A DNA stretch of 64,000 nt from Pedobacter schmidteae (lineage in GTDB: Bacteria > Bacteroidota > Bacteroidia > Sphingobacteriales > Sphingobacteriaceae), in NCBI GenBank assembly GCA_945901155.1, contig CAMDKO010000001.1, forward strand, positions 32,948-96,947, given 5' to 3'. Shown here in pieces: positions 1 through 64,000 of this stretch. How positions within the stretch are numbered: position 1 is the stretch's first letter; every line of letters begins with the position of its first letter. The translations under genes were made by a program, and so were the position numbers. The notes below the pieces were generated by a model that was not told where the DNA came from, did no database searches, and saw only the letters and a program-made list of their open reading frames with translations.

Positions 1-2
1 TT

Positions 3-479
3 ATGAAACTTAAGGTTGTGGAACCTTTAAATACACTATTTAAAGATGAAGTTAGAAGAGTTGGTAAAACATTAGGTATGGATAGTGCGCTGTTAGGCAG
101 ACATCCATTTCCAGGACCAGGCCTAGCAATTCGAATTTTAGATGATATTACCCCAGAGAAGGTAGCTATTCTTCAGGAAGCCGATGCTATTTATATCAAT
201 AACCTTAAATCTTCAGGATGGTATGATAAAGTCTGGCAGGCAGGTGCTATATTCTTGCCTGTGCAATCTGTTGGGGTTATGGGCGATGAAAGAACCTATG
301 AGCACGTGATCTGTTTAAGGGCTGTAAGTTCTGTGGATGGGATGACTGCAGATTGGAGTCATTTGCCATACGATCTTCTTGCTAAGATATCCAATGAAAT
401 AATTAATAATGTAAAAGGAATTAACAGAGTTGTGTATGATATTAGTTCCAAACCGCCTGCGACTATTGAGTGGGAATAA
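3..479 (+). CDS. guaA: GMP synthase (glutamine-hydrolysing), C-terminal part, truncated by window edge
   Basis: C-terminal GMP synthase motifs [12 protein letters not shown] and ...KPPATIEWE at the stop. Confidence 0.96.
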
Positions 480-1677
480 TTTTGTAATACTATTGAGCAT
501 ACTGATTTTTTTATCTGCATGCTCAAAAAAGATTACAGCTCCAAAGCCGGTTGAAATAACTTCGCCAGTAGAAAGAGAGAAACAGAAAGAAATTGTACCT
601 GTAAAAAAGCAAACAAATCATTCAATAGCTCTTTTACTGCCATTTGAATTAAATTCCATCAATCTTAAGACTGCTGGACGTAAGGATGTTGCAAAAGCTG
701 ATCTGGCGATAGATTTTTATCAGGGTTTTAAGCTTGCTCTCGACTCACTTATCATAAACGGTCATCAATTTAATCTTCAGGTATTTGATACACAAAGTCA
801 GGAAACCAGAGTGGTCAACCTGGCTATGGCTAATTCGGTAAGAAGTAACGACTTGATCATTGGTCCTGTTTTTCCGGATGCAATCAAGACCTTTGCTGAT
901 TTTTCGGAATTAGGCCAGACTTTACAGATCTCACCTTTGGCTGCATCGATGCCGGCTGAATTCAATAATCCAGGACTCGTTACTGTAAATAATACTATTA
1001 ATCAGCATGGGCAGAAAATAGCTGAATTTATACATCTGAATTATACACCTGAATTGGTCAACGTACTATTGATTAATACTCAAAAGACAGAGGATGCAAA
1101 GTTTTCTTCCTTTTTCAAGAGCTCTTTGACCAAGATGTCGGGAGGGAAGTTTCGTATTATTGAAAGGCCCACTGCTATTGCTATTGAAAGCTATTTGGAT
1201 CCTTCAAAAATTAACCTGGTTATCATTTCATCAGCTGATAGGTTATTTCTTCTGCCGGTAATAGATAAACTGTATAAACTGGTAAATCAAAGGTATAAGA
1301 TTGAGTTATTTGGACACCCCAGCTGGATCAAAGCCAGCTATTTAAGTCAAGAAAAGATGCAGGCTCTTAAATCCCGAATCTCTACTTCATATTTTGTGAA
1401 TTATAAAGCACAGAATGTTAAAAATTTCATTGCACGCTATCGTGATGAGTATAGTATTGAGCCCTCAGAGTATTCATTTAAAGGGTTTGATATTGGTTAT
1501 TATTTTGGAGGATTACTTGAAAAGTATGGAAAAGATTATGCAAATCATCTGGAGGATAACAATTATCAAGGCCTGCATACTGTTTTTAAGTTTTCTAAAG
1601 ATCCAAAATTTGGATATATCAATAATGAGCTAATATTGCTCAGGTATACTAATTTTGAACTTCAGCCGGTAAAATGA
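466..1677 (+). CDS. Lipoprotein; periplasmic-binding / ABC substrate-binding-like protein
   Basis: ORF track 430..1677. The in-frame TTG at 466 gives a lipoprotein signal ([19 protein letters not shown]) and less overlap with guaA. The body resembles a type 1 periplasmic-binding fold ([11 protein letters not shown]...GFKLALD...IIGPVFPD). Confidence 0.7.
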
Positions 1678-2855
1678 GATCAGAACAGCAGCTCAGATCC
1701 TTTATTAAGGTTCTCAATACTTACCCTGGAGATAGGCCTATTACTAAATTTCTGCCAGATTTTTTTAAGAAAAATAAGCAGATGGGCTCAACAGATCGCC
1801 GATCAGCATCCAGGTTGTTGTACAATTATTTCAGATTAGGAAGGGCCTTTTCAGATAAAACAACCGAGCAAAGACTTTTCCTTGCAGAGTTCTTGTGCAC
1901 TTCGGCACACAATGCTTTTCTTCAACATTTTCGTCCTGATTTGAATGATAAAATGGATTTGTCGCTTCATGAAAAGCTGAAGTATGCTGAAGTAAATGAA
2001 GGATTGATATTAACCGATGTTTTCCCTTTTACAAGTCACTTGTCTGATGGGATTGACGAAAATCAATTTCTTTCCTCTTTGTTTATCCAGCCTGACCTAT
2101 TTATTCGGGTAAATTCTGCAGCACTGTCCAATGTTTTGAAAATAATCCTTGAAAGTGGTATTGAATACAAACAAATTGGAGATTTTACCATTGTTTTGCC
2201 AAATGGAACCAACCTAGGTTCATTATTTCCAGATTCAAATTATTCTGTTAAACCATTTGAAGTTCAGGATCTTTCTTCTCAGCATACCTTGAACTATTTC
2301 AAGCCAAAGCGTTATGAACATTGGTGGGATGCCTGTGCAGCTTCAGGTGGTAAATCATTGTTATTGTTTTCTGAACAGCCTGATATTAAGCTTGTGGTTT
2401 CAGATATCCGAGAAAGTGTATTAGATAATCTGGATGAACGATTTATTGCAGCAGGGTTACGAAACTTTCAAAAGAAATTAATTGATCTTACAACAAATCC
2501 TGATCCTGAACTCCATCATTATGAGTTTGATGGCATCATTTTGGATGCTCCTTGCAGTGGTTCAGGAACATGGGGAAGAACTCCTGAAATGATTAGTCAG
2601 TTTGAAGAATATAAAATCAAGGGATTTCAAAACTTGCAAAAGACTATTGCCGGAAATACAATTAAGTATCTTAAATCTGGTAAACCTCTGATCTATATAA
2701 CCTGCTCAGTTTTCAGAGAGGAAAATGAAGATATCGTCAGTTTTCTTCAGTCTGAACATGGAATGAAGCTAGAAGCTTTAGAATTGATCAATGGCTACAA
2801 GAGAAAGGCGGATACCATGTTTGTTGCCCGCTTAATTAAGCCTGATAACCAATAA
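1674..2855 (+). CDS. RsmB/NOP2-family RNA (cytosine-5) methyltransferase
   Basis: DAPCSGSGTWGRTPE and ITCSVFREENE motifs of RNA m5C methyltransferases. Overlaps the upstream stop by 4 nt (ATGA). Confidence 0.88.
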   Translation: MRSEQQLRSFIKVLNTYPGDRPITKFLPDFFKKNKQMGSTDRRSASRLLYNYFRLGRAFSDKTTEQRLFLAEFLCTSAHNAFLQHFRPDLNDKMDLSLHEKLKYAEVNEGLILTDVFPFTSHLSDGIDENQFLSSLFIQPDLFIRVNSAALSNVLKIILESGIEYKQIGDFTIVLPNGTNLGSLFPDSNYSVKPFEVQDLSSQHTLNYFKPKRYEHWWDACAASGGKSLLLFSEQPDIKLVVSDIRESVLDNLDERFIAAGLRNFQKKLIDLTTNPDPELHHYEFDGIILDAPCSGSGTWGRTPEMISQFEEYKIKGFQNLQKTIAGNTIKYLKSGKPLIYITCSVFREENEDIVSFLQSEHGMKLEALELINGYKRKADTMFVARLIKPDNQ

Positions 2856-2860
2856 ATCAA

Positions 2861-3430
2861 TTACAAGCCCGTATTATTTCTAAACAGCTTTATGGCAATA
2901 GCCAAAAGGATGATTCCGAATGCTTTACGCATGATATTTAAGCCGGTTTTTCCTAGTATTTTTTCCAGATAGATGGTATTCTTTAATACAATGTATACAA
3001 AGATCATATTTAGGATTATTCCTACAATTATATTTTGAGTCGCATATTCCGATTTTAAAGATAGGAGGGTGGTTAGTGTTCCTGAACCTGCAATCAAGGG
3101 AAATGCAAGCGGAACAATAGACGCACTTTCTGGAGCTTCTTCCTTAAATAAATTAATTCCTAATATCATTTCCATTGCAATAATAAAGATTACCACAGAA
3201 CCGGCAATCGCAAAAGAAGAAATATCAAGCCCGATTATTTTTAGCATTTCTTCTCCAATAAAGAGAAAAAATATCATGAGCAGTAGTGCTACAATAGATG
3301 CTTTTTCTGATTGGATATGCCCAACTTTATTACGCAGAGAGATTACAACTGGAATTGAACCCAGAATATCAATGATAGCAAAAAGTATCATTGTAACGGA
3401 TAGAATCTGGTTATAGTTGAAATTTTCCAT
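2861..3430 (-). CDS. MarC family integral membrane protein
   Basis: 189-aa multi-TM protein with PLAFPLIAGSGTLTTLLSL, the MarC signature. Confidence 0.88.
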   Translation of the reverse strand: MENFNYNQILSVTMILFAIIDILGSIPVVISLRNKVGHIQSEKASIVALLLMIFFLFIGEEMLKIIGLDISSFAIAGSVVIFIIAMEMILGINLFKEEAPESASIVPLAFPLIAGSGTLTTLLSLKSEYATQNIIVGIILNMIFVYIVLKNTIYLEKILGKTGLNIMRKAFGIILLAIAIKLFRNNTGL

Positions 3431-3480
3431 CCTTGTGATTCTTTATTTTTTTTAATAGTATGTATCGGAATTTATTTCCA

Positions 3481-3528
3481 CTAATTAAAAAAAGGTCTCA
3501 GAAATTTCTGAAACCTTTTTTTAATTAG
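3481..3528. terminator. Bidirectional intrinsic terminator (near-perfect 48-bp palindrome)
   Basis: ctaattaaaaaaaggtctcagaaatttctgaaacctttttttaattag, between a CDS start and a CDS stop on the minus strand. Confidence 0.85.
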
Positions 3529-3538
3529 TGGATTTAGA

Positions 3539-5014
3539 CTACTCTCTGTCTTTTTCAACAATTTTTCCGTCTCTCAGTTCACGAATTTTACTGTGTTTTT
3601 TGCCATAGATGAAATAGATAATCACACCAAGTGTCATCCAAATTCCTAGACGGTACCAGCTTTCTGCCGGTAAAGTGTACATTAAATACACACAAACTAT
3701 AATTCCCATTACAGGTACAAAAGGCACCCATGGAGTTCTAAATGGTCTGACCACATCTGGCAGTGATTTACGTAGAACCATGATTCCGATACATACTAAG
3801 GTAAAAGCGAACAATGTGCCGATACTTACCATATGTCCTAAATCTGAAACGGGCACTAAGCCAGCAAAAAGACTTACAAAAACAAGGAAGAATAAATTAG
3901 TTTTCCATGGGGTGCGGAAACTAGGATGAACTGCTGCAAAGAATTTTGGCAATAGACCATCTTTAGCCATTGTGAAAAATACACGTGACTGGCCCATAAG
4001 CATTACTAGAATAACTGAGGTATATCCGGCAAGGATTGCAATGATTAAAGCATCTTGTAAATAGGTATAACCAGTCATAGCAAAAGCTGTAGCTGCAGGT
4101 TTTGCATCGCCAGCAAAGTCTTTATAATTAACAAGACCTGTCATTACGTGAGCAAATAGTACATAAAGAATAGTACAAACAATCAGTGAACCTAATATTC
4201 CAATTGGCATGCCTTTTTGAGGATTTTTAGCTTCCTGAGCTGCAGTTGATACCGCATCAAAACCAATAAAGGCAAAGAATACTACCGCTGCCCCTGTTGA
4301 AATACCTGTCCATCCAAAATTTTCAAATTTACCAGTGTTTTCTGGAATATAGGGTACATAATTGTCGGGATTAATATGACTCCATCCTAAAATGATGAAT
4401 ATTAATACGACTGTTACCTTTAAAATGACCAGGAAGTTATTCATATTCGCAGATCCCTGAGTACCACGAATCAATACCAGAGAAAGAACACTGACAATAA
4501 AAATGGCTGGTAAATTAATTATACCGCCATTAATTAAGGTTCCATCTCCCAATTTCATAGTTTCCCATGGGGATACAATGAATTCATGCGGGAGATTAAT
4601 ATTGTATTTGTGAAGGAGTTCTAACAGGTATCTTGACCAGCTTACAGCTACAGTAGCAGCTCCTAAAGCATATTCAAGAACTAGGTCCCAACCGATGACC
4701 CAGGCCATAAACTCACCCATTGTAGCATAAGAATAGGTGTATGCACTTCCAGCAACTGGAATCATGGATGCAAATTCTGCATAACAAAGTCCGGCAAATG
4801 CACAGGCAAAAGCAGCTAGAGCAAATGAGATGGTAACTGCCGGACCTGCATTCTCTGCAGCAGCAATTCCTGTGAGCGAAAATAATCCGGCACCAATAAT
4901 TGCACCTATTCCTAAAGCAACCAGATTTACACTGCTTAACGATCGTTTTAATGTGCCTTCACCTGTCTCATTTGATTCGAACATTAACTGTTCGATAGAT
5001 TTTTTGTGGAACAT
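3539..5014 (-). CDS. APC-family amino acid permease
   Basis: 491 aa, many TM segments, GIGAIIGAGLFSLTGIAAAENAGPAV and FFAFIGFDAVSTAAQEAKNPQKGMPIGI motifs. Confidence 0.92.
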   Translation of the reverse strand: MFHKKSIEQLMFESNETGEGTLKRSLSSVNLVALGIGAIIGAGLFSLTGIAAAENAGPAVTISFALAAFACAFAGLCYAEFASMIPVAGSAYTYSYATMGEFMAWVIGWDLVLEYALGAATVAVSWSRYLLELLHKYNINLPHEFIVSPWETMKLGDGTLINGGIINLPAIFIVSVLSLVLIRGTQGSANMNNFLVILKVTVVLIFIILGWSHINPDNYVPYIPENTGKFENFGWTGISTGAAVVFFAFIGFDAVSTAAQEAKNPQKGMPIGILGSLIVCTILYVLFAHVMTGLVNYKDFAGDAKPAATAFAMTGYTYLQDALIIAILAGYTSVILVMLMGQSRVFFTMAKDGLLPKFFAAVHPSFRTPWKTNLFFLVFVSLFAGLVPVSDLGHMVSIGTLFAFTLVCIGIMVLRKSLPDVVRPFRTPWVPFVPVMGIIVCVYLMYTLPAESWYRLGIWMTLGVIIYFIYGKKHSKIRELRDGKIVEKDRE

Positions 5015-5180
5015 ACGAATTGGTTTAGTTAATATAGTTTATGTGAAAGTATGATTTAAACAGATTTCAAACGTAATTAATTAAAGTGGTATTATGAAAC
5101 CCGATTGATTGTGCCAATTGGGCAAGGAATACAATTAATTAGTAAGCTTATTAGCTGAGTAGCTTAGTTATTCAGTTAAC

Positions 5181-5213
5181 ACAAAAGGGAACTCAAATTG
5201 AATTCCCTTTTGT
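5181..5213. terminator. Intrinsic terminator downstream of hppA
   Basis: Perfect stem ACAAAAGGGAA...TTCCCTTTTGT just after the hppA stop (minus strand). Confidence 0.8.
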
Positions 5214-5220
5214 ATGTATA

Positions 5221-7491
5221 TTACCTTCTGATTGTATCAGTCTTATTTACAATGGTATCGATGGTTGTATTACCAGCCTGATCTTCAGATTTGATCACTT
5301 TTATTTCTTTTTGAACTTCAACAGTTACCTTATGACTCAAGCCAGCAGAAATATGAGGGGCAATGATCAAGGATACGATTGACATAAGTTTGATTAAAAT
5401 GTTCATTGAAGGGCCTGATGTATCTTTGAATGGATCTCCAACAGTATCTCCTGTAACAGAAGCTTTATGTGGTTCAGATTTTTTGTAGTACATCTCACCA
5501 TCGATCTCAACACCTTTTTCAAAAGATTTTTTTGCATTATCCCATGCACCACCTGCATTAGACTGAAACATACCCATCAATACACCTGAAACAGTAACAC
5601 CTGCTAATAGTCCGCCTAAAACCTCAGGTCCAAAAGAAAATCCGATTATGATTGGAACGATAAGGGCAATTGCACCAGGTAACATCATTTCACGAATGGA
5701 TGCTTTTGTTGAAATAGCCACACATTTTTCATATTCAGGTTTTGCTTTGTATTCCATGATTCCGGGAATTTCACGAAACTGTCTGCGCACTTCATTCACC
5801 ATGTCCATAGCTGCTCTGCCCACTGCAGAGATACAAAGTGCTGAGAAAATAAATGGAATCATACCTCCAACAAATAATCCTGCAAGTACGTCTGCTTTAT
5901 AAATATCAATATGATCTATACCGGCAACACCAACAAATGCAGCAAATAATGCAAGTGATGTTAATGCAGCAGAAGCAATTGCAAAACCTTTTCCTGTTGC
6001 CGCAGTAGTATTACCAACAGCATCCAGGTTATCAGTACGATCTCTAACCTCCGAAGGCAATCCACTCATCTCGGCTATACCACCTGCGTTATCTGCAATA
6101 GGACCAAAAGCGTCGATAGATAATTGCATAGCAGTGGTAGCCATCATTCCTGCTGCAGCAATTGCTACACCATAAAATCCTGCGAAATAGAAAGATCCGT
6201 AAATACCAGCAGCAAGCACCAGGATAGGAGCAACTGTTGATTCCATTCCTACGGCTAAACCTGAAATGATATTGGTTGCATGACCTGTTGAAGATTGCTT
6301 GATTATACTAAGAACTGGACGTTTACCCATTGCTGTGTAATATTCAGTGATTAGACTCATTAATGTACCTACAACCAGTCCTACAATGATGGAATAAAAT
6401 ACATCCATACTTGTAAAGGCAATTGCTCCTTCTTTTAAGGTGCCACCTACCATATCTCTGCTCATAAACATTTCGCCAGCAGGCAACATCCATTTTACTG
6501 CAAAGAAAGAAACAATAGCAGTTAATATAATTGAAGACCAGTTACCCATGTTCAACGCATTTTGCACACTGTCAGTTTCTTTACTGATTCTTACAAATGT
6601 CGTAGCAACAATTGATAATATTAATCCAAGGCCAGCAATTAGCATTGGCAATAAGATTGGAGCAATTCCTCCAAAATTATCGATAGAAACAATTTCACGA
6701 CCAAGGATCATGGTTGCTAATATAGTTGCAACATAAGATCCAAATAAATCGGCACCCATACCTGCTACGTCACCAACGTTATCACCAACATTATCAGCAA
6801 TAGTTGCAGGATTTCTTACATCATCTTCTGGGATACCTGCTTCAACTTTACCCACAAGATCAGCACCTACATCGGCAGCTTTAGTATAAATACCACCACC
6901 AACACGCGCGAACAATGCAATAGACTCTGCACCAAGTGAAAAACCAGCTAAAACTTCGAGCGCTTTTTCCATCTCTTTTCCATTCACACTGCCACCCGTA
7001 TTTACAACATACATATTATAAAATACAATAAATAAGCTTCCAAGCCCTAAAACAGCAAGACCAGCAACACCAATTCCCATTACACTCCCACCTGTGAAAG
7101 AAACCTGTAGTGCTTTTGCTAAGCTTGTACGTGCAGCCTGAGTAGTACGAACATTTGCCTTAGTGGCAATGTTCATTCCTATATAACCTGCAAGGGCTGA
7201 GGTAAATGCACCAATAACAAATGAAATTGCAATTACCCAGCTTGAAGTTTCAACCAGTGTACCGGAATAAGCTAACAGAATGGCTGCGATTACTGAAAAA
7301 TATCCAAGTACCTTCCACTCAGCTTTAAGAAAAGCCATAGCTCCATCGGCAATATATCCTGAAAGTCGTTGCATGTTTTCATCACCAGGATCCTGTTTAG
7401 TAACCCAGGCTGATTTTATAGCCATAATTACGATGCCAAAAATCCCCATCGCCGGTATTAAATAAATCAAATTGTTTTGTAAAAACTCCAT
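5221..7491 (-). CDS. hppA: Membrane-bound (Na+ or H+) translocating pyrophosphatase, probably K+-dependent type
   Basis: 756 aa. [24 protein letters not shown] and [12 protein letters not shown] motifs. Ala in [18 protein letters not shown] is the K+-dependent marker. Confidence 0.96.
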
Positions 7492-7768
7492 GGATAATGC
7501 TTTGTTTATATTCGTTATATTTTCTTATACAATCGGCAAAAATAGCAGGCTTATTCTATTAATCAAACACTGAAATTCATATTCAATCATATTTCTTCAT
7601 TGTTGGATTCATAGTATCTGATTATGAGTTAGTTATGTAAATTATTTATTTGAGTTTTTTGTGCTTTTTTTTTAACTAAATAAAGAATAATTGGATTTTG
7701 AATAATTTTATTGATTACAGATATTTTTTTAATGTAAGTTTAATTTTAAATCAAAACTCAATATTAAT

Positions 7769-9190
7769 ATGAATGAAACTTTAGACCCAAATGAAATGAA
7801 GCGAGAGCTCGGTCTTCTGGACGCAACATTACTGGTTGCAGGTACTATGATCGGCTCCGGAATTTTTATTGTTGCAGCTGATATTACTCGAAATGTCGGT
7901 TCTGCCGGATGGCTGATTGCTGTTTGGTTAATTACCGGATTAATGACCTTAATTGCAGCGGTTAGTTATGGAGAACTCAGTGCAATGTTTCCTAAAGCTG
8001 GTGGACAGTATGTTTATCTGAAAGAAGCATACAACCCATTAGTGGGGTTTTTATATGGCTGGAGTTTCTTTGCTATAATACAAACGGGTACTATAGCAGC
8101 GGTTGGAGTGGCTTTTTCAAAGTTTACCGCATATTTATGGCCTCAGGTTAGTGAAGATCTTATACTACTTACCCTGGGTTCAGTCAAAATATCAGCAGCT
8201 CAGGTTCTGGCAATTGCTATAATTATCTTGCTTACCTATATCAATACAAAAGGAGTTAAAGGTGGTAAAATGATTCAAACTTCATTTACCCTAACCAAAT
8301 TGGTTAGCCTTTTTGGTCTAATCGTCTTTGGATTTATTGTCATGAAGCCTGAAATATGGACATCTAACTGGGAGAATGCATGGAGCATGCAAAAAATAAG
8401 CCCTGATGGCACATTTCAGTCGCTTACCATTGCTGCCGCTCTCGGTGCGGTAGCTGCCGCCATGGTTGGTTCGATATTTAGCAGTGATTCATGGAATAAC
8501 GTGACCTTCATTGCCGGAGAGGTTAGAAATCCAAAGAGAAATATTGGATTGAGCTTATTTTTGGGTACACTGATTGTAACCATTATATATATACTTGCAA
8601 ATCTTGTTTATTTGGCAGTTCTGCCTTTAGGAGAGATTGCATACGCAGAAAAAGACAGGGTTGCTGTTGCTGCTTCAAGTGTGATATTCGGTAATGTTGG
8701 AACAGTAATTATTGCACTTATGATTATGGTATCTACCTTTGGTTGTAATAATGGATTAATTTTAGCCGGAGCCCGCGTTTACCATACCATGGCAAATGAT
8801 GGTTTATTCTTTAAAAAGACAGCTAGTTTAAATAAACATGCCGTTCCTGAATTCGGATTATGGTTACAATGTCTGGTGGCATCTGCATTATGTTTGAGTG
8901 GAAAATATGGGGATCTGCTCGATATGATTTCTTTTGTAGTGGTCATTTTTTATGTGTTGACAATTTTGGGAATCTATATCTTAAGAGTTAAACGGCCAGA
9001 GGCAGAAAGACCTTACAAAGCATTTGGTTATCCTTTTCTTCCAGCATTATACATTATCATGGGAATCAGCTTTTGTACTTTACTTATTATTTACAAGCCC
9101 AATTTTACTTGGCCCGGACTGATCATTGTATTAACAGGCGTACCTATTTATTATATGTGGAAAGCATTGGATAAAAATAAGAGTAGTTAA
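7769..9190 (+). CDS. APC-family amino acid permease
   Basis: LLVAGTMIGSGIFIVAADI...GELSAMFPKAGGQYVYLKEAY motif, about 12 TM segments. Confidence 0.92.
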   Translation: MNETLDPNEMKRELGLLDATLLVAGTMIGSGIFIVAADITRNVGSAGWLIAVWLITGLMTLIAAVSYGELSAMFPKAGGQYVYLKEAYNPLVGFLYGWSFFAIIQTGTIAAVGVAFSKFTAYLWPQVSEDLILLTLGSVKISAAQVLAIAIIILLTYINTKGVKGGKMIQTSFTLTKLVSLFGLIVFGFIVMKPEIWTSNWENAWSMQKISPDGTFQSLTIAAALGAVAAAMVGSIFSSDSWNNVTFIAGEVRNPKRNIGLSLFLGTLIVTIIYILANLVYLAVLPLGEIAYAEKDRVAVAASSVIFGNVGTVIIALMIMVSTFGCNNGLILAGARVYHTMANDGLFFKKTASLNKHAVPEFGLWLQCLVASALCLSGKYGDLLDMISFVVVIFYVLTILGIYILRVKRPEAERPYKAFGYPFLPALYIIMGISFCTLLIIYKPNFTWPGLIIVLTGVPIYYMWKALDKNKSS

Positions 9191-9219
9191 AAGAGTTAAT
9201 TTTATTTAATCCTTATTTT

Positions 9220-9253
9220 AAAGAACCGGCACATTTTTTATGGCCGGTTCTTT
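9220..9253 (+). terminator. Intrinsic terminator after amino acid permease
   Basis: AAAGAACCGGC-acattttttatg-GCCGGTTCTTT hairpin. Confidence 0.85.
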
Positions 9254-9304
9254 GTTTTATTGCAAGCTGAAATGGATGTTTAGTGTATCAGCTAACCTTA
9301 GTAT

Positions 9305-9470
9305 TTAAATCCTTAAAGCATAGGCGCCATCGGCTTTTTTACGATTTATGAAGGCAATCTCTAGCCACTGGGGCTCATATAAATTCTTGATGAAACGATC
9401 AAGGACGGCTGTTTGTTTACCTTTTGCATGATATTATCAAAAGGAATCCATAAAAAGAATACTAATTCTA
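9305..9470 (-). pseudogene. Frameshifted coding remnant of unknown family
   Basis: Minus strand: LELVFFLWIPFDNIMQ in one frame continues, after a shift at CAAAAGGTAAA, as KGKQTAVLDRFIKNLYEPQWLEIAFINRKKADGAYALRI* in another. Confidence 0.5.
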
Positions 9471-9473
9471 ATT

Positions 9474-10784
9474 TTAAATAATTTCTGCTACTACAAAGGT
9501 GCTGCCACCGATAAAAATAAGGTCATTATTTCCCGCATTTTTTTTTGCTTGTTCAAAGGCGCTTTGTACTGTTGGATAAAAAGCACCAGTTAGTCCCAAT
9601 TTACCTGCTTCTAATTGTAGGTCGATTGCCGGCATTGCTCTGGGAATAGTTGGCTGGCAGAAATAATAAAATGCTTTTTGAGGTAATAGGCTTAAAATTT
9701 TGGAAATTTCCTTGTCTTTCACCATTCCAATAACCATATGGAGATCTTTGTGAGGTGTTAAATTGATATTTTTCATTACCTCCCTGATTCCATCTTCATT
9801 GTGTCCGGTATCACAAATGATCAGTGGATTATAATTAAGTGTATGCCAGCGTCCCATCAAACCAGTTAGCTTTTTTACCTGCCTTAAAGCAGACAGAACA
9901 TCCTGATCATCTATTTGATAGCCCATAAGTATTAAGTGCTTTACAGCGCTTAATACGCCGGCTAGATTCTTTAATTGATAGCTTCCAGTAAGATCTAATT
10001 CAAGACTGTCAAAACTAAAAACAGGGTTATCGATAGTTGTTTTTTGTCTGATCTCTAATTTCAGCAATCCAGATGAGTTATTTTGTGTTTGAGACCTAAA
10101 TATGTCCCATTCATCACTTGCGAAAGTAAGACCTGAATTCATTTCCAATGCCTTATTGATGAATATATCTTCAACTTCATCTTGGCGTTGACTAACAACT
10201 ACTGGCACATTGTGTTTTATTATACCGGCTTTTTCAGATGCGATCTCATTTAAGGAATTCCCTAAAATATTCATGTGATCATAGCCAATATTACTGATCA
10301 CGCTCAATTCCGGATGAATCACATTGGTTGAATCAAGACGACCACCTAGCCCAACTTCGATGATTGCGACGTCTACCTGTTGTGCAGAAAAGTATTCAAA
10401 TGCCAAAGCTACAGTAACCTCAAAAAATGAGGGTTCCAATTCCTCAATATATTGCTGATGAGCTTCTATGAATTGAATCACTTCCATTTCAGCGATCATT
10501 TCTCCGTTTATCCGGATTCTCTCTCTGAAATCACGGAGATGCGGTGAGGTGTATAAGCCTGTTTTGTACCCCGCTTCCTGAAGTATGGCAGCCAGCATAT
10601 GCGAAGTTGAACCCTTGCCGTTGGTGCCACCAACATGAATAGATTTGAATTTTTCATGCGGATTTCCAAGTTCCTGACAGAATTTGATCGTATTCTTTAA
10701 TCCTGGTTTGATTGCACCTTTTCCATGACTACTGAACATAGGAAGCCTTGAATATAGATAGTGGAGAGTTTCAGGATAGTTCAT
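9474..10784 (-). CDS. folC: Bifunctional folylpolyglutamate synthase/dihydrofolate synthase
   Basis: HVGGTNGKGSTSHMLAAIL P-loop, YTSPHLRDFRERIRING, EVGLGGRLDSTNV. Confidence 0.96.
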   Translation of the reverse strand: MNYPETLHYLYSRLPMFSSHGKGAIKPGLKNTIKFCQELGNPHEKFKSIHVGGTNGKGSTSHMLAAILQEAGYKTGLYTSPHLRDFRERIRINGEMIAEMEVIQFIEAHQQYIEELEPSFFEVTVALAFEYFSAQQVDVAIIEVGLGGRLDSTNVIHPELSVISNIGYDHMNILGNSLNEIASEKAGIIKHNVPVVVSQRQDEVEDIFINKALEMNSGLTFASDEWDIFRSQTQNNSSGLLKLEIRQKTTIDNPVFSFDSLELDLTGSYQLKNLAGVLSAVKHLILMGYQIDDQDVLSALRQVKKLTGLMGRWHTLNYNPLIICDTGHNEDGIREVMKNINLTPHKDLHMVIGMVKDKEISKILSLLPQKAFYYFCQPTIPRAMPAIDLQLEAGKLGLTGAFYPTVQSAFEQAKKNAGNNDLIFIGGSTFVVAEII

Positions 10785-11151
10785 TAATGCCCTAATGATT
10801 TTGTTCTGCTAATATCCTGAAGAGAATCCTATTTTGGAAATGTAAGGTTAATTAAAATGGCCTGATGTTTAAAATATCTTCTGTGTCAGGAACTGTGAAA
10901 TTACTATTTTTCTGTATGTTATTAAAAAATCCGCTTGATACAAATTGAATCAACTGTTTATTTATTGAAGCTTATTTTTTGAACTTAGGAAACAAGATCA
11001 GGGATAAATAAGATAATCAGAAAAATCACGATTAACTTACTATAACTGTAGTTTTCAACTGTTTACAAATAACTAAAGAACATAGATATCGATGAATAGT
11101 TCTAATAAAATGGCAAATCGTTTATGGGGAAATAAAAAATCGGAGGCTGGT

Positions 11152-11979
11152 TTATTTAACCTTAAAATTAAACATCACTACTCCAATTTGAACATCAGGG
11201 GCTGATTCTAATTTGTTTAGAGAGGATCCTATAACGGCTATACGGCATTTTTCCCAGATATCTTTGTCGGATAGGGTAGTTCCTTTTACGCCAGGAATGG
11301 CATTCACCACAATGCCATTTTTATCTACATATATCCTTACGGCTACTTTTCCATATTTCTGACCATTATCCTTCGGAATAGAAAGGTTGGTAAACTTCCT
11401 ACTTTTAAGGTCTAGTGCATAACTTCCATTACCTGAGCCACCTTCTCCATAATCGGGCGAAAGCGGGTCGCCATTAGCACTTCCTTGATTACCTGCAACG
11501 GTGCTTGTGCCATCACCTTTTCCAAGTCCATCGTTCTTTTTTCCTTTATAAAGCGCATTCTGATTAACTGCAGGCTTGTTGTCTTTAGCTGGCACACTCA
11601 CAGTAGGTGATTTAGTCGTACTTTTTTCCTTAGTAACAATTTCTGGTGCATCTTCATTATTCTGAGTTGCAATGGCTTTATCTGTTACCTCCGAACTTAC
11701 ATCAGCTGAGGTGTTATTGTCAACGATCACTTTGTCTGGTGAAGTATTATTTGCATCAGGTGAAGTTGAGGGCTCTTCAACACTCATGTAATCATCTCCC
11801 ATACCGAATTCTGAGGTGCCATAATTGACAATGATTCCACCTGTACCTGTACCTGTATCAGGTTCAACACGGCTCGCAATTATGAAAAAGCTAATCACCA
11901 GAAACAGGATCATAATACCAGTTGAAATGGCATATGCTTTCGGGTAATTGTTCTCTTCCTGTCTGCGGTATTCTATCAT
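11152..11979 (-). CDS. TonB-like energy transducer
   Basis: Single N-terminal TM, low-complexity periplasmic linker, TonB/TolA-like C-terminal domain (KVAVRIYVDKNGIVVNAIPG). Directly follows exbB/exbD-like genes. Confidence 0.8.
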   Translation of the reverse strand: MIEYRRQEENNYPKAYAISTGIMILFLVISFFIIASRVEPDTGTGTGGIIVNYGTSEFGMGDDYMSVEEPSTSPDANNTSPDKVIVDNNTSADVSSEVTDKAIATQNNEDAPEIVTKEKSTTKSPTVSVPAKDNKPAVNQNALYKGKKNDGLGKGDGTSTVAGNQGSANGDPLSPDYGEGGSGNGSYALDLKSRKFTNLSIPKDNGQKYGKVAVRIYVDKNGIVVNAIPGVKGTTLSDKDIWEKCRIAVIGSSLNKLESAPDVQIGVVMFNFKVK

Positions 11980-12377
11980 TTTTTTGTTTCTGTAGCTAAA
12001 ACTAGTTTTATCTTCAGTTTATTGGCAATATCTGTCAGATCTATTACATTCTCAATTGCAATGGTACGGTCGGCATATAGAATGATGGTTAGATCAGGTG
12101 ATGCTTTTTGATAAACCTCTATGTTCTGAAATAGATCAGAAGCATTGACTTTTTTCTTTTCTACATAATATTCAAGATCCTTGGTAATCGAAACATTAAT
12201 TGTCTTTTGTGGGATTGATTGACCTGAACTTGATCTGGGTAAGAATAGCTTAACCACATTTGGATTTGCCACAGCTGATGCCAGGAGAAAGAACAGTAGC
12301 AAAAAGAACATAATATCGTTCAATGCCGATGTATGAACTTCAACTGTTCCTCTCTTTTGTCGTTTTCTTAAATTCAT
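11976..12377 (-). CDS. ExbD/TolR family biopolymer transport protein
   Basis: N-terminal TM with LNDIMFFLLLFFLLASAV (conserved Asp). 4-nt overlap with neighbours. Confidence 0.92.
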   Translation of the reverse strand: MNLRKRQKRGTVEVHTSALNDIMFFLLLFFLLASAVANPNVVKLFLPRSSSGQSIPQKTINVSITKDLEYYVEKKKVNASDLFQNIEVYQKASPDLTIILYADRTIAIENVIDLTDIANKLKIKLVLATETKK

Positions 12378-13072
12378 TTGCCTGGTTCTTCTAAAAGGTC
12401 AATAAACTCAATAGCATCAGTCTCCATTTTAAGGATAATTCTGTCGACCATGATATTCAGAATATGATATAAAACATAGGCAATAATACCAATGATCAAG
12501 CCAGTAGCTGAAGTGATCATTTTTACATAAAGTCCGCCAGAAATGGTGCCGATTTCGATGATTCCTTTAACTGAAACCTCATGGAAAATAGTAATAACCC
12601 CAATAATAGTACCCACAAAACCAAGCATGGGTGCTATCCCGGCAATAATTCCAAGAATACTGATATTCTTCTCCAGTTTTGACACTTCAAGTTTTCCAAC
12701 ATTCTCAATTGCACCTTCAATATCTTTGATTGGTCTTCCAATCCGTAAAAGGCCTTTTTCAAGCATTCTTCCAAGCGGGGTATTACTATTTCTGCATATA
12801 GCTAGGGCTGAATCTAGTTTTGCAGATTTAACACTCTGCTTTACCTGCAACATCAGGTTCATTTCATCTTTGGAAGCCTTTCTAATGGTTAAATACCTCT
12901 CTACAAATATAACTAGGCCCATAAATGCAAGTAATGCCAATGGCACCATTACCCAACCGCCTTTGAAAAGGAGTTCAATAAACCTTAATTCTTCACCGGT
13001 TTGCATCGTCTGAGTGGTAGCTGCTGCGGCATCAGCAATAGGATTAAGCGTATCAATTTGAAGTAGAAACAT
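12374..13072 (-). CDS. ExbB/TolQ/MotA family proton channel protein
   Basis: GIIAGIAPMLGFVGTIIGVITIFHEV and GLIIGIIAYVLYHILN motifs. Confidence 0.94.
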   Translation of the reverse strand: MFLLQIDTLNPIADAAAATTQTMQTGEELRFIELLFKGGWVMVPLALLAFMGLVIFVERYLTIRKASKDEMNLMLQVKQSVKSAKLDSALAICRNSNTPLGRMLEKGLLRIGRPIKDIEGAIENVGKLEVSKLEKNISILGIIAGIAPMLGFVGTIIGVITIFHEVSVKGIIEIGTISGGLYVKMITSATGLIIGIIAYVLYHILNIMVDRIILKMETDAIEFIDLLEEPGK

Positions 13073-14130
13073 TATTTTGGATTTTTGGATGGTTTTACCC
13101 GGGCTATCCAGGCATCTTTATTTATTTTTTTGTGTATTCTGGTTAATTCTTTTTCAGCTGATTCTTCATCTAAGAACGTACCGATACTGATTTTTAGCAT
13201 TTTTCCAGGCATATTTTCAACAATCTTTGCCTGGATTCCTTTTGAGCTAATTTGTTTAATGTATACGTCGGCTTCAGTTTTTATTGAAAACGCAGCTACA
13301 ATGATCTCATAATTAACAACTTCGCTTGTAGGAAATAGAGTATCAGGTTCATTAGTCGCTGTTATTGCTGTATCCGTTAGTTGCTGTAGACTATCTGATA
13401 CTATTGATGCACTATCAACAGCATTTTTTAGGTTGTCTGATCTTATTTTTGTTGAATCAATTAATTCAGGTGTTAACTGCTCAACTGTATTCATAGAAGA
13501 AAACATGCCGGCACTTTTATTTTTAATGAAATTATTGAAATCAGAATTGAAATAAAACAATCCAAAAACTGTAATTAAAAACGTAAAAAAACTGATAAAT
13601 AGGATAATCCAGGTTCGTGTCTTCTTGATTTCTTCAAATTCTTCTTCTTTTTCTTCTTCTTCTACTAGATCTTCATTAACATTATTTACTGGCATTTCTT
13701 CATTTACTGCAAGAAGTACTTCTGTTTTTAATTCAGTAACAGGGTTTAACCCAAAAAAAATATCAGTAGCTCCTAAACTAAGGGATGGTCTTAACTTAAG
13801 TTTTCCATGTTCCTTATAGAGCACACCTATATGTCGTACTTCTGCCGATTCGGAGCTATTAAATTGTTCTAATATGCTTTCTGAGAATTTTTTAATGAGT
13901 TCCTCTACTGAAGAGAAACTTAGTTTTTTTTCAACACTAATAAATTGAATTAGACTTAAATCGCTGGTTTCGCTCTCCTTGAAAAATATTTGGTAGGAAG
14001 GGGGATATAATTCATTACTAGAGCTATTAAATGAACCAGCAAGTCTGATTTTCATAAAAGTGCCTAATCCAGCAACGTTTATTTCATCCTGTTCAAGTAA
14101 TAATTCTCCAATGTAAAAACCTATATCCAT
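13072..14130 (-). CDS. HU-CCDC81-like N-terminal domain / SPOR C-terminal domain protein
   Basis: N-term DIGFYIGELLLEQDEINVAGLGTFMKIRLAG (CCDC81-like prokaryotic HU), central TM, C-term YEIIVAAFSIKTEADVYIKQISSKGIQAKIV...KISIGTFLDEESAEKELTRI (SPOR). Confidence 0.78.
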   Translation of the reverse strand: MDIGFYIGELLLEQDEINVAGLGTFMKIRLAGSFNSSSNELYPPSYQIFFKESETSDLSLIQFISVEKKLSFSSVEELIKKFSESILEQFNSSESAEVRHIGVLYKEHGKLKLRPSLSLGATDIFFGLNPVTELKTEVLLAVNEEMPVNNVNEDLVEEEEKEEEFEEIKKTRTWIILFISFFTFLITVFGLFYFNSDFNNFIKNKSAGMFSSMNTVEQLTPELIDSTKIRSDNLKNAVDSASIVSDSLQQLTDTAITATNEPDTLFPTSEVVNYEIIVAAFSIKTEADVYIKQISSKGIQAKIVENMPGKMLKISIGTFLDEESAEKELTRIHKKINKDAWIARVKPSKNPK

Positions 14131-14176
14131 TATATGGCTAATTTAAATTTAAATTATCAAGCTGCCAAACTAAGCC

Positions 14177-15850
14177 TCAAAATGAATAGTTCGCTCCGCC
14201 TAGTAAGGTGAGTCCCATTTTAGGATAATATAAATATCTTTGATAAGGCTGTCCAGTTAAATTATTAGCTCTTAAATAAACTCCAATTTTATTGTGTACC
14301 TTATATTCTGCACCTACACTAAGATCAATAAACCCCTTTAGAGTACTTGAAGAAAATCCGCTTCCAGCTGTAGTATTAACCCTTGCGAAAGTTTCACCTT
14401 GGAAAAGAAGTTCGGTATCTAGAAAAAGTTTTTGATTAACCTGAGCTCTGGCATTAGAGATTAGTCTCACAGTTGGTTTGAACCAAGCATGAGTTTGATT
14501 AGCCAGATCATATTTAAATATCTGTGCTTTACCGCCAATACTAAATACATCAGAAGCTTTTACATTTAATTCACCTTCAAGACCGAATATAGTGCTCGTG
14601 CCATTATCATAGATCACATCAAAGCGATTAACTATAGTTTGATTGTTCACCAATAGCTGCATGTCATCAATGTTCTTGTAATAGCCCATGATTTTGTATC
14701 CAAATTCTGCGCCTACATTTCCTTTAACTCCCGCTTGTACATTGATACTCTCTAATGAGTTTTTAATTGCCAGATTTTTATTCAAAAATGGATTTTCTAG
14801 AGCCAGATCTCTTAATGAGGTTTTTAATACATCTCCATTAAGCCCTGCAAATACAATTGCATATTCAGGAATTAAAGGAATTTCTGCAGATACGGATGGG
14901 AAAATATTTAAGCGGCTGTTTGCACCAAATTCCTGTACAATATTTGCACCCAGTATTAAATCATAGCCTTTACCTTTTAAATTTACATAAGGGTTTGCTC
15001 TTAATATATTGTTTCCCAGATTATAGGTTGCGTCTTTTGTTGATGTGAAATCTGCCGATGTATTCACTCCGACATTAAAAAGACTGATTTCCTTATTAAA
15101 ATATCCTTTCAAAAGGATTGAGCTTTCTCGTGCATCTTCAATATTACTGAACTGGTAAGCATTTATACTCGCGACATAATTAAAAGTGGAGGACTGAGAA
15201 TAATTGTTCATTATTTCTGCCTCAGCAGCAATAGTACTAAATCCTTGTTTACTCTTATCGATAGATGCGTTTGATGAAGGAACAAATCCATAGAAAAAAG
15301 TTGATCGGCGGTCATAGCTTAAATTTCCTGAAATACTATATGAATCTGCTACTGACTTTCCAAAAATGCCAAGTTCCTGATTTGAAAATTCCTGTTTTTC
15401 TAAATTGCCTTGCTGAGAAAGGTGCTTAAAATAAGCTCCTGTTTGTAATGCTGCATCACGGCCTGAATTAAAATAAGCTTCAGCCTGTGCAGTATTGAAA
15501 TTTCCGGCACCCACTTTAATATAATTATTGGAAAGTATGGATAAACGTTCATCTGCCATTTTCTGGGCCTGAAGTTCTTTGATATTCGAATTCAGATTAA
15601 GTTTTTTATCAATTACACTATAACTTAAAACTGGTTTAAAAGCCTTGGCGCTATTCATGTCAGGATTCCTGCGAATCTTAACAGCATCCGCCAAAACTGG
15701 CTTATATGGCCTTATAACTTCTATTTCTTCAGTAATATTTGCAGATTGTGTACCGGTGGTATTTTCGTTTTTTTTATCCTGTGACTGAGCTGTAACAGAT
15801 AAAAAAAACAAACTAACTATCAGCGTATATTTAAAAGTCGGAATATTCAT
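14177..15850 (-). CDS. TonB-dependent receptor-like outer-membrane beta-barrel protein
   Basis: Signal peptide, many amphipathic strands, C-terminal LTGQPYQRYLYYPKMGLTLLGGANYSF ending in aromatic F. No plug domain recognised. Confidence 0.68.
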   Translation of the reverse strand: MNIPTFKYTLIVSLFFLSVTAQSQDKKNENTTGTQSANITEEIEVIRPYKPVLADAVKIRRNPDMNSAKAFKPVLSYSVIDKKLNLNSNIKELQAQKMADERLSILSNNYIKVGAGNFNTAQAEAYFNSGRDAALQTGAYFKHLSQQGNLEKQEFSNQELGIFGKSVADSYSISGNLSYDRRSTFFYGFVPSSNASIDKSKQGFSTIAAEAEIMNNYSQSSTFNYVASINAYQFSNIEDARESSILLKGYFNKEISLFNVGVNTSADFTSTKDATYNLGNNILRANPYVNLKGKGYDLILGANIVQEFGANSRLNIFPSVSAEIPLIPEYAIVFAGLNGDVLKTSLRDLALENPFLNKNLAIKNSLESINVQAGVKGNVGAEFGYKIMGYYKNIDDMQLLVNNQTIVNRFDVIYDNGTSTIFGLEGELNVKASDVFSIGGKAQIFKYDLANQTHAWFKPTVRLISNARAQVNQKLFLDTELLFQGETFARVNTTAGSGFSSSTLKGFIDLSVGAEYKVHNKIGVYLRANNLTGQPYQRYLYYPKMGLTLLGGANYSF

Positions 15851-15856
15851 TATCTA

Positions 15857-18800
15857 TTATTTTTTTTTCAGTTTTTCTAATTTTTCTTTGGCCAGCGTAA
15901 GGATGTCATCATCTTTATTCTCGTAATTTTCAATAATACTCTGGAGCGTACTTTTTGCCTGGAAAGCGTCTTTTAAGCCAATGTAGTTGTCGGCAATCAG
16001 AATATAAGTTTTTGCAACCCAATAATCATGAGAAGGCATTTTATTAGTTAGATCAAATGCTGAAGAAAGAGAGGTTTTGTATTCACCTCTCAGATATAAA
16101 ATATTAGCCATATTATATTTCGCTTCGGCACCTGTTACGGTTTGTGTTTTTTCTGCAACTTCAGTGAAGTATTTAACTGCTTGAATAGTATCTCCAATGA
16201 TCAGATTAGCTTTTCCTGAATAAAGTCCTGCTCTGAACAGGTCTTCTTCTGAAGATTTATTAGACTCTTTTATGAATTTTACATATTGAAGTGTTTCATC
16301 CGGTAAATTCATACTGGAATAAGCCTCCATTAAATTATTCACAGCAAAACTATAATTAGCTTTATATTCAGAGGTTAGTTCAAGTTTTTTTAGATGGACA
16401 ATCGCCTCGTTATATTTCTTTTGAGCAAGGTAGATCTTTGCAATGCTGATCAGAGCACGTTCTGTATAATCACTGGTCCAGTCATTAAGAATAAACTCAT
16501 AATCCGGAATCGCTTCATTAGGCCTTTTAAGTTTAACTAGACTTTCAGCCCTGATAAAACGGGCATGTTTGTCATGTACAGCTTTCGGAAATTTATCAAA
16601 GTAAGCATTCACAGACTCAAATGTTCCCTGATAGTCAGCTGTAAGAAAACGATTGTTTGCTGCCTGAAAAGTGATATTATCCTGCTCATAAGTACTTAGG
16701 TTTCCAATACTTGTCGTATTCGCATAATCCAGAAAACCGGTGGCATCCGATTTTTGTAGGTAGATATTTTTGATGGATTCCAATGCCAGTTTTGCTTCGT
16801 CAGTAGTAGTGTATTCACTAACTACACGCTTAAATGTAACTATTGCTGCTTCTTCCTGATCCTGGTTAAGTTCTACCAGACCGATCGTAATTAATGCACG
16901 TGGTACATAGCTACTTCTTGGATATTTTTGAATGAGTGCACTTAAATCTGTTTTTGCAATTTCAAAATCACCCTTAATAAAATAAGTATAAGGGATCTCG
17001 AAACTTGCATCATCCGAATAGTTTGATTTTGGAAATTGTCGTAATAAGGATTGATGAGTTGCAATTTTTGAGTCATTCTGCCCCTGCAAGCCTTGTATCA
17101 TTCCTCTTTGAAATAATGCATAATCTTCACTTGAGGTTTTTGATGCGATTATTCGGTTATAGTAGACTAGTGCTTCCTCATAATTTTTTAAAACGAAATA
17201 TGAATCTGCCAATCGAAGTATAGCATCATTGATGGTATTCGGGTCTTTTTCATTGCCACGAAGAAAACGCGTGAAGTATGTAGCAGCTTTTCTATAACTC
17301 TCATGTTCAAAGGCAGCGTAGGCTAATGCATAATGAGCAAAATTATATACTTCAGTTTTACGTGAAGCCGGAAGAGCCATGAACTTTTCAAAATTATCTA
17401 CCGATTCTCCAAATTTTCTAACCTCATACATCGCTTCTGACAGCCAATAAGTTGACAGTGAATGAATTTCATCGTCTTCAACATATTTATTGGATCGCAT
17501 AAACATAGAAATGCCATTCTGGAAAGCGCGTTCATTATAATATTCTAGGCCTCTATAAAAAGTAACCTTTTGATAGACCGCGTTAGCTTCACGATTTCTA
17601 TTTGGAATACTTTCAAGGATATCGATTGCGTCTTTATAGTTTTTTGTAGTCAGCAATATCTCTCCTAATAAAGTTTTTGCTGAATCCAATTTTATTGAGT
17701 TTGGATAGGTTTTTATGAATTGTTGAGTAGCATCTAGCGCTACCTGATGGAATTCAAGTTCATAAGATAGTTTAGCGTAATTAAAAAGACCTTCTTCTTG
17801 TAATTGTTTATCGAATGTTAATTTAGAAGCTTTAAAAAATGCACTTCTGGCTGCTTGTTTAGTATTAGTTTTCAGAAATGATTCACCTAAAGCAATCATT
17901 CCACTCTGGAAATATTCATCTGCAATTTCAAGCTTTTCAAGTTCCAAAATAGCTTTTTTGTAATCTTTTAGCTTAAATGCAGTATACCCGATCTGATAAT
18001 TATCCTGATTATTCTGTGTTTTCCCCTGATCTTTTTGCTGAAAATTCTGAAAATATGTTCCTGCATTGGTATAATCTGATTTTGCAAAGTAGGATGCTCC
18101 AACAATTCGAAACATTTCTGTTTCATAAAGTTGTTTTGTTGACTTAAGGATAGGAATGGCATAACTTAACACATCATCATATCGATTATCCAGGAAATAT
18201 AGTGCAGAAATATAATATGGATAACTATTTTCATACAAGCCTGATCCTTTCAATCTCTCGAATTCTATCAGTGCTTTTTTATAGTCCTTTTGAAGGTAGT
18301 TGATATAAGCAAAATAATAAATAGATTGTTCAGCATATATGCTTTTTTGATCTTTCAGCTCAGCGAAGAGGGCTTTTGCCTGATTGTATTCTTTTATTTC
18401 AAAATAGGAGTAGGCTAGTTTATATCGATATTCATACGATTCTTTGCCAGATAAACTAGTTCCTTCTAATTTTTTCAACCATTCGATCACCTTTGGATAA
18501 TTCTTCAGAGCAAAGTAGGAGCGTCCAACCTGATAAAATGCAAGCTTGGTAAAGTTGTTTGCAGGATTGGCACTAATAAAGCTTTGAAATAAGGATTCCG
18601 CATCGCTATTCCCAAGTTCTAATGCACATAATGCGATATAATATCTAGTATTTTCTTTCAAAAGGCTGATCTCAGGATTGATTTCTGCTTTTACGTTTGA
18701 TTTTTGATCATTCTTTAGAACGCGGTTAAATTGATTGGCGGCCGCCGCATATTTCCCTTTTTCCAGCAATTCAATTCCGCTTTTATAATCCTGGTTCAAA

Positions 18801-18892
18801 TTAAACCATGCCGAGTTTTGAGCCAGCGCAGGAATTGTAAGAAATGCAAGAATTAATGTGAAGATTGAGTAATTTCTGAACATATTAAGCAA
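15857..18892 (-). CDS. Large tetratricopeptide-repeat protein with signal peptide
   Basis: 1011 aa with many TPR-like units (e.g. YYIALCALELGNSDAESLFQSFI, AFYQVGRSYFALKNYPKVIEWLKK). Confidence 0.88.
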   Translation of the reverse strand: MLNMFRNYSIFTLILAFLTIPALAQNSAWFNLNQDYKSGIELLEKGKYAAAANQFNRVLKNDQKSNVKAEINPEISLLKENTRYYIALCALELGNSDAESLFQSFISANPANNFTKLAFYQVGRSYFALKNYPKVIEWLKKLEGTSLSGKESYEYRYKLAYSYFEIKEYNQAKALFAELKDQKSIYAEQSIYYFAYINYLQKDYKKALIEFERLKGSGLYENSYPYYISALYFLDNRYDDVLSYAIPILKSTKQLYETEMFRIVGASYFAKSDYTNAGTYFQNFQQKDQGKTQNNQDNYQIGYTAFKLKDYKKAILELEKLEIADEYFQSGMIALGESFLKTNTKQAARSAFFKASKLTFDKQLQEEGLFNYAKLSYELEFHQVALDATQQFIKTYPNSIKLDSAKTLLGEILLTTKNYKDAIDILESIPNRNREANAVYQKVTFYRGLEYYNERAFQNGISMFMRSNKYVEDDEIHSLSTYWLSEAMYEVRKFGESVDNFEKFMALPASRKTEVYNFAHYALAYAAFEHESYRKAATYFTRFLRGNEKDPNTINDAILRLADSYFVLKNYEEALVYYNRIIASKTSSEDYALFQRGMIQGLQGQNDSKIATHQSLLRQFPKSNYSDDASFEIPYTYFIKGDFEIAKTDLSALIQKYPRSSYVPRALITIGLVELNQDQEEAAIVTFKRVVSEYTTTDEAKLALESIKNIYLQKSDATGFLDYANTTSIGNLSTYEQDNITFQAANNRFLTADYQGTFESVNAYFDKFPKAVHDKHARFIRAESLVKLKRPNEAIPDYEFILNDWTSDYTERALISIAKIYLAQKKYNEAIVHLKKLELTSEYKANYSFAVNNLMEAYSSMNLPDETLQYVKFIKESNKSSEEDLFRAGLYSGKANLIIGDTIQAVKYFTEVAEKTQTVTGAEAKYNMANILYLRGEYKTSLSSAFDLTNKMPSHDYWVAKTYILIADNYIGLKDAFQAKSTLQSIIENYENKDDDILTLAKEKLEKLKKK

Positions 18893-18981
18893 TATAATAA
18901 GTGCTAATTTAATCTAAACCGTCTCAGACTTTTACATTAGTAATTAACATGTGTTGAAAACAGAATTTTAATGAATTTTTG

Positions 18982-19009
18982 TCAATGATGTTATTTCAAT
19001 GATGTTATT
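18982..19009. repeat. Tandem duplication of a 14-bp unit
   Basis: (tcaatgatgttatt)x2, intergenic. Confidence 0.9.
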
Positions 19010-19044
19010 TTTAAAATAAAACTATTTACATCAAACTGATCCTA

Positions 19045-19983
19045 TTACTTGCGTTGATTTGCTAGAAGGTATAGAACTGCCATTCTGATTGCAACACCAT
19101 TTTCTACTTGATCTAAGATGATGGATTGTTTGCTATCAGCCACATCGCTAGTGATCTCCACGCCTCGATTTATTGGACCTGGGTGCATCACTGTTATTTC
19201 CTTATCAAGCGAGTTAAGTATTTGTTTGTTAAGTCCATACATCATTGAGTACTCTCTCAATGATGGAAAATATTTAATATCCTGTCGCTCCAGTTGAATG
19301 CGTAGCATATTGGCAACATCACACCAGTTGAGCGCTTTAAGGAGGTCATGTTCGATTTTTACACCAAGTGCGCCAATATACTTAGGGATAAGTGTGCTTG
19401 GTCCGCAAACCATTACTTCTGCGCCTAATTTTTGAAGACAAAGTATATTAGAAAGGGCTACCCTTGAATGAAGTACATCGCCAATTATTGCAATTTTTTT
19501 TCCGCTAACCTCACCGTATTTTTCTCGGATTGAAAAAGCATCTAGAAGAGCCTGGGTTGGATGTTCATGTGCTCCATCTCCAGCATTTACTATTTGAGCA
19601 TTAACATGTTTGCTTAGAAAGATGCCTGCCCCTGGATAAGGGTGCCTCATAACTACCATATCTACTTTCATAGAAAGGATGTTGTTCACTGTATCAATCA
19701 ATGTTTCGCCTTTACTTACAGATGATGATGAGGCTGCAAAATTTACTGTGTCTGCAGACAATCTTTTCTGTGCAAGTTCAAATGATAAACGTGTTCGGGT
19801 AGAGTTTTCAAAGAATATATTAGCGATGGTTACATCTCTCAGAGAAGGGACTTTCTTAATTGGCCTATTAAGTACATCTTTAAAAGTATCAGCAGTCTCA
19901 AAAATCAATTCGATATCTCTACTTGTGAGATCTTTTATTCCCAGCAGGTGTTTAGTACTTAATGTAAGAATTTGTTCTGCCAT
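19045..19983 (-). CDS. pyrB: Aspartate carbamoyltransferase catalytic subunit
   Basis: FENSTRTRLSFELAQKRL, SSSVSKGETLIDT, HPGPINRGVEI. Confidence 0.96.
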   Translation of the reverse strand: MAEQILTLSTKHLLGIKDLTSRDIELIFETADTFKDVLNRPIKKVPSLRDVTIANIFFENSTRTRLSFELAQKRLSADTVNFAASSSSVSKGETLIDTVNNILSMKVDMVVMRHPYPGAGIFLSKHVNAQIVNAGDGAHEHPTQALLDAFSIREKYGEVSGKKIAIIGDVLHSRVALSNILCLQKLGAEVMVCGPSTLIPKYIGALGVKIEHDLLKALNWCDVANMLRIQLERQDIKYFPSLREYSMMYGLNKQILNSLDKEITVMHPGPINRGVEITSDVADSKQSIILDQVENGVAIRMAVLYLLANQRK

Positions 19984-20525
19984 TATTTTTCTGATAGTAA
20001 GATTACTTTGTCTTCATGATCAGTTTCTTTCCAATTCACGATTACCTTTTGTGAATCTATCGTATCTACCTTGATTCCTATATAATCAGCTTCAATAGGT
20101 AGATGTCTTGAAAATCGCCTATCCACCAGGGTGAGTAATTCAACTTTTTCTGGCCTGCCAAATGACTGCAGGGCATCCATAGCTGCACGTATGGTTCTGC
20201 CAGTCCATAAAACATCATCTACCAGAATAACCTTTTTTCCTTCAATTATGAAATCTATGTCGGTAATGCTTGGAATTAATAATCCATCTTTGCGACGAAA
20301 ATCATCCCTGAAAAAAGTAATATCGAGGTTCCCGTTTTCAATTTTAACGTTTGGTAAGATTTTTTTCAACTCTTCGATGATTCGATTTGCAAGAAATACT
20401 CCGCGAGGCTGAATACCGATGATTACTGAATTATGGAAGTTGTCGTGATTTTCTATTAACTGATGGCAAAGACGCTGAATGGTGATCTGGAATTTTTGAC
20501 CGTCTAGCAGAGTTAATGTTTGCAT
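19983..20525 (-). CDS. pyrR: PyrR bifunctional regulator / uracil phosphoribosyltransferase
   Basis: GIQPRGVFLANRI, VILVDDVLWTGRTIRAAMDAL PRPP motif. Overlaps pyrB. Confidence 0.94.
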   Translation of the reverse strand: MQTLTLLDGQKFQITIQRLCHQLIENHDNFHNSVIIGIQPRGVFLANRIIEELKKILPNVKIENGNLDITFFRDDFRRKDGLLIPSITDIDFIIEGKKVILVDDVLWTGRTIRAAMDALQSFGRPEKVELLTLVDRRFSRHLPIEADYIGIKVDTIDSQKVIVNWKETDHEDKVILLSEK

Positions 20526-20655
20526 CAGTGGTATAATTTGAGCAAAAGTATAAAAAATTATTATACCCTTGTTCAGAATTCTTTAATTTAATAGCAAAGA
20601 TTAAATTATTACTATTTGATTTTAAATTCATTTCCAATATTCTAATTAATAAAAA

Positions 20656-20682
20656 AAAGCCCTGATGTAAATCAGGGCTTTA
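20656..20682. terminator. Intrinsic terminator downstream of rpsA
   Basis: AAAGCCCTGAT..ATCAGGGCTTT hairpin after the rpsA stop (minus strand). Confidence 0.82.
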
Positions 20683-20705
20683 ATAATATGATAAAGATTT
20701 AAAGC

Positions 20706-22706
20706 TTATTCTTCTGTGCTTTGAACTGCATCAGTACTAGCTACTGCGGCATTATCTTCAGTTTTCTTTGCTTTTTTGGCTTTGCTTTCTGCACCTTCCA
20801 TCTTCTCTTTCAATTGTGCTAATACACCAAGATCACCTAAAGTAGACTTCTCAACAGACTCTTTTACCTTTTTAACGGCAGTAGTAAAAGCTTTTGCTTC
20901 TTTCTTTTTAGCGTTGAATTCTTCTTTGCGTTCTTCAGCTTTTGCTTCTTCCCAAATACGGGCATGAGAAACTACGATACGTTTAGAATCTTTATTGAAT
21001 TCAATGATTCTGAATTCAGCAGTCTCTTCCATTTTTACAGAAGATCCATCTTCTTTTACCATGTGTTTAGTTGGAGCAAATCCTTCAACACCGTATGGTA
21101 ATGCAACGATAGCACCTTTGTCTGTAACCTTTAAGACAGTTCCTTCATGTATTGAGTCAATAGTGAATACAGTTTCGAAAGTTTCCCAAGGGTTTTCTTC
21201 TAACTGTTTGTGGCCTAAGCTCAGTTTACGGTTAGCCTCGTCAAGTTCTAAGACTACCACATCAAGTTCTTCACTTACTTTAGTGAATTCATTTGGATGG
21301 TTTACTTTCTTAGACCATGAAAGGTCAGAAATATGAATTAATCCGTCAATTCCTTCTTCGATCTCAACAAATACCCCAAAATTGGTCATGTTCTTAACAA
21401 CAGCTTTGTGCTTGCTACCGATAGGATAGCGCTCAGCGATGTTCTTCCATGGATCTGGAGTAAGTTGTTTGATACCAAGACTCATTTTGCGCTCGTTACG
21501 ATCTAATGTCAATACCTGAGCTTCAACTTCATCGCTAACTTTCAGGAATTCCTGAGGATTACGAAGATTTTGAGACCATGACATTTCAGATACGTGAATC
21601 AAACCTTCAACACCTGGGGTGATTTCAAGGAATGCTCCGTAATCTGCAACCGTAACAATTCTGCCTTTAACTTTAGATCCGATCTCTAAGGTTGTATCTA
21701 ATGCTTCCCAAGGATGAGGAGTTAATTGTTTTAAACCTAATGCGATACGTTTTTTCTCATCATCAAAGTCTAAAACAACAACATTGATCTTTTGATCAAG
21801 GTTTAATACCTCACGAGGATGCTCTATGCGGCCCCATGAAATATCAGTTATGTGTAATAAACCGTCTACGCCACCAAGGTCAATAAACACACCAAAATCA
21901 GTAATGTTTTTAACTGTACCCTCAAGTACTTGTCCTTTTTCCAGTTTTGCAACGATTTCAGTTTTTTGATTTTCTAAATCGTCTTCAATAAGAACTTTAT
22001 GTGATACTACAACGTTTTTGAACTCGTGATTGATTTTAACAACCTTGAATTCCATTGTTTTACCTACATAGACATCATAATCACGAATAGGTTTAATGTC
22101 AATCTGCGATCCAGGAAGGAAAGCTTCAACACCCATAATGTCCACAATTAATCCACCTTTTGTACGACTCTTAACAAAACCAGTAATGATTTTGTCTTGA
22201 TCTAAAGCTTCATTGATAGTTTCCCATGAACGCTGAGTTTTTGCACGCTTACGAGATAATACTAACTGTCCGTTAGCATCTTCTTGTGATTCTACAAATA
22301 CGTCAACTGAATCACCAACCTTAAGTTCAGGTGTATCACGGAATTCTGATAATGATACTAAACCGTCAGATTTAAACCCAATGTTTAATACCACATCTTT
22401 GTTATTGATCGATACAACAATACCCGAGATAATCTCGCCTTTGTTAATCGAATTGAAAGTTCCTGCATACATTTCTTCAAACTTTTCACGGTCTGCAGCA
22501 CTGTAATTTCCGAAACCTTTATCATCCGCATCCCAGTCAAAATCGCCGGTAGGGGTGATTAATGTTTTTGATTTGATCTCTTCGATCGACACTGAATCAG
22601 CTTCTGATTCAATGGTTTCCTTTTGTTTAACCGTAGTGGTTTCTTCGCCTTGAAGTTCAGCTTGTTTAGCAGTTAACTCCTTTTCAGCTTCTAGTTTTTT
22701 AGCCAT
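20706..22706 (-). CDS. rpsA: 30S ribosomal protein S1
   Basis: Multiple S1 domains (e.g. GVFIDLGGVDGLLHITDISWGRIEHP, GAFLEITPGVEGLIHVSEMSW). Confidence 0.96.
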   Translation of the reverse strand: MAKKLEAEKELTAKQAELQGEETTTVKQKETIESEADSVSIEEIKSKTLITPTGDFDWDADDKGFGNYSAADREKFEEMYAGTFNSINKGEIISGIVVSINNKDVVLNIGFKSDGLVSLSEFRDTPELKVGDSVDVFVESQEDANGQLVLSRKRAKTQRSWETINEALDQDKIITGFVKSRTKGGLIVDIMGVEAFLPGSQIDIKPIRDYDVYVGKTMEFKVVKINHEFKNVVVSHKVLIEDDLENQKTEIVAKLEKGQVLEGTVKNITDFGVFIDLGGVDGLLHITDISWGRIEHPREVLNLDQKINVVVLDFDDEKKRIALGLKQLTPHPWEALDTTLEIGSKVKGRIVTVADYGAFLEITPGVEGLIHVSEMSWSQNLRNPQEFLKVSDEVEAQVLTLDRNERKMSLGIKQLTPDPWKNIAERYPIGSKHKAVVKNMTNFGVFVEIEEGIDGLIHISDLSWSKKVNHPNEFTKVSEELDVVVLELDEANRKLSLGHKQLEENPWETFETVFTIDSIHEGTVLKVTDKGAIVALPYGVEGFAPTKHMVKEDGSSVKMEETAEFRIIEFNKDSKRIVVSHARIWEEAKAEERKEEFNAKKKEAKAFTTAVKKVKESVEKSTLGDLGVLAQLKEKMEGAESKAKKAKKTEDNAAVASTDAVQSTEE

Positions 22707-23022
22707 TAATTAATTTATCTCCTTTTTCCGATATTAAATCGGACTGCAAAGGTAGAAAAATTCATTTTTATTAAAAAACATTTTATGCTTTATTTTCAAT
22801 TAATTACATACAGAACTTGCTGATACTAATCAATTATTAAAAAAAGTATATTCATCTAGCATATTCGAACATTTTATACTGTGAATATGTATTCTAGAAG
22901 GTATTTTATGGATTCGTATAAGATGAAATTAATGAATCAATCATCCCATTTGATTAAATTAGAAGTGGTTAAATCATAAAAAGATGAAGATTATCATTCT
23001 GAGAAGTGTTTCAATGATTTAA

Positions 23023-23703
23023 TTATTTTTTCGTCAAGAGTGGTTTTAGATATCGCATAGCAAATTCCAGTTGCTGTGTTTCATCAATATGGCTATTGTC
23101 TAATACCACGGCATCTTCTGCCTTGATCAAAGGACTTTCCACTCTGGTGGTGTCTTGGTAGTCACGTTTGGCAAGATTTTCAAAGATATCTTCCATATTA
23201 ACCTTTTCACCCTTACTGATTAGTTCATTATATCTTCTTTCTGTCCTGATCTGAGGGTCAGCGGTCATGAATAATTTTAGATCTGCATTCGGGAATACTA
23301 CCGTTCCAATATCGCGTCCGTCCATAACAATATTGCCTGATCTGCCCATTCTTTGCTGTTGTTTCACCATTTCAATGCGAACATCTTTAATAGCACTAAC
23401 TGTACTTACTTTATCAGCAACAGGCATCTGACGTATTTCTTTCGAAACGTCTTCGTTATTCAGAGTAATTAATGTTTGATTATCTGATGTCTGAAAATCA
23501 ATCTGGATTTTACTTAATACATTTATTACCGATTCCTTATCCTTGAGATCAATGTTTTGCCTAAGAAAAAATAGGGTTACAGCCCTATACATTGCTCCGC
23601 TATCAATATAGATGAAGTTCAGTTTTTTGGCCAGGGCTTTAGCCAGGGTGCTTTTACCACATGAAGAATATCCGTCAATGGCTACAACAATATTTTTGCT
23701 CAT
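23023..23703 (-). CDS. cmk: Cytidylate kinase
   Basis: AIDGYSSCGKSTLAKALAK, IDSGAMYRAVTL, MDGRDIGTVVFPNA. Confidence 0.96.
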   Translation of the reverse strand: MSKNIVVAIDGYSSCGKSTLAKALAKKLNFIYIDSGAMYRAVTLFFLRQNIDLKDKESVINVLSKIQIDFQTSDNQTLITLNNEDVSKEIRQMPVADKVSTVSAIKDVRIEMVKQQQRMGRSGNIVMDGRDIGTVVFPNADLKLFMTADPQIRTERRYNELISKGEKVNMEDIFENLAKRDYQDTTRVESPLIKAEDAVVLDNSHIDETQQLEFAMRYLKPLLTKK

Positions 23704-23781
23704 CGCTACAAAAATAGGATTTGCATTGGATATCTTACAAAAGACTTTACATAGATTTTCTTATTTTTCTAATGATTATTT

Positions 23782-24198
23782 TTGTGCATGACATTTTCTA
23801 AACAGGAACTTTTGAAGGAAATAACATTCCGAACTTCAAGAAGCGGGGGTAAGGGTGGGCAGAATGTGAATAAAGTATCAAGCAAGGTTGAACTTAATAT
23901 AAATATAAGGACTTCGTCGTATTTTACTGAAGAAGAGAAGGACTTGTTAGTTCAAAAACTTTCCAACCGGATTAACTCAGAGGGAGTACTTCAGGTTGTT
24001 ACAGAAGAGGAGAGAAGCCAGTTGCATAATAAAGAAAAGAGTTTGGATAAGCTTATTGTTCTTCTAAAGAAGGCATTATACAGGCCAACGCCAAGAAAAA
24101 TAAGCAAACCCAAGAAATCAGCAATTGAAAAACGTTTAAAATTAAAGCAATTAACAGCTTTGAAAAAAATGAGCCGAAGGGGTAATTTTAATGATTAG
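23782..24198 (+). CDS. arfB: Alternative ribosome-rescue factor, peptidyl-tRNA hydrolase (ArfB/YaeJ family)
   Basis: RTSRSGGKGGQNVNKVSSKVEL GGQ motif and basic C-terminal tail. Confidence 0.92.
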   Translation: MCMTFSKQELLKEITFRTSRSGGKGGQNVNKVSSKVELNINIRTSSYFTEEEKDLLVQKLSNRINSEGVLQVVTEEERSQLHNKEKSLDKLIVLLKKALYRPTPRKISKPKKSAIEKRLKLKQLTALKKMSRRGNFND

Positions 24199-24215
24199 AT
24201 CAATACGGATCAGAT

Positions 24216-25181
24216 CTAGTTCAATCTATAATAAAATGCAATAGAACCAAATTGATCTGACTTTGCTATGCTTTCCACTTCTCTGGTCTTTAAAATTATT
24301 GAAAAATCGGCCGTAAATCGTTTTTGCGAATAAATTGCACCTGCCTGCTGACTGAAAACAACTGGCTTTATATCAAATACCACAGGTCCTTTATCTTTTA
24401 TAAAGAGACCACCCTGAATGGTGGCATCGTATGCGATATAATTCAACATGGGTTTTGCATAAATGAAGAACTCTCTATTTTGTTGGTCCTTTTGAGCATT
24501 ATTATTTGAAAGCCTGCTTTGCAAACTTGCTGAATTATACAATGGGTTTATAGCTCCGGTACGGAACATGATACCAACACCGGCTCCTGAAAAAGTGTTT
24601 CCAATATTAATGTAAGTGTTAGCTGATAAATCAAGTTTGCCCGAGCTTGATCGATTTATTAAATAGTTATATTCTGCAGTTGCGTTTATCGCTAGTTCGT
24701 TTTTAACCTGCCACTGCCATCCACTAATCTCGTAAAACCCAAAACCATTGTGCATTAATTCTTGTGCTTCTTTTGCTAGAGCGGCTGGTCCAATGGTTCC
24801 AGACTGCACGCTTAGCCTTAAATTATTCTCTGAATTGTACAATAGATTAAGAGCGGCTCCGGCATGTAAATACCCTGCAAAGGGGCGGTCAACATATACA
24901 ATATCCAAGATACTTCCCGATTGAGGATTGTATATTTTTTGACCTGCTTCAAATTCAAGGATCATTTTATTGAGTTTTTTGTTTCTCAATGTGCTTTGAT
25001 CTATTGCAGTACGAAAGGTTAGTAATAAGCCGTTGGTATAATACCGGTCTTTTCCACTTGCAAGGTAGGAGTCGTTTTCACTTCTGAATCCGAATTCGCT
25101 TTTGTAAGTGTTAGTTTGGGCCTCTGAAAAAAAATGTGATAGACAAATGAAAAGAGTAAACAATACTATATTTTTTTTCAT
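24216..25181 (-). CDS. LpxR-family (DUF2219-like) outer-membrane lipid A deacylase-like protein
   Basis: SEFGFRSENDSYLASGKDRYYTNGLLLTFR motif, beta-barrel, signal peptide. Confidence 0.75.
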   Translation of the reverse strand: MKKNIVLFTLFICLSHFFSEAQTNTYKSEFGFRSENDSYLASGKDRYYTNGLLLTFRTAIDQSTLRNKKLNKMILEFEAGQKIYNPQSGSILDIVYVDRPFAGYLHAGAALNLLYNSENNLRLSVQSGTIGPAALAKEAQELMHNGFGFYEISGWQWQVKNELAINATAEYNYLINRSSSGKLDLSANTYINIGNTFSGAGVGIMFRTGAINPLYNSASLQSRLSNNNAQKDQQNREFFIYAKPMLNYIAYDATIQGGLFIKDKGPVVFDIKPVVFSQQAGAIYSQKRFTADFSIILKTREVESIAKSDQFGSIAFYYRLN

Positions 25182-25246
25182 TTATTCTACAAGTAAGTAA
25201 GGTTTATTTGAAAATTCAATCTGTCAAACTATGCATTTTTTCAGCA

Positions 25247-25762
25247 TTAAAAACTATAACCCAGACTTAATCCTGCATAATAAGGAATAAAAAAATTCTT
25301 GTTAAAAATTGGAGTGAGTCCCGCCCTGAAAGAAAATCCTCGATCAATAGGTTGAAGTCTGTAAGAAAAACTCATAGTCCCTATAATATTACTGTTGTTT
25401 TCATTAAATAAAAATGAGTTATCATTGCCACTAGTAGCTAGGAGTGTAGCACCTAGACCGATCTCAAAAAATTGTCTTCCCTTTCCAAGCAGGTAGTTCA
25501 GCGATAAAGGCACGGTGCTTGCATTATCGCCTCCTATAGAGATATAACCAATTCCTGCTCTGCCGCCAAGGCCATCTCTGCGTTTAGAAAAACGAGAGTC
25601 GTAATTGGCGGTAAATAACAATCCTTGACCGCCTAGCTCAACGAATACATTTTGTGCTCTTTTTCCGTTTTCTGAAGAAGTTGAACCGGATTCCTGACCT
25701 TTTACAAGGACGCTTAAAAACAGCAAGACAAGGGTAAATAATGCAGTATATTTTGTTTTCAT
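25247..25762 (-). CDS. Outer-membrane beta-barrel protein, unknown function
   Basis: Signal peptide; ends PYYAGLSLGYSF; repeated amphipathic strands. Confidence 0.6.
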   Translation of the reverse strand: MKTKYTALFTLVLLFLSVLVKGQESGSTSSENGKRAQNVFVELGGQGLLFTANYDSRFSKRRDGLGGRAGIGYISIGGDNASTVPLSLNYLLGKGRQFFEIGLGATLLATSGNDNSFLFNENNSNIIGTMSFSYRLQPIDRGFSFRAGLTPIFNKNFFIPYYAGLSLGYSF

Positions 25763-25837
25763 CTAATTTTTATTTAGGATATACTAAACCTAATTAATAT
25801 TATCGATAAAATACTGCCTATATTATAATACTTTAGC

Positions 25838-28315
25838 TTAATGTACTGCAGCGGACTCAGGTTTTCTTACTATTAAATCTATAGCATCTTTTACTTTGTC
25901 TTTGCTTAGCGCAATCTCTATAACTTCTTTCATTTCGCTAACATAATGGAAGGATAGATCTTTAATATAATCCTCTTTAATTTCTAGAATATCTTTCATA
26001 TTAGATTTTGATAGAATTATATCCTTAATATTTGCTCTTTTTGCGGCTAGAATTTTTTCCTTAATTCCCCCCACAGGCAATACCTTCCCACGAAGTGTGA
26101 TCTCTCCGGTCATAGCCAGGTGAGGTTTAACTTTACGTTGGGTAAATGCAGATGTCAAAGCTGTTAACATGGTAATTCCCGCTGATGGTCCATCTTTTGG
26201 TGTTGCACCTGCTGGAACGTGTACATGTACATCCCATTGATCAAACACGCGGAAATCAATATTAAATTTGGAGGCATTGGCACGTAAATAAGCCATGGCT
26301 ATTGTTGCGGACTCTTTCATTACGTCTCCAAGATTACCGGTAAGTGACAATTTCCCTTTACCCGGGCTTAAACTTGCTTCGATAAACAGGATATCTCCTC
26401 CTACCTGCGTCCAGGCTAGTCCGGTAACTACCCCTGCAACCTCATTCCCTTCATACAAGTCTTTATCATATATTGGTGGGCCAAGAATAGTTTCTACATC
26501 TGCCTTGCTTACAGAAGGACTGTATTCTACTTCCATTACGATTTTAGTTGCAATTCCACGAACCAGCGATCCGATTTTTTTCTCAAGCCCTCTAACCCCT
26601 GATTCACGGGTATAATCTTCAATGACTTTTTCAATAGCATTAGTTTTTAGAGAAATATCTTTAGATTTAATTCCATGCTGCTCACGTTGTTTTGGTAGTA
26701 AATGTCTTTTGGCAATTTCAATTTTCTCTTCAATAGTATAGCCACTTACTTCAATAATCTCCATTCTGTCTAATAATGCCGGTTGTATAGAGCTCAATGA
26801 ATTTGCTGTAGCAATAAACATCACGCTCGACAGATCATAATCTACCTCCACATAATGGTCATAAAATGCATTGTTTTGTTCAGGATCAAGCACTTCAAGC
26901 AGGGCAGAGGATGGATCTCCCCTAAAATCATTTCCAACCTTATCTATTTCATCAAGAACAAAAACAGGGTTTGAGCTGCCTGCCTTTTTTATAGACTGGA
27001 TAATCCTTCCGGGCATGGCGCCAATATAGGTTTTGCGATGCCCTCTGATTTCTGCCTCATCTCTTATTCCACCTAAAGCCATTCTGACATATTTTCTGCC
27101 CAATGCTTTGGCAACAGATTTCCCCAAGGATGTTTTTCCAACCCCTGGAGGGCCAACCAAACAAAGTATTGGGGCCTTCATGTTATGCTTTAGTTTTAAA
27201 ACGGCCAGGTATTCAATGATCCGCTGTTTTACTTTTTCTAGGCCGTAATGATCTTTTTCAAGTACTTTTTCGGCTCTTTTTAAATCAAAATTATCTTTGG
27301 TGAAATCATTCCATGGTAGATCCAGAAGTAATTCCAGATAGTTGATTTGAATAGAATAATCAGCTGCTGCAGGGTTCATTCTAGATAATTTTTCAATTTC
27401 CTTGTTAAAATGAGTGGCTGCGTCTTTACTCCATTTTTTTCTAGTAGCTCTTGATCTTAAATTTTCTATTTCCAAATCGGGCGAGTTTCCACCTAGCTCC
27501 TCTTGAATAGTTTTTAATTGCTGATTTAGAAAATAATCTCTTTGCTGTTTATCTAGATCAACTCTAACTTTTGATTGAATCTGATTTTTGAGCTCCTGCA
27601 TTTGAAGTTCTTGTGTTAAATGGCCTAAAACCATTTTTGCACGCTCATGCAGGTTGACAACCTCCAGCATTTGCTGTTTCGAGGCCACATCTGCATTCAT
27701 GTTAGAAGAGATAAAATTGATCAGGAACGATGAACTTTCAATGTTTTTTATTGCTATACCGGCCTCGCTCGGAATATTAGGAGAAAGTTGTATAATTTCC
27801 ATAGCCATCTCCTTAATTGAAGCCATAAGTGCTTTAAACTCTTTGTCAGTTTTTGGGCGAACTTCTTCAAATTTATGGATGCTTGACTTGATGTATGGGT
27901 CGCTTTGGACCTCTTCATTGAGTCGGAAACGCTGTTTGCCCTGAATGATTACGGTTGTATTTCCATCAGGCATTTGTAACATCTTAATAATAAGCGCTAC
28001 GGTTCCAATCTGATTTAATTGTTCAAAAGTTGGGTCTTCAATAGCCACATCACGCTGAGAAACAACCCCGATGATTCTGTCGCCACGATAGGCATCTTTT
28101 ATTAATTTGATGGATTTATCTCTTCCAACTGTTATTGGAATAACAACACCAGGAAATAAAACGGTATTTCTTAAAGGCAGAATCGACAAAATGTCGGGTG
28201 TCTGTTCATTGTTCATTTCCTCCTCGTCCTCTTGAGACATCAGTGGAAAGAACTCAGTATCTTCATTTATTAAGGGCAAAGCACGGTTAAAGTCAAAGTT
28301 GTCGTAGTTACTCAT
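25838..28315 (-). CDS. lon: ATP-dependent protease Lon
   Basis: [31 protein letters not shown] Walker [15 protein letters not shown] catalytic Ser. Confidence 0.98.
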
Positions 28316-28634
28316 CTATATCTTTATAACGTCATAATGACAGTTGATTTTTTTTTCAGGCTTTTAAATAGCCTGAATATTAAATTGCAAGGTATGTGCC
28401 AATTCTCATTCTTGATTGAAATAGTCAGTTTCAATTATTTTTACCGACAATTCTACCGTTAATTTTACTCTTGTAATTGACAGCAAACAATCAAAGGTTT
28501 CCTTTTTCTGTTAATAAATGACATGACGAAATCAGTGATCATACTGAAAAAGCTAAGCCTTTACTTTATTTCAAATAACAATTTCTTTTTTCTTCTGTTT
28601 TATAAATTTGTACATTTAAAATAATATTTACGAT

Positions 28635-29288
28635 ATGTCGTTCTTAAATCAAAATAATTTTCCCCCAATTCAAATGAGATTATTCTTAGGTTTATTTTTA
28701 ATGCTTTTAACTGCGAATATTGTATTCGCTCAAACATCCTACCATAAAATGGGGCAAAAAGCCCTGATTGACGGAAATTTTAAAGCAGCTGTTTCAAATC
28801 TTGAAAAGGCTCTTTCTACAGATTCTACAGATGTAAATACGCTGTATATGCTGGGATATTCATATTATCATTCTGCCAGTTATAAATTAGCCGTAAATAC
28901 CTTCAATCGGGTTATTTCACTAAAACCTAGTGAGAATAGTGCTTATTACTACAGAGGTAAAGCTAGAAATATCATGGCAAATGACACAAAAGGTATTTCA
29001 AATACAGATCGTGAAAAATTGCTTCTTTCATCTATAAAAGATTTTTCTCGTGCCATTGAATTAAATGCTGAAGATGTTAAACTTTATCAAAACAGAGCAG
29101 TTGCCTATAGAGATTACGGGGTACTAAAAGGCCAAAAAATTCCAAATTTTTACGATAAAAATAAAGCTACAAGCTCATTCAGGGCTTGTATTTCTGATTT
29201 TGAAAAAGTATTGTCAATTACTCCTGATCGAAGAGATATTATAACCCAATTAGCAGATGCAAAATCATATATGCAAAATTTGAAATAA
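28635..29288 (+). CDS. Tetratricopeptide-repeat protein with signal peptide
   Basis: TPR units: GQKALIDGNFKAAVSNLEKALSTDSTDVNTLYMLGYSYYHSASYKLAVNTFNRVISLKPSENSAYYYRGKA. Confidence 0.85.
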   Translation: MSFLNQNNFPPIQMRLFLGLFLMLLTANIVFAQTSYHKMGQKALIDGNFKAAVSNLEKALSTDSTDVNTLYMLGYSYYHSASYKLAVNTFNRVISLKPSENSAYYYRGKARNIMANDTKGISNTDREKLLLSSIKDFSRAIELNAEDVKLYQNRAVAYRDYGVLKGQKIPNFYDKNKATSSFRACISDFEKVLSITPDRRDIITQLADAKSYMQNLK

Positions 29289-29309
29289 TTCTTCTGAAAT
29301 TTTTCTTTG

Positions 29310-29332
29310 AAACCCGGCTTTGTCCGGGTTTT
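29310..29332 (+). terminator. Intrinsic terminator after TPR gene
   Basis: AAACCCGG-ctttgt-CCGGGTTTTC followed by T-run. Confidence 0.85.
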
Positions 29333-29377
29333 CTTTTTAGAGAATATTTAAAGATATTAGACTATACAAATAACTCA

Positions 29378-29728
29378 ATGATTAGCTCAATTAGAAAATT
29401 TGAAAATCTACACATCGCCTGTTGGCTTATTAAAGATACCTGCTGGGTGATGGATATTCGTGTGTTGGGAATTATAATGATATTTCCTACTCTTTTCTTG
29501 GCTTTTTACATTACCTACAAGTTTAGAAAGCTATTGGCTGAATTGTACCATAATTTGGCGGTTTGCTTTTGGATAATGGCCAATACCGTTTGGATGATCG
29601 GAGAATTTTACTTTGATGATGCTTTTAGGCCTTATTCAATTGTGTTTTTTATTGCCGGACTTCTGTTGATTATTTATTTCTATCTTTTTGTTTATAAAAA
29701 ACTAAAAAGCGATCCCGAAATAGGATAG
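29378..29728 (+). CDS. Hypothetical small integral membrane protein
   Basis: 116 aa, about 3-4 TM, Trp-rich. Confidence 0.6.
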   Translation: MISSIRKFENLHIACWLIKDTCWVMDIRVLGIIMIFPTLFLAFYITYKFRKLLAELYHNLAVCFWIMANTVWMIGEFYFDDAFRPYSIVFFIAGLLLIIYFYLFVYKKLKSDPEIG

Positions 29729-29756
29729 TCTGATTTAAATAAAACTCTTTTTTGCT

Positions 29757-30284
29757 TTATTTTTTTATCTCAGCTCTGATTAGATACTTGTTTTTACCTA
29801 GAAGTATTACTTTTTGGTATTTGTCAATGCTATAAGCTGAGTCTGGAATATAAATCAGTGTTTCTGTTGACTCATAAAGATAGTTTTTACTGCTGTTTTT
29901 GATCAGAATATGCTTGGTTTTACCATTTGAATCCATTTTGATCCGAATCTCTCTGGTGCGCAAATTAGTATCAATAGCGAAATATGCTATAGAGCTACTA
30001 TCTTTTATGATTTTGTAACTATCCTTCCAGGCGGCCTTATTGATATCAGATCCTGTAAAAAGGCTTAGCTCATTTTTCCAGTCAATTTGAACCCCTGCTT
30101 TTGTTTCTGAAAGCTCATTTTGAGTGATGGTTTTATCTACAACAGACTCATTCTTGTTTAACCGAATTACTTCAGAATCGAAAAAACCTTTAATATCCTC
30201 AAAAGGAGCTTTAAAAGACTGCTCTGCTGCCGGTTTGCAGGAGGCCAGAATTAAAAACATCCAGAAAATTGAACGGTTTCTCAT
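29757..30284 (-). CDS. Hypothetical lipoprotein
   Basis: Lipobox FLILASC; start overlaps the gpmI stop (TAATG). Confidence 0.6.
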   Translation of the reverse strand: MRNRSIFWMFLILASCKPAAEQSFKAPFEDIKGFFDSEVIRLNKNESVVDKTITQNELSETKAGVQIDWKNELSLFTGSDINKAAWKDSYKIIKDSSSIAYFAIDTNLRTREIRIKMDSNGKTKHILIKNSSKNYLYESTETLIYIPDSAYSIDKYQKVILLGKNKYLIRAEIKK

Positions 30285-31807
30285 TAGGATACTAGTATGC
30301 TACCAGTCATGATTTCAGGAGCTGAAATATTCATGAGTTTAAGTATTGTTGGAGCAACATCGCCCAGCTTTCCGTCATGAATATGCTTGTGCTCCTTATC
30401 TATGAGTATACAAGGCACTAAGTTTGTTGTATGTGCGGTATTTGGAGAGCCATCTGAATTAATCATGTAATCTGCATTGCCATGATCAGCCAGAATGATG
30501 AATGAATATCCATTTTTCACTCCGCATTCAACCACTTTCTGCAGACATAGGTCTACCGTTTCAACAGCTTTGACTACTGCATTAAAAACTCCCGTATGTC
30601 CAACCATATCAGGATTTGCGAAGTTCAAACAAACAAAATCAGGCCATCCATTTTCAAGTTCTGTACATATTGCATCAGCGATTTGTTTGGCACTCATTTC
30701 AGGTTGAAGATCATAAGTGGCAACTTTTGGAGAAGGAATAAGTATCCTTTTTTCATTGTTAAACTCTTTTTCTCTTCCTCCAGAAAAGAAAAAAGTAACA
30801 TGAGGGTACTTTTCAGTCTCTGCAATACGAACCTGATTTTTATTATTTTTTTCAAGTACAGCGCCTAAAGTATCATTCAGGTCATCTTTAGTAAATATGA
30901 TATGAACATTTTTAAAGGTTTCATCATAACTAGTCATGGTGACATAGTACAGATTCAAAGGTTTCATTTCAAACTCGGGAAATGCCTGCTGAGTTAAAAC
31001 TGTGCTAATTTCCCTTCCTCTATCTGTGCGGAAATTGAAACAAATTACAACATCTCCTTCTTCAATTTTTCCGATTGGGAGACCATCATTATCAATTTTT
31101 ACAATGGGTTGGATAAATTCATCACTTACGCCTTGCTCATATGAATTCTGTATACTGTCAGAAATATCATTGCTTGGATTTCCCACACTATGAACCATTA
31201 GGTCATAAGCTAATTTAACGCGTTCCCAGCGATTATCTCGGTCCATGGCAAAATAACGACCTATAGCAGATGCAATTGTAACTGATGAACCCTGCAAATG
31301 ATCTTCCAGCTCCATGACGAATCGGAGACCTGAATTAGGGTCAGTATCACGACCATCCATAAAGGCATGAATGAATATATTTTTAACCTGATTAGATTTG
31401 GCGGCATCGCATAAACCTTTCAAATGATCGATATGAGAGTGCACTCCTCCATTTGATAATAGCCCAATAAAGTGTACATTTTTATTTTCGAGCTTCGCAT
31501 AATCAAATGCTGATTTTAATTCTGGATGATTTTCGAGCTCATTATTTTTTACAGCTTTATTGATTCTTCCCAATTCCTGATAAACCACTCTGCCTGCACC
31601 CAAATTCATGTGTCCAACTTCGGAATTGCCCATTTGCCCATCAGGCAGTCCGACCGCTAGGCCAGAGGCCTCGAGTTTAGAATTTGGATAGTTTTTGATC
31701 AATTGATCGAAAAAAGGAGTATTTGCAGTATTTACTGCATCAGATTTATCATGTTTCCCGTAGCCCCATCCATCAAGAATAAGAAGAATTGCTTTTTTAT
31801 TTCCCAC
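30284..31807 (-). CDS. gpmI: 2,3-bisphosphoglycerate-independent phosphoglycerate mutase
   Basis: ILLILDGWGYG, GNSEVGHMNLGAGR, LADHGNADYM. Start refined to in-frame GTG at 31807. Confidence 0.95.
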   Translation of the reverse strand: MGNKKAILLILDGWGYGKHDKSDAVNTANTPFFDQLIKNYPNSKLEASGLAVGLPDGQMGNSEVGHMNLGAGRVVYQELGRINKAVKNNELENHPELKSAFDYAKLENKNVHFIGLLSNGGVHSHIDHLKGLCDAAKSNQVKNIFIHAFMDGRDTDPNSGLRFVMELEDHLQGSSVTIASAIGRYFAMDRDNRWERVKLAYDLMVHSVGNPSNDISDSIQNSYEQGVSDEFIQPIVKIDNDGLPIGKIEEGDVVICFNFRTDRGREISTVLTQQAFPEFEMKPLNLYYVTMTSYDETFKNVHIIFTKDDLNDTLGAVLEKNNKNQVRIAETEKYPHVTFFFSGGREKEFNNEKRILIPSPKVATYDLQPEMSAKQIADAICTELENGWPDFVCLNFANPDMVGHTGVFNAVVKAVETVDLCLQKVVECGVKNGYSFIILADHGNADYMINSDGSPNTAHTTNLVPCILIDKEHKHIHDGKLGDVAPTILKLMNISAPEIMTGSILVS

Positions 31808-31982
31808 AATGCAAATATACACTCACTGTTTAAAATAATTGCATTTTTGTGTTATAGAGTAATTGTTTCTGTATCTATATTAAAGGAATTAGAGCTTTTC
31901 TTTATAAAGCTGATCAGGATCGAATACAACAAAGAATAGATTTATTAATAAGTATTTCTATTTTTGGGCTCAGCTGATTTAA

Positions 31983-32837
31983 ATGAATTTAGATAGAGAA
32001 ATAGTAGAACCATTTATTCTTAATGCAATTGCTGAGGATATTGGTGATGGGGATCACACATCACTTTCAACTATTCCTGCAGGTCAGTTAGGAAAAGCTA
32101 AATTACTTATTAAAGATTCAGGTATACTTGCGGGTATCGCGGTAGCTTTAGAAATTTTCAAAACTATTGATTCAAAACTCAGTGTTGAAGTATTAATTAA
32201 CGATGGGCAGACCGTAAATTATGGAGATATAGCCTTTTATGTTTCGGGAAGTGTACATTCTATCTTAAAAGCAGAACGCCTCGTTTTAAATACCATGCAA
32301 AGAATGAGTGGTATTGCTAGCAAAACTAACCGGATTGTAAAGATTCTGGAAGGGACAGGCACACAGGTTCTGGATACCCGAAAAACAACTCCAGGCTTAC
32401 GTTATCTTGAAAAAATGTCTGTAAAGATTGGGGGAGGAGTTAATCACAGATTTGGTTTGTATGATATGATTCTGATTAAGGATAATCATGTTGATTATGC
32501 CGGCGGAATTACCAATGCCATCCAATCTGCACAAAATTACTTAACAATAAACCAAATTACTATTCCAGTTGAAATAGAAGTTAGAAGCCTTCTTGAGTTA
32601 AGCCAGGTGATTGAAATAGGTGGTGTAGACAGAATATTACTTGATAATTTTGATTTTGTGGCCCTCAGAGAAGCTGTTGAACAGATCAATGGGGTTTATA
32701 TTACCGAGGCATCGGGAGGAATAACGGAAGAAAATGTCCTAGATTATGCACATTGTGGCGTTGATTATGTATCCATGGGCGCTTTGACACATTCGGTAAG
32801 AAGTCTTGACATGAGTTTAAAGGCAGTAAATCCCTAA
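31983..32837 (+). CDS. nadC: Nicotinate-nucleotide diphosphorylase (carboxylating)
   Basis: DTRKTTPGLRYLEKMSVKIGGGVNHRFGLYDMILIKDNH. Confidence 0.96.
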   Translation: MNLDREIVEPFILNAIAEDIGDGDHTSLSTIPAGQLGKAKLLIKDSGILAGIAVALEIFKTIDSKLSVEVLINDGQTVNYGDIAFYVSGSVHSILKAERLVLNTMQRMSGIASKTNRIVKILEGTGTQVLDTRKTTPGLRYLEKMSVKIGGGVNHRFGLYDMILIKDNHVDYAGGITNAIQSAQNYLTINQITIPVEIEVRSLLELSQVIEIGGVDRILLDNFDFVALREAVEQINGVYITEASGGITEENVLDYAHCGVDYVSMGALTHSVRSLDMSLKAVNP

Positions 32838-32890
32838 AAAAATAAAAATTTAATCATTACACCTGATTGAATTAGTAATATTGCATCTGA

Positions 32891-33535
32891 ATGATTTCAA
32901 TTTACTCTATTTCGGCTTTAATTTTAGCATACCTTTTTGGCTCTATACCGACGGCAGTGTGGATAGGACAGGCATTCTATGGGATTGATGTCAGGGAATA
33001 TGGTAGCGGAAATGCAGGTGCCACCAATACCTTCAGGGTTTTAGGAAAAAAGGCAGGTATTGCAGTAATGGTTCTGGACATATTAAAAGGCTATACTGCA
33101 ACCAATCTGGCGTATTTGATTGGATTATCGGTAACGGGCCCGCAAGATTCAGTTCAGTTCGTTAATTACCAGCTTGCACTTGGTGTTACCGCAGTGATGG
33201 GCCATTTATTTCCTGTTTTTGCAGGATTTCGCGGTGGAAAAGGAATAGCAACTTTATTTGGAATGATATTAGCAGTACACACTGGGGCAGCTTTGATTTG
33301 TGTCCTTACCTTTGTTGTAGTTTTATTGATTTCAAAATATGTTTCATTGAGTTCAATACTTTCAGGATTTTCCTTCCCTTTAAGTGTTATTTTCATATTT
33401 CAATCTCCTATACGTTCAGTTGTACTCTATGGAATGTGTATCTGTGTATTAATCTTAGTAACCCATCAAAAAAATATTGAACGGCTATTAAAAGGGAAAG
33501 AATCTAAAGTAGATCTGTTTAAAAGAAAGGAATAA
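32891..33535 (+). CDS. plsY: Glycerol-3-phosphate acyltransferase PlsY
   Basis: LFGSIPTAVWIG, GSGNAGATNTFRVLGKKAG, HLFPVFAGFRGGKGIAT. Confidence 0.96.
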   Translation: MISIYSISALILAYLFGSIPTAVWIGQAFYGIDVREYGSGNAGATNTFRVLGKKAGIAVMVLDILKGYTATNLAYLIGLSVTGPQDSVQFVNYQLALGVTAVMGHLFPVFAGFRGGKGIATLFGMILAVHTGAALICVLTFVVVLLISKYVSLSSILSGFSFPLSVIFIFQSPIRSVVLYGMCICVLILVTHQKNIERLLKGKESKVDLFKRKE

Positions 33536-33552
33536 CATCTCCTTGTATTTTT

Positions 33553-33597
33553 TAACAGAACCGCAGTAAGATTATCTTAGATCAGCGCGGCTGTTAG
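33553..33597. other. Nested stem-loop between plsY(+) and pabB-like(-), possible structured terminator
   Basis: AACAG(aa)CCGC ... GCGGCTGTT outer stem around an inner TAAGAT-t-ATCTTA hairpin, followed by ttctgtttttt. Confidence 0.45.
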
Positions 33598-33642
33598 GTT
33601 TGTTCTGTTTTTTCCTGCTCTCTTTACTAATAAAGGACGTAA

Positions 33643-34923
33643 TTAAGGTGTATTCAGGGATAAGACTTCAAGGATAGCCATGCCTTTTAATAAACATTCA
33701 TCGTATTCCTTTTCTGGTTCTGAATCCAATGTGATTGCACTTCCGGCATGAAAAGACAGGTAGTTTGAATCGGCATTGTAAAGAATAGTACGGATAACTA
33801 CATTGAAGTCGAAATCGCCGTTGGGAGCAAAATATCCAAGGGCCCCAGAATATACGCCGCGTTTGCTGCGTTCGTATTTTTCTGCAAGTTGCATCGCACT
33901 TATCTTGGGAGCACCGGTCATTGATCCCATTGGAAAAGTGTTCGAAATTATTGTGGTATTTTGAAGGTCTTCTTTTACTTGGCAAACTACTGTGGATATC
34001 ATTTGATGAACTTGTTTGAAGCTATATAAGCCAAAAAGTTCTTCTACTTTTACAGTCCCAGGCTTTGCGCTTTTAGTCAGATCGTTTCGCACCAAATCCA
34101 CAATCATTACATTTTCAGACCTTTCTTTTTCATTCTTAAGGAGCAAATTCTTTTGCTCTTCATCCTGAATTATATTTGATTTTCTTGAAGAAGTGCCTTT
34201 TATTGGCTGACTAATCAATTTATTCCCTCTACGACTAAGGAATCGCTCCGGAGTTGCTGAAATAATGAAGTGATTATTTATTTTGAAATAGTTTGCGAAT
34301 GGGGTAGGTGATATATCGTTTAGTTGAATGAAGACTTCAAGAGGGTTAATGCAATAGTTTTCAGCATAAAATTCCTGGCAAAAGTTAAGTTCATAAATAT
34401 CCCCCCTTTGAATATGTTTCTGAATTTCCTTGACTGAGCTAATATATTCTTCCCTGCTAAAGCGGCTTTGAATTTTTGGTTTTGTAGTAGCATTTCCTGA
34501 TTTTGGTATCTCATACTCATTCAGAACTTTCCAAAGATCATCAGGTACATCAGTAGTGATCTGAACCTTATTTCCCTTTATTTGAATGGAATGTTGAGGC
34601 AGGAAAAAGAAAATATCCTGAAAGCCGAGATGATCTGGATTAAGGGAATATAAATCTTCTGCCTGATTTTTAAGGTCATAGGCAAAGTAACCTGGAATAA
34701 AGTCATGGTTTTCAGTTAAAAGGTCATTTAATTGATCAAATGATCCTTTATCTGAATGATTCAGTTCTTTTTTTACTCCCGCTGCTATAAAAACATCAAA
34801 TGCTGAATAGGGATCAGAATAATGATTGGAATCAAAATAACATGCTGTCGAAAATGAATTTGCCCAATGTAAGCCCTTTAGTTTAAACGTGTCTGGATTA
34901 TCAGTATTAAAAACTTTTAACAT
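33643..34923 (-). CDS. pabB: Anthranilate / aminodeoxychorismate synthase component I-like (PabB-type)
   Basis: ISATPERFLSRRGNKLISQPIKGTSSR, FPMGSMTGAPKISAMQLAEKYE. Confidence 0.85.
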   Translation of the reverse strand: MLKVFNTDNPDTFKLKGLHWANSFSTACYFDSNHYSDPYSAFDVFIAAGVKKELNHSDKGSFDQLNDLLTENHDFIPGYFAYDLKNQAEDLYSLNPDHLGFQDIFFFLPQHSIQIKGNKVQITTDVPDDLWKVLNEYEIPKSGNATTKPKIQSRFSREEYISSVKEIQKHIQRGDIYELNFCQEFYAENYCINPLEVFIQLNDISPTPFANYFKINNHFIISATPERFLSRRGNKLISQPIKGTSSRKSNIIQDEEQKNLLLKNEKERSENVMIVDLVRNDLTKSAKPGTVKVEELFGLYSFKQVHQMISTVVCQVKEDLQNTTIISNTFPMGSMTGAPKISAMQLAEKYERSKRGVYSGALGYFAPNGDFDFNVVIRTILYNADSNYLSFHAGSAITLDSEPEKEYDECLLKGMAILEVLSLNTP

Positions 34924-34973
34924 AGATACATTAATTCATAATGGCTGCCATATAAATTTTTGAGCAGTCTTTA

Positions 34974-36248
34974 TTAGCAGAGTGTTAGCGTTTGTACGCG
35001 ATCAGGACCTACAGAAAGATATTTTACCGGCACACCCAGATGTTTTTCAAGATAGTCGATGTAATTCTTTAATTTTTCTGGAATGGCATCGATTTCGCGA
35101 ATTCCTGTGATATCTTCTGCCCATCCTGGTATAGCCTCAAATATAGGTTCTGCTTTTACAGCATTGATATCATAGGGCATGTAGTCAATTACTTCACCAT
35201 CGTATTTATAATGCGTACAGGCATAAATGGTTTCAAATCCGCTCAGCACATCAGCTTTGGTCATCACCATTTCGGTTACTCCATTAAGCATGATGGCGTA
35301 TTTTAATGCAGGAAGGTCAATCCAGCCACATCGGCGTGGTCGGCCTGTAGTTGCTCCAAATTCATGGCCAATTCTTCTGAGTTCTTCGCCTGTTTCATTT
35401 TCAAGCTCAGTTGGGAATGGACCGCTGCCCACTCTTGTACAGTATGCTTTAAATATTCCAATTACACTTCCAATGTTTTTTGGTGCAACGCCAAGGCCTG
35501 TACAAGCACCTGCGGTAGTGGTGTTAGATGAGGTTACAAAAGGGTATGATCCAAAATCAATATCAAGCATAGTGCCTTGAGCTCCTTCGGCCAGTACTTT
35601 TTTTCCTTCTCTTAAATATTGATTTACAAAATGCTCGCTATCCACCTGAGGTATTGATTTCAATAATTCTACTGCCTCAAAAAATGCAGTTTCTTTTTCA
35701 GTATAATCAGGTATTTCACCATAATGTGATAAAATGGATCGGTGTTTATTTACCAGTCTATCATATCGCTCACGGAAATCTTTTAGCATGGTATCGCCTA
35801 CACGTAAGCCATTTCTGCCTGTCTTATCCATATAAGTTGGACCGATACCTTTTAAGGTTGAGCCAATCTTTGCTGCGCCCATATTACTTTCAGATGCTGC
35901 ATCTAGTAATTGGTGAGTAGGTAAAATAAGGTGTGCTTTTCGGGCAATTACCATTTTTTTTCTGGCAACCGGATCAAACCCGTTTTTTTTCAGATTGTCA
36001 AGTTCTCTTTTTAAGGTGATCGGATCAATCACCACCCCATTTCCGATTAGGTTCATAGCCTTATCGTTGAATATTCCAGAAGGAATAGTATTCAGAACAT
36101 ATTTCTGATTATCAAACTCCAATGTATGACCTGCATTGGGTCCACCCTGAAAACGGGCAATTAAGTCGTATTCCGGACTTAATACATCAACAATTTTTCC
36201 TTTTCCTTCATCGCCCCATTGGAGGCCTAACAATACGTCAACAGTCAT
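34974..36248 (-). CDS. purA: Adenylosuccinate synthetase
   Basis: LGLQWGDEGKGKIVD, GGPNAGHT, TTTGRPRRCGWIDL-type motif. Confidence 0.97.
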   Translation of the reverse strand: MTVDVLLGLQWGDEGKGKIVDVLSPEYDLIARFQGGPNAGHTLEFDNQKYVLNTIPSGIFNDKAMNLIGNGVVIDPITLKRELDNLKKNGFDPVARKKMVIARKAHLILPTHQLLDAASESNMGAAKIGSTLKGIGPTYMDKTGRNGLRVGDTMLKDFRERYDRLVNKHRSILSHYGEIPDYTEKETAFFEAVELLKSIPQVDSEHFVNQYLREGKKVLAEGAQGTMLDIDFGSYPFVTSSNTTTAGACTGLGVAPKNIGSVIGIFKAYCTRVGSGPFPTELENETGEELRRIGHEFGATTGRPRRCGWIDLPALKYAIMLNGVTEMVMTKADVLSGFETIYACTHYKYDGEVIDYMPYDINAVKAEPIFEAIPGWAEDITGIREIDAIPEKLKNYIDYLEKHLGVPVKYLSVGPDRVQTLTLC

Positions 36249-36280
36249 GATATAAAATACGGGGTATGGGTATATTAATG

Positions 36281-36778
36281 TTAATTTTTAGTTTGAAATG
36301 AATCGCAATGGCCTTCCTTAAGTCTGGAACAGTTACCATATAAATTCAGAGAATGATGTTTTATTTCGAATTTTAGAATTTCACCCATCATACTTTGAAT
36401 CTGTTGAATTCTAGGATCACAAAACTCTACTACTTTGCCGCAATCTAAACAGATAATATGATCATGCTGCTTATAGCCATAAGATTTTTCGAATTGCGCC
36501 ATATTTTTACCAAACTGATGCTTGGTAACGAGATCGCATGAAACCAAAAGTTCAAGCGTATTGTAAACAGTGGCACGACTTACCCGGTATTTCTTGTTTT
36601 TCATGTGGATATACAATGATTCCACATCAAAATGGTCGCTTCTGGAATAAATTTCTTCCAGGATTGCGTAGCGTTCCGGGGTTTTTCGCAAGCTTTTATT
36701 TTCAAGATAGGCCTCAAAAATTTTAATTACCAGTGCAATAGTGTCTTTTCCGGACATAGTATGTTTTAGTGAATTCAA
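36281..36778 (-). CDS. Fur-family transcriptional regulator
   Basis: [60 protein letters not shown]. Confidence 0.93.
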
Positions 36779-36812
36779 ATTTATCCAAAAAATAAGAATA
36801 TTCAGTATTTAA

Positions 36813-39044
36813 TTAGGAAGCCTTTACCAAATCTTCTGTATTTGAATCGAAACGAGTTACTGAAGTAACCCCAACTACTTCCTTAAGCTTATTAATGAGA
36901 TTGTCTAGATGTTTTGTATTGTTTACATAAACCATGATCGAACCTTCAAAAATGCCTTCATCAGTATCAACAGTGATTGATCGCATATTAACTTTGAAAT
37001 CACTAGAAATTACTGTTGTGATTTTATTGATCAATCCAACATCATCAAAACCTGTGATATGTAATCCAGTTAAAAATGCTAACTCTTTTTGTGAATTCCA
37101 TTTCGCTTTTACAATCCTGTACCCGTAATTTGACATCAGTTTGGCAGCATTTGGGCAATTAGTCCGGTGTATTTTAATGCCATCGCCAACGGTTACAAAC
37201 CCAAATACATCATCTCCTGGAATTGGGTTGCAGCAGCTTGAAAGTTTATAATCTAGTTTTTGAAGATCTTCACCAATTAATAAGGTGTCATTATCGTCTC
37301 CTTTAACTTTCTTGAGTAGCTCTTCATTATAACCATTGTCAACCTTTTCTGGCTTATTCTCTATAACTTTTTCAGAAGCTACAAACTCTTTTAGGTGTCT
37401 GATATCAATTTTTCCCTGTGCAACTGTGTAAAAAAGATCTAGAGTAGATGGAAGCTTGAAATAATAAGAAAGTTTATACAGATTATCGGTATTGTAAGTT
37501 ACTTTTAATGATTTTAGTTTGCGTTCCAATATTTCTTTACCTTGCTCAGCAATCTTCCTTTTTTCCTCTTTTAATGAAGATTTGATCTTAGATTTTGCCT
37601 TGGCAGTAACCACAAAACTCAGCCAGTCTTCTTTTGGACTTTGCTTTCCAGAAGTAATGATCTCTACCTGATCACCATTTTGAAGTTTATAAGACAATGG
37701 TACTAGTTTATGATTAACCTTGGCTCCGATACAACTTGCCCCAATATCGGTATGGATTTCAAATGCAAAGTCGAGCGCGGTAGCTTCAACAGGAAGCTGA
37801 ATCAATGCACCTTTTGGTGTAAAAATAAAGATCTCATCCGAAAACAAATTCATCTTAAAGTCATCCAAAAAATCAAGTGCATTGGCTTCTGGGTTGCTTA
37901 AAAGCTCCCTTACTTTTTGAATCCATTGATCAAGTCCACTGTCTGTATTGGGTTCTTCTTTATATTTCCAATGCGCAGCAAATCCTTTCTCAGCAATTTC
38001 ATTCATTCGATTGGTGCGGATCTGCACTTCTACCCACTGTCCTCTTGGGCCCATTACTGTAGTATGCAATGATTCATATCCGTTTGCCCTAGGCGAAGAT
38101 ATCCAGTCGCGAAGGCGATCCGGATTGGGATGGTATAGATCTGTAACTATAGAGTATGCTTTCCAGCAATCTGATTTTTCACTTTCAGGTTTGCTGTTTA
38201 AGATGATGCGGATCGCAAAAAGGTCATAAACTTCATCGAAAGGTATATTTTTCTTCCGCATCTTTGTCCAGATGGAATGGATGGACTTGGGTCTTCCGTA
38301 AAGGTCTGCATCAAGACCTTGCTCATTTAAAATTTCATTGATTGGAGTGATAAAATCTCTGATAAAATTTTCTCTCTCTGCTTTTTTCTCATTTAGCTGC
38401 TGAGCAATGAACTTGTAAGTTACCGGTTCCATGTATTTCATGGCAAGATCTTCAAGTTCCGATTTTAAGGTATAAAGCCCCAGACGGTGTGCTAAGGGAG
38501 CATAGAGATACACGGTTTCTGATGAAATTTTTAGTTGCTTATCTCTGGGCATAAAGTCCATCGTACGCATATTATGCAAACGATCGGCCAGTTTGATTAA
38601 AATCACTCGTACATCATCTGCAAGAGTGAGAAGCATTTTTCTAAAATTTTCGGCTTGTAAAGAACTGTTATAATCAAATACCCCAGATATTTTGGTTAAT
38701 CCGTCAATAATCTTTGCAACTTTTTTGCCAAACTCACGCTCAATATCATCAAGTGCTATATCAGTATCTTCAACAACATCATGTAATAGCGCACAAACGA
38801 TGGATGTAGTGCCCAAACCAATTTCCTGTGCAGCTATTTGTGCTACAGCAATTGGGTGGTAGATATAAGGCTCACCAGATTTTCTTCGCATATTCTGATG
38901 GCTTTGTAATGCCATATCAAATGCAATTCGAATCATTCGCTTGTCGCCTTTTTGCATAGTAGGCTTACAAGCTCTTAATAAGGCACGATATCTCTTGAGT
39001 ATCTCTTTCTTTTCAGCTTCAATATCAATCACAAGTTCTTTCAT
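36813..39044 (-). CDS. RelA/SpoT-type bifunctional (p)ppGpp synthetase/hydrolase
   Basis: HDVVEDTDIALDDIEREFG (HD), YGRPKSIHSIWTKM, NGYESLHTTVMGP, TGS and ACT domains. Confidence 0.96.
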   Translation of the reverse strand: MKELVIDIEAEKKEILKRYRALLRACKPTMQKGDKRMIRIAFDMALQSHQNMRRKSGEPYIYHPIAVAQIAAQEIGLGTTSIVCALLHDVVEDTDIALDDIEREFGKKVAKIIDGLTKISGVFDYNSSLQAENFRKMLLTLADDVRVILIKLADRLHNMRTMDFMPRDKQLKISSETVYLYAPLAHRLGLYTLKSELEDLAMKYMEPVTYKFIAQQLNEKKAERENFIRDFITPINEILNEQGLDADLYGRPKSIHSIWTKMRKKNIPFDEVYDLFAIRIILNSKPESEKSDCWKAYSIVTDLYHPNPDRLRDWISSPRANGYESLHTTVMGPRGQWVEVQIRTNRMNEIAEKGFAAHWKYKEEPNTDSGLDQWIQKVRELLSNPEANALDFLDDFKMNLFSDEIFIFTPKGALIQLPVEATALDFAFEIHTDIGASCIGAKVNHKLVPLSYKLQNGDQVEIITSGKQSPKEDWLSFVVTAKAKSKIKSSLKEEKRKIAEQGKEILERKLKSLKVTYNTDNLYKLSYYFKLPSTLDLFYTVAQGKIDIRHLKEFVASEKVIENKPEKVDNGYNEELLKKVKGDDNDTLLIGEDLQKLDYKLSSCCNPIPGDDVFGFVTVGDGIKIHRTNCPNAAKLMSNYGYRIVKAKWNSQKELAFLTGLHITGFDDVGLINKITTVISSDFKVNMRSITVDTDEGIFEGSIMVYVNNTKHLDNLINKLKEVVGVTSVTRFDSNTEDLVKAS

Positions 39045-39159
39045 CCTTTAACACAATAGCTATTTCTAAAAAACGTTAACATTTTTAATAGGTTACAATT
39101 TCTAAATCTGGGTATTAATAATTATAAATATTAGCTGTATTTTTGTATCGTATAAATTT

Positions 39160-39780
39160 ATGAAATTTTTGAAGCTATCTATAATACTTTTAATGGTTTT
39201 GATGTCAAAATTGGCATTAGCTCAGTATAAGAATGATCCAACCGTTAAAGGCATGGCTGATACTATACGGGTTTCCACCACTAACATAGATAATGAATTA
39301 ATACCCTGGATTGTTATTCCTGAAATTACCATCACTGATACCCGCTTATTTAAGTCGCCTGAAGAAAAAGTTAAATTCAATCGCTTAAGATATAACGTTC
39401 TAAAAGTTTTGCCTTATGCTATGTATGCCAGGAGGAAATATTCAGAACTGCAAGTACAATTGAATTATGCGAAAAGCAGAAAAGACAAAAGAGTATTAAT
39501 AAAGGCCTTTGAAGGTGAAATAAAAGATATGTTTAATAAGGAGATTAAAAATCTGACGATTACACAAGGCGGGATTTTGATTAAATTGATCGATAGAGAA
39601 ACAGGAACAAGTAGTTATGATCTACTGAAAGATATGAAAGGTGGAATAACTGCGTTCTTTTACCAGTCTATTGCAAGATTTTTCGGTAATAACCTCAAAA
39701 ACACTTACGATCCTCAAGAAGACCGGGATATTGAAGCTATCATACAAGCCGCTGGCTATTATTCTTACAGCTATCTATGA
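39160..39780 (+). CDS. DUF4294-like secreted protein
   Basis: Signal peptide; PWIVIPEITITDTRLFKSPEEKVKFNRLRYNVLKVLPYAMYAR pattern. Confidence 0.72.
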   Translation: MKFLKLSIILLMVLMSKLALAQYKNDPTVKGMADTIRVSTTNIDNELIPWIVIPEITITDTRLFKSPEEKVKFNRLRYNVLKVLPYAMYARRKYSELQVQLNYAKSRKDKRVLIKAFEGEIKDMFNKEIKNLTITQGGILIKLIDRETGTSSYDLLKDMKGGITAFFYQSIARFFGNNLKNTYDPQEDRDIEAIIQAAGYYSYSYL

Positions 39781-40283
39781 ATAAAAAATCAGTTTACCAG
39801 TTCACTGTCCAAAGATTGAACGGTACAGAAACGAATTTGCTGGATTATAAGGGTAAAGTATTGTTAATTGTAAATACTGCTTCAGAATGCGGGTTTACTC
39901 CTCAACTAAAAGATCTTGAAAAACTTTACAAGGATCATGAAGGTGATGATTTTGAGATCCTTGCTTTTCCTTCAAATGATTTTGGTGGACAGGAACCATT
40001 AGAAGGAGCCGCTATCAGTACTTTTTGCGAAATTAATTTTGGAGTAAGCTTTCCTGTTTTCGATAAGATTCGTGTCAGAGGTGAATATGCTCATCCATTG
40101 TATAAATTTCTTTCTGATAAAAAACTTAATGGAAGTGTAGGTGCCAGTCCGAGATGGAATTTTCATAAATATTTAATCAATAAGGAAGGCGAGATTGTGG
40201 ATTTCTTTTACCCATTTACTAAGCCCAGCTCCTCTAGAATTAAAAAGAAGATTAATAAATTACTGAATTCAACCTCATTATGA
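39777..40283 (+). CDS. Glutathione-peroxidase-family thiol peroxidase
   Basis: VNTASECGFTPQLKDLEKLY, LAFPSNDFGGQEP, RWNFHKYLINKEG. Confidence 0.94.
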   Translation: MNKKSVYQFTVQRLNGTETNLLDYKGKVLLIVNTASECGFTPQLKDLEKLYKDHEGDDFEILAFPSNDFGGQEPLEGAAISTFCEINFGVSFPVFDKIRVRGEYAHPLYKFLSDKKLNGSVGASPRWNFHKYLINKEGEIVDFFYPFTKPSSSRIKKKINKLLNSTSL

Positions 40284-40996
40284 AGTTAGACATACTCGTA
40301 TTTGCGGTGCATCCAGATGATGCAGAATTAGGATGTTCCGGAACAATTTTAAAACATATTGCTGGAGGTAGAAAGGTTGGTATAATCGATCTTACCAGAG
40401 GTGAATTAGGTACCCGTGGGACAGCTGAAACGCGTGATCAGGAAACAGCTGAGTCAACTAAGATATTAGGTTTGCATGTGCGCCAAAATCTTGAAATGAG
40501 GGATGGTTTTTTTCGTAATGATGAGGAACATCAACTTAAGATTATTCAGATGATCCGTAAATATACTCCTGAAATTGTTTTATGTAATGCTTTACATGAC
40601 CGTCATCCTGACCATCGTAGAGCGAGTGATCTAATAAATGATGCAGTTTTTCTTTCAGGACTTCCTAAAATTAAGACAGAGCTGCATCGGGAATCCCAAA
40701 TGGCTTATAGACCCCGTTTGCTGCTTCAGTACATTCAGGACAGATATATTGAACCTGATATTATAGTAGATGTAAGCAATTTTTGGGATAAAAAAATGGA
40801 ATGTATTCATGCTTTCAAAACCCAGTTTTTTAACTCATTAAGTGAAGATCAAGAAACCTATATTTCTACGCCTCACTTTTTAAAATCAATAGAGGCACGT
40901 TCCCGCGAATTAGGAAAGTCAATCAATGCTATTCATGCCGAGGGTTTTACCTGTAGAAAATTACTTGGCATTGATGATTTAATGGATTTGAAGTAA
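40280..40996 (+). CDS. bshB1: Bacillithiol biosynthesis deacetylase BshB1
   Basis: LDILVFAVHPDDAELGCSGTI (LmbE), DLTRGELGTRGTAETRDQE, HDRHPDHRRAS. Confidence 0.93.
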   Translation: MKLDILVFAVHPDDAELGCSGTILKHIAGGRKVGIIDLTRGELGTRGTAETRDQETAESTKILGLHVRQNLEMRDGFFRNDEEHQLKIIQMIRKYTPEIVLCNALHDRHPDHRRASDLINDAVFLSGLPKIKTELHRESQMAYRPRLLLQYIQDRYIEPDIIVDVSNFWDKKMECIHAFKTQFFNSLSEDQETYISTPHFLKSIEARSRELGKSINAIHAEGFTCRKLLGIDDLMDLK

Positions 40997-41044
40997 GTTT
41001 TGTAAAACCAGATCGGATTAAAATAGGACTGTATAAGTTCTTTT

Positions 41045-42382
41045 TTACAGGCTTGGAATAATTTTCTCTATAACTTCAATTCCTATATCAATATGATTTT
41101 TTTCAATGATCAAGGCAGGTCTAAAACGAATGGTTTTTTCACCACAACCCAAGAACATAATATTTTCCTCCATTCCTTTAGTAATAAATCGATCGCGCAT
41201 ATCTTTACTTGGCAAGTCAAAGGCTGTAATTAATCCTAAACCCCGTACATTTCCAACCTTTTCATTCTTTTTAGAGATTTCAACTAATCTTTCCTGCAGA
41301 TAATTTCCGCAAGTGCCAGCATTAGATAATAAGTTATCTTCTTCAATAATTTCAAGAATGCGAGTAGATCGAACCATATCTACAAGGCTTCCTCCCCAAG
41401 TGGAGTTGATCCGTGATGACACTTTGAAAACATTGCTTTTTATTTCATCTACTTTAGTGCCCACAAGTATTCCACATACCTGCATTTTTTTCCCAAAAGC
41501 AAGTATATCCGGACGTGCAAGCTCACCAAAATGCTCATGAGCCCAAAATTTACCTGATAGGCCTACACCAGTTTGAACTTCATCGTATATTAAAAAACAA
41601 TCATTTTCATCAGCTATAAGTCGTAATTGCTCAAGAAATTCTTGGCGCACATGGTTGTCACCACCTTCTGATTGTATCGGTTCAATAATTATGGCGCAAA
41701 TGTCATCCTCATTATCCAGAAATGCTTGCTGAATCTGTGCTAATGAAAGTGCTTCTCTCTTTTTAAGATCTTCATATTCATTATCTGTATATGGAAATTT
41801 AATAGCAGGAATACTTACCCTTGGCCAATCAAATTTTGCAAACCATTTTGTTTTTTCGGATACTGTATTGGTTAAACTTAACGTGTAACCGGTACGACCA
41901 TGAAAGGCTTTTTCAAAATGTAGAACTTTTAATCCGAGTTCTTTAGTATATCCTTTTTCAAAATTCTTCTGAACTTTCCAGTCCATGGCAACCTTTAAGG
42001 CATTTTCAATTGCAAGACCTCCACCAGCAATGAAAAAGGCATGAGGAAGGTATTCCGGAATCCCAACTCGCGAAAAAGTTTCAACAAACTGCGCGTACTG
42101 AGTAGTGTATATATCTGAATTAGATGGGTTAGTTAGGGCAGCAAGCATCAGATTTTTTTTAAACTCTTCATCATTAATCATTTTGGAATGATTATAGCCT
42201 AAAGGAACAGAGGCAAAGCAGGTAAAAAAATCTAAAAGCGTACGTTTATATTTGGAATCATAGATATGAACCCCAGTACTTTTTTCCATGTCAAAAGTTA
42301 AATCATAACCATCAGCAAGTATATGTTTATTAAGAGATTCCTGGACTTTTTCTGAGGATACTGATAGCTTATACATAGTCAA
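41045..42382 (-). CDS. lat: L-lysine 6-transaminase
   Basis: Class III aminotransferase: FFIAGGGLAIENALKVAMDWKVQKN, IYDEVQTGVGLSGKFWAHEHFG; Lat-type N-term GYDLTFDMEKSTG. Confidence 0.85.
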   Translation of the reverse strand: MTMYKLSVSSEKVQESLNKHILADGYDLTFDMEKSTGVHIYDSKYKRTLLDFFTCFASVPLGYNHSKMINDEEFKKNLMLAALTNPSNSDIYTTQYAQFVETFSRVGIPEYLPHAFFIAGGGLAIENALKVAMDWKVQKNFEKGYTKELGLKVLHFEKAFHGRTGYTLSLTNTVSEKTKWFAKFDWPRVSIPAIKFPYTDNEYEDLKKREALSLAQIQQAFLDNEDDICAIIIEPIQSEGGDNHVRQEFLEQLRLIADENDCFLIYDEVQTGVGLSGKFWAHEHFGELARPDILAFGKKMQVCGILVGTKVDEIKSNVFKVSSRINSTWGGSLVDMVRSTRILEIIEEDNLLSNAGTCGNYLQERLVEISKKNEKVGNVRGLGLITAFDLPSKDMRDRFITKGMEENIMFLGCGEKTIRFRPALIIEKNHIDIGIEVIEKIIPSL

Positions 42383-42566
42383 GGGAATAGATCTAAAAAT
42401 AAAAAAAAGGGCTCATATGACCAAATTTAGCCTTTTTACTTCGTTATTAGTAAATAATAGGTTTAAACTGTTTAAAGCTATTATTTGAATGTCAATAATT
42501 TAAGATATTGTTTCAGAGCTCTGTGATTCTGTAAGAACTAGTCAATTTCTACCTGAAATAGCTTCT

Positions 42567-43454
42567 TTAGAAATTAAATCTGTTGATCATTCCAGAAATT
42601 CCGGATAGGCCACCGGTATGGATTGCTAGAATTTTACTACCCCGATTAAAATGATCTTTTGAGATCAGATCAAATAGTGAAAAAAACATTTTTCCGGTAT
42701 AAACTGGGTCAATTAATATACCACTTGTACTACAGAAATTTTTGATAAAAGTCAAAAGCTCTTCATCAGTTTTAGCATAGCCCCCAAAATGATATCCAGC
42801 ATGAAACTCAAATGAATTAATACTCGTATTTTCTTCTATTTCAGTTTTAAGTAATTCTGCGCCCTTTAATACCGGAATTACGTGAGTTAATGTTGGAATG
42901 GAACATTCTGTTATCCCTTTTATAATCCCTGATGCGGTAGTTCCTGTTCCAGCTGCACAAAATATATGATCATATACTTCGGGTAATTCATTTATTAATT
43001 CTGCACATCCTTTTATTGCAAGTGCTCCAGCACCTCCTTCATCAATAAAATAAGCTTGGGTATGATCTTGAAAATGCTGATCAAACAAGTTTTTTTTATG
43101 TTTGTAGCTCTCCCTGTCAATAAAAATAAGCTGCATTCCAAATAGCCTGCATAAGGTTATAGTTTCGTTTTTTACTTCTTCGCCCCGAACAAAGCCGGTA
43201 GTTTGAAACCCGAATTTTGCTCCTACACAGGCAGTTGCCAGTAAATGATTGGAATAAGCACCTCCGAATGTAACCAGATGTTTTTTGTTTAGTTTATAGG
43301 CATCCCTTAACAAATACTTTAACTTACGCCATTTATTCCCAGAGATAAAGGGATGGATCATATCATCTCGTTTTACAAAAACCTGTATCCCTTTTTTTAT
43401 AAATAAAGGGTTTTTGATTTCTTCAACCGGACTATGAATATCAAGTTCAATCAT
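42567..43454 (-). CDS. PLP-dependent ACC deaminase / D-cysteine desulfhydrase family protein
   Basis: FVKRDDMIHPFISGNKWRKLKYLL, TFGGAYSNHLLATA, CAAGTGTTASGIIKG. Confidence 0.88.
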   Translation of the reverse strand: MIELDIHSPVEEIKNPLFIKKGIQVFVKRDDMIHPFISGNKWRKLKYLLRDAYKLNKKHLVTFGGAYSNHLLATACVGAKFGFQTTGFVRGEEVKNETITLCRLFGMQLIFIDRESYKHKKNLFDQHFQDHTQAYFIDEGGAGALAIKGCAELINELPEVYDHIFCAAGTGTTASGIIKGITECSIPTLTHVIPVLKGAELLKTEIEENTSINSFEFHAGYHFGGYAKTDEELLTFIKNFCSTSGILIDPVYTGKMFFSLFDLISKDHFNRGSKILAIHTGGLSGISGMINRFNF

Positions 43455-43498
43455 TGTACTTCTGGATTCTTTGGCTGATTAAATATTTCCCCTTAATG

Positions 43499-44578
43499 TT
43501 ATTTCCCCAACCCAAATCCGATACCACCATTAAATGAATTGTATTCAGCCATGCTATAAGAGCCATATATTCTGAAAAAAGCAAGGTTTAGCTGGAAGCC
43601 GATATTTGTTCTGAATCCGTTGATATCAGTTTGATTAATATTTACTGGATTTGTATAGTTTGTATATATTTTTTGACCTAGTGGAGTTACACTGGTAACG
43701 ATGGGGTAATTCCCCTTTAAGCCAGCATCGGTTTTGGCGGTATTATAACCCAAACTTAAGAATGGAGTGAATACCAAAAATCTTTTTGAGATGATTGCTT
43801 CTGCATTGATTCCTGAAAATTTTGCTTCAATCTGCTGGTTTGAAAAGTCCTGTACCTGAGCAGGAGCTGCAGGGATTGAGCCAGAAGGTACAGGGACATT
43901 CAATGGAACTTCAAAGCTGAATTGAGTATAACCTGCTGCTACAGCAATATCAATCGGGAATACTTTGTCGGCCATGCCGGATATAAGTGGCAGTAATTCA
44001 ACCTTTAATCCAGCGCCATACATTCCTATCGATCCGATATTAGTTCCGATGTTGACTTTTGGCATGGCCCTTACAGAAAGCTCTATACCTCGCGGAAGTC
44101 CAATTGAACCTTGTAATTGTGGGGCTGGTATCATATTTAGGCCCGTTCCTTTTGGCATGGTGAATGATTCAATGGGTTGATTAGCTGAATCATATATAGT
44201 TAACTGTGTATTTAAAGAATTCCCCCCAGCAAATGTAGGTGTAAGGGTTTGAGCTGAATTTGTGGGCCTTATATTATTAGACAATCCGATTTTTGTTAGG
44301 TCAAAAGTTTCATCCATTGGCTGAACAACTGCTCCAGTCAATCCGATGCGAAGATCAAAACGCATTAAATTTTTAGAGTGGGCAGAATTGTTCCATCCCG
44401 AGTTTAATCCTACTCCAAATCCTTTAAAAAGTGGTTTTAAATAAGCTTGAACTAGCTTTGTTGCATCTGCTGGCCCTGATTTTATCAAGCCTGACACATC
44501 GCTTTGTGAAAATGCTGAATCTGAATTAAAAATGATCAGAATGGCAATAAAAATTCGGAAAAACATTTTTTCTCTCAT
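43499..44578 (-). CDS. DUF6588-like secreted protein
   Basis: Signal peptide; LVQAYLKPLFKGFGVGLNSGWNNSAHSKNLMRFDLRIGLTGAVV pattern. Confidence 0.65.
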   Translation of the reverse strand: MREKMFFRIFIAILIIFNSDSAFSQSDVSGLIKSGPADATKLVQAYLKPLFKGFGVGLNSGWNNSAHSKNLMRFDLRIGLTGAVVQPMDETFDLTKIGLSNNIRPTNSAQTLTPTFAGGNSLNTQLTIYDSANQPIESFTMPKGTGLNMIPAPQLQGSIGLPRGIELSVRAMPKVNIGTNIGSIGMYGAGLKVELLPLISGMADKVFPIDIAVAAGYTQFSFEVPLNVPVPSGSIPAAPAQVQDFSNQQIEAKFSGINAEAIISKRFLVFTPFLSLGYNTAKTDAGLKGNYPIVTSVTPLGQKIYTNYTNPVNINQTDINGFRTNIGFQLNLAFFRIYGSYSMAEYNSFNGGIGFGLGK

Positions 44579-44798
44579 TCGATTTTTATTTATAGGTCAT
44601 TTTAGGCAAACCTTGTTTAATAACTATTTTTTTATTGATCCTGCAGGGTTAAAGTATATCCCTTAAATATCAACAATAAAGGTAAATTCTTTTAATCAAT
44701 CAGCATGATAAATACATGATTTATGTAGATCGTTTAAATCTATTCAGTTCAATGATTCTTTATTCTTAATAATCCTTACAAAGGTTTAATTTTGTACT

Positions 44799-45818
44799 AT
44801 GACAGATGAGAATCAGGATTTAGAGGAACAGGATCTTTATGAACACCTGCGCATTGTAGTGGATAAGGGCCAGTCATTATTAAGGCTCGACAAATTTTTG
44901 ATTATCCGAACAGAGAATACCTCGCGGAATCGTATCCAGAATGCAATAGATGCTGGTAACGTTTTAGTTAACGATAAGGTGGTAAAGGCTAGTTATAAAG
45001 TTAAGCCTCTGGATATAATTTCAATGGTTTTGCCTCATCCTCCCCGTGATACAGAGGTGTATCCAGAAGATATTCCCATTGATATCATATTTGAAGATGA
45101 TGATGTGATCATGGTCAATAAGGCGCCTGGAATGGTTGTGCATCCTGGGTTTAATAATTATACAGGAACCCTGGTTAATGCATTGGTTTTTCATTCACAG
45201 CAATTGCCTCAAATGCCCGGAAATGATGGTCGACCTGGATTGGTTCATCGAATTGATAAGGATACCTCAGGATTATTACTGGTCAGTAAAAATGAATGGG
45301 CGATTACATTTCTAGCCAAACAATTCTTTGATCATTCGATCAGCAGAAAGTATATAGCGCTTGTTTGGGGAGATCTTACTGAAGATGGCACTGTTACTGG
45401 GTATATTGGAAGGAGTATTAAAGATCGTAAGGTTATGGCTGTTTATGATGATGAAACTAAAGGTAAGTGGTCAGTCACTCATTATAAGGTTTTGGAACGA
45501 TTCAATTATGTTACCTTAATCGAATGTCAGCTTGAAACAGGCCGTACTCATCAAATCAGAGCACATATGAAGCATATCGGACATCCATTATTCAATGATA
45601 GCACCTATGGTGGCGACAAGATTTTAAAGGGTACCGTATTCAATAAGTATCGGCAGTTTGTTGAGAATTGTTTTGAAATCCTGCCAAGGCAAGCCTTACA
45701 TGCTAAATCTTTAGGGTTTATACACCCAACAACAAGAAAATTTATTCATTTTGAAACTGAACTACCGGAAGATATATCCTCAGTAATAGAGAAATGGCGT
45801 AATTATATAAAAGAATAA
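44799..45818 (+). CDS. RluA/RluD-family pseudouridine synthase
   Basis: S4-like N-term, GLVHRIDKDTSGLLLVSKNE, LETGRTHQIRAHMKHIGHPL. Confidence 0.95.
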   Translation: MTDENQDLEEQDLYEHLRIVVDKGQSLLRLDKFLIIRTENTSRNRIQNAIDAGNVLVNDKVVKASYKVKPLDIISMVLPHPPRDTEVYPEDIPIDIIFEDDDVIMVNKAPGMVVHPGFNNYTGTLVNALVFHSQQLPQMPGNDGRPGLVHRIDKDTSGLLLVSKNEWAITFLAKQFFDHSISRKYIALVWGDLTEDGTVTGYIGRSIKDRKVMAVYDDETKGKWSVTHYKVLERFNYVTLIECQLETGRTHQIRAHMKHIGHPLFNDSTYGGDKILKGTVFNKYRQFVENCFEILPRQALHAKSLGFIHPTTRKFIHFETELPEDISSVIEKWRNYIKE

Positions 45819-45820
45819 GA

Positions 45821-46660
45821 ATGATTAAGCAGTTCATTAATTTAAATGGAAGTATTATTTCATCTGATCATCAGATCTTTACTGTCAGTAACCGAGGTTT
45901 TAGGTATGGCGATGGTCTTTTTGAATCGATGAGGTATATGAACGGTGAATTGAAATTTCCAGATCTTCATATTGACAGGGTTCTAAAGGGAATGAAAATT
46001 CTTAAATTAGAGAATGGCTTTCATCTAGATTCATGGTTTTTACGAGAGAAAGTTGATGAGCTTGCACGAAGAAACAAAATTGGACCTAATGCAAGATTTA
46101 GACTAACTGTTTTTCGTGATTCAGGTGGTTTATATAGTCCGGATTCAAATAAAATGGCCTACGTACTGGAGAGCCAAAGTATGGATGAAAGTCAGTATAC
46201 ATTCAATAATAAAGGACTTATTATCGACGTATATGATGAATTGACGAAATCGGTTAATATACTTTCCAATCTTAAAACTTGTAATTCTCTGATCTATGTT
46301 CTTGCTGGTATTTTTAAAAATCAGCATAAATTGGATGAAGTAATGATCTTAAATCAATATGGATTCTTATGCGAGTCAATCAGCAGTAATGTATTTGTGG
46401 TATATGACAGAAAGTTATACACTCCATCTTTAATTGAAGGTTGTATAGGTGGTGTGATGAGACAGGTAGTTATGCGTTTAGCAATAGAAAATGGTATAGA
46501 GCTTATTGAAGCACAAGTAAATCCGGATATTTTAAATGAAGCGGATGAGGTTTTTATTACCAATGCAGCAAAAGGTATTCAATGGGTTATGGGATATAAT
46601 AGCAAACGATATTTTAATGAAATGTCAAAATTTCTGAGTGAAAAATTGAATCTGCTTTAA
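45821..46660 (+). CDS. Aminotransferase class IV (aminodeoxychorismate lyase / branched-chain aminotransferase-like)
   Basis: GFRYGDGLFESMRYMNGELKFPDLHIDR, CESISSNVFVV, EADEVFITNAAKGIQWV. Confidence 0.86.
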   Translation: MIKQFINLNGSIISSDHQIFTVSNRGFRYGDGLFESMRYMNGELKFPDLHIDRVLKGMKILKLENGFHLDSWFLREKVDELARRNKIGPNARFRLTVFRDSGGLYSPDSNKMAYVLESQSMDESQYTFNNKGLIIDVYDELTKSVNILSNLKTCNSLIYVLAGIFKNQHKLDEVMILNQYGFLCESISSNVFVVYDRKLYTPSLIEGCIGGVMRQVVMRLAIENGIELIEAQVNPDILNEADEVFITNAAKGIQWVMGYNSKRYFNEMSKFLSEKLNLL

Positions 46661-46666
46661 AAAATT

Positions 46667-47584
46667 CTATTGTAGGCGTATACCTCTTAAAAATTCGTCG
46701 ATTTTCATTTTCTTTTTACCTTCTAATTGCAATTCTAGAATAGAAATAAAGCCATCAGCACAGGCAAATTGAAGAGTCGCTTTATGGTCGGTTTGAAAAC
46801 TTCCCGTTTCTAATGTATGTTTTGAATAGTTTACTTCGGCTTGGAAGATCTTCAATGTTTTTTCCTGAAAAAGACAAAAAGCAGCAGGATAGGGGCTGAG
46901 CCCTCTAATATGGTTATATATGGTCATAGCCGGTTGATTCCAGTTGATCTGACAATCTTCCCTGAAAATTTTAGGAGCTGATTTTAAAGTCTCTCCTTTG
47001 TTAATATCCTGTGGAATTTCTTTATAATCACTTAATTCAATTGCTTTTACTGTTTTTACAAGGAGTTTTGCGCCAACAATCATTAATTTATCATGCAAAT
47101 CACCAGCCGTATCTTTTTCCTCGATATTTACCTTCTCAGAAAATAAGATATCGCCAGTATCAATCTCCTGCTTCAGTAAGAATGTACTCACCCCGCTTTC
47201 TTTTTCACCATTAATTATAGCCCAGTTTATGGGTGCAGCACCCCTGTATTGTGGAAGGAGAGATCCATGAAGATTTATAGTACCCTTTACAGGCATATTC
47301 CATATAATTTCAGGTAACATTCTGAAGGCAACTACAACCTGAAGGTCTGCATTTAATGACCGTAATTCTTGAATGAATTCAGGATCCTTTAATTTAACAG
47401 GCTGGAGTATTTTTAGTCCCTTTTCTACTGCAAATTGCTTTACTGCAGACTCATTGATCTTTTGACCCCTGCCTGCTGGTTTATCAGGAGCTGTTATGAC
47501 TCCAACTAGGTCAAAACCTGCTTCTAATAATGCATTCAAAGATGCTACAGCAAAATCGGGGGTACCCATGAATACTATTTTCAT
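46667..47584 (-). CDS. fmt: Methionyl-tRNA formyltransferase
   Basis: VFMGTPDFAVASLNALLEAG, DKPAGRGQK, NLHGSLLPQYRGAAPINWAIINGE. Confidence 0.96.
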   Translation of the reverse strand: MKIVFMGTPDFAVASLNALLEAGFDLVGVITAPDKPAGRGQKINESAVKQFAVEKGLKILQPVKLKDPEFIQELRSLNADLQVVVAFRMLPEIIWNMPVKGTINLHGSLLPQYRGAAPINWAIINGEKESGVSTFLLKQEIDTGDILFSEKVNIEEKDTAGDLHDKLMIVGAKLLVKTVKAIELSDYKEIPQDINKGETLKSAPKIFREDCQINWNQPAMTIYNHIRGLSPYPAAFCLFQEKTLKIFQAEVNYSKHTLETGSFQTDHKATLQFACADGFISILELQLEGKKKMKIDEFLRGIRLQ

Positions 47585-47587
47585 ATT

Positions 47588-47830
47588 GAGATGTTAGATA
47601 TGAGATGTTAGATATGAGATGTTAGATATGAGATGTTAGATATGAGATGTTAGATATGAGATATGAGATTTGAGATATGAGGTATGAGGTACGATGTATG
47701 AGGGATGATGATTTCCGATCTCCGGCTTCATACTTCCGACCTCCTGCTTCAGGCCTCCGACCTCCTGGTTCCTACTTCCTGCTTCCTGCTTCCTACTTCC
47801 TACTTCCGACCTCCTGCTTCCTACTTCCTT
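47588..47830. repeat. Composite heptanucleotide tandem array (GAGATAT-type then CTTCCTA-type units)
   Basis: 47588-47713 reads as 18 consecutive 7-mers (gagatgt tagatat x5, then gagatat gagattt gagatat gaggtat gaggtac gatgtat gagggat gatgatt). 47712-47830 reads as 17 7-mers (cttccta, cttcctg, cttccga, cctcctg and similar). Confidence 0.95.
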
Positions 47831-47832
47831 TT

Positions 47833-49098
47833 CTATTGATACAATAAATACTTTTTCCTCATTAACTTGTATTTTGATAAGCCGGGTTCCCAGCTTTGGC
47901 GGATATCTTCTTCTGATTTTCCGGCAATGATCTGCTGTTTCAAGTCATATGAACCTGCTAGTTTGTCGAAATTGCCCATTTGATTACTTTGCTTGAAGTC
48001 AAAGAATTTATCTTTGTATGGGTATGCATTATACAATTCTATTAACCAGCTCAAATTAATTTCACCTTCTTTGCGGATCTTATTGGTATTATATTGGCGT
48101 AGATCTATTCCATAGCATTCTTTATTCATATGCAAGGGAGTTTCGCTCATGCCTTTAATACCTTTAGGAACAAATGAAAATTTATATTTCCCTTTTAGGT
48201 CAGGATTTCCCAGAATTGTGAATGGAAAATAGGTGCCACGGCCCTGGCTAATAATAGTTCCTTCAAATAAACAAAGGGATGGATACAGTAAAATAGACTG
48301 TGCAGTATTCAAATTAGGTGATGGCTTAACTGGTAATATATAAGGCATAGTATGATTATAATTGGCATTCTTGATCACCTTAATCTTGCACTTTACCTTA
48401 TTTGCAAGCCACTCTTCGCCATTTAGCATCTGAGCATATTCAGCAATGGTAAGCCCGTGTGTAATAGGAATAGGATTTATTCCGATCCCTGACTTCAATT
48501 TTGGATCCAGAATGGGTCCATCAACATAAAAACCATTTGGGTTTGGACGATCTAGGATAAGTAATTCTTTATCATTGTCTGCACAAGCTTCCATAACATG
48601 TTGAAGTGTGTTTATATAGGTATAAAACCTTACCCCAACATCTTGGATGTCATAAATCATCAGATCTATATCTGCAAGATCTTCTTTAGTCGGTTTATTA
48701 TGTTTACCGTATAACGATATTGCAGGTATACCAGTTTTTGCATCAAAGCTATCATCTACATGAATTCCTGCACTTGCATCACCGCGAAAACCATGTTCAG
48801 GGCCAAATATTTTTACTATTTTAACACCCAGAGCTAATAAACTATCTACAACTGTAGTGCTTCCAATAACAGAAGTCGGATTTACAACCATTCCTATCCG
48901 TTTTCCTTTCAGATAAGGAAGGTAAAGTTCTGTTTGCTCTGCTCCGGTACGTAGTTTGCCACGAACTTTGTCGATACTTTCAATTTTAATATTTCTGGGA
49001 TCAGGAACCGGATTTCTGCCTGTTTGTATCTGCTGCGCTGATGATCTGTAGGCAATTAAAGTAAATACTGCTATAATTAAATATTTAAAACGGAACAT
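47833..49098 (-). CDS. DUF1343 / NamZ-like exo-beta-N-acetylmuramidase family protein
   Basis: RIGMVVNPTSVIGSTTVVDSLLALGVKIVKIFGPEHGFRGDASAG, DIQDVGVRFYTYI, LDRPNPNG. Confidence 0.92.
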   Translation of the reverse strand: MFRFKYLIIAVFTLIAYRSSAQQIQTGRNPVPDPRNIKIESIDKVRGKLRTGAEQTELYLPYLKGKRIGMVVNPTSVIGSTTVVDSLLALGVKIVKIFGPEHGFRGDASAGIHVDDSFDAKTGIPAISLYGKHNKPTKEDLADIDLMIYDIQDVGVRFYTYINTLQHVMEACADNDKELLILDRPNPNGFYVDGPILDPKLKSGIGINPIPITHGLTIAEYAQMLNGEEWLANKVKCKIKVIKNANYNHTMPYILPVKPSPNLNTAQSILLYPSLCLFEGTIISQGRGTYFPFTILGNPDLKGKYKFSFVPKGIKGMSETPLHMNKECYGIDLRQYNTNKIRKEGEINLSWLIELYNAYPYKDKFFDFKQSNQMGNFDKLAGSYDLKQQIIAGKSEEDIRQSWEPGLSKYKLMRKKYLLYQ

Positions 49099-49208
49099 GA
49101 TAGGGTTTGATTAAATCAAGTAAAAATGAACCTTTATGGCTAATTGTTTCTGAAACGAAATTAAAAAAAATGCATCTTTGCTAAGGTACAAAAAAAACCA
49201 TTTCAGGA

Positions 49209-50429
49209 TTGAATTTACCTTTTTTCATCGCAAAGCGCATTACGTTTAACTCTAAACGTACTTTTTCAAAGCTAATTGTGCGTATCGCAATTCTTGGAAT
49301 TATGCTTGGACTTGCCGTAATGATTTTGGCCGTAGCTATCGTTAAAGGATTTAAATCTGAGATCAGAGAAAAGGTTAGGGGTTTTTCTGGAGATATTCAG
49401 ATTGCTAAACTTGACTTGAATACCTCTTACGAAAACACTCCCTTTAGTATTTCAGATTCTGCGTTCAAAAAAATTAGTGCAACATCAGGAATTTCATTTA
49501 TACAGCCTTTTGCTACAAAGCCAGGCATTATCAATGCAGGTGATGAAGCCGAGGGAGTTGTATTAAAAGGGGTTGATCAATCGTATAACTGGGAATATTT
49601 TAAAAAGATACTTGTTGCAGGTAATGTAATTGATTTTTCAGATTCTGTTAAATCACGCTCCCAGATATTAATCTCGAAATATACTGCCGATAGGCTAAAT
49701 TTGAAGGTAGGAGATGACTTCCTGATGTATTTTATTGAAAATTCACTCAGGAAAAGAAAATTTGAAATTGCAGGAATCTATGATCTGGGTGTTGAAGAGG
49801 TTGATAAGATATTTGTGATTGGTGATCTGGAATTAATCAGAAGTCTTAACAAGTGGCAACCTTCGCAGGTTGGTGGTTATGAGTTGAGAGTTAAGGATTT
49901 TAAAGATCTGGATATCATTGAGAATAAGGTTTATGAAGACCTTGGGCTTGAGCTCAAATCATATACGGTAAAGGAATATTATCCTACAATTTTTGAATGG
50001 TTGTCTTTATTAGATGTGAATACTCAGGTAATCCTGATCCTCATGATGGCCGTTGCGGTGATCAATATGATATCTGCTTTATTGATCATGATCCTAGAAC
50101 GTACCAATATGATCGGAATATTGAAAGCTCTGGGAAGTTCTAATTGGAATATCCGTAAAATATTTCTGTACAACGCCACTTACCTGATCGGAATTGGCTT
50201 ATTGAGTGGAAATTTACTTGGTATCGGATTAGGTCTTTTTCAGTATCATACCCACTTTTTTACTTTGGATCAGTCTTCTTATTATATGAGTTTTGTTCCG
50301 GTTCAATTAGATATTCAGGATATTCTTTTACTCAATGCAGGCACCTTGCTTATTAGTTTAATGGTACTTCTTATTCCTTCATTGCTGGTTACCAGAATTT
50401 TGCCGCTTAAGGCAATTCGATTTAAGTAA
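49209..50429 (+). CDS. FtsX/LolC-E-like ABC transporter permease
   Basis: ISKRT-like N-term (FIAKRITFNSKRTFSKLIVRIAILGIMLGLAVMILAVAIVKGFK), 4 TM, C-term LPLKAIRFK. TTG start. Confidence 0.85.
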   Translation: MNLPFFIAKRITFNSKRTFSKLIVRIAILGIMLGLAVMILAVAIVKGFKSEIREKVRGFSGDIQIAKLDLNTSYENTPFSISDSAFKKISATSGISFIQPFATKPGIINAGDEAEGVVLKGVDQSYNWEYFKKILVAGNVIDFSDSVKSRSQILISKYTADRLNLKVGDDFLMYFIENSLRKRKFEIAGIYDLGVEEVDKIFVIGDLELIRSLNKWQPSQVGGYELRVKDFKDLDIIENKVYEDLGLELKSYTVKEYYPTIFEWLSLLDVNTQVILILMMAVAVINMISALLIMILERTNMIGILKALGSSNWNIRKIFLYNATYLIGIGLLSGNLLGIGLGLFQYHTHFFTLDQSSYYMSFVPVQLDIQDILLLNAGTLLISLMVLLIPSLLVTRILPLKAIRFK

Positions 50430-50490
50430 TTTTAGATCTTATTAACCGAAAAAAGAAATTTTTCTGTTGAATCATTAATTGTAGAAATTT

Positions 50491-51300
50491 TTAACTGTTT
50501 TTTGCCTCATTCCAGAAAACATCCATTTCTGTCAAAGTCATATCCTTGAGGCTTTTACCTAGCTCTTTAGCTTTGCTTTCAAGGTATTGAAAACGTTTGA
50601 TGAATTTTTTATTGGTCTTTTCAAGTGCATCTTCCGGGTTTATATCAATGAACCGGGCATAGTTTATCAAAGAAAAGAGCAGATCTCCAAATTCAGCCTC
50701 GGCCTTCTCCTTATCGATGGCTGTATTTTCAATTGTATTATACTCATCTCTGAATTCTCTTAATTCTTCCTCAACCTTTTCCCATACTTGCGATTTTTCT
50801 TCCCAATCGAAACCTACTCCGCGGGCTTTTTCCTGAATTCTTGATGCTTTAATCAATGCAGGTAATGAAAGGGGAACACCTTCCAGAACTGATTTGTTGC
50901 CCTCTTTTAATTTAAGCTGCTCCCAATTTCGTTTTACATCTAGCTCATTTTCTACTATCACATCACTATAAATATGCGGGTGCCGATGAATAAGCTTCTC
51001 GCAAATACCATTGAGTACATCCACAATATTAAAGTCTTCGGTTTCGGATGCAATACGGCTATAAAAAACAAGATGGAGCATAATATCTCCTAGTTCTTTT
51101 TTTATCTCGTATATATTTCCTTCAAGTATTGAATCGGAAAGTTCATAGGTTTCTTCGATGGTGAGATGCCTGAGCGTTTCCATCGTTTGTTTTTTATCCC
51201 ATGGGCATTGCTCCCTTAGCGTATTCATAATAGTTAAAAGGCGTTCAAATGCTGATGCAGGATTGCTACCGGCAGGCGGAATAGTATTTGGAGCAGACAT
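50491..51300 (-). CDS. mazG: MazG nucleoside triphosphate pyrophosphohydrolase
   Basis: LREQCPWDKKQTMETLRHLTIEETYELSDSI, EAEFGDLLFSLINYARF. Start refined to internal Met (MSAPNTIPP). Confidence 0.94.
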   Translation of the reverse strand: MSAPNTIPPAGSNPASAFERLLTIMNTLREQCPWDKKQTMETLRHLTIEETYELSDSILEGNIYEIKKELGDIMLHLVFYSRIASETEDFNIVDVLNGICEKLIHRHPHIYSDVIVENELDVKRNWEQLKLKEGNKSVLEGVPLSLPALIKASRIQEKARGVGFDWEEKSQVWEKVEEELREFRDEYNTIENTAIDKEKAEAEFGDLLFSLINYARFIDINPEDALEKTNKKFIKRFQYLESKAKELGKSLKDMTLTEMDVFWNEAKNS

Positions 51301-51340
51301 GATATGGAAATATTTCAGGTAAAAATAGGGTTTTTGTTTT

Positions 51341-52015
51341 TTACAATTTGACCGATCTAAGCATTTCCCTTTTACCTGCAGCTCCTGGTGCTTTTTCAAT
51401 TGAAAAGCCGAGACTCTTCATTGCTCTTTTAAGTTCCCCAGTGATTGCATAGCTTACAAATACACCACCCGGCTTTACATAGTTACAGATATGGTTTAGT
51501 GATTCCAAATTCCACATTTCAGGTTGGTGAACAGCAGCAAAGGCATCGAAGTAAATCACATCAAATAGTTGTTGGGATTTGAAATTAAGTAATTTTTCAG
51601 GGGTAATTTCGAGCAAACAAGCATCGTTTATTTGGGTCATGCTATTCAGTGCGGCTGAATAATTAATGAGGAATGAGTCCCATAATTTTTCTGATATATA
51701 TTCATTATATCCTGTATCAGCGATCATACTCTGATTGAGCGGAAAAGCTTCTATTCCGGTATAATTTAATTGAATCTGGTTTTTTATACAATAATCGGCT
51801 GTAACTAAAAAATTTAATCCCGTTCCGAAACCAACTTCTAGGATGGAAGCTTTTTTTTCTGCTTTTCCTTCCAGATAATAATTGAGCCCTGAATTTAAAA
51901 ATACATGCTTACTTTCCTGTAATGCTCCGTGTCGGGAATGATAATTCTCACCTACTTGTTCATTGAAAATAGTTTTTGAACCGTCTGAGGTCATTACAAA
52001 ACTTAAGTGATCCAT
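51341..52015 (-). CDS. mnmD: tRNA 5-methylaminomethyl-2-thiouridine methyltransferase-like protein MnmD
   Basis: YHSRHGALQESKHVFLNSGL, VGFGTGLNFLVTA, IYFDAFAAVHQPEMW. Start at second Met avoids overlap with the upstream gene. Confidence 0.9.
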   Translation of the reverse strand: MDHLSFVMTSDGSKTIFNEQVGENYHSRHGALQESKHVFLNSGLNYYLEGKAEKKASILEVGFGTGLNFLVTADYCIKNQIQLNYTGIEAFPLNQSMIADTGYNEYISEKLWDSFLINYSAALNSMTQINDACLLEITPEKLLNFKSQQLFDVIYFDAFAAVHQPEMWNLESLNHICNYVKPGGVFVSYAITGELKRAMKSLGFSIEKAPGAAGKREMLRSVKL

Positions 52016-52031
52016 ATAAAGTGCAATAGTG

Positions 52032-52550
52032 TTAATTAACTTTTGTTCCACGGCTTAGCCATCGGCTCCAGGATTCAGTATAGGTATGGATTTCAGAGGT
52101 TTGAACGTCATTGTTTTTGTAAACAGGCTTTCCCTGGTTTACCCATTCAAAAAGGCTTCCGTATAGATTATAGACGTTTTTATATCCAGCCTCTAATAGC
52201 TTTTTGCCAATTTTTTCGCTCCTCATTCCAACAGAACAATACAGAACAATTGTGGCATTAATTGGTATATCATATATGTTACGCATGTCAAACCAAAAAT
52301 ATCCAACATTGCGCGCGTTTTTAATATGACTAACATTGAATTCTTCTTCTTCGCGAGTATCCAAAATGTATACTTCTTTTTTGTTTAGCTTAATTAAATC
52401 TTCAACAGATATAAGTGGAACACGGTGTTCATACAAGCTATCCAGCATTAATTTAAATTCCTGGTTTTTTATCTGTGCTTGAAGTTCAAAACCCAAAAAG
52501 CATAAAATGATCAGGAAGTACTTATTACATTTTCTTTTTTGCATGATCAA
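52032..52550 (-). CDS. Secreted rhodanese-like domain protein
   Basis: VYILDTREEEEFNVSHIKNARNVGY, VLYCSVGMRSEKIGKKLLEAGYKNVYNLYGSLFEW. Confidence 0.9.
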   Translation of the reverse strand: MIMQKRKCNKYFLIILCFLGFELQAQIKNQEFKLMLDSLYEHRVPLISVEDLIKLNKKEVYILDTREEEEFNVSHIKNARNVGYFWFDMRNIYDIPINATIVLYCSVGMRSEKIGKKLLEAGYKNVYNLYGSLFEWVNQGKPVYKNNDVQTSEIHTYTESWSRWLSRGTKVN

Positions 52551-52636
52551 TTCAATGATTAATCAGATACCACAAATTAAACTTAAATTTTATCGGTTTC
52601 TTAGTAAGAATTTAAACTTAATGCTACAAATTAATT

Positions 52637-52674
52637 AAAAAGCCCTTTGCTTAACCTAAACAAAGGGCTTTTTA
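52637..52674. terminator. Intrinsic terminator downstream of pepO-like gene
   Basis: AAAAGCCCTTTG-cttaacctaaa-CAAAGGGCTTTT. Confidence 0.85.
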
Positions 52675-52691
52675 AACTATTTTTAATGATT

Positions 52692-54737
52692 TTACCAGAT
52701 TCTGATTCGGTCTTCTGGTTTTTTATAGAGTTTATTTCCTGGTTTAATATCGAATGCATTATACCATGCATCCATATTAACAGGTGCACCAATTGTGCGA
52801 TATGGCCCTGGAGAATGGCTGTCAGTCACGATCAACTGTGCCGCAGATTCATTCAGAATATTACCTTTCCAAACCTGTGCCCATGAAAGGAAAAATCGCT
52901 GATCCGGAGTAAATCCATCAATTTTAACAGTACTTTGACCTTGTTTAGTCATTTTAAAGGCTTCGTATGCCGCATTTAATCCACCAAGATCACCAATATT
53001 TTCACCGAGAGTAAGCTTTCCGTTTACATGAATGGTGTCTAAGACCGTATACGCATCAAATTGCTCCTGTAATGCTGTAGCTTTTACTTTAAAACGTGCA
53101 CGGTCTACATCAGTCCACCAGTTACGTAATGTTCCGTCTTTATCATATTGGCTTCCTGAATCATCAAATCCATGTGATATTTCATGGCCGATCACAGCTC
53201 CAATTCCACCATAGTTTACTGCATCGTCGGCATTCGGGTCAAAGAATGGAAATTGAAGAATTCCAGCTGGGAACACAATTTCATTGTTAACGGCGTTGTA
53301 GTAGGCATTTACTGTTGGAGGAGTCATACCCCAGCGGCTTTTATCTACCGGTTTTCCAAGTTGCTTAACCATTTCGGTATATCCCCATTCACCTGCATTT
53401 CGTAGATTTTGAAAGAATGATCCGCTTTTGATCTCAAGGCCTTCGTACTCTTTCCATTTATCAGGATAAGCGATCTTTGGAGTAAATGCATGTAATTTAT
53501 CCAATGCTTTTTGTTTGGTTACATCGGTCATCCAATCTAGATTTTTGATCCGTATTTCATAAGCTTTCACCAGATTGCTCACCAATTCTTGCATTCTTGC
53601 TTTGGCTTCAGGTTTAAAATGTTTTTTAACATAGATCTGACCAAGAAGATCGCCTACAGTACCATCAGTTAATGATGACATACGCTGCCAGCGCGGTGTT
53701 TGAACCTTTTGACCAGTAAGAATCTGATTAAAGGCAAAACTTGCATTCACAAATTCAGAACTAAGATAAGGTGCTGAAGTTTTGAGTAGATTCCATTTTA
53801 AATAGGTTTTAAGATCATTGACAGGTGTTGAGCTAAGCAATCCATTTAATGCAGTGAAGAATTTAGGAGAGTTTACTAAAACCGTATCTTGTCCATTTAC
53901 TTTCATTAAAGGCATTAAGCTCTGCCAGTTTAGATTTGAAGTGGTTTTGCTGAAATCTGTTACTGAGAACTTATTATAGGTTTTATAAGGATCACGCATT
54001 TCAACCCTGCTCATTTGTGCTGATGCGAGAGTCTTTTCTAGGTTGAAAATTGTTTCAGCTGCTTTTTCGGCTTCTGCTGCAGATGATCCTGAAAGGCTGA
54101 ACAAACTAGTAATATAATTTTTATAAGATTTTTGAATAATTAGGCTCCTTGCGTCACTCTTTAGGTAATAATCACGGTCTGGAAGAGTTGTGCCACCTTG
54201 GCTTAACTGAGGGACAATATTTTTTACGTATTTTCTATCTTGTCCGACACTAAAACCGAAAAATGGAGAACCGCTACCATAGGTGCGCATGCTCGCAGCA
54301 TGATTAATTATTCCATTCAGATCAGAGATCTGATTTAGTTTTTCAAGATCTGGTTTGATAGGAGAATAACCTAGTTTTTCAATACTTAAACTATCCATGC
54401 CAGCCATGTAGAAGTCGCCTACTCGTTTTTCAACTGATCCAGCTACTGCTTTTTTATTGTTTGCCGATTCTGCCAGAATAGTTTTTACAGCATTAATATT
54501 AAAGTCACGCAACAGATTAAAACTACCCCATCTGGTTTCCTTTGCAGGAACAGGATTGTTCTTTATCCAAGTGCCGCTTGCATAATTATAAAAATCATCT
54601 CCTGGATTTTTAGTCAGATCCATGCTCGATTTATCAATGAAGACAGGCTTTTTGACAGGTTTCGAGTCATGCTGTGCATTAGCTTGCAAATTGAATGTGC
54701 ATAGTCCTGCTAAAAAAAATAATTTAATGTAATTCAT
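52692..54737 (-). CDS. M13-family metallopeptidase (PepO/neprilysin-like)
   Basis: IGHEISHGFDDSGSQYDKDG (HExxH), NAYYNAVNNEIVFPAGILQ, ENIGDLGGL. Confidence 0.95.
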   Translation of the reverse strand: MNYIKLFFLAGLCTFNLQANAQHDSKPVKKPVFIDKSSMDLTKNPGDDFYNYASGTWIKNNPVPAKETRWGSFNLLRDFNINAVKTILAESANNKKAVAGSVEKRVGDFYMAGMDSLSIEKLGYSPIKPDLEKLNQISDLNGIINHAASMRTYGSGSPFFGFSVGQDRKYVKNIVPQLSQGGTTLPDRDYYLKSDARSLIIQKSYKNYITSLFSLSGSSAAEAEKAAETIFNLEKTLASAQMSRVEMRDPYKTYNKFSVTDFSKTTSNLNWQSLMPLMKVNGQDTVLVNSPKFFTALNGLLSSTPVNDLKTYLKWNLLKTSAPYLSSEFVNASFAFNQILTGQKVQTPRWQRMSSLTDGTVGDLLGQIYVKKHFKPEAKARMQELVSNLVKAYEIRIKNLDWMTDVTKQKALDKLHAFTPKIAYPDKWKEYEGLEIKSGSFFQNLRNAGEWGYTEMVKQLGKPVDKSRWGMTPPTVNAYYNAVNNEIVFPAGILQFPFFDPNADDAVNYGGIGAVIGHEISHGFDDSGSQYDKDGTLRNWWTDVDRARFKVKATALQEQFDAYTVLDTIHVNGKLTLGENIGDLGGLNAAYEAFKMTKQGQSTVKIDGFTPDQRFFLSWAQVWKGNILNESAAQLIVTDSHSPGPYRTIGAPVNMDAWYNAFDIKPGNKLYKKPEDRIRIW

Positions 54738-55082
54738 GTTTTAATAATTATTGGTTAGTTATTAAAAATAAAAATAAGGCTTAATGACGAAAAGAAAAGA
54801 ATAGAATTTCAAGCAACTACTAATTGAACCATGAATTCAGGTAAGGTCAATCTTAAATGAGTAAGAAAAAAGTCTATAATTTTAGAAAAATTAGAGGTTT
54901 TCATTTTTATTTGATGATCTACTAATAATAGCCTTCAAAAGTAAAATTATTGATAGTTAACGAATTTAATATTCAGGCATGCAGAAACGCAACAAAACCA
55001 AAAATTTGAAAATACAGCTAGACTCTATTCAAAAAATACCTCTCAAAAATGTACTTTTACAATTTAAATTTCCTTTTAGCAA

Positions 55083-57722
55083 ATGAACATTCCTAAAACA
55101 TATAATCCGAGAGAAACAGAGGATAAGTGGTATTCATACTGGTTGGATAAAAAATTCTTCCGTTCAGTGCCTGATGAGCGTGAACCTTATACTATTGTAA
55201 TACCTCCACCGAATGTTACTGGTGTGTTGCACATGGGTCATATGTTGAATAATACTATTCAGGATGTATTGATTCGCAGGGCGCGCATGCAAGGAAAAAA
55301 CGCTTGTTGGGTGCCGGGCACAGACCATGCTTCGATTGCGACAGAGGCTAAAGTAGTAGCAATGCTGAAGGAAAAGGGAATTGAGAAAAAGGATGTAAGC
55401 AGGGAGGAATTTTTGGAGTATGCTTATGAATGGAAAGATAAATATGGTGGTATCATTTTAAAGCAGTTAGAGAAACTTGGTGCTTCATGTGATTGGGACA
55501 GAACACGTTTCACCATGGAGGAAGATCTATCAGAAGCTGTTATTGATACTTTTATTCATTTGTATAAAAAGGGATGGATCTATCGTGGTATCCGGATGGT
55601 GAACTGGGATCCTAAAGGAAAAACTGCAGTTTCTGATGAAGAGGTTATCCGTAAAGAAGTTAATCAGAAATTATATTATATCCGATATAAAGTAAAAGAT
55701 CAGAATTCAGATTCCGACGCATATCTGACTATTGCCACTACTCGCCCGGAAACGATCATGGCCGATACAGCAATTTGTATCAATCCAAATGATCTCAGAT
55801 TTGATCATCTGAAAGGGAAATCTGTATTTATACCCTTAATAAACAGGGAAATACCTGTAATTGAGGATGAATATGTGGATATGGAATTTGGTACTGGTTG
55901 CCTTAAAGTTACACCAGCCCATGATTTGAATGATTATGAACTTGGGGTGAAACATAAGCTACAGGTCATTGACATTTTAAATGATGATGGTACCTTAAAT
56001 GAGAATGCCCAGATCTTGGTAGGAGAGGATCGTTTTACTGCACGTAAGATGATCAGTAAAATGCTTGAAGAGGCTGGTAGTTTGGAGAAAGTTGAGGATT
56101 ATAAATCACAGATTGGTTTTTCTGAGCGAACAGATGCCGCTATTGAGCCAAAGCTTTCTATGCAGTGGTTCTGTAAAATGTCGGAAATGTCTGAACCAGC
56201 CTTGAACTATGTATTGAATGGAGAGGTAAAGCTGATTCCTGAAAAGTTCATCAATACCTACAAGCATTGGATGGAGAATGTCAAAGATTGGTGCATTAGC
56301 AGGCAGTTATGGTGGGGCCAAAGGATACCGGCATGGTATAATTTAAAAGGAGAGTGGGTAGTTGCCAGAACAAGAGAGGAAGCGGTTCAGGAGTTTAAAA
56401 ATCAGTTTCCTGAATCTGATTCAAATGTTATCAGACAAGACGATGATGTAGTAGATACCTGGTTTTCATCCTGGCTTTGGCCAATTTCTGTTTTTGATGG
56501 TTTTAAAGACCCTGATAATGCAGATATCAATTATTATTATCCAACCAATGACCTGGTTACTGCTCCTGAGATACTCTTCTTTTGGGTGGCAAGAATGATC
56601 ATGGCTGGGCATGAATTTAGAGGAAAGGCACCTTTTAAAAACGTTTATCTCACAGGTATTGTGCGCGATAAACAAGGTCGGAAAATGTCGAAGTCACTGG
56701 GTAATTCACCTGATCCTATAGATCTGATTGAAAGATATGGTGCTGATGGAGTGCGGGTAGGGATGCTTTTATGCTCTCCTGCAGGAAATGACTTGATGTT
56801 TGATGAAAGCTATTGTGAGCAAGGTCGTAATTTTGCCAATAAGGTATGGAATGCCTTCAGGCTTGTGAAAGGCTGGGAAGTAGATGAAAGCCTGCCAAAC
56901 ACGAATCAGCAGGCTATTAACTGGTTCGATTCTGCATTTAATCAGGCTTTTATTGAGATTGAAGAACATTACAGACAATACCGGCTTTCAGATTCATTAA
57001 TGGGAATCTATAAATTGGTTTGGGATGATTTCTGTGCTTGGTATCTTGAAATGATCAAGCCTGTTTATCAGCAGCCGATTGATCCTGAAACTTATCGTGT
57101 AACCATAGAATATTTTGAGCGAATATTGAAATTACTTCATCCTTTTATGCCTTTTTTAACAGAAGAATTGTGGCATGATGACCTTTTTGTTGAACGCCAG
57201 GAACTAGATTGTTGTATAGTTGCTCCTTATCCTGTTGCAGGAAAGGTAAATGCCACGCTTTTAAATGACATAGATCTTGTTAAACTAGTGGTTTCTGAAA
57301 TCAGAAATGTCAGAAATACAAAGCAAATATCTCCTAAAGAAGCTTTGCCATTAAGCATAAGAGTTAATTCTTCTATTAAGTATAATGATTATTTATCCAT
57401 AATTTTCAAACTTGCCAATATCAGTTCCTCTCAATTTGTAAAGGAACCCGTTTCTGGTGCAAGCACTTTCATGGCTGGAAAAGATGAATTCTTTATTTCT
57501 CTAGAAAATAATATTGATGTTGATTTAGAAAGAGATCGGCTAGAAAAGGAAATTGATTATCAGAATGGCTTTCTTAGATCAGTTGAGGCTAAATTATTGA
57601 ATGAACGATTTATTCAAAATGCTAAACAAGAAGTTGTTGAAAATGAGCGTAGCAAAAAAGAAGATGCTCTTTCAAAACTAAAAATCCTAGAGGAGGCACT
57701 TAAATCACTTTCTGCTCTTTAA
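55083..57722 (+). CDS. valS: Valyl-tRNA synthetase
   Basis: PPPNVTGVLHMGHMLN, GTDHASIATE, GRKMSKSLGNSPDP, C-terminal coiled coil. Confidence 0.97.
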   Translation: MNIPKTYNPRETEDKWYSYWLDKKFFRSVPDEREPYTIVIPPPNVTGVLHMGHMLNNTIQDVLIRRARMQGKNACWVPGTDHASIATEAKVVAMLKEKGIEKKDVSREEFLEYAYEWKDKYGGIILKQLEKLGASCDWDRTRFTMEEDLSEAVIDTFIHLYKKGWIYRGIRMVNWDPKGKTAVSDEEVIRKEVNQKLYYIRYKVKDQNSDSDAYLTIATTRPETIMADTAICINPNDLRFDHLKGKSVFIPLINREIPVIEDEYVDMEFGTGCLKVTPAHDLNDYELGVKHKLQVIDILNDDGTLNENAQILVGEDRFTARKMISKMLEEAGSLEKVEDYKSQIGFSERTDAAIEPKLSMQWFCKMSEMSEPALNYVLNGEVKLIPEKFINTYKHWMENVKDWCISRQLWWGQRIPAWYNLKGEWVVARTREEAVQEFKNQFPESDSNVIRQDDDVVDTWFSSWLWPISVFDGFKDPDNADINYYYPTNDLVTAPEILFFWVARMIMAGHEFRGKAPFKNVYLTGIVRDKQGRKMSKSLGNSPDPIDLIERYGADGVRVGMLLCSPAGNDLMFDESYCEQGRNFANKVWNAFRLVKGWEVDESLPNTNQQAINWFDSAFNQAFIEIEEHYRQYRLSDSLMGIYKLVWDDFCAWYLEMIKPVYQQPIDPETYRVTIEYFERILKLLHPFMPFLTEELWHDDLFVERQELDCCIVAPYPVAGKVNATLLNDIDLVKLVVSEIRNVRNTKQISPKEALPLSIRVNSSIKYNDYLSIIFKLANISSSQFVKEPVSGASTFMAGKDEFFISLENNIDVDLERDRLEKEIDYQNGFLRSVEAKLLNERFIQNAKQEVVENERSKKEDALSKLKILEEALKSLSAL

Positions 57723-57774
57723 TCTAAGCAAACACAGGTATTCAAAATCTGCGTTTGTTTATCTAAAAATACTT

Positions 57775-57893
57775 TTAATTGTACTTAGTAACATCCTCCA
57801 CCCGGCGTACATGTTCAGGCAATATCAGCTGGCTTTTGAGCAACAACACTGATGCTGAAAATGCCTGTTTTACCTGATTTGAACTCTAAGATT
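57775..57893 (-). pseudogene. Short decayed coding remnant downstream of ArsR-type regulator
   Basis: Two competing open minus-strand frames: ...[26 protein letters not shown][TGA]TCTPGGGCY* and SSNQVKQAFSASVLLLKSQLILPEHVRRVEDVTKYN*. Neither has a plausible start. Confidence 0.35.
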
Positions 57894-58223
57894 TTAACAG
57901 CAGTTTATTGCAGGTTTAAATGATGAAAAGAAACCGCTGGTTTCTTTTTCGAGCATTTCCCAGGTTGAAGGGTTAATGCAATAACAAACACTTACTCCCT
58001 CTATTGTGCCCTGAATTAAACCTGCATTTTTTAGTTCTTTAAGATGCTGTGATATGGTTGCCTGAGCTAATCCAAGTTCTTCAACTAAATCGCCGCATAT
58101 GCAGGTATTACTTTTCATTAATTCTTGTAATATGGCAATACGTGCCGGATGAGCTAGGGCTTTTAGTAATTGAGCCAATTGATTTTGCTCAGTCGAGAAT
58201 ATTTCAGATTTAGTTAGCCCCAT
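57894..58223 (-). CDS. ArsR/SmtB-family metalloregulator
   Basis: [46 protein letters not shown] winged helix with CxC motif; terminal Cys pair. Confidence 0.93.
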
Positions 58224-58330
58224 AATTCATTGCAATATTACGATTAATTTTTATATTAACAACTATTAACTCTAAGTATACATCGGTCTACGCTTTAATT
58301 TTTTTAAAACGCATTTAATTTTTACTTGCA

Positions 58331-58732
58331 TTAATTTTGTAATTTCAATATTGTTTCACAAAGTTCGTCAGGTAAGAAAGGCTTTACTATAATCTCATTA
58401 ATACCACTTTTTTTAACATTCTCTTCCACTTCATTTTGTATACAAGCTGAAATTGCAATAATCGGTATTGTAATGTTTAATTCTCTCATTTTTCTGCTTG
58501 ACTCATAACCATCCATGACTGGCATATTAAGATCCATAAGAACAACACTATGACGCATTGGATCAACCATTTTTAATGCTTCTAAACCATTGGTTGCAAT
58601 ATCTACAATAGCGCCTAAATTTTCCAGAGTTTTTTTTGCTATCAAAATATTCATCGCATTATCTTCAACAACCAAAATTTTGTGACCAGCTAATTGTCTG
58701 ATGTTTTCGAGGGTTATAGTTGAATTTGACAT
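58331..58732 (-). CDS. Stand-alone receiver-domain response regulator
   Basis: HKILVVEDNAMN, VVLMDLNMPVMDGYE, IIVKPFLPDEL; no output domain. Confidence 0.92.
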   Translation of the reverse strand: MSNSTITLENIRQLAGHKILVVEDNAMNILIAKKTLENLGAIVDIATNGLEALKMVDPMRHSVVLMDLNMPVMDGYESSRKMRELNITIPIIAISACIQNEVEENVKKSGINEIIVKPFLPDELCETILKLQN

Positions 58733-58845
58733 CGTTGAAATACAATCCTTTGAACTATTCTCAAAAGTTTGAGTAAAATGAATACCGGAATTTAGTGTTT
58801 ATTGCTTATTTTAAATTATTGTCTAATCCCCCAAGCAAGTTTAAC

Positions 58846-59607
58846 TTAAACTGATTTTTTAAGTTTTATAATTCCTACTAAATGCATTAATTTCATTACA
58901 GGATAAACCGGATCAACTTCAAACCATTTCTTTCCAAAATTGGCACTATTGGGATATCTGTGGTGGTTGTTTTGGAATAATTCTCCAAGCATTAGTAGAT
59001 CAAATGGAGTTGTGTTTTTTGATTTATCATTATTGTCAAAATTCGAATATCCGTATTTATGACCACACCAGTTTACAATAGCACCATGAAGTGGCCCCAT
59101 CAGATAATGAATAGGGAGTAAGAGATAAAGCCATTCTGAACCTGCAGGAACAAAAGCTATATAAAACCAGGTATAGGCCGCTCCAAAAAGCAGTCTGGAT
59201 GCTATAGATGATCCAATTCTATCGATTAAAGGCCACTCTGGATAATTACCCAAAAAGCGAGCTTCCGGATCTTTTGTGCGATTTAGATGGTCTCTGAAAG
59301 TAATAATTGTAGATTTCATTAACTGAAATATATCTGTAAAGAAATGGGGTGAATGCGGGTCCTTCTCGGTGTCGCTATAGGCATGATGTTCACGATGCAT
59401 CAGTGCATAAGCACGCGGGTTTAAGAAGGATGCGCCTTCAAAGACATAAGCCAGAAGGTAAATTATCCGTTCCCATGTTTTACTCATGGTAAACATCCTG
59501 TGGGATGCATAACGGTGCTGGAAAAAGGTTTGAAAAAACAGAGATAGGAACCAATGGGCAACAAAAAAGATTAAAATAGCCATATAATTTTTTAACTGGT
59601 TAAACAC
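58846..59607 (-). CDS. Acyl-CoA / fatty-acid desaturase-like membrane protein
   Basis: HRYASH, HREHH, HNNHH-type His boxes (QHRYASHRMF, MHREHHAYSD, NNHHRYPNSANFG). Confidence 0.88.
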   Translation of the reverse strand: MFNQLKNYMAILIFFVAHWFLSLFFQTFFQHRYASHRMFTMSKTWERIIYLLAYVFEGASFLNPRAYALMHREHHAYSDTEKDPHSPHFFTDIFQLMKSTIITFRDHLNRTKDPEARFLGNYPEWPLIDRIGSSIASRLLFGAAYTWFYIAFVPAGSEWLYLLLPIHYLMGPLHGAIVNWCGHKYGYSNFDNNDKSKNTTPFDLLMLGELFQNNHHRYPNSANFGKKWFEVDPVYPVMKLMHLVGIIKLKKSV

Positions 59608-59761
59608 TAGTAATGGCCATTTTTTACAATGGATTTAGAACGAGCGAGATGTTGTTATAATTCTGCTAAATTAATTTAAACAGAAACTATTACAAATTTA
59701 GTTTATTCAATCGAATTTTAAGAATTATTTTTGATCAATAATTGAACTATAATTCAAATTG

Positions 59762-60229
59762 TTAGGCATACTGCGGTAACTCTTCAACAAAGCGATAACT
59801 TTCTTTTTTGAAGTCAATTTCACAACAAAAATGCTGTAAGCCATTACTTACAAGCAGCCATTGCACTCGGTGTATGAAATTATATCTTGCAATCTGATCA
59901 AAAGTATCTTGACTGATCTTTACAGAAGGTGCTTTACATTCAACAAGTACTATTTTATTGCCCGAGTTATTGTAAATCAGAATATCGGATCGTTTCTGCA
60001 AACTATTTAATTTCAAGCCTCCCTCTAGCTGAATGAGTGAACGCGGATAGTTCTTTTCCCGAACAAGAAATTGCACCAAATGCTGCCTGACCCATTCTTC
60101 AGGGGTAAGTACCAGAAATTTTTTCCTGATCTCATCAAAAATATAAGTCGTATTTCCTTCTTCTTTGATCCGGATAGGATAGGACGGCAGGTTTAAAGGT
60201 ATGGGTTCAAACATTTCTGTAAATTTCAC
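59762..60229 (-). CDS. Type I restriction enzyme HsdR N-terminal-domain-like protein (stand-alone PD-(D/E)XK fold)
   Basis: RKKFLVLTPEEWVRQHLVQFL, RSDILIYNNSGNKIVLVECKAPSVKISQDTFDQIARYN (D...ECK). Confidence 0.85.
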   Translation of the reverse strand: MKFTEMFEPIPLNLPSYPIRIKEEGNTTYIFDEIRKKFLVLTPEEWVRQHLVQFLVREKNYPRSLIQLEGGLKLNSLQKRSDILIYNNSGNKIVLVECKAPSVKISQDTFDQIARYNFIHRVQWLLVSNGLQHFCCEIDFKKESYRFVEELPQYA

Positions 60230-60314
60230 TAAATCATTTCAATATGCCTAATACCCTTAATTATATTTTAATACCTTCATTCTACCCTTTAAAGATTTAC
60301 AATATTTTGTAATT

Positions 60315-61358
60315 TTGAAGACCAGAATGGATATCAACAACCTTATTAAAGATCTAAAAAGTCGGAAGTTTAAACCGGTGTACCTGCTACATGGCGAGGA
60401 GTCTTATTATATAGATAAGATCAGCGATTTTATTGAAGAAAATGTACTTAATGATGCTGAGAAAGGCTTTAATCAAAGTATTTTTTATGGTAAAGACTCG
60501 GATATCATGAGCATTTTAAATGCTGCCAAGCGTTATCCGATGATGAGTGAATATCAGGTTATACTCGTTAAGGAAGCTCAGGAATTGAAGTGGGGAAAAG
60601 ATGGGGATGATGATAAAAAATTATCGGATCCTTTATTAAGCTATTTTGAGAATCCTCTTCAAAGTACTATTCTGGTATTTTGTTTTCGAAATGGCAAGTT
60701 TGATAAGCGTAAAAAGACGTATAAAGCCATCGAGAAAACGGGAATTGTATTTGAATCAGCTACTCTTAATGATAATAAAGTTTCAGCATGGATTGAAAGT
60801 TTTGTTCATCAGAAGGGATATAAAATTCAAGCCCAGGCCTCGGCACTTATGGCAGAATATTTAGGTAATGATCTCTCTAAAGTTTGTAATGAGCTCGAAA
60901 AGCTGATGCTTAACGTAAATGTGGGCCAAGAGATCAATACGGATGATATACAAAACAATATTGGGATCAGTAAGGAATATAATGTATTTGAACTTCAAAA
61001 CGCCATAACTCGCAAGGATGCATTTAAAGTCAATCAAATCATTAATTATTTCGCTGAAAACCCCAAGAATAATCCTATTTTCTTATTGCTGGGAAACCTT
61101 AATTCCTATTTTGGTAAGATACTCAAAGTTCATTATGCTACTGACCGATCAGCGCAGGGGCTTGCACAAGAGCTTGGGGTTTCACCCTATTTTGTAAGGG
61201 ATTTTGAAAATGCTGCAAGGAACCATAGCAAGGAAAAGGTGTTTCGTATAATCAGCTATCTCCGAGAATGTGACATGAAAAGTAAAGGTGTGGATGCAAG
61301 CGCAAATACAGAACATGGCGAACTGATGAAAGAGCTTTTGTTTAAAATCATTCATTAA
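60315..61358 (+). CDS. holA: DNA polymerase III delta subunit
   Basis: KPVYLLHGEESYYIDKISDFIEENVL, EYQVILVKEAQELK, C-term HolA fold; possible Met start at 60327. Confidence 0.92.
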   Translation: MKTRMDINNLIKDLKSRKFKPVYLLHGEESYYIDKISDFIEENVLNDAEKGFNQSIFYGKDSDIMSILNAAKRYPMMSEYQVILVKEAQELKWGKDGDDDKKLSDPLLSYFENPLQSTILVFCFRNGKFDKRKKTYKAIEKTGIVFESATLNDNKVSAWIESFVHQKGYKIQAQASALMAEYLGNDLSKVCNELEKLMLNVNVGQEINTDDIQNNIGISKEYNVFELQNAITRKDAFKVNQIINYFAENPKNNPIFLLLGNLNSYFGKILKVHYATDRSAQGLAQELGVSPYFVRDFENAARNHSKEKVFRIISYLRECDMKSKGVDASANTEHGELMKELLFKIIH

Positions 61359-61498
61359 TTGGCCAGTAAATTTGCTATAAACTAACTAGTTCAACACAGA
61401 TTTTTTTCGACTTGCTATATACCCTTGGCGGGGGTAGTATTTGAGTAATTTGGGAGGTTTAAGCAAAAGTTCAACCTTTAGTAAGGCTCTGGATATTT

Positions 61499-62416
61499 TT
61501 ATTTCTTCCCTATCACATGTAAATTAATAAGGCTTGAATGTGGAAAGCCTAAGGTGTTCCCAGGTTTAATATTTAGGGTATTACGGAGATAAATATCAAT
61601 GATACCTTTGGCTACCTTTGTTTTAGTTTCCAGAAATTCGGGTTCAACGGCAACAAGGAAATCTTTGAAATGCATTTTCCCATTATGATCAACCACCACC
61701 GAAAATGAATACTGAAAATTCTGATAAGCTTTATCAATATTGATGCGATATTCAGGATATAGATATTCCTCTGATCTATTTACATGCCCTAAATAGGGGT
61801 CAAGAGCGGGTTTAATCTTTTCTACCCTCGTAATTCTGCTCTTGCTATTTAGCACAACCGGATTTCTTGCAGCAAATGCACTATCCAGATTGCTGTTAGC
61901 TTGTATAGCCCGATATTTTATAAAAAGCGAGTCTTCGCTACTGGGAGCTTTTAGCTTTGCGGCATCTACTTTTAATTTATTTTTAATGTATTCATCTGAA
62001 TACAGCTTCATGTAGATAGTTGATCGATCTTCATTAACCACTCTTGATTCCAAGGCCATTACCTGCAAAAGAATACTGTCTTTGCTGACATGTTTCACTC
62101 TGAACCATTCACGTGCGAACTGAAATAGGGCCTTATGGCTATGGAATATACGGTAGGTCATGTATTGTTTCTTCTCCGGACTGAAGATCCTGACCGAATC
62201 ATCAGCATTAAAGTAAATATTCCATTCCGGTTCTAGTTGAAAACCCTGCTCATTGAATGAAAGTCCGTTTTGAAATGAACGTCTTACCTCTGTATACTTT
62301 ATTCCCTTAATTGCGGTAAATGTAGGCACTGGCTCCTCGTTAATATTGGTTATATAATAACAGGAATAACAAAGTGAAATCGCGAAAAAAAGCAGTAGCA
62401 GAGATAGAAATTTCAT
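61499..62416 (-). CDS. Hypothetical lipoprotein/secreted protein
   Basis: 305 aa, N-term FAISLCYSCYYI lipobox-like; no family recognised. Confidence 0.6.
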   Translation of the reverse strand: MKFLSLLLLFFAISLCYSCYYITNINEEPVPTFTAIKGIKYTEVRRSFQNGLSFNEQGFQLEPEWNIYFNADDSVRIFSPEKKQYMTYRIFHSHKALFQFAREWFRVKHVSKDSILLQVMALESRVVNEDRSTIYMKLYSDEYIKNKLKVDAAKLKAPSSEDSLFIKYRAIQANSNLDSAFAARNPVVLNSKSRITRVEKIKPALDPYLGHVNRSEEYLYPEYRINIDKAYQNFQYSFSVVVDHNGKMHFKDFLVAVEPEFLETKTKVAKGIIDIYLRNTLNIKPGNTLGFPHSSLINLHVIGKK

Positions 62417-62625
62417 TGGGGCTGAAATTATGAAAAATACGTTGGATGCCTACGCATGCTTTTATTTTCTTTTTTATTTAAGGCTATGATCTTTAGCTGA
62501 AAAGGAAATTCTCTAAAAATAGCCAGCGTATTTATTTGTAGCTTTTTGTACTTGATCGTTTTTATTCACTCAGTGATGGATATCGATTGTATAATCTAAA
62601 AATTTAATTTATATAAATAATTGAT

Positions 62626-63543
62626 TTACAATAAGTTAATTGAATTTAACCAGTTCTGAAGATTCAGCATATACTTATCTTTGGTAGTTTTATTATTCAT
62701 GCCAAAGCCATGCCCGCCATGTGGGTAAATGATCATATTACTATAGATTTTTTGTTTTAATAGAGCCTCATAATAGGATAGGCTATTTGCAACGGGTACG
62801 GCCGGATCATCACCAGCATGGACTAAAAATGCAGGAGGTGTTTTTTCAGTTACACGCAGTTCATTTGAAAATTTTTGTAAGGTTTCAACTGATTGAATTT
62901 TTCCCAGTAAATTCATTCGGCTACCTTTATGTGTGATGCCATCCATAAAACTGATGACCGGATAGATAAGCACAGAAAAATTTGGACGCAGAGAAGTTTG
63001 TTTCGGATTTTCAATCAATTGTTCAGTAAATCGGGTCGAAGCGCTTGCTGCCAAATGCCCTCCGGCAGAGAAGCCCATGATTCCAATTTTTGTTCCATCA
63101 ATATTAAATTGCTGCGCATTTTCTCTTACCAATTGAATAGCTCTTTGTGCATCTTGCAAGGGGCCAATCGATTTATCTACCATGATTGAATCGTCAGGCA
63201 AACGGTATTTTAATACAAATGCGGTAATGCCCATCTCGTTAAATGCTTTTGCAACGTCTGCACCCTCATGCGAAGCCGCCAATATTCCATAACCACCACC
63301 AGGGCAAATAATTACGGCAGAACGCTTTTTTGATTGCTTTTTAGGGGTATACATCGTAAGTGTAGGAACAGATACTTTACTAATACGAAGTATCCCAGCC
63401 GCATCTGTAACTGATTTTTCTTTATTGGCTGATGGTTTACTATTTGGAATTACTCCTTCATACAATGGTAAAACCGTTTGTGCATTCATTGAATTGGTAT
63501 ATAGCATGCTTATAGAACAAAATAGTAGTGTTAAAACTCTCAT
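62626..63543 (-). CDS. Secreted alpha/beta hydrolase (acetyl-esterase/xylanase-like)
   Basis: VIICPGGGYGILAASHEGADVAKAF, GIMGFSAGGHLAAS (GxSxG), HAGDDPAVPVANS, HGGHGFG. Confidence 0.92.
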   Translation of the reverse strand: MRVLTLLFCSISMLYTNSMNAQTVLPLYEGVIPNSKPSANKEKSVTDAAGILRISKVSVPTLTMYTPKKQSKKRSAVIICPGGGYGILAASHEGADVAKAFNEMGITAFVLKYRLPDDSIMVDKSIGPLQDAQRAIQLVRENAQQFNIDGTKIGIMGFSAGGHLAASASTRFTEQLIENPKQTSLRPNFSVLIYPVISFMDGITHKGSRMNLLGKIQSVETLQKFSNELRVTEKTPPAFLVHAGDDPAVPVANSLSYYEALLKQKIYSNMIIYPHGGHGFGMNNKTTKDKYMLNLQNWLNSINLL

Positions 63544-63976
63544 ATTGATTTATTAAAATCTGTTAAATGCGTTTTGGATATAAAGGTATTGGAAACCATT
63601 TATCTAAACTATAAATTCCTGAGGTCTTTTAGAATTAAATCCAATTAACAAATGCAAATTTTGATTTTTGCATCTAAAAATAGGTTAAAATTAGATGTTA
63701 GTGTCTGTTCATGTTAAAAATTCATGGAATAATATCATAAGTTGCCAATTAAGCTGAAAGAAGATCAATCATTTAAACAAATAGTTAGGTATTTGCTTGT
63801 CCATAACTACTTTTTATTACTGAATTATCAGCTTGAAATAATAATAAGGTACCCCTTACAGACGAAAGATGCAACTATAAGGCGATGATTGAGTATATCA
63901 ATATTAGGAAATTAAAGGGTTGAACTTCGTGTCAAATTGTAGGAAGTTGGCATTCATACTTAGTTTATCTACTTTT

Positions 63977-64000
63977 ATGAAAATGAAAAAAGCTATCATC
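63977..64000 (+). CDS. 5' end of a possible CDS truncated by window edge (MKMKKAII...)
   Basis: ATGAAAATGAAAAAAGCTATCATC runs off the window; Lys-rich N-terminus suggestive of a signal peptide. Confidence 0.4.

Follow-up and report, generated by a model that had tools for sequence, protein, structure and literature searches.

The composite heptanucleotide array in the namZ-fmt spacer of this Pedobacter genome consists of two boundary-anchored arrays that meet, and is not a special element. Both belong to a genome-wide population of heptad arrays, in which period 7 dominates, the number of units turns over among related genomes, and the strand facing a gene boundary nearly always has the same polarity. 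We believe, with reasonable though far from full confidence, that these arrays have grown by slippage and, less firmly, that their polarity at gene boundaries may derive from selection on translation.

The features of the spacer within the window, the whole stretch of 64,000 nucleotides analysed, are collected in Table 1. Identity between positions 7 nt apart is 172/241 = 0.71, with 0.76 at lag 14 and 0.70 at lag 21, all other lags giving 0.19–0.34; in 20,000 shuffles, carried out within halves, the lag-7 matches never exceeded 105, against the 172 of the real sequence. Across 47587-47829, Tandem Repeats Finder calls a series of arrays that overlap, with periods 14, 7, 21, 14 and 7. On the plus strand the start-side array, or block A, contains 40 G and 1 C, while the stop-side array, or block B, contains 51 C and 14 G. 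These figures bear out the first-pass annotation, which had described a spacer almost entirely of period 7, a strong strand asymmetry and five exact copies of the 14-mer GAGATGT-TAGATAT: a count returns the same five, all within the start-side array.

Table 1. Genes and heptad arrays at the namZ-fmt locus (window coordinates)
Feature	Position	Strand	Basis or description
fmt, methionyl-tRNA formyltransferase	46667..47584	-	ORF; Pfam Formyl_trans_N/C PF00551, PF02911
namZ, exo-beta-N-acetylmuramidase	47833..49098	-	ORF; Pfam NamZ_N/C PF07075, PF20732
namZ-fmt spacer, 248 bp, heptad array almost throughout	47585..47832	.	
Start-side array, ends 3 nt before fmt ATG	47588..47713	-	C-rich, G-poor on fmt sense strand
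Stop-side array, begins 3-4 nt past namZ stop	47712..47830	-	G-rich on namZ sense strand

The start-side heptads are ATATCTC, ACATCTC and ATATCTA on the minus strand (GAGATGT, TAGATAT and GAGATAT on the plus strand); those of the stop-side array are GGAAGTA, GGAAGCA and GGAGGTC on the minus strand (CTTCCTA etc. on the plus strand). Read in the sense direction, the namZ stop codon is thus followed by G-rich heptads (GGAAGTA/GGAAGCA/GGAGGTC), then by C-rich ones (ACCTCAT/ATATCTC/ACATCTC) and finally by the fmt ATG: this succession of a G-rich and a C-rich block is what arrays extending inward from both genes of a tandem pair would produce. The tandem units of 7 nt, present in at least two copies, place the array among the dispersed intergenic heptanucleotide tandem repeats of the LSSR/STRR type; the spacer is a solidly supported case of this known type, with a polarity that looks general. 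CRISPR was ruled out by inspection, the 7-nt units being without unique spacers.

Similar arrays are abundant in the same genome. In the assembly (2.74 Mb, 191 contigs) 32 places resemble the namZ-fmt array, and the heptad-pair pattern GAGATNTGAGATNT gives 90 matches, while its reversed control gives 4. When 984 kb of three congeneric genomes were scanned without bias for periods from 4 to 30, a strict criterion yielded 56 arrays of period 7; all periods other than multiples of 7 together gave 14 calls. In this census, made up of sampled stretches and pattern searches, arrays are mainly intergenic and spread over many loci, just 2 of 228 raw calls lying inside ORFs. Heptad families are many (GAGATAT, TAAGTTA, CAGTTAT, AAAGCTG, CTTGGTT and TGAAGTC, among others), and several often adjoin each other. 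When 50 distinct heptads were aligned with free rotation and strand, they yielded the consensus NANYTRA, with 4.62 bits versus 4.01 (sd 0.07) for shuffled letters, a figure to be read cautiously, since related heptad families are not independent. Such a grammar is unexpected from pure slippage of random seeds; descent among related families would give it. Some arrays were seen near contig ends (contigs C111, C134 and C124 of the own genome, G000), so that contigs may tend to end at arrays and the count may be too low.

Relatives carry similar arrays too. The nearest named genomes by fmt identity are Sphingobacteriaceae, namely a MAG labelled Sphingobacterium thalpophilum (73%) and Pedobacter species (65–71%), and the GAGATNT pattern has matches in 42 of 60 related genomes, with counts from 0 to 117 within the genus. 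The fmt spacer contains arrays in most congeners, which led us to reject an assembly artefact, and lacks them in several. By eye, the G-rich then C-rich order recurs in seven genomes (G018, G010, G008, G021, G013, G009, G001), other heptad families occupy the spacer in five (G003, G019, G011, G004, G014), and some further congeners have no array there. In the four closest genomes, including the own one, the fmt spacer measures 248, 210, 257 and 116 bp, and the 14-mer is present in 5, 2, 1 and 0 copies in G000 (own), G018, G003 and G001, respectively. At orthologous spacers elsewhere, compared between two close species, arrays were found in 23 of 24 cases, with length unchanged in just 3 of 24, and in some of them (L045, L053, L044) the heptad family has been replaced altogether. 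The number of units thus varies among related genomes, all the length differences, judged from assembled sequence, being between species.

Such changes of copy number and length among close genomes fit slippage with turnover, and the comparison of species favours the slippage-type expansion that the first-pass annotation had listed among possible origins, while the one-off slippage relic it had also envisaged, with no similar arrays elsewhere and a fixed length, does not agree with arrays occurring genome-wide and varying in length. Units of 7 nt have been tied to polymerase slippage by Mrazek, as cited in PMC4679880. Replication slippage would accordingly be the generator of the arrays, which may gain or lose whole heptads or heptad pairs as strands slip or short stretches are locally duplicated in tandem; genes would not tolerate them in their coding sequence, and they would therefore accumulate in spacers, until they reach the gene boundaries.

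The first-pass annotation had also put forward a mobile element. A dispersed element of the REP or MITE type could account for composites that recur, such as the three tandem copies with a AATTGTGCAATC core at L040 or the doubled composite of G003 (L243). Common ends or target-site duplications were not noticed in an unsystematic look, and sites are shared by orthology, as in the 23 spacers just mentioned, while the heptad family differs from site to site; we give this explanation hardly any credence. At L040:2385-2648 (contig C4 of G000), each of the three composites is made of AAAGCTA heptads, the AATTGTGCAATC core and ATCTCAT heptads, and the spacer measures 569 bp in G003 versus 279 bp in the own genome. 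A convergent spacer, L072:1139-1522, holds about three tandem copies of another composite, of GAACCAA-type and CTTCAGA-type heptads.

The most general property of the arrays is their orientation with respect to genes. Of 48 arrays lying within 20 nt of a stop codon, 44 have a sense strand in which G outnumbers C; of 25 equally close to a start codon, 24 have one in which C outnumbers G. Overall, 68 boundary arrays follow this polarity and 5 oppose it (p = 3e-15), in a set where genes were called from ORFs, starts overlapping an array were shifted to the next ATG, one group of arrays had been chosen for containing GAGATNT, and orthology may link some of the arrays from different genomes. Farther than 20 nt from a boundary the ratio falls to 34 versus 23 (near versus far, Fisher p = 7e-6). 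The polarity holds for every type of gene pair, with 27:2 and 18:1 in tandem, 17:2 in convergent and 6:0 in divergent pairs. A second script, handling gene boundaries differently, found it in 80 of 88 arrays, among them 11 of the 13 that came from a genome of a different family, and in 32 of 34 when two unselected genomes were taken alone. Orientation was measured by purine content and then by GC skew, the latter being the stronger predictor; array-free spacers feature no purine skew (0.506, 0.499). A test of orientation based on a consensus matrix was dropped, because it did not keep the two strands of the GAGATAT family apart and included arrays that overlap. Neighbouring arrays, as expected from two filled ends, are G-rich then C-rich in 35 cases and in the reverse order in 12, and the abutting of two families, which had seemed unusual in the window, turns out to be the commoner arrangement.

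A pairing of this kind calls to mind a single RNA hairpin with the two arrays as its arms, which would terminate transcription or give structure to a leader, and a structured or regulatory leader had indeed been proposed for the namZ-fmt spacer. The minus strand has one long rod as its minimum-energy structure, a few spacers (L224, L219, L055) have clearly matched arms, and in two sister species, G017 (L166) and G002 (L158), the same spacer features, by eye, ordinary terminator-like hairpins and no heptads. The rod, however, is no better than the folds of dinucleotide shuffles (z = 0.19), and over the 35 G-rich/C-rich pairs permuted partners were as complementary as the real ones in 4008 of 5000 permutations. 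Single arrays, moreover, keep the polarity without any partner (36 of 42). In the namZ-fmt spacer a search for terminator-like sites found none, Rfam returned no match for the array, and neither a stable hairpin with a U tract nor a resemblance to an RNA family, the marks of an intrinsic terminator or a structured RNA, was detected. L039 even has a separate terminator-like hairpin between its two arrays. Altogether, we regard the hairpin explanation, and with it the proposed leader, as very unlikely. The order of features at L039:2361-2573 is a stop codon, a G-rich array, the perfect hairpin CAAAGTTCTGC TTCG GCAGAACTTTG, a C-rich array, the promoter-like TACTTTTG and a start codon; the hairpin is retained in G003 and G018.

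Of the causes considered, selection on translation fits the polarity best, though weakly, and may find partial support in the codon content of the arrays. Boundary arrays would survive, or start, almost solely in one polarity, with a sense strand that is G-rich past the stop and C-rich and G-poor ahead of the start. The strand preceding a start would thus be free of ATG, GTG and TTG and of G-rich runs similar to Shine-Dalgarno sequences, the strand following a stop would supply further stop codons, and a dedicated function need not be assumed. The sense strand of start-side arrays has no ATG in 46 of 51 cases, while the opposite strand has one in 29 of 51; stop-adjacent arrays contain stop codons in the sense direction in 45 of 48. 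Array and stop codon overlap in 31 of the 49 stop-side cases, so that here the rule may partly follow from definition: wherever an array introduces a stop, the gene ends. The heptads contain stop codons at about the rate that their composition predicts (0.62 versus 0.57, z = 1.3), which counts against the translational reading and led us to reject heptads designed around a stop. Even so, in 12–14 of 49 cases a later stop shares the phase of the stop that ends the gene, versus 8.5% at other offsets.

The same polarity is known from other repeats. In Xanthomonas and Nostoc, the quadruplex-forming heptamer repeats GGGAATC and GGGGA(C/T)T (Rehm 2015, PMC4692102) have their G-rich strand as the coding one after stops and as the non-coding one before starts, precisely as found here. 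Unlike those repeats, the namZ-fmt array does not contain runs of at least three G in at least four units, and a three-tetrad motif occurs in just 1 of 130 arrays: the polarity rule hence needs an explanation other than the quadruplex, which we rejected as its general reason. In a congener (G010), GGGGAAT heptads at L222:18373-18426 resemble the Xanthomonas and Nostoc repeats.

A C-rich strand entering genes might also serve as a fence that loads Rho, in the manner of rut sites, against read-through and antisense transcription. The strand reading into the gene is C-rich and G-poor at both ends, by the same 68 to 5, and the fmt leader has 40 C and 1 G in 126 nt. The fmt array, however, abuts the start codon, so that the Rho site would be part of the fmt mRNA itself, and Nostoc repeats share the polarity (PMC4692102), although cyanobacteria are without Rho (PMC13289151). 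We therefore hold a Rho fence to be improbable.

Other heptanucleotide repeats invite comparison. TAACTGA direct repeats, found in marine Beggiatoaceae, cyanobacteria and some Bacteroidetes, have been proposed as binding sites for an RNA-binding translational regulator (MacGregor 2015, PMC4679880). Like them, the present arrays are intergenic, often lie a few nucleotides from a start codon and directly upstream of it, and keep one orientation. TAACTGA/CAACTGA arrays occur in the own genome as well, with 41 matches, and TAACTGA fits the NANYTRA consensus; the namZ-fmt heptads (ATATCTC / GGAAGTA) are not the TAACTGA unit itself. By analogy, start-side arrays might be sites for such a regulator, with ribosomal protein S1 and cold-shock proteins as examples; their single orientation directly before starts (24 of 25) and the presence of TAACTGA-type arrays would suggest this. 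In contrast to the TAACTGA system, dozens of heptad families coexist here, and arrays following stops are at least as common as those preceding starts. The family at one locus differs, moreover, between close species, both in the replaced spacers mentioned above and at fmt, where several congeners have no array at all, and a role of this kind seems to us unlikely. In G055 the reversed control of the TAACTGA-type pattern gave 10 matches, and this genome seems to have a different heptad family, ARTCAAY.

Long simple sequence repeats and the heptanucleotide repeats of cyanobacteria (Mrazek 2007; Calothrix), as cited in PMC4679880 and PMC4692102, share with the present arrays the dominance of period 7 and slippage as proposed origin; as described in those two papers, they come with no rule of polarity that covers AT-rich heptads of Bacteroidota. 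Translation-level selection acting on arrays generated by slippage remains the reading that we prefer.

Polarity had earlier been described, in Xanthomonas and Nostoc, for quadruplex-forming repeats. To our knowledge, observations of bacterial heptanucleotide repeats go back decades without agreement on a function, and we know of nobody who has explained the polarity of the arrays. Finding the same polarity at both gene ends for AT-rich heptads, which are almost devoid of three-tetrad motifs, removes quadruplexes as its general reason, and boundary polarity becomes a simple rule, testable in any genome. It is conceivable, though rather doubtful, that genes in unrelated bacterial phyla are flanked at both ends by heptad arrays whose GC skew has a set polarity, G-rich on leaving and C-rich on entering the gene, whatever the heptad sequence. 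If so, such bracketing would point to a general and unrecognised process at gene boundaries, rather than to quadruplexes or a particular regulator, for which a fence linked to transcription or translation, or a mechanism of expansion specific to boundaries, would be candidates.
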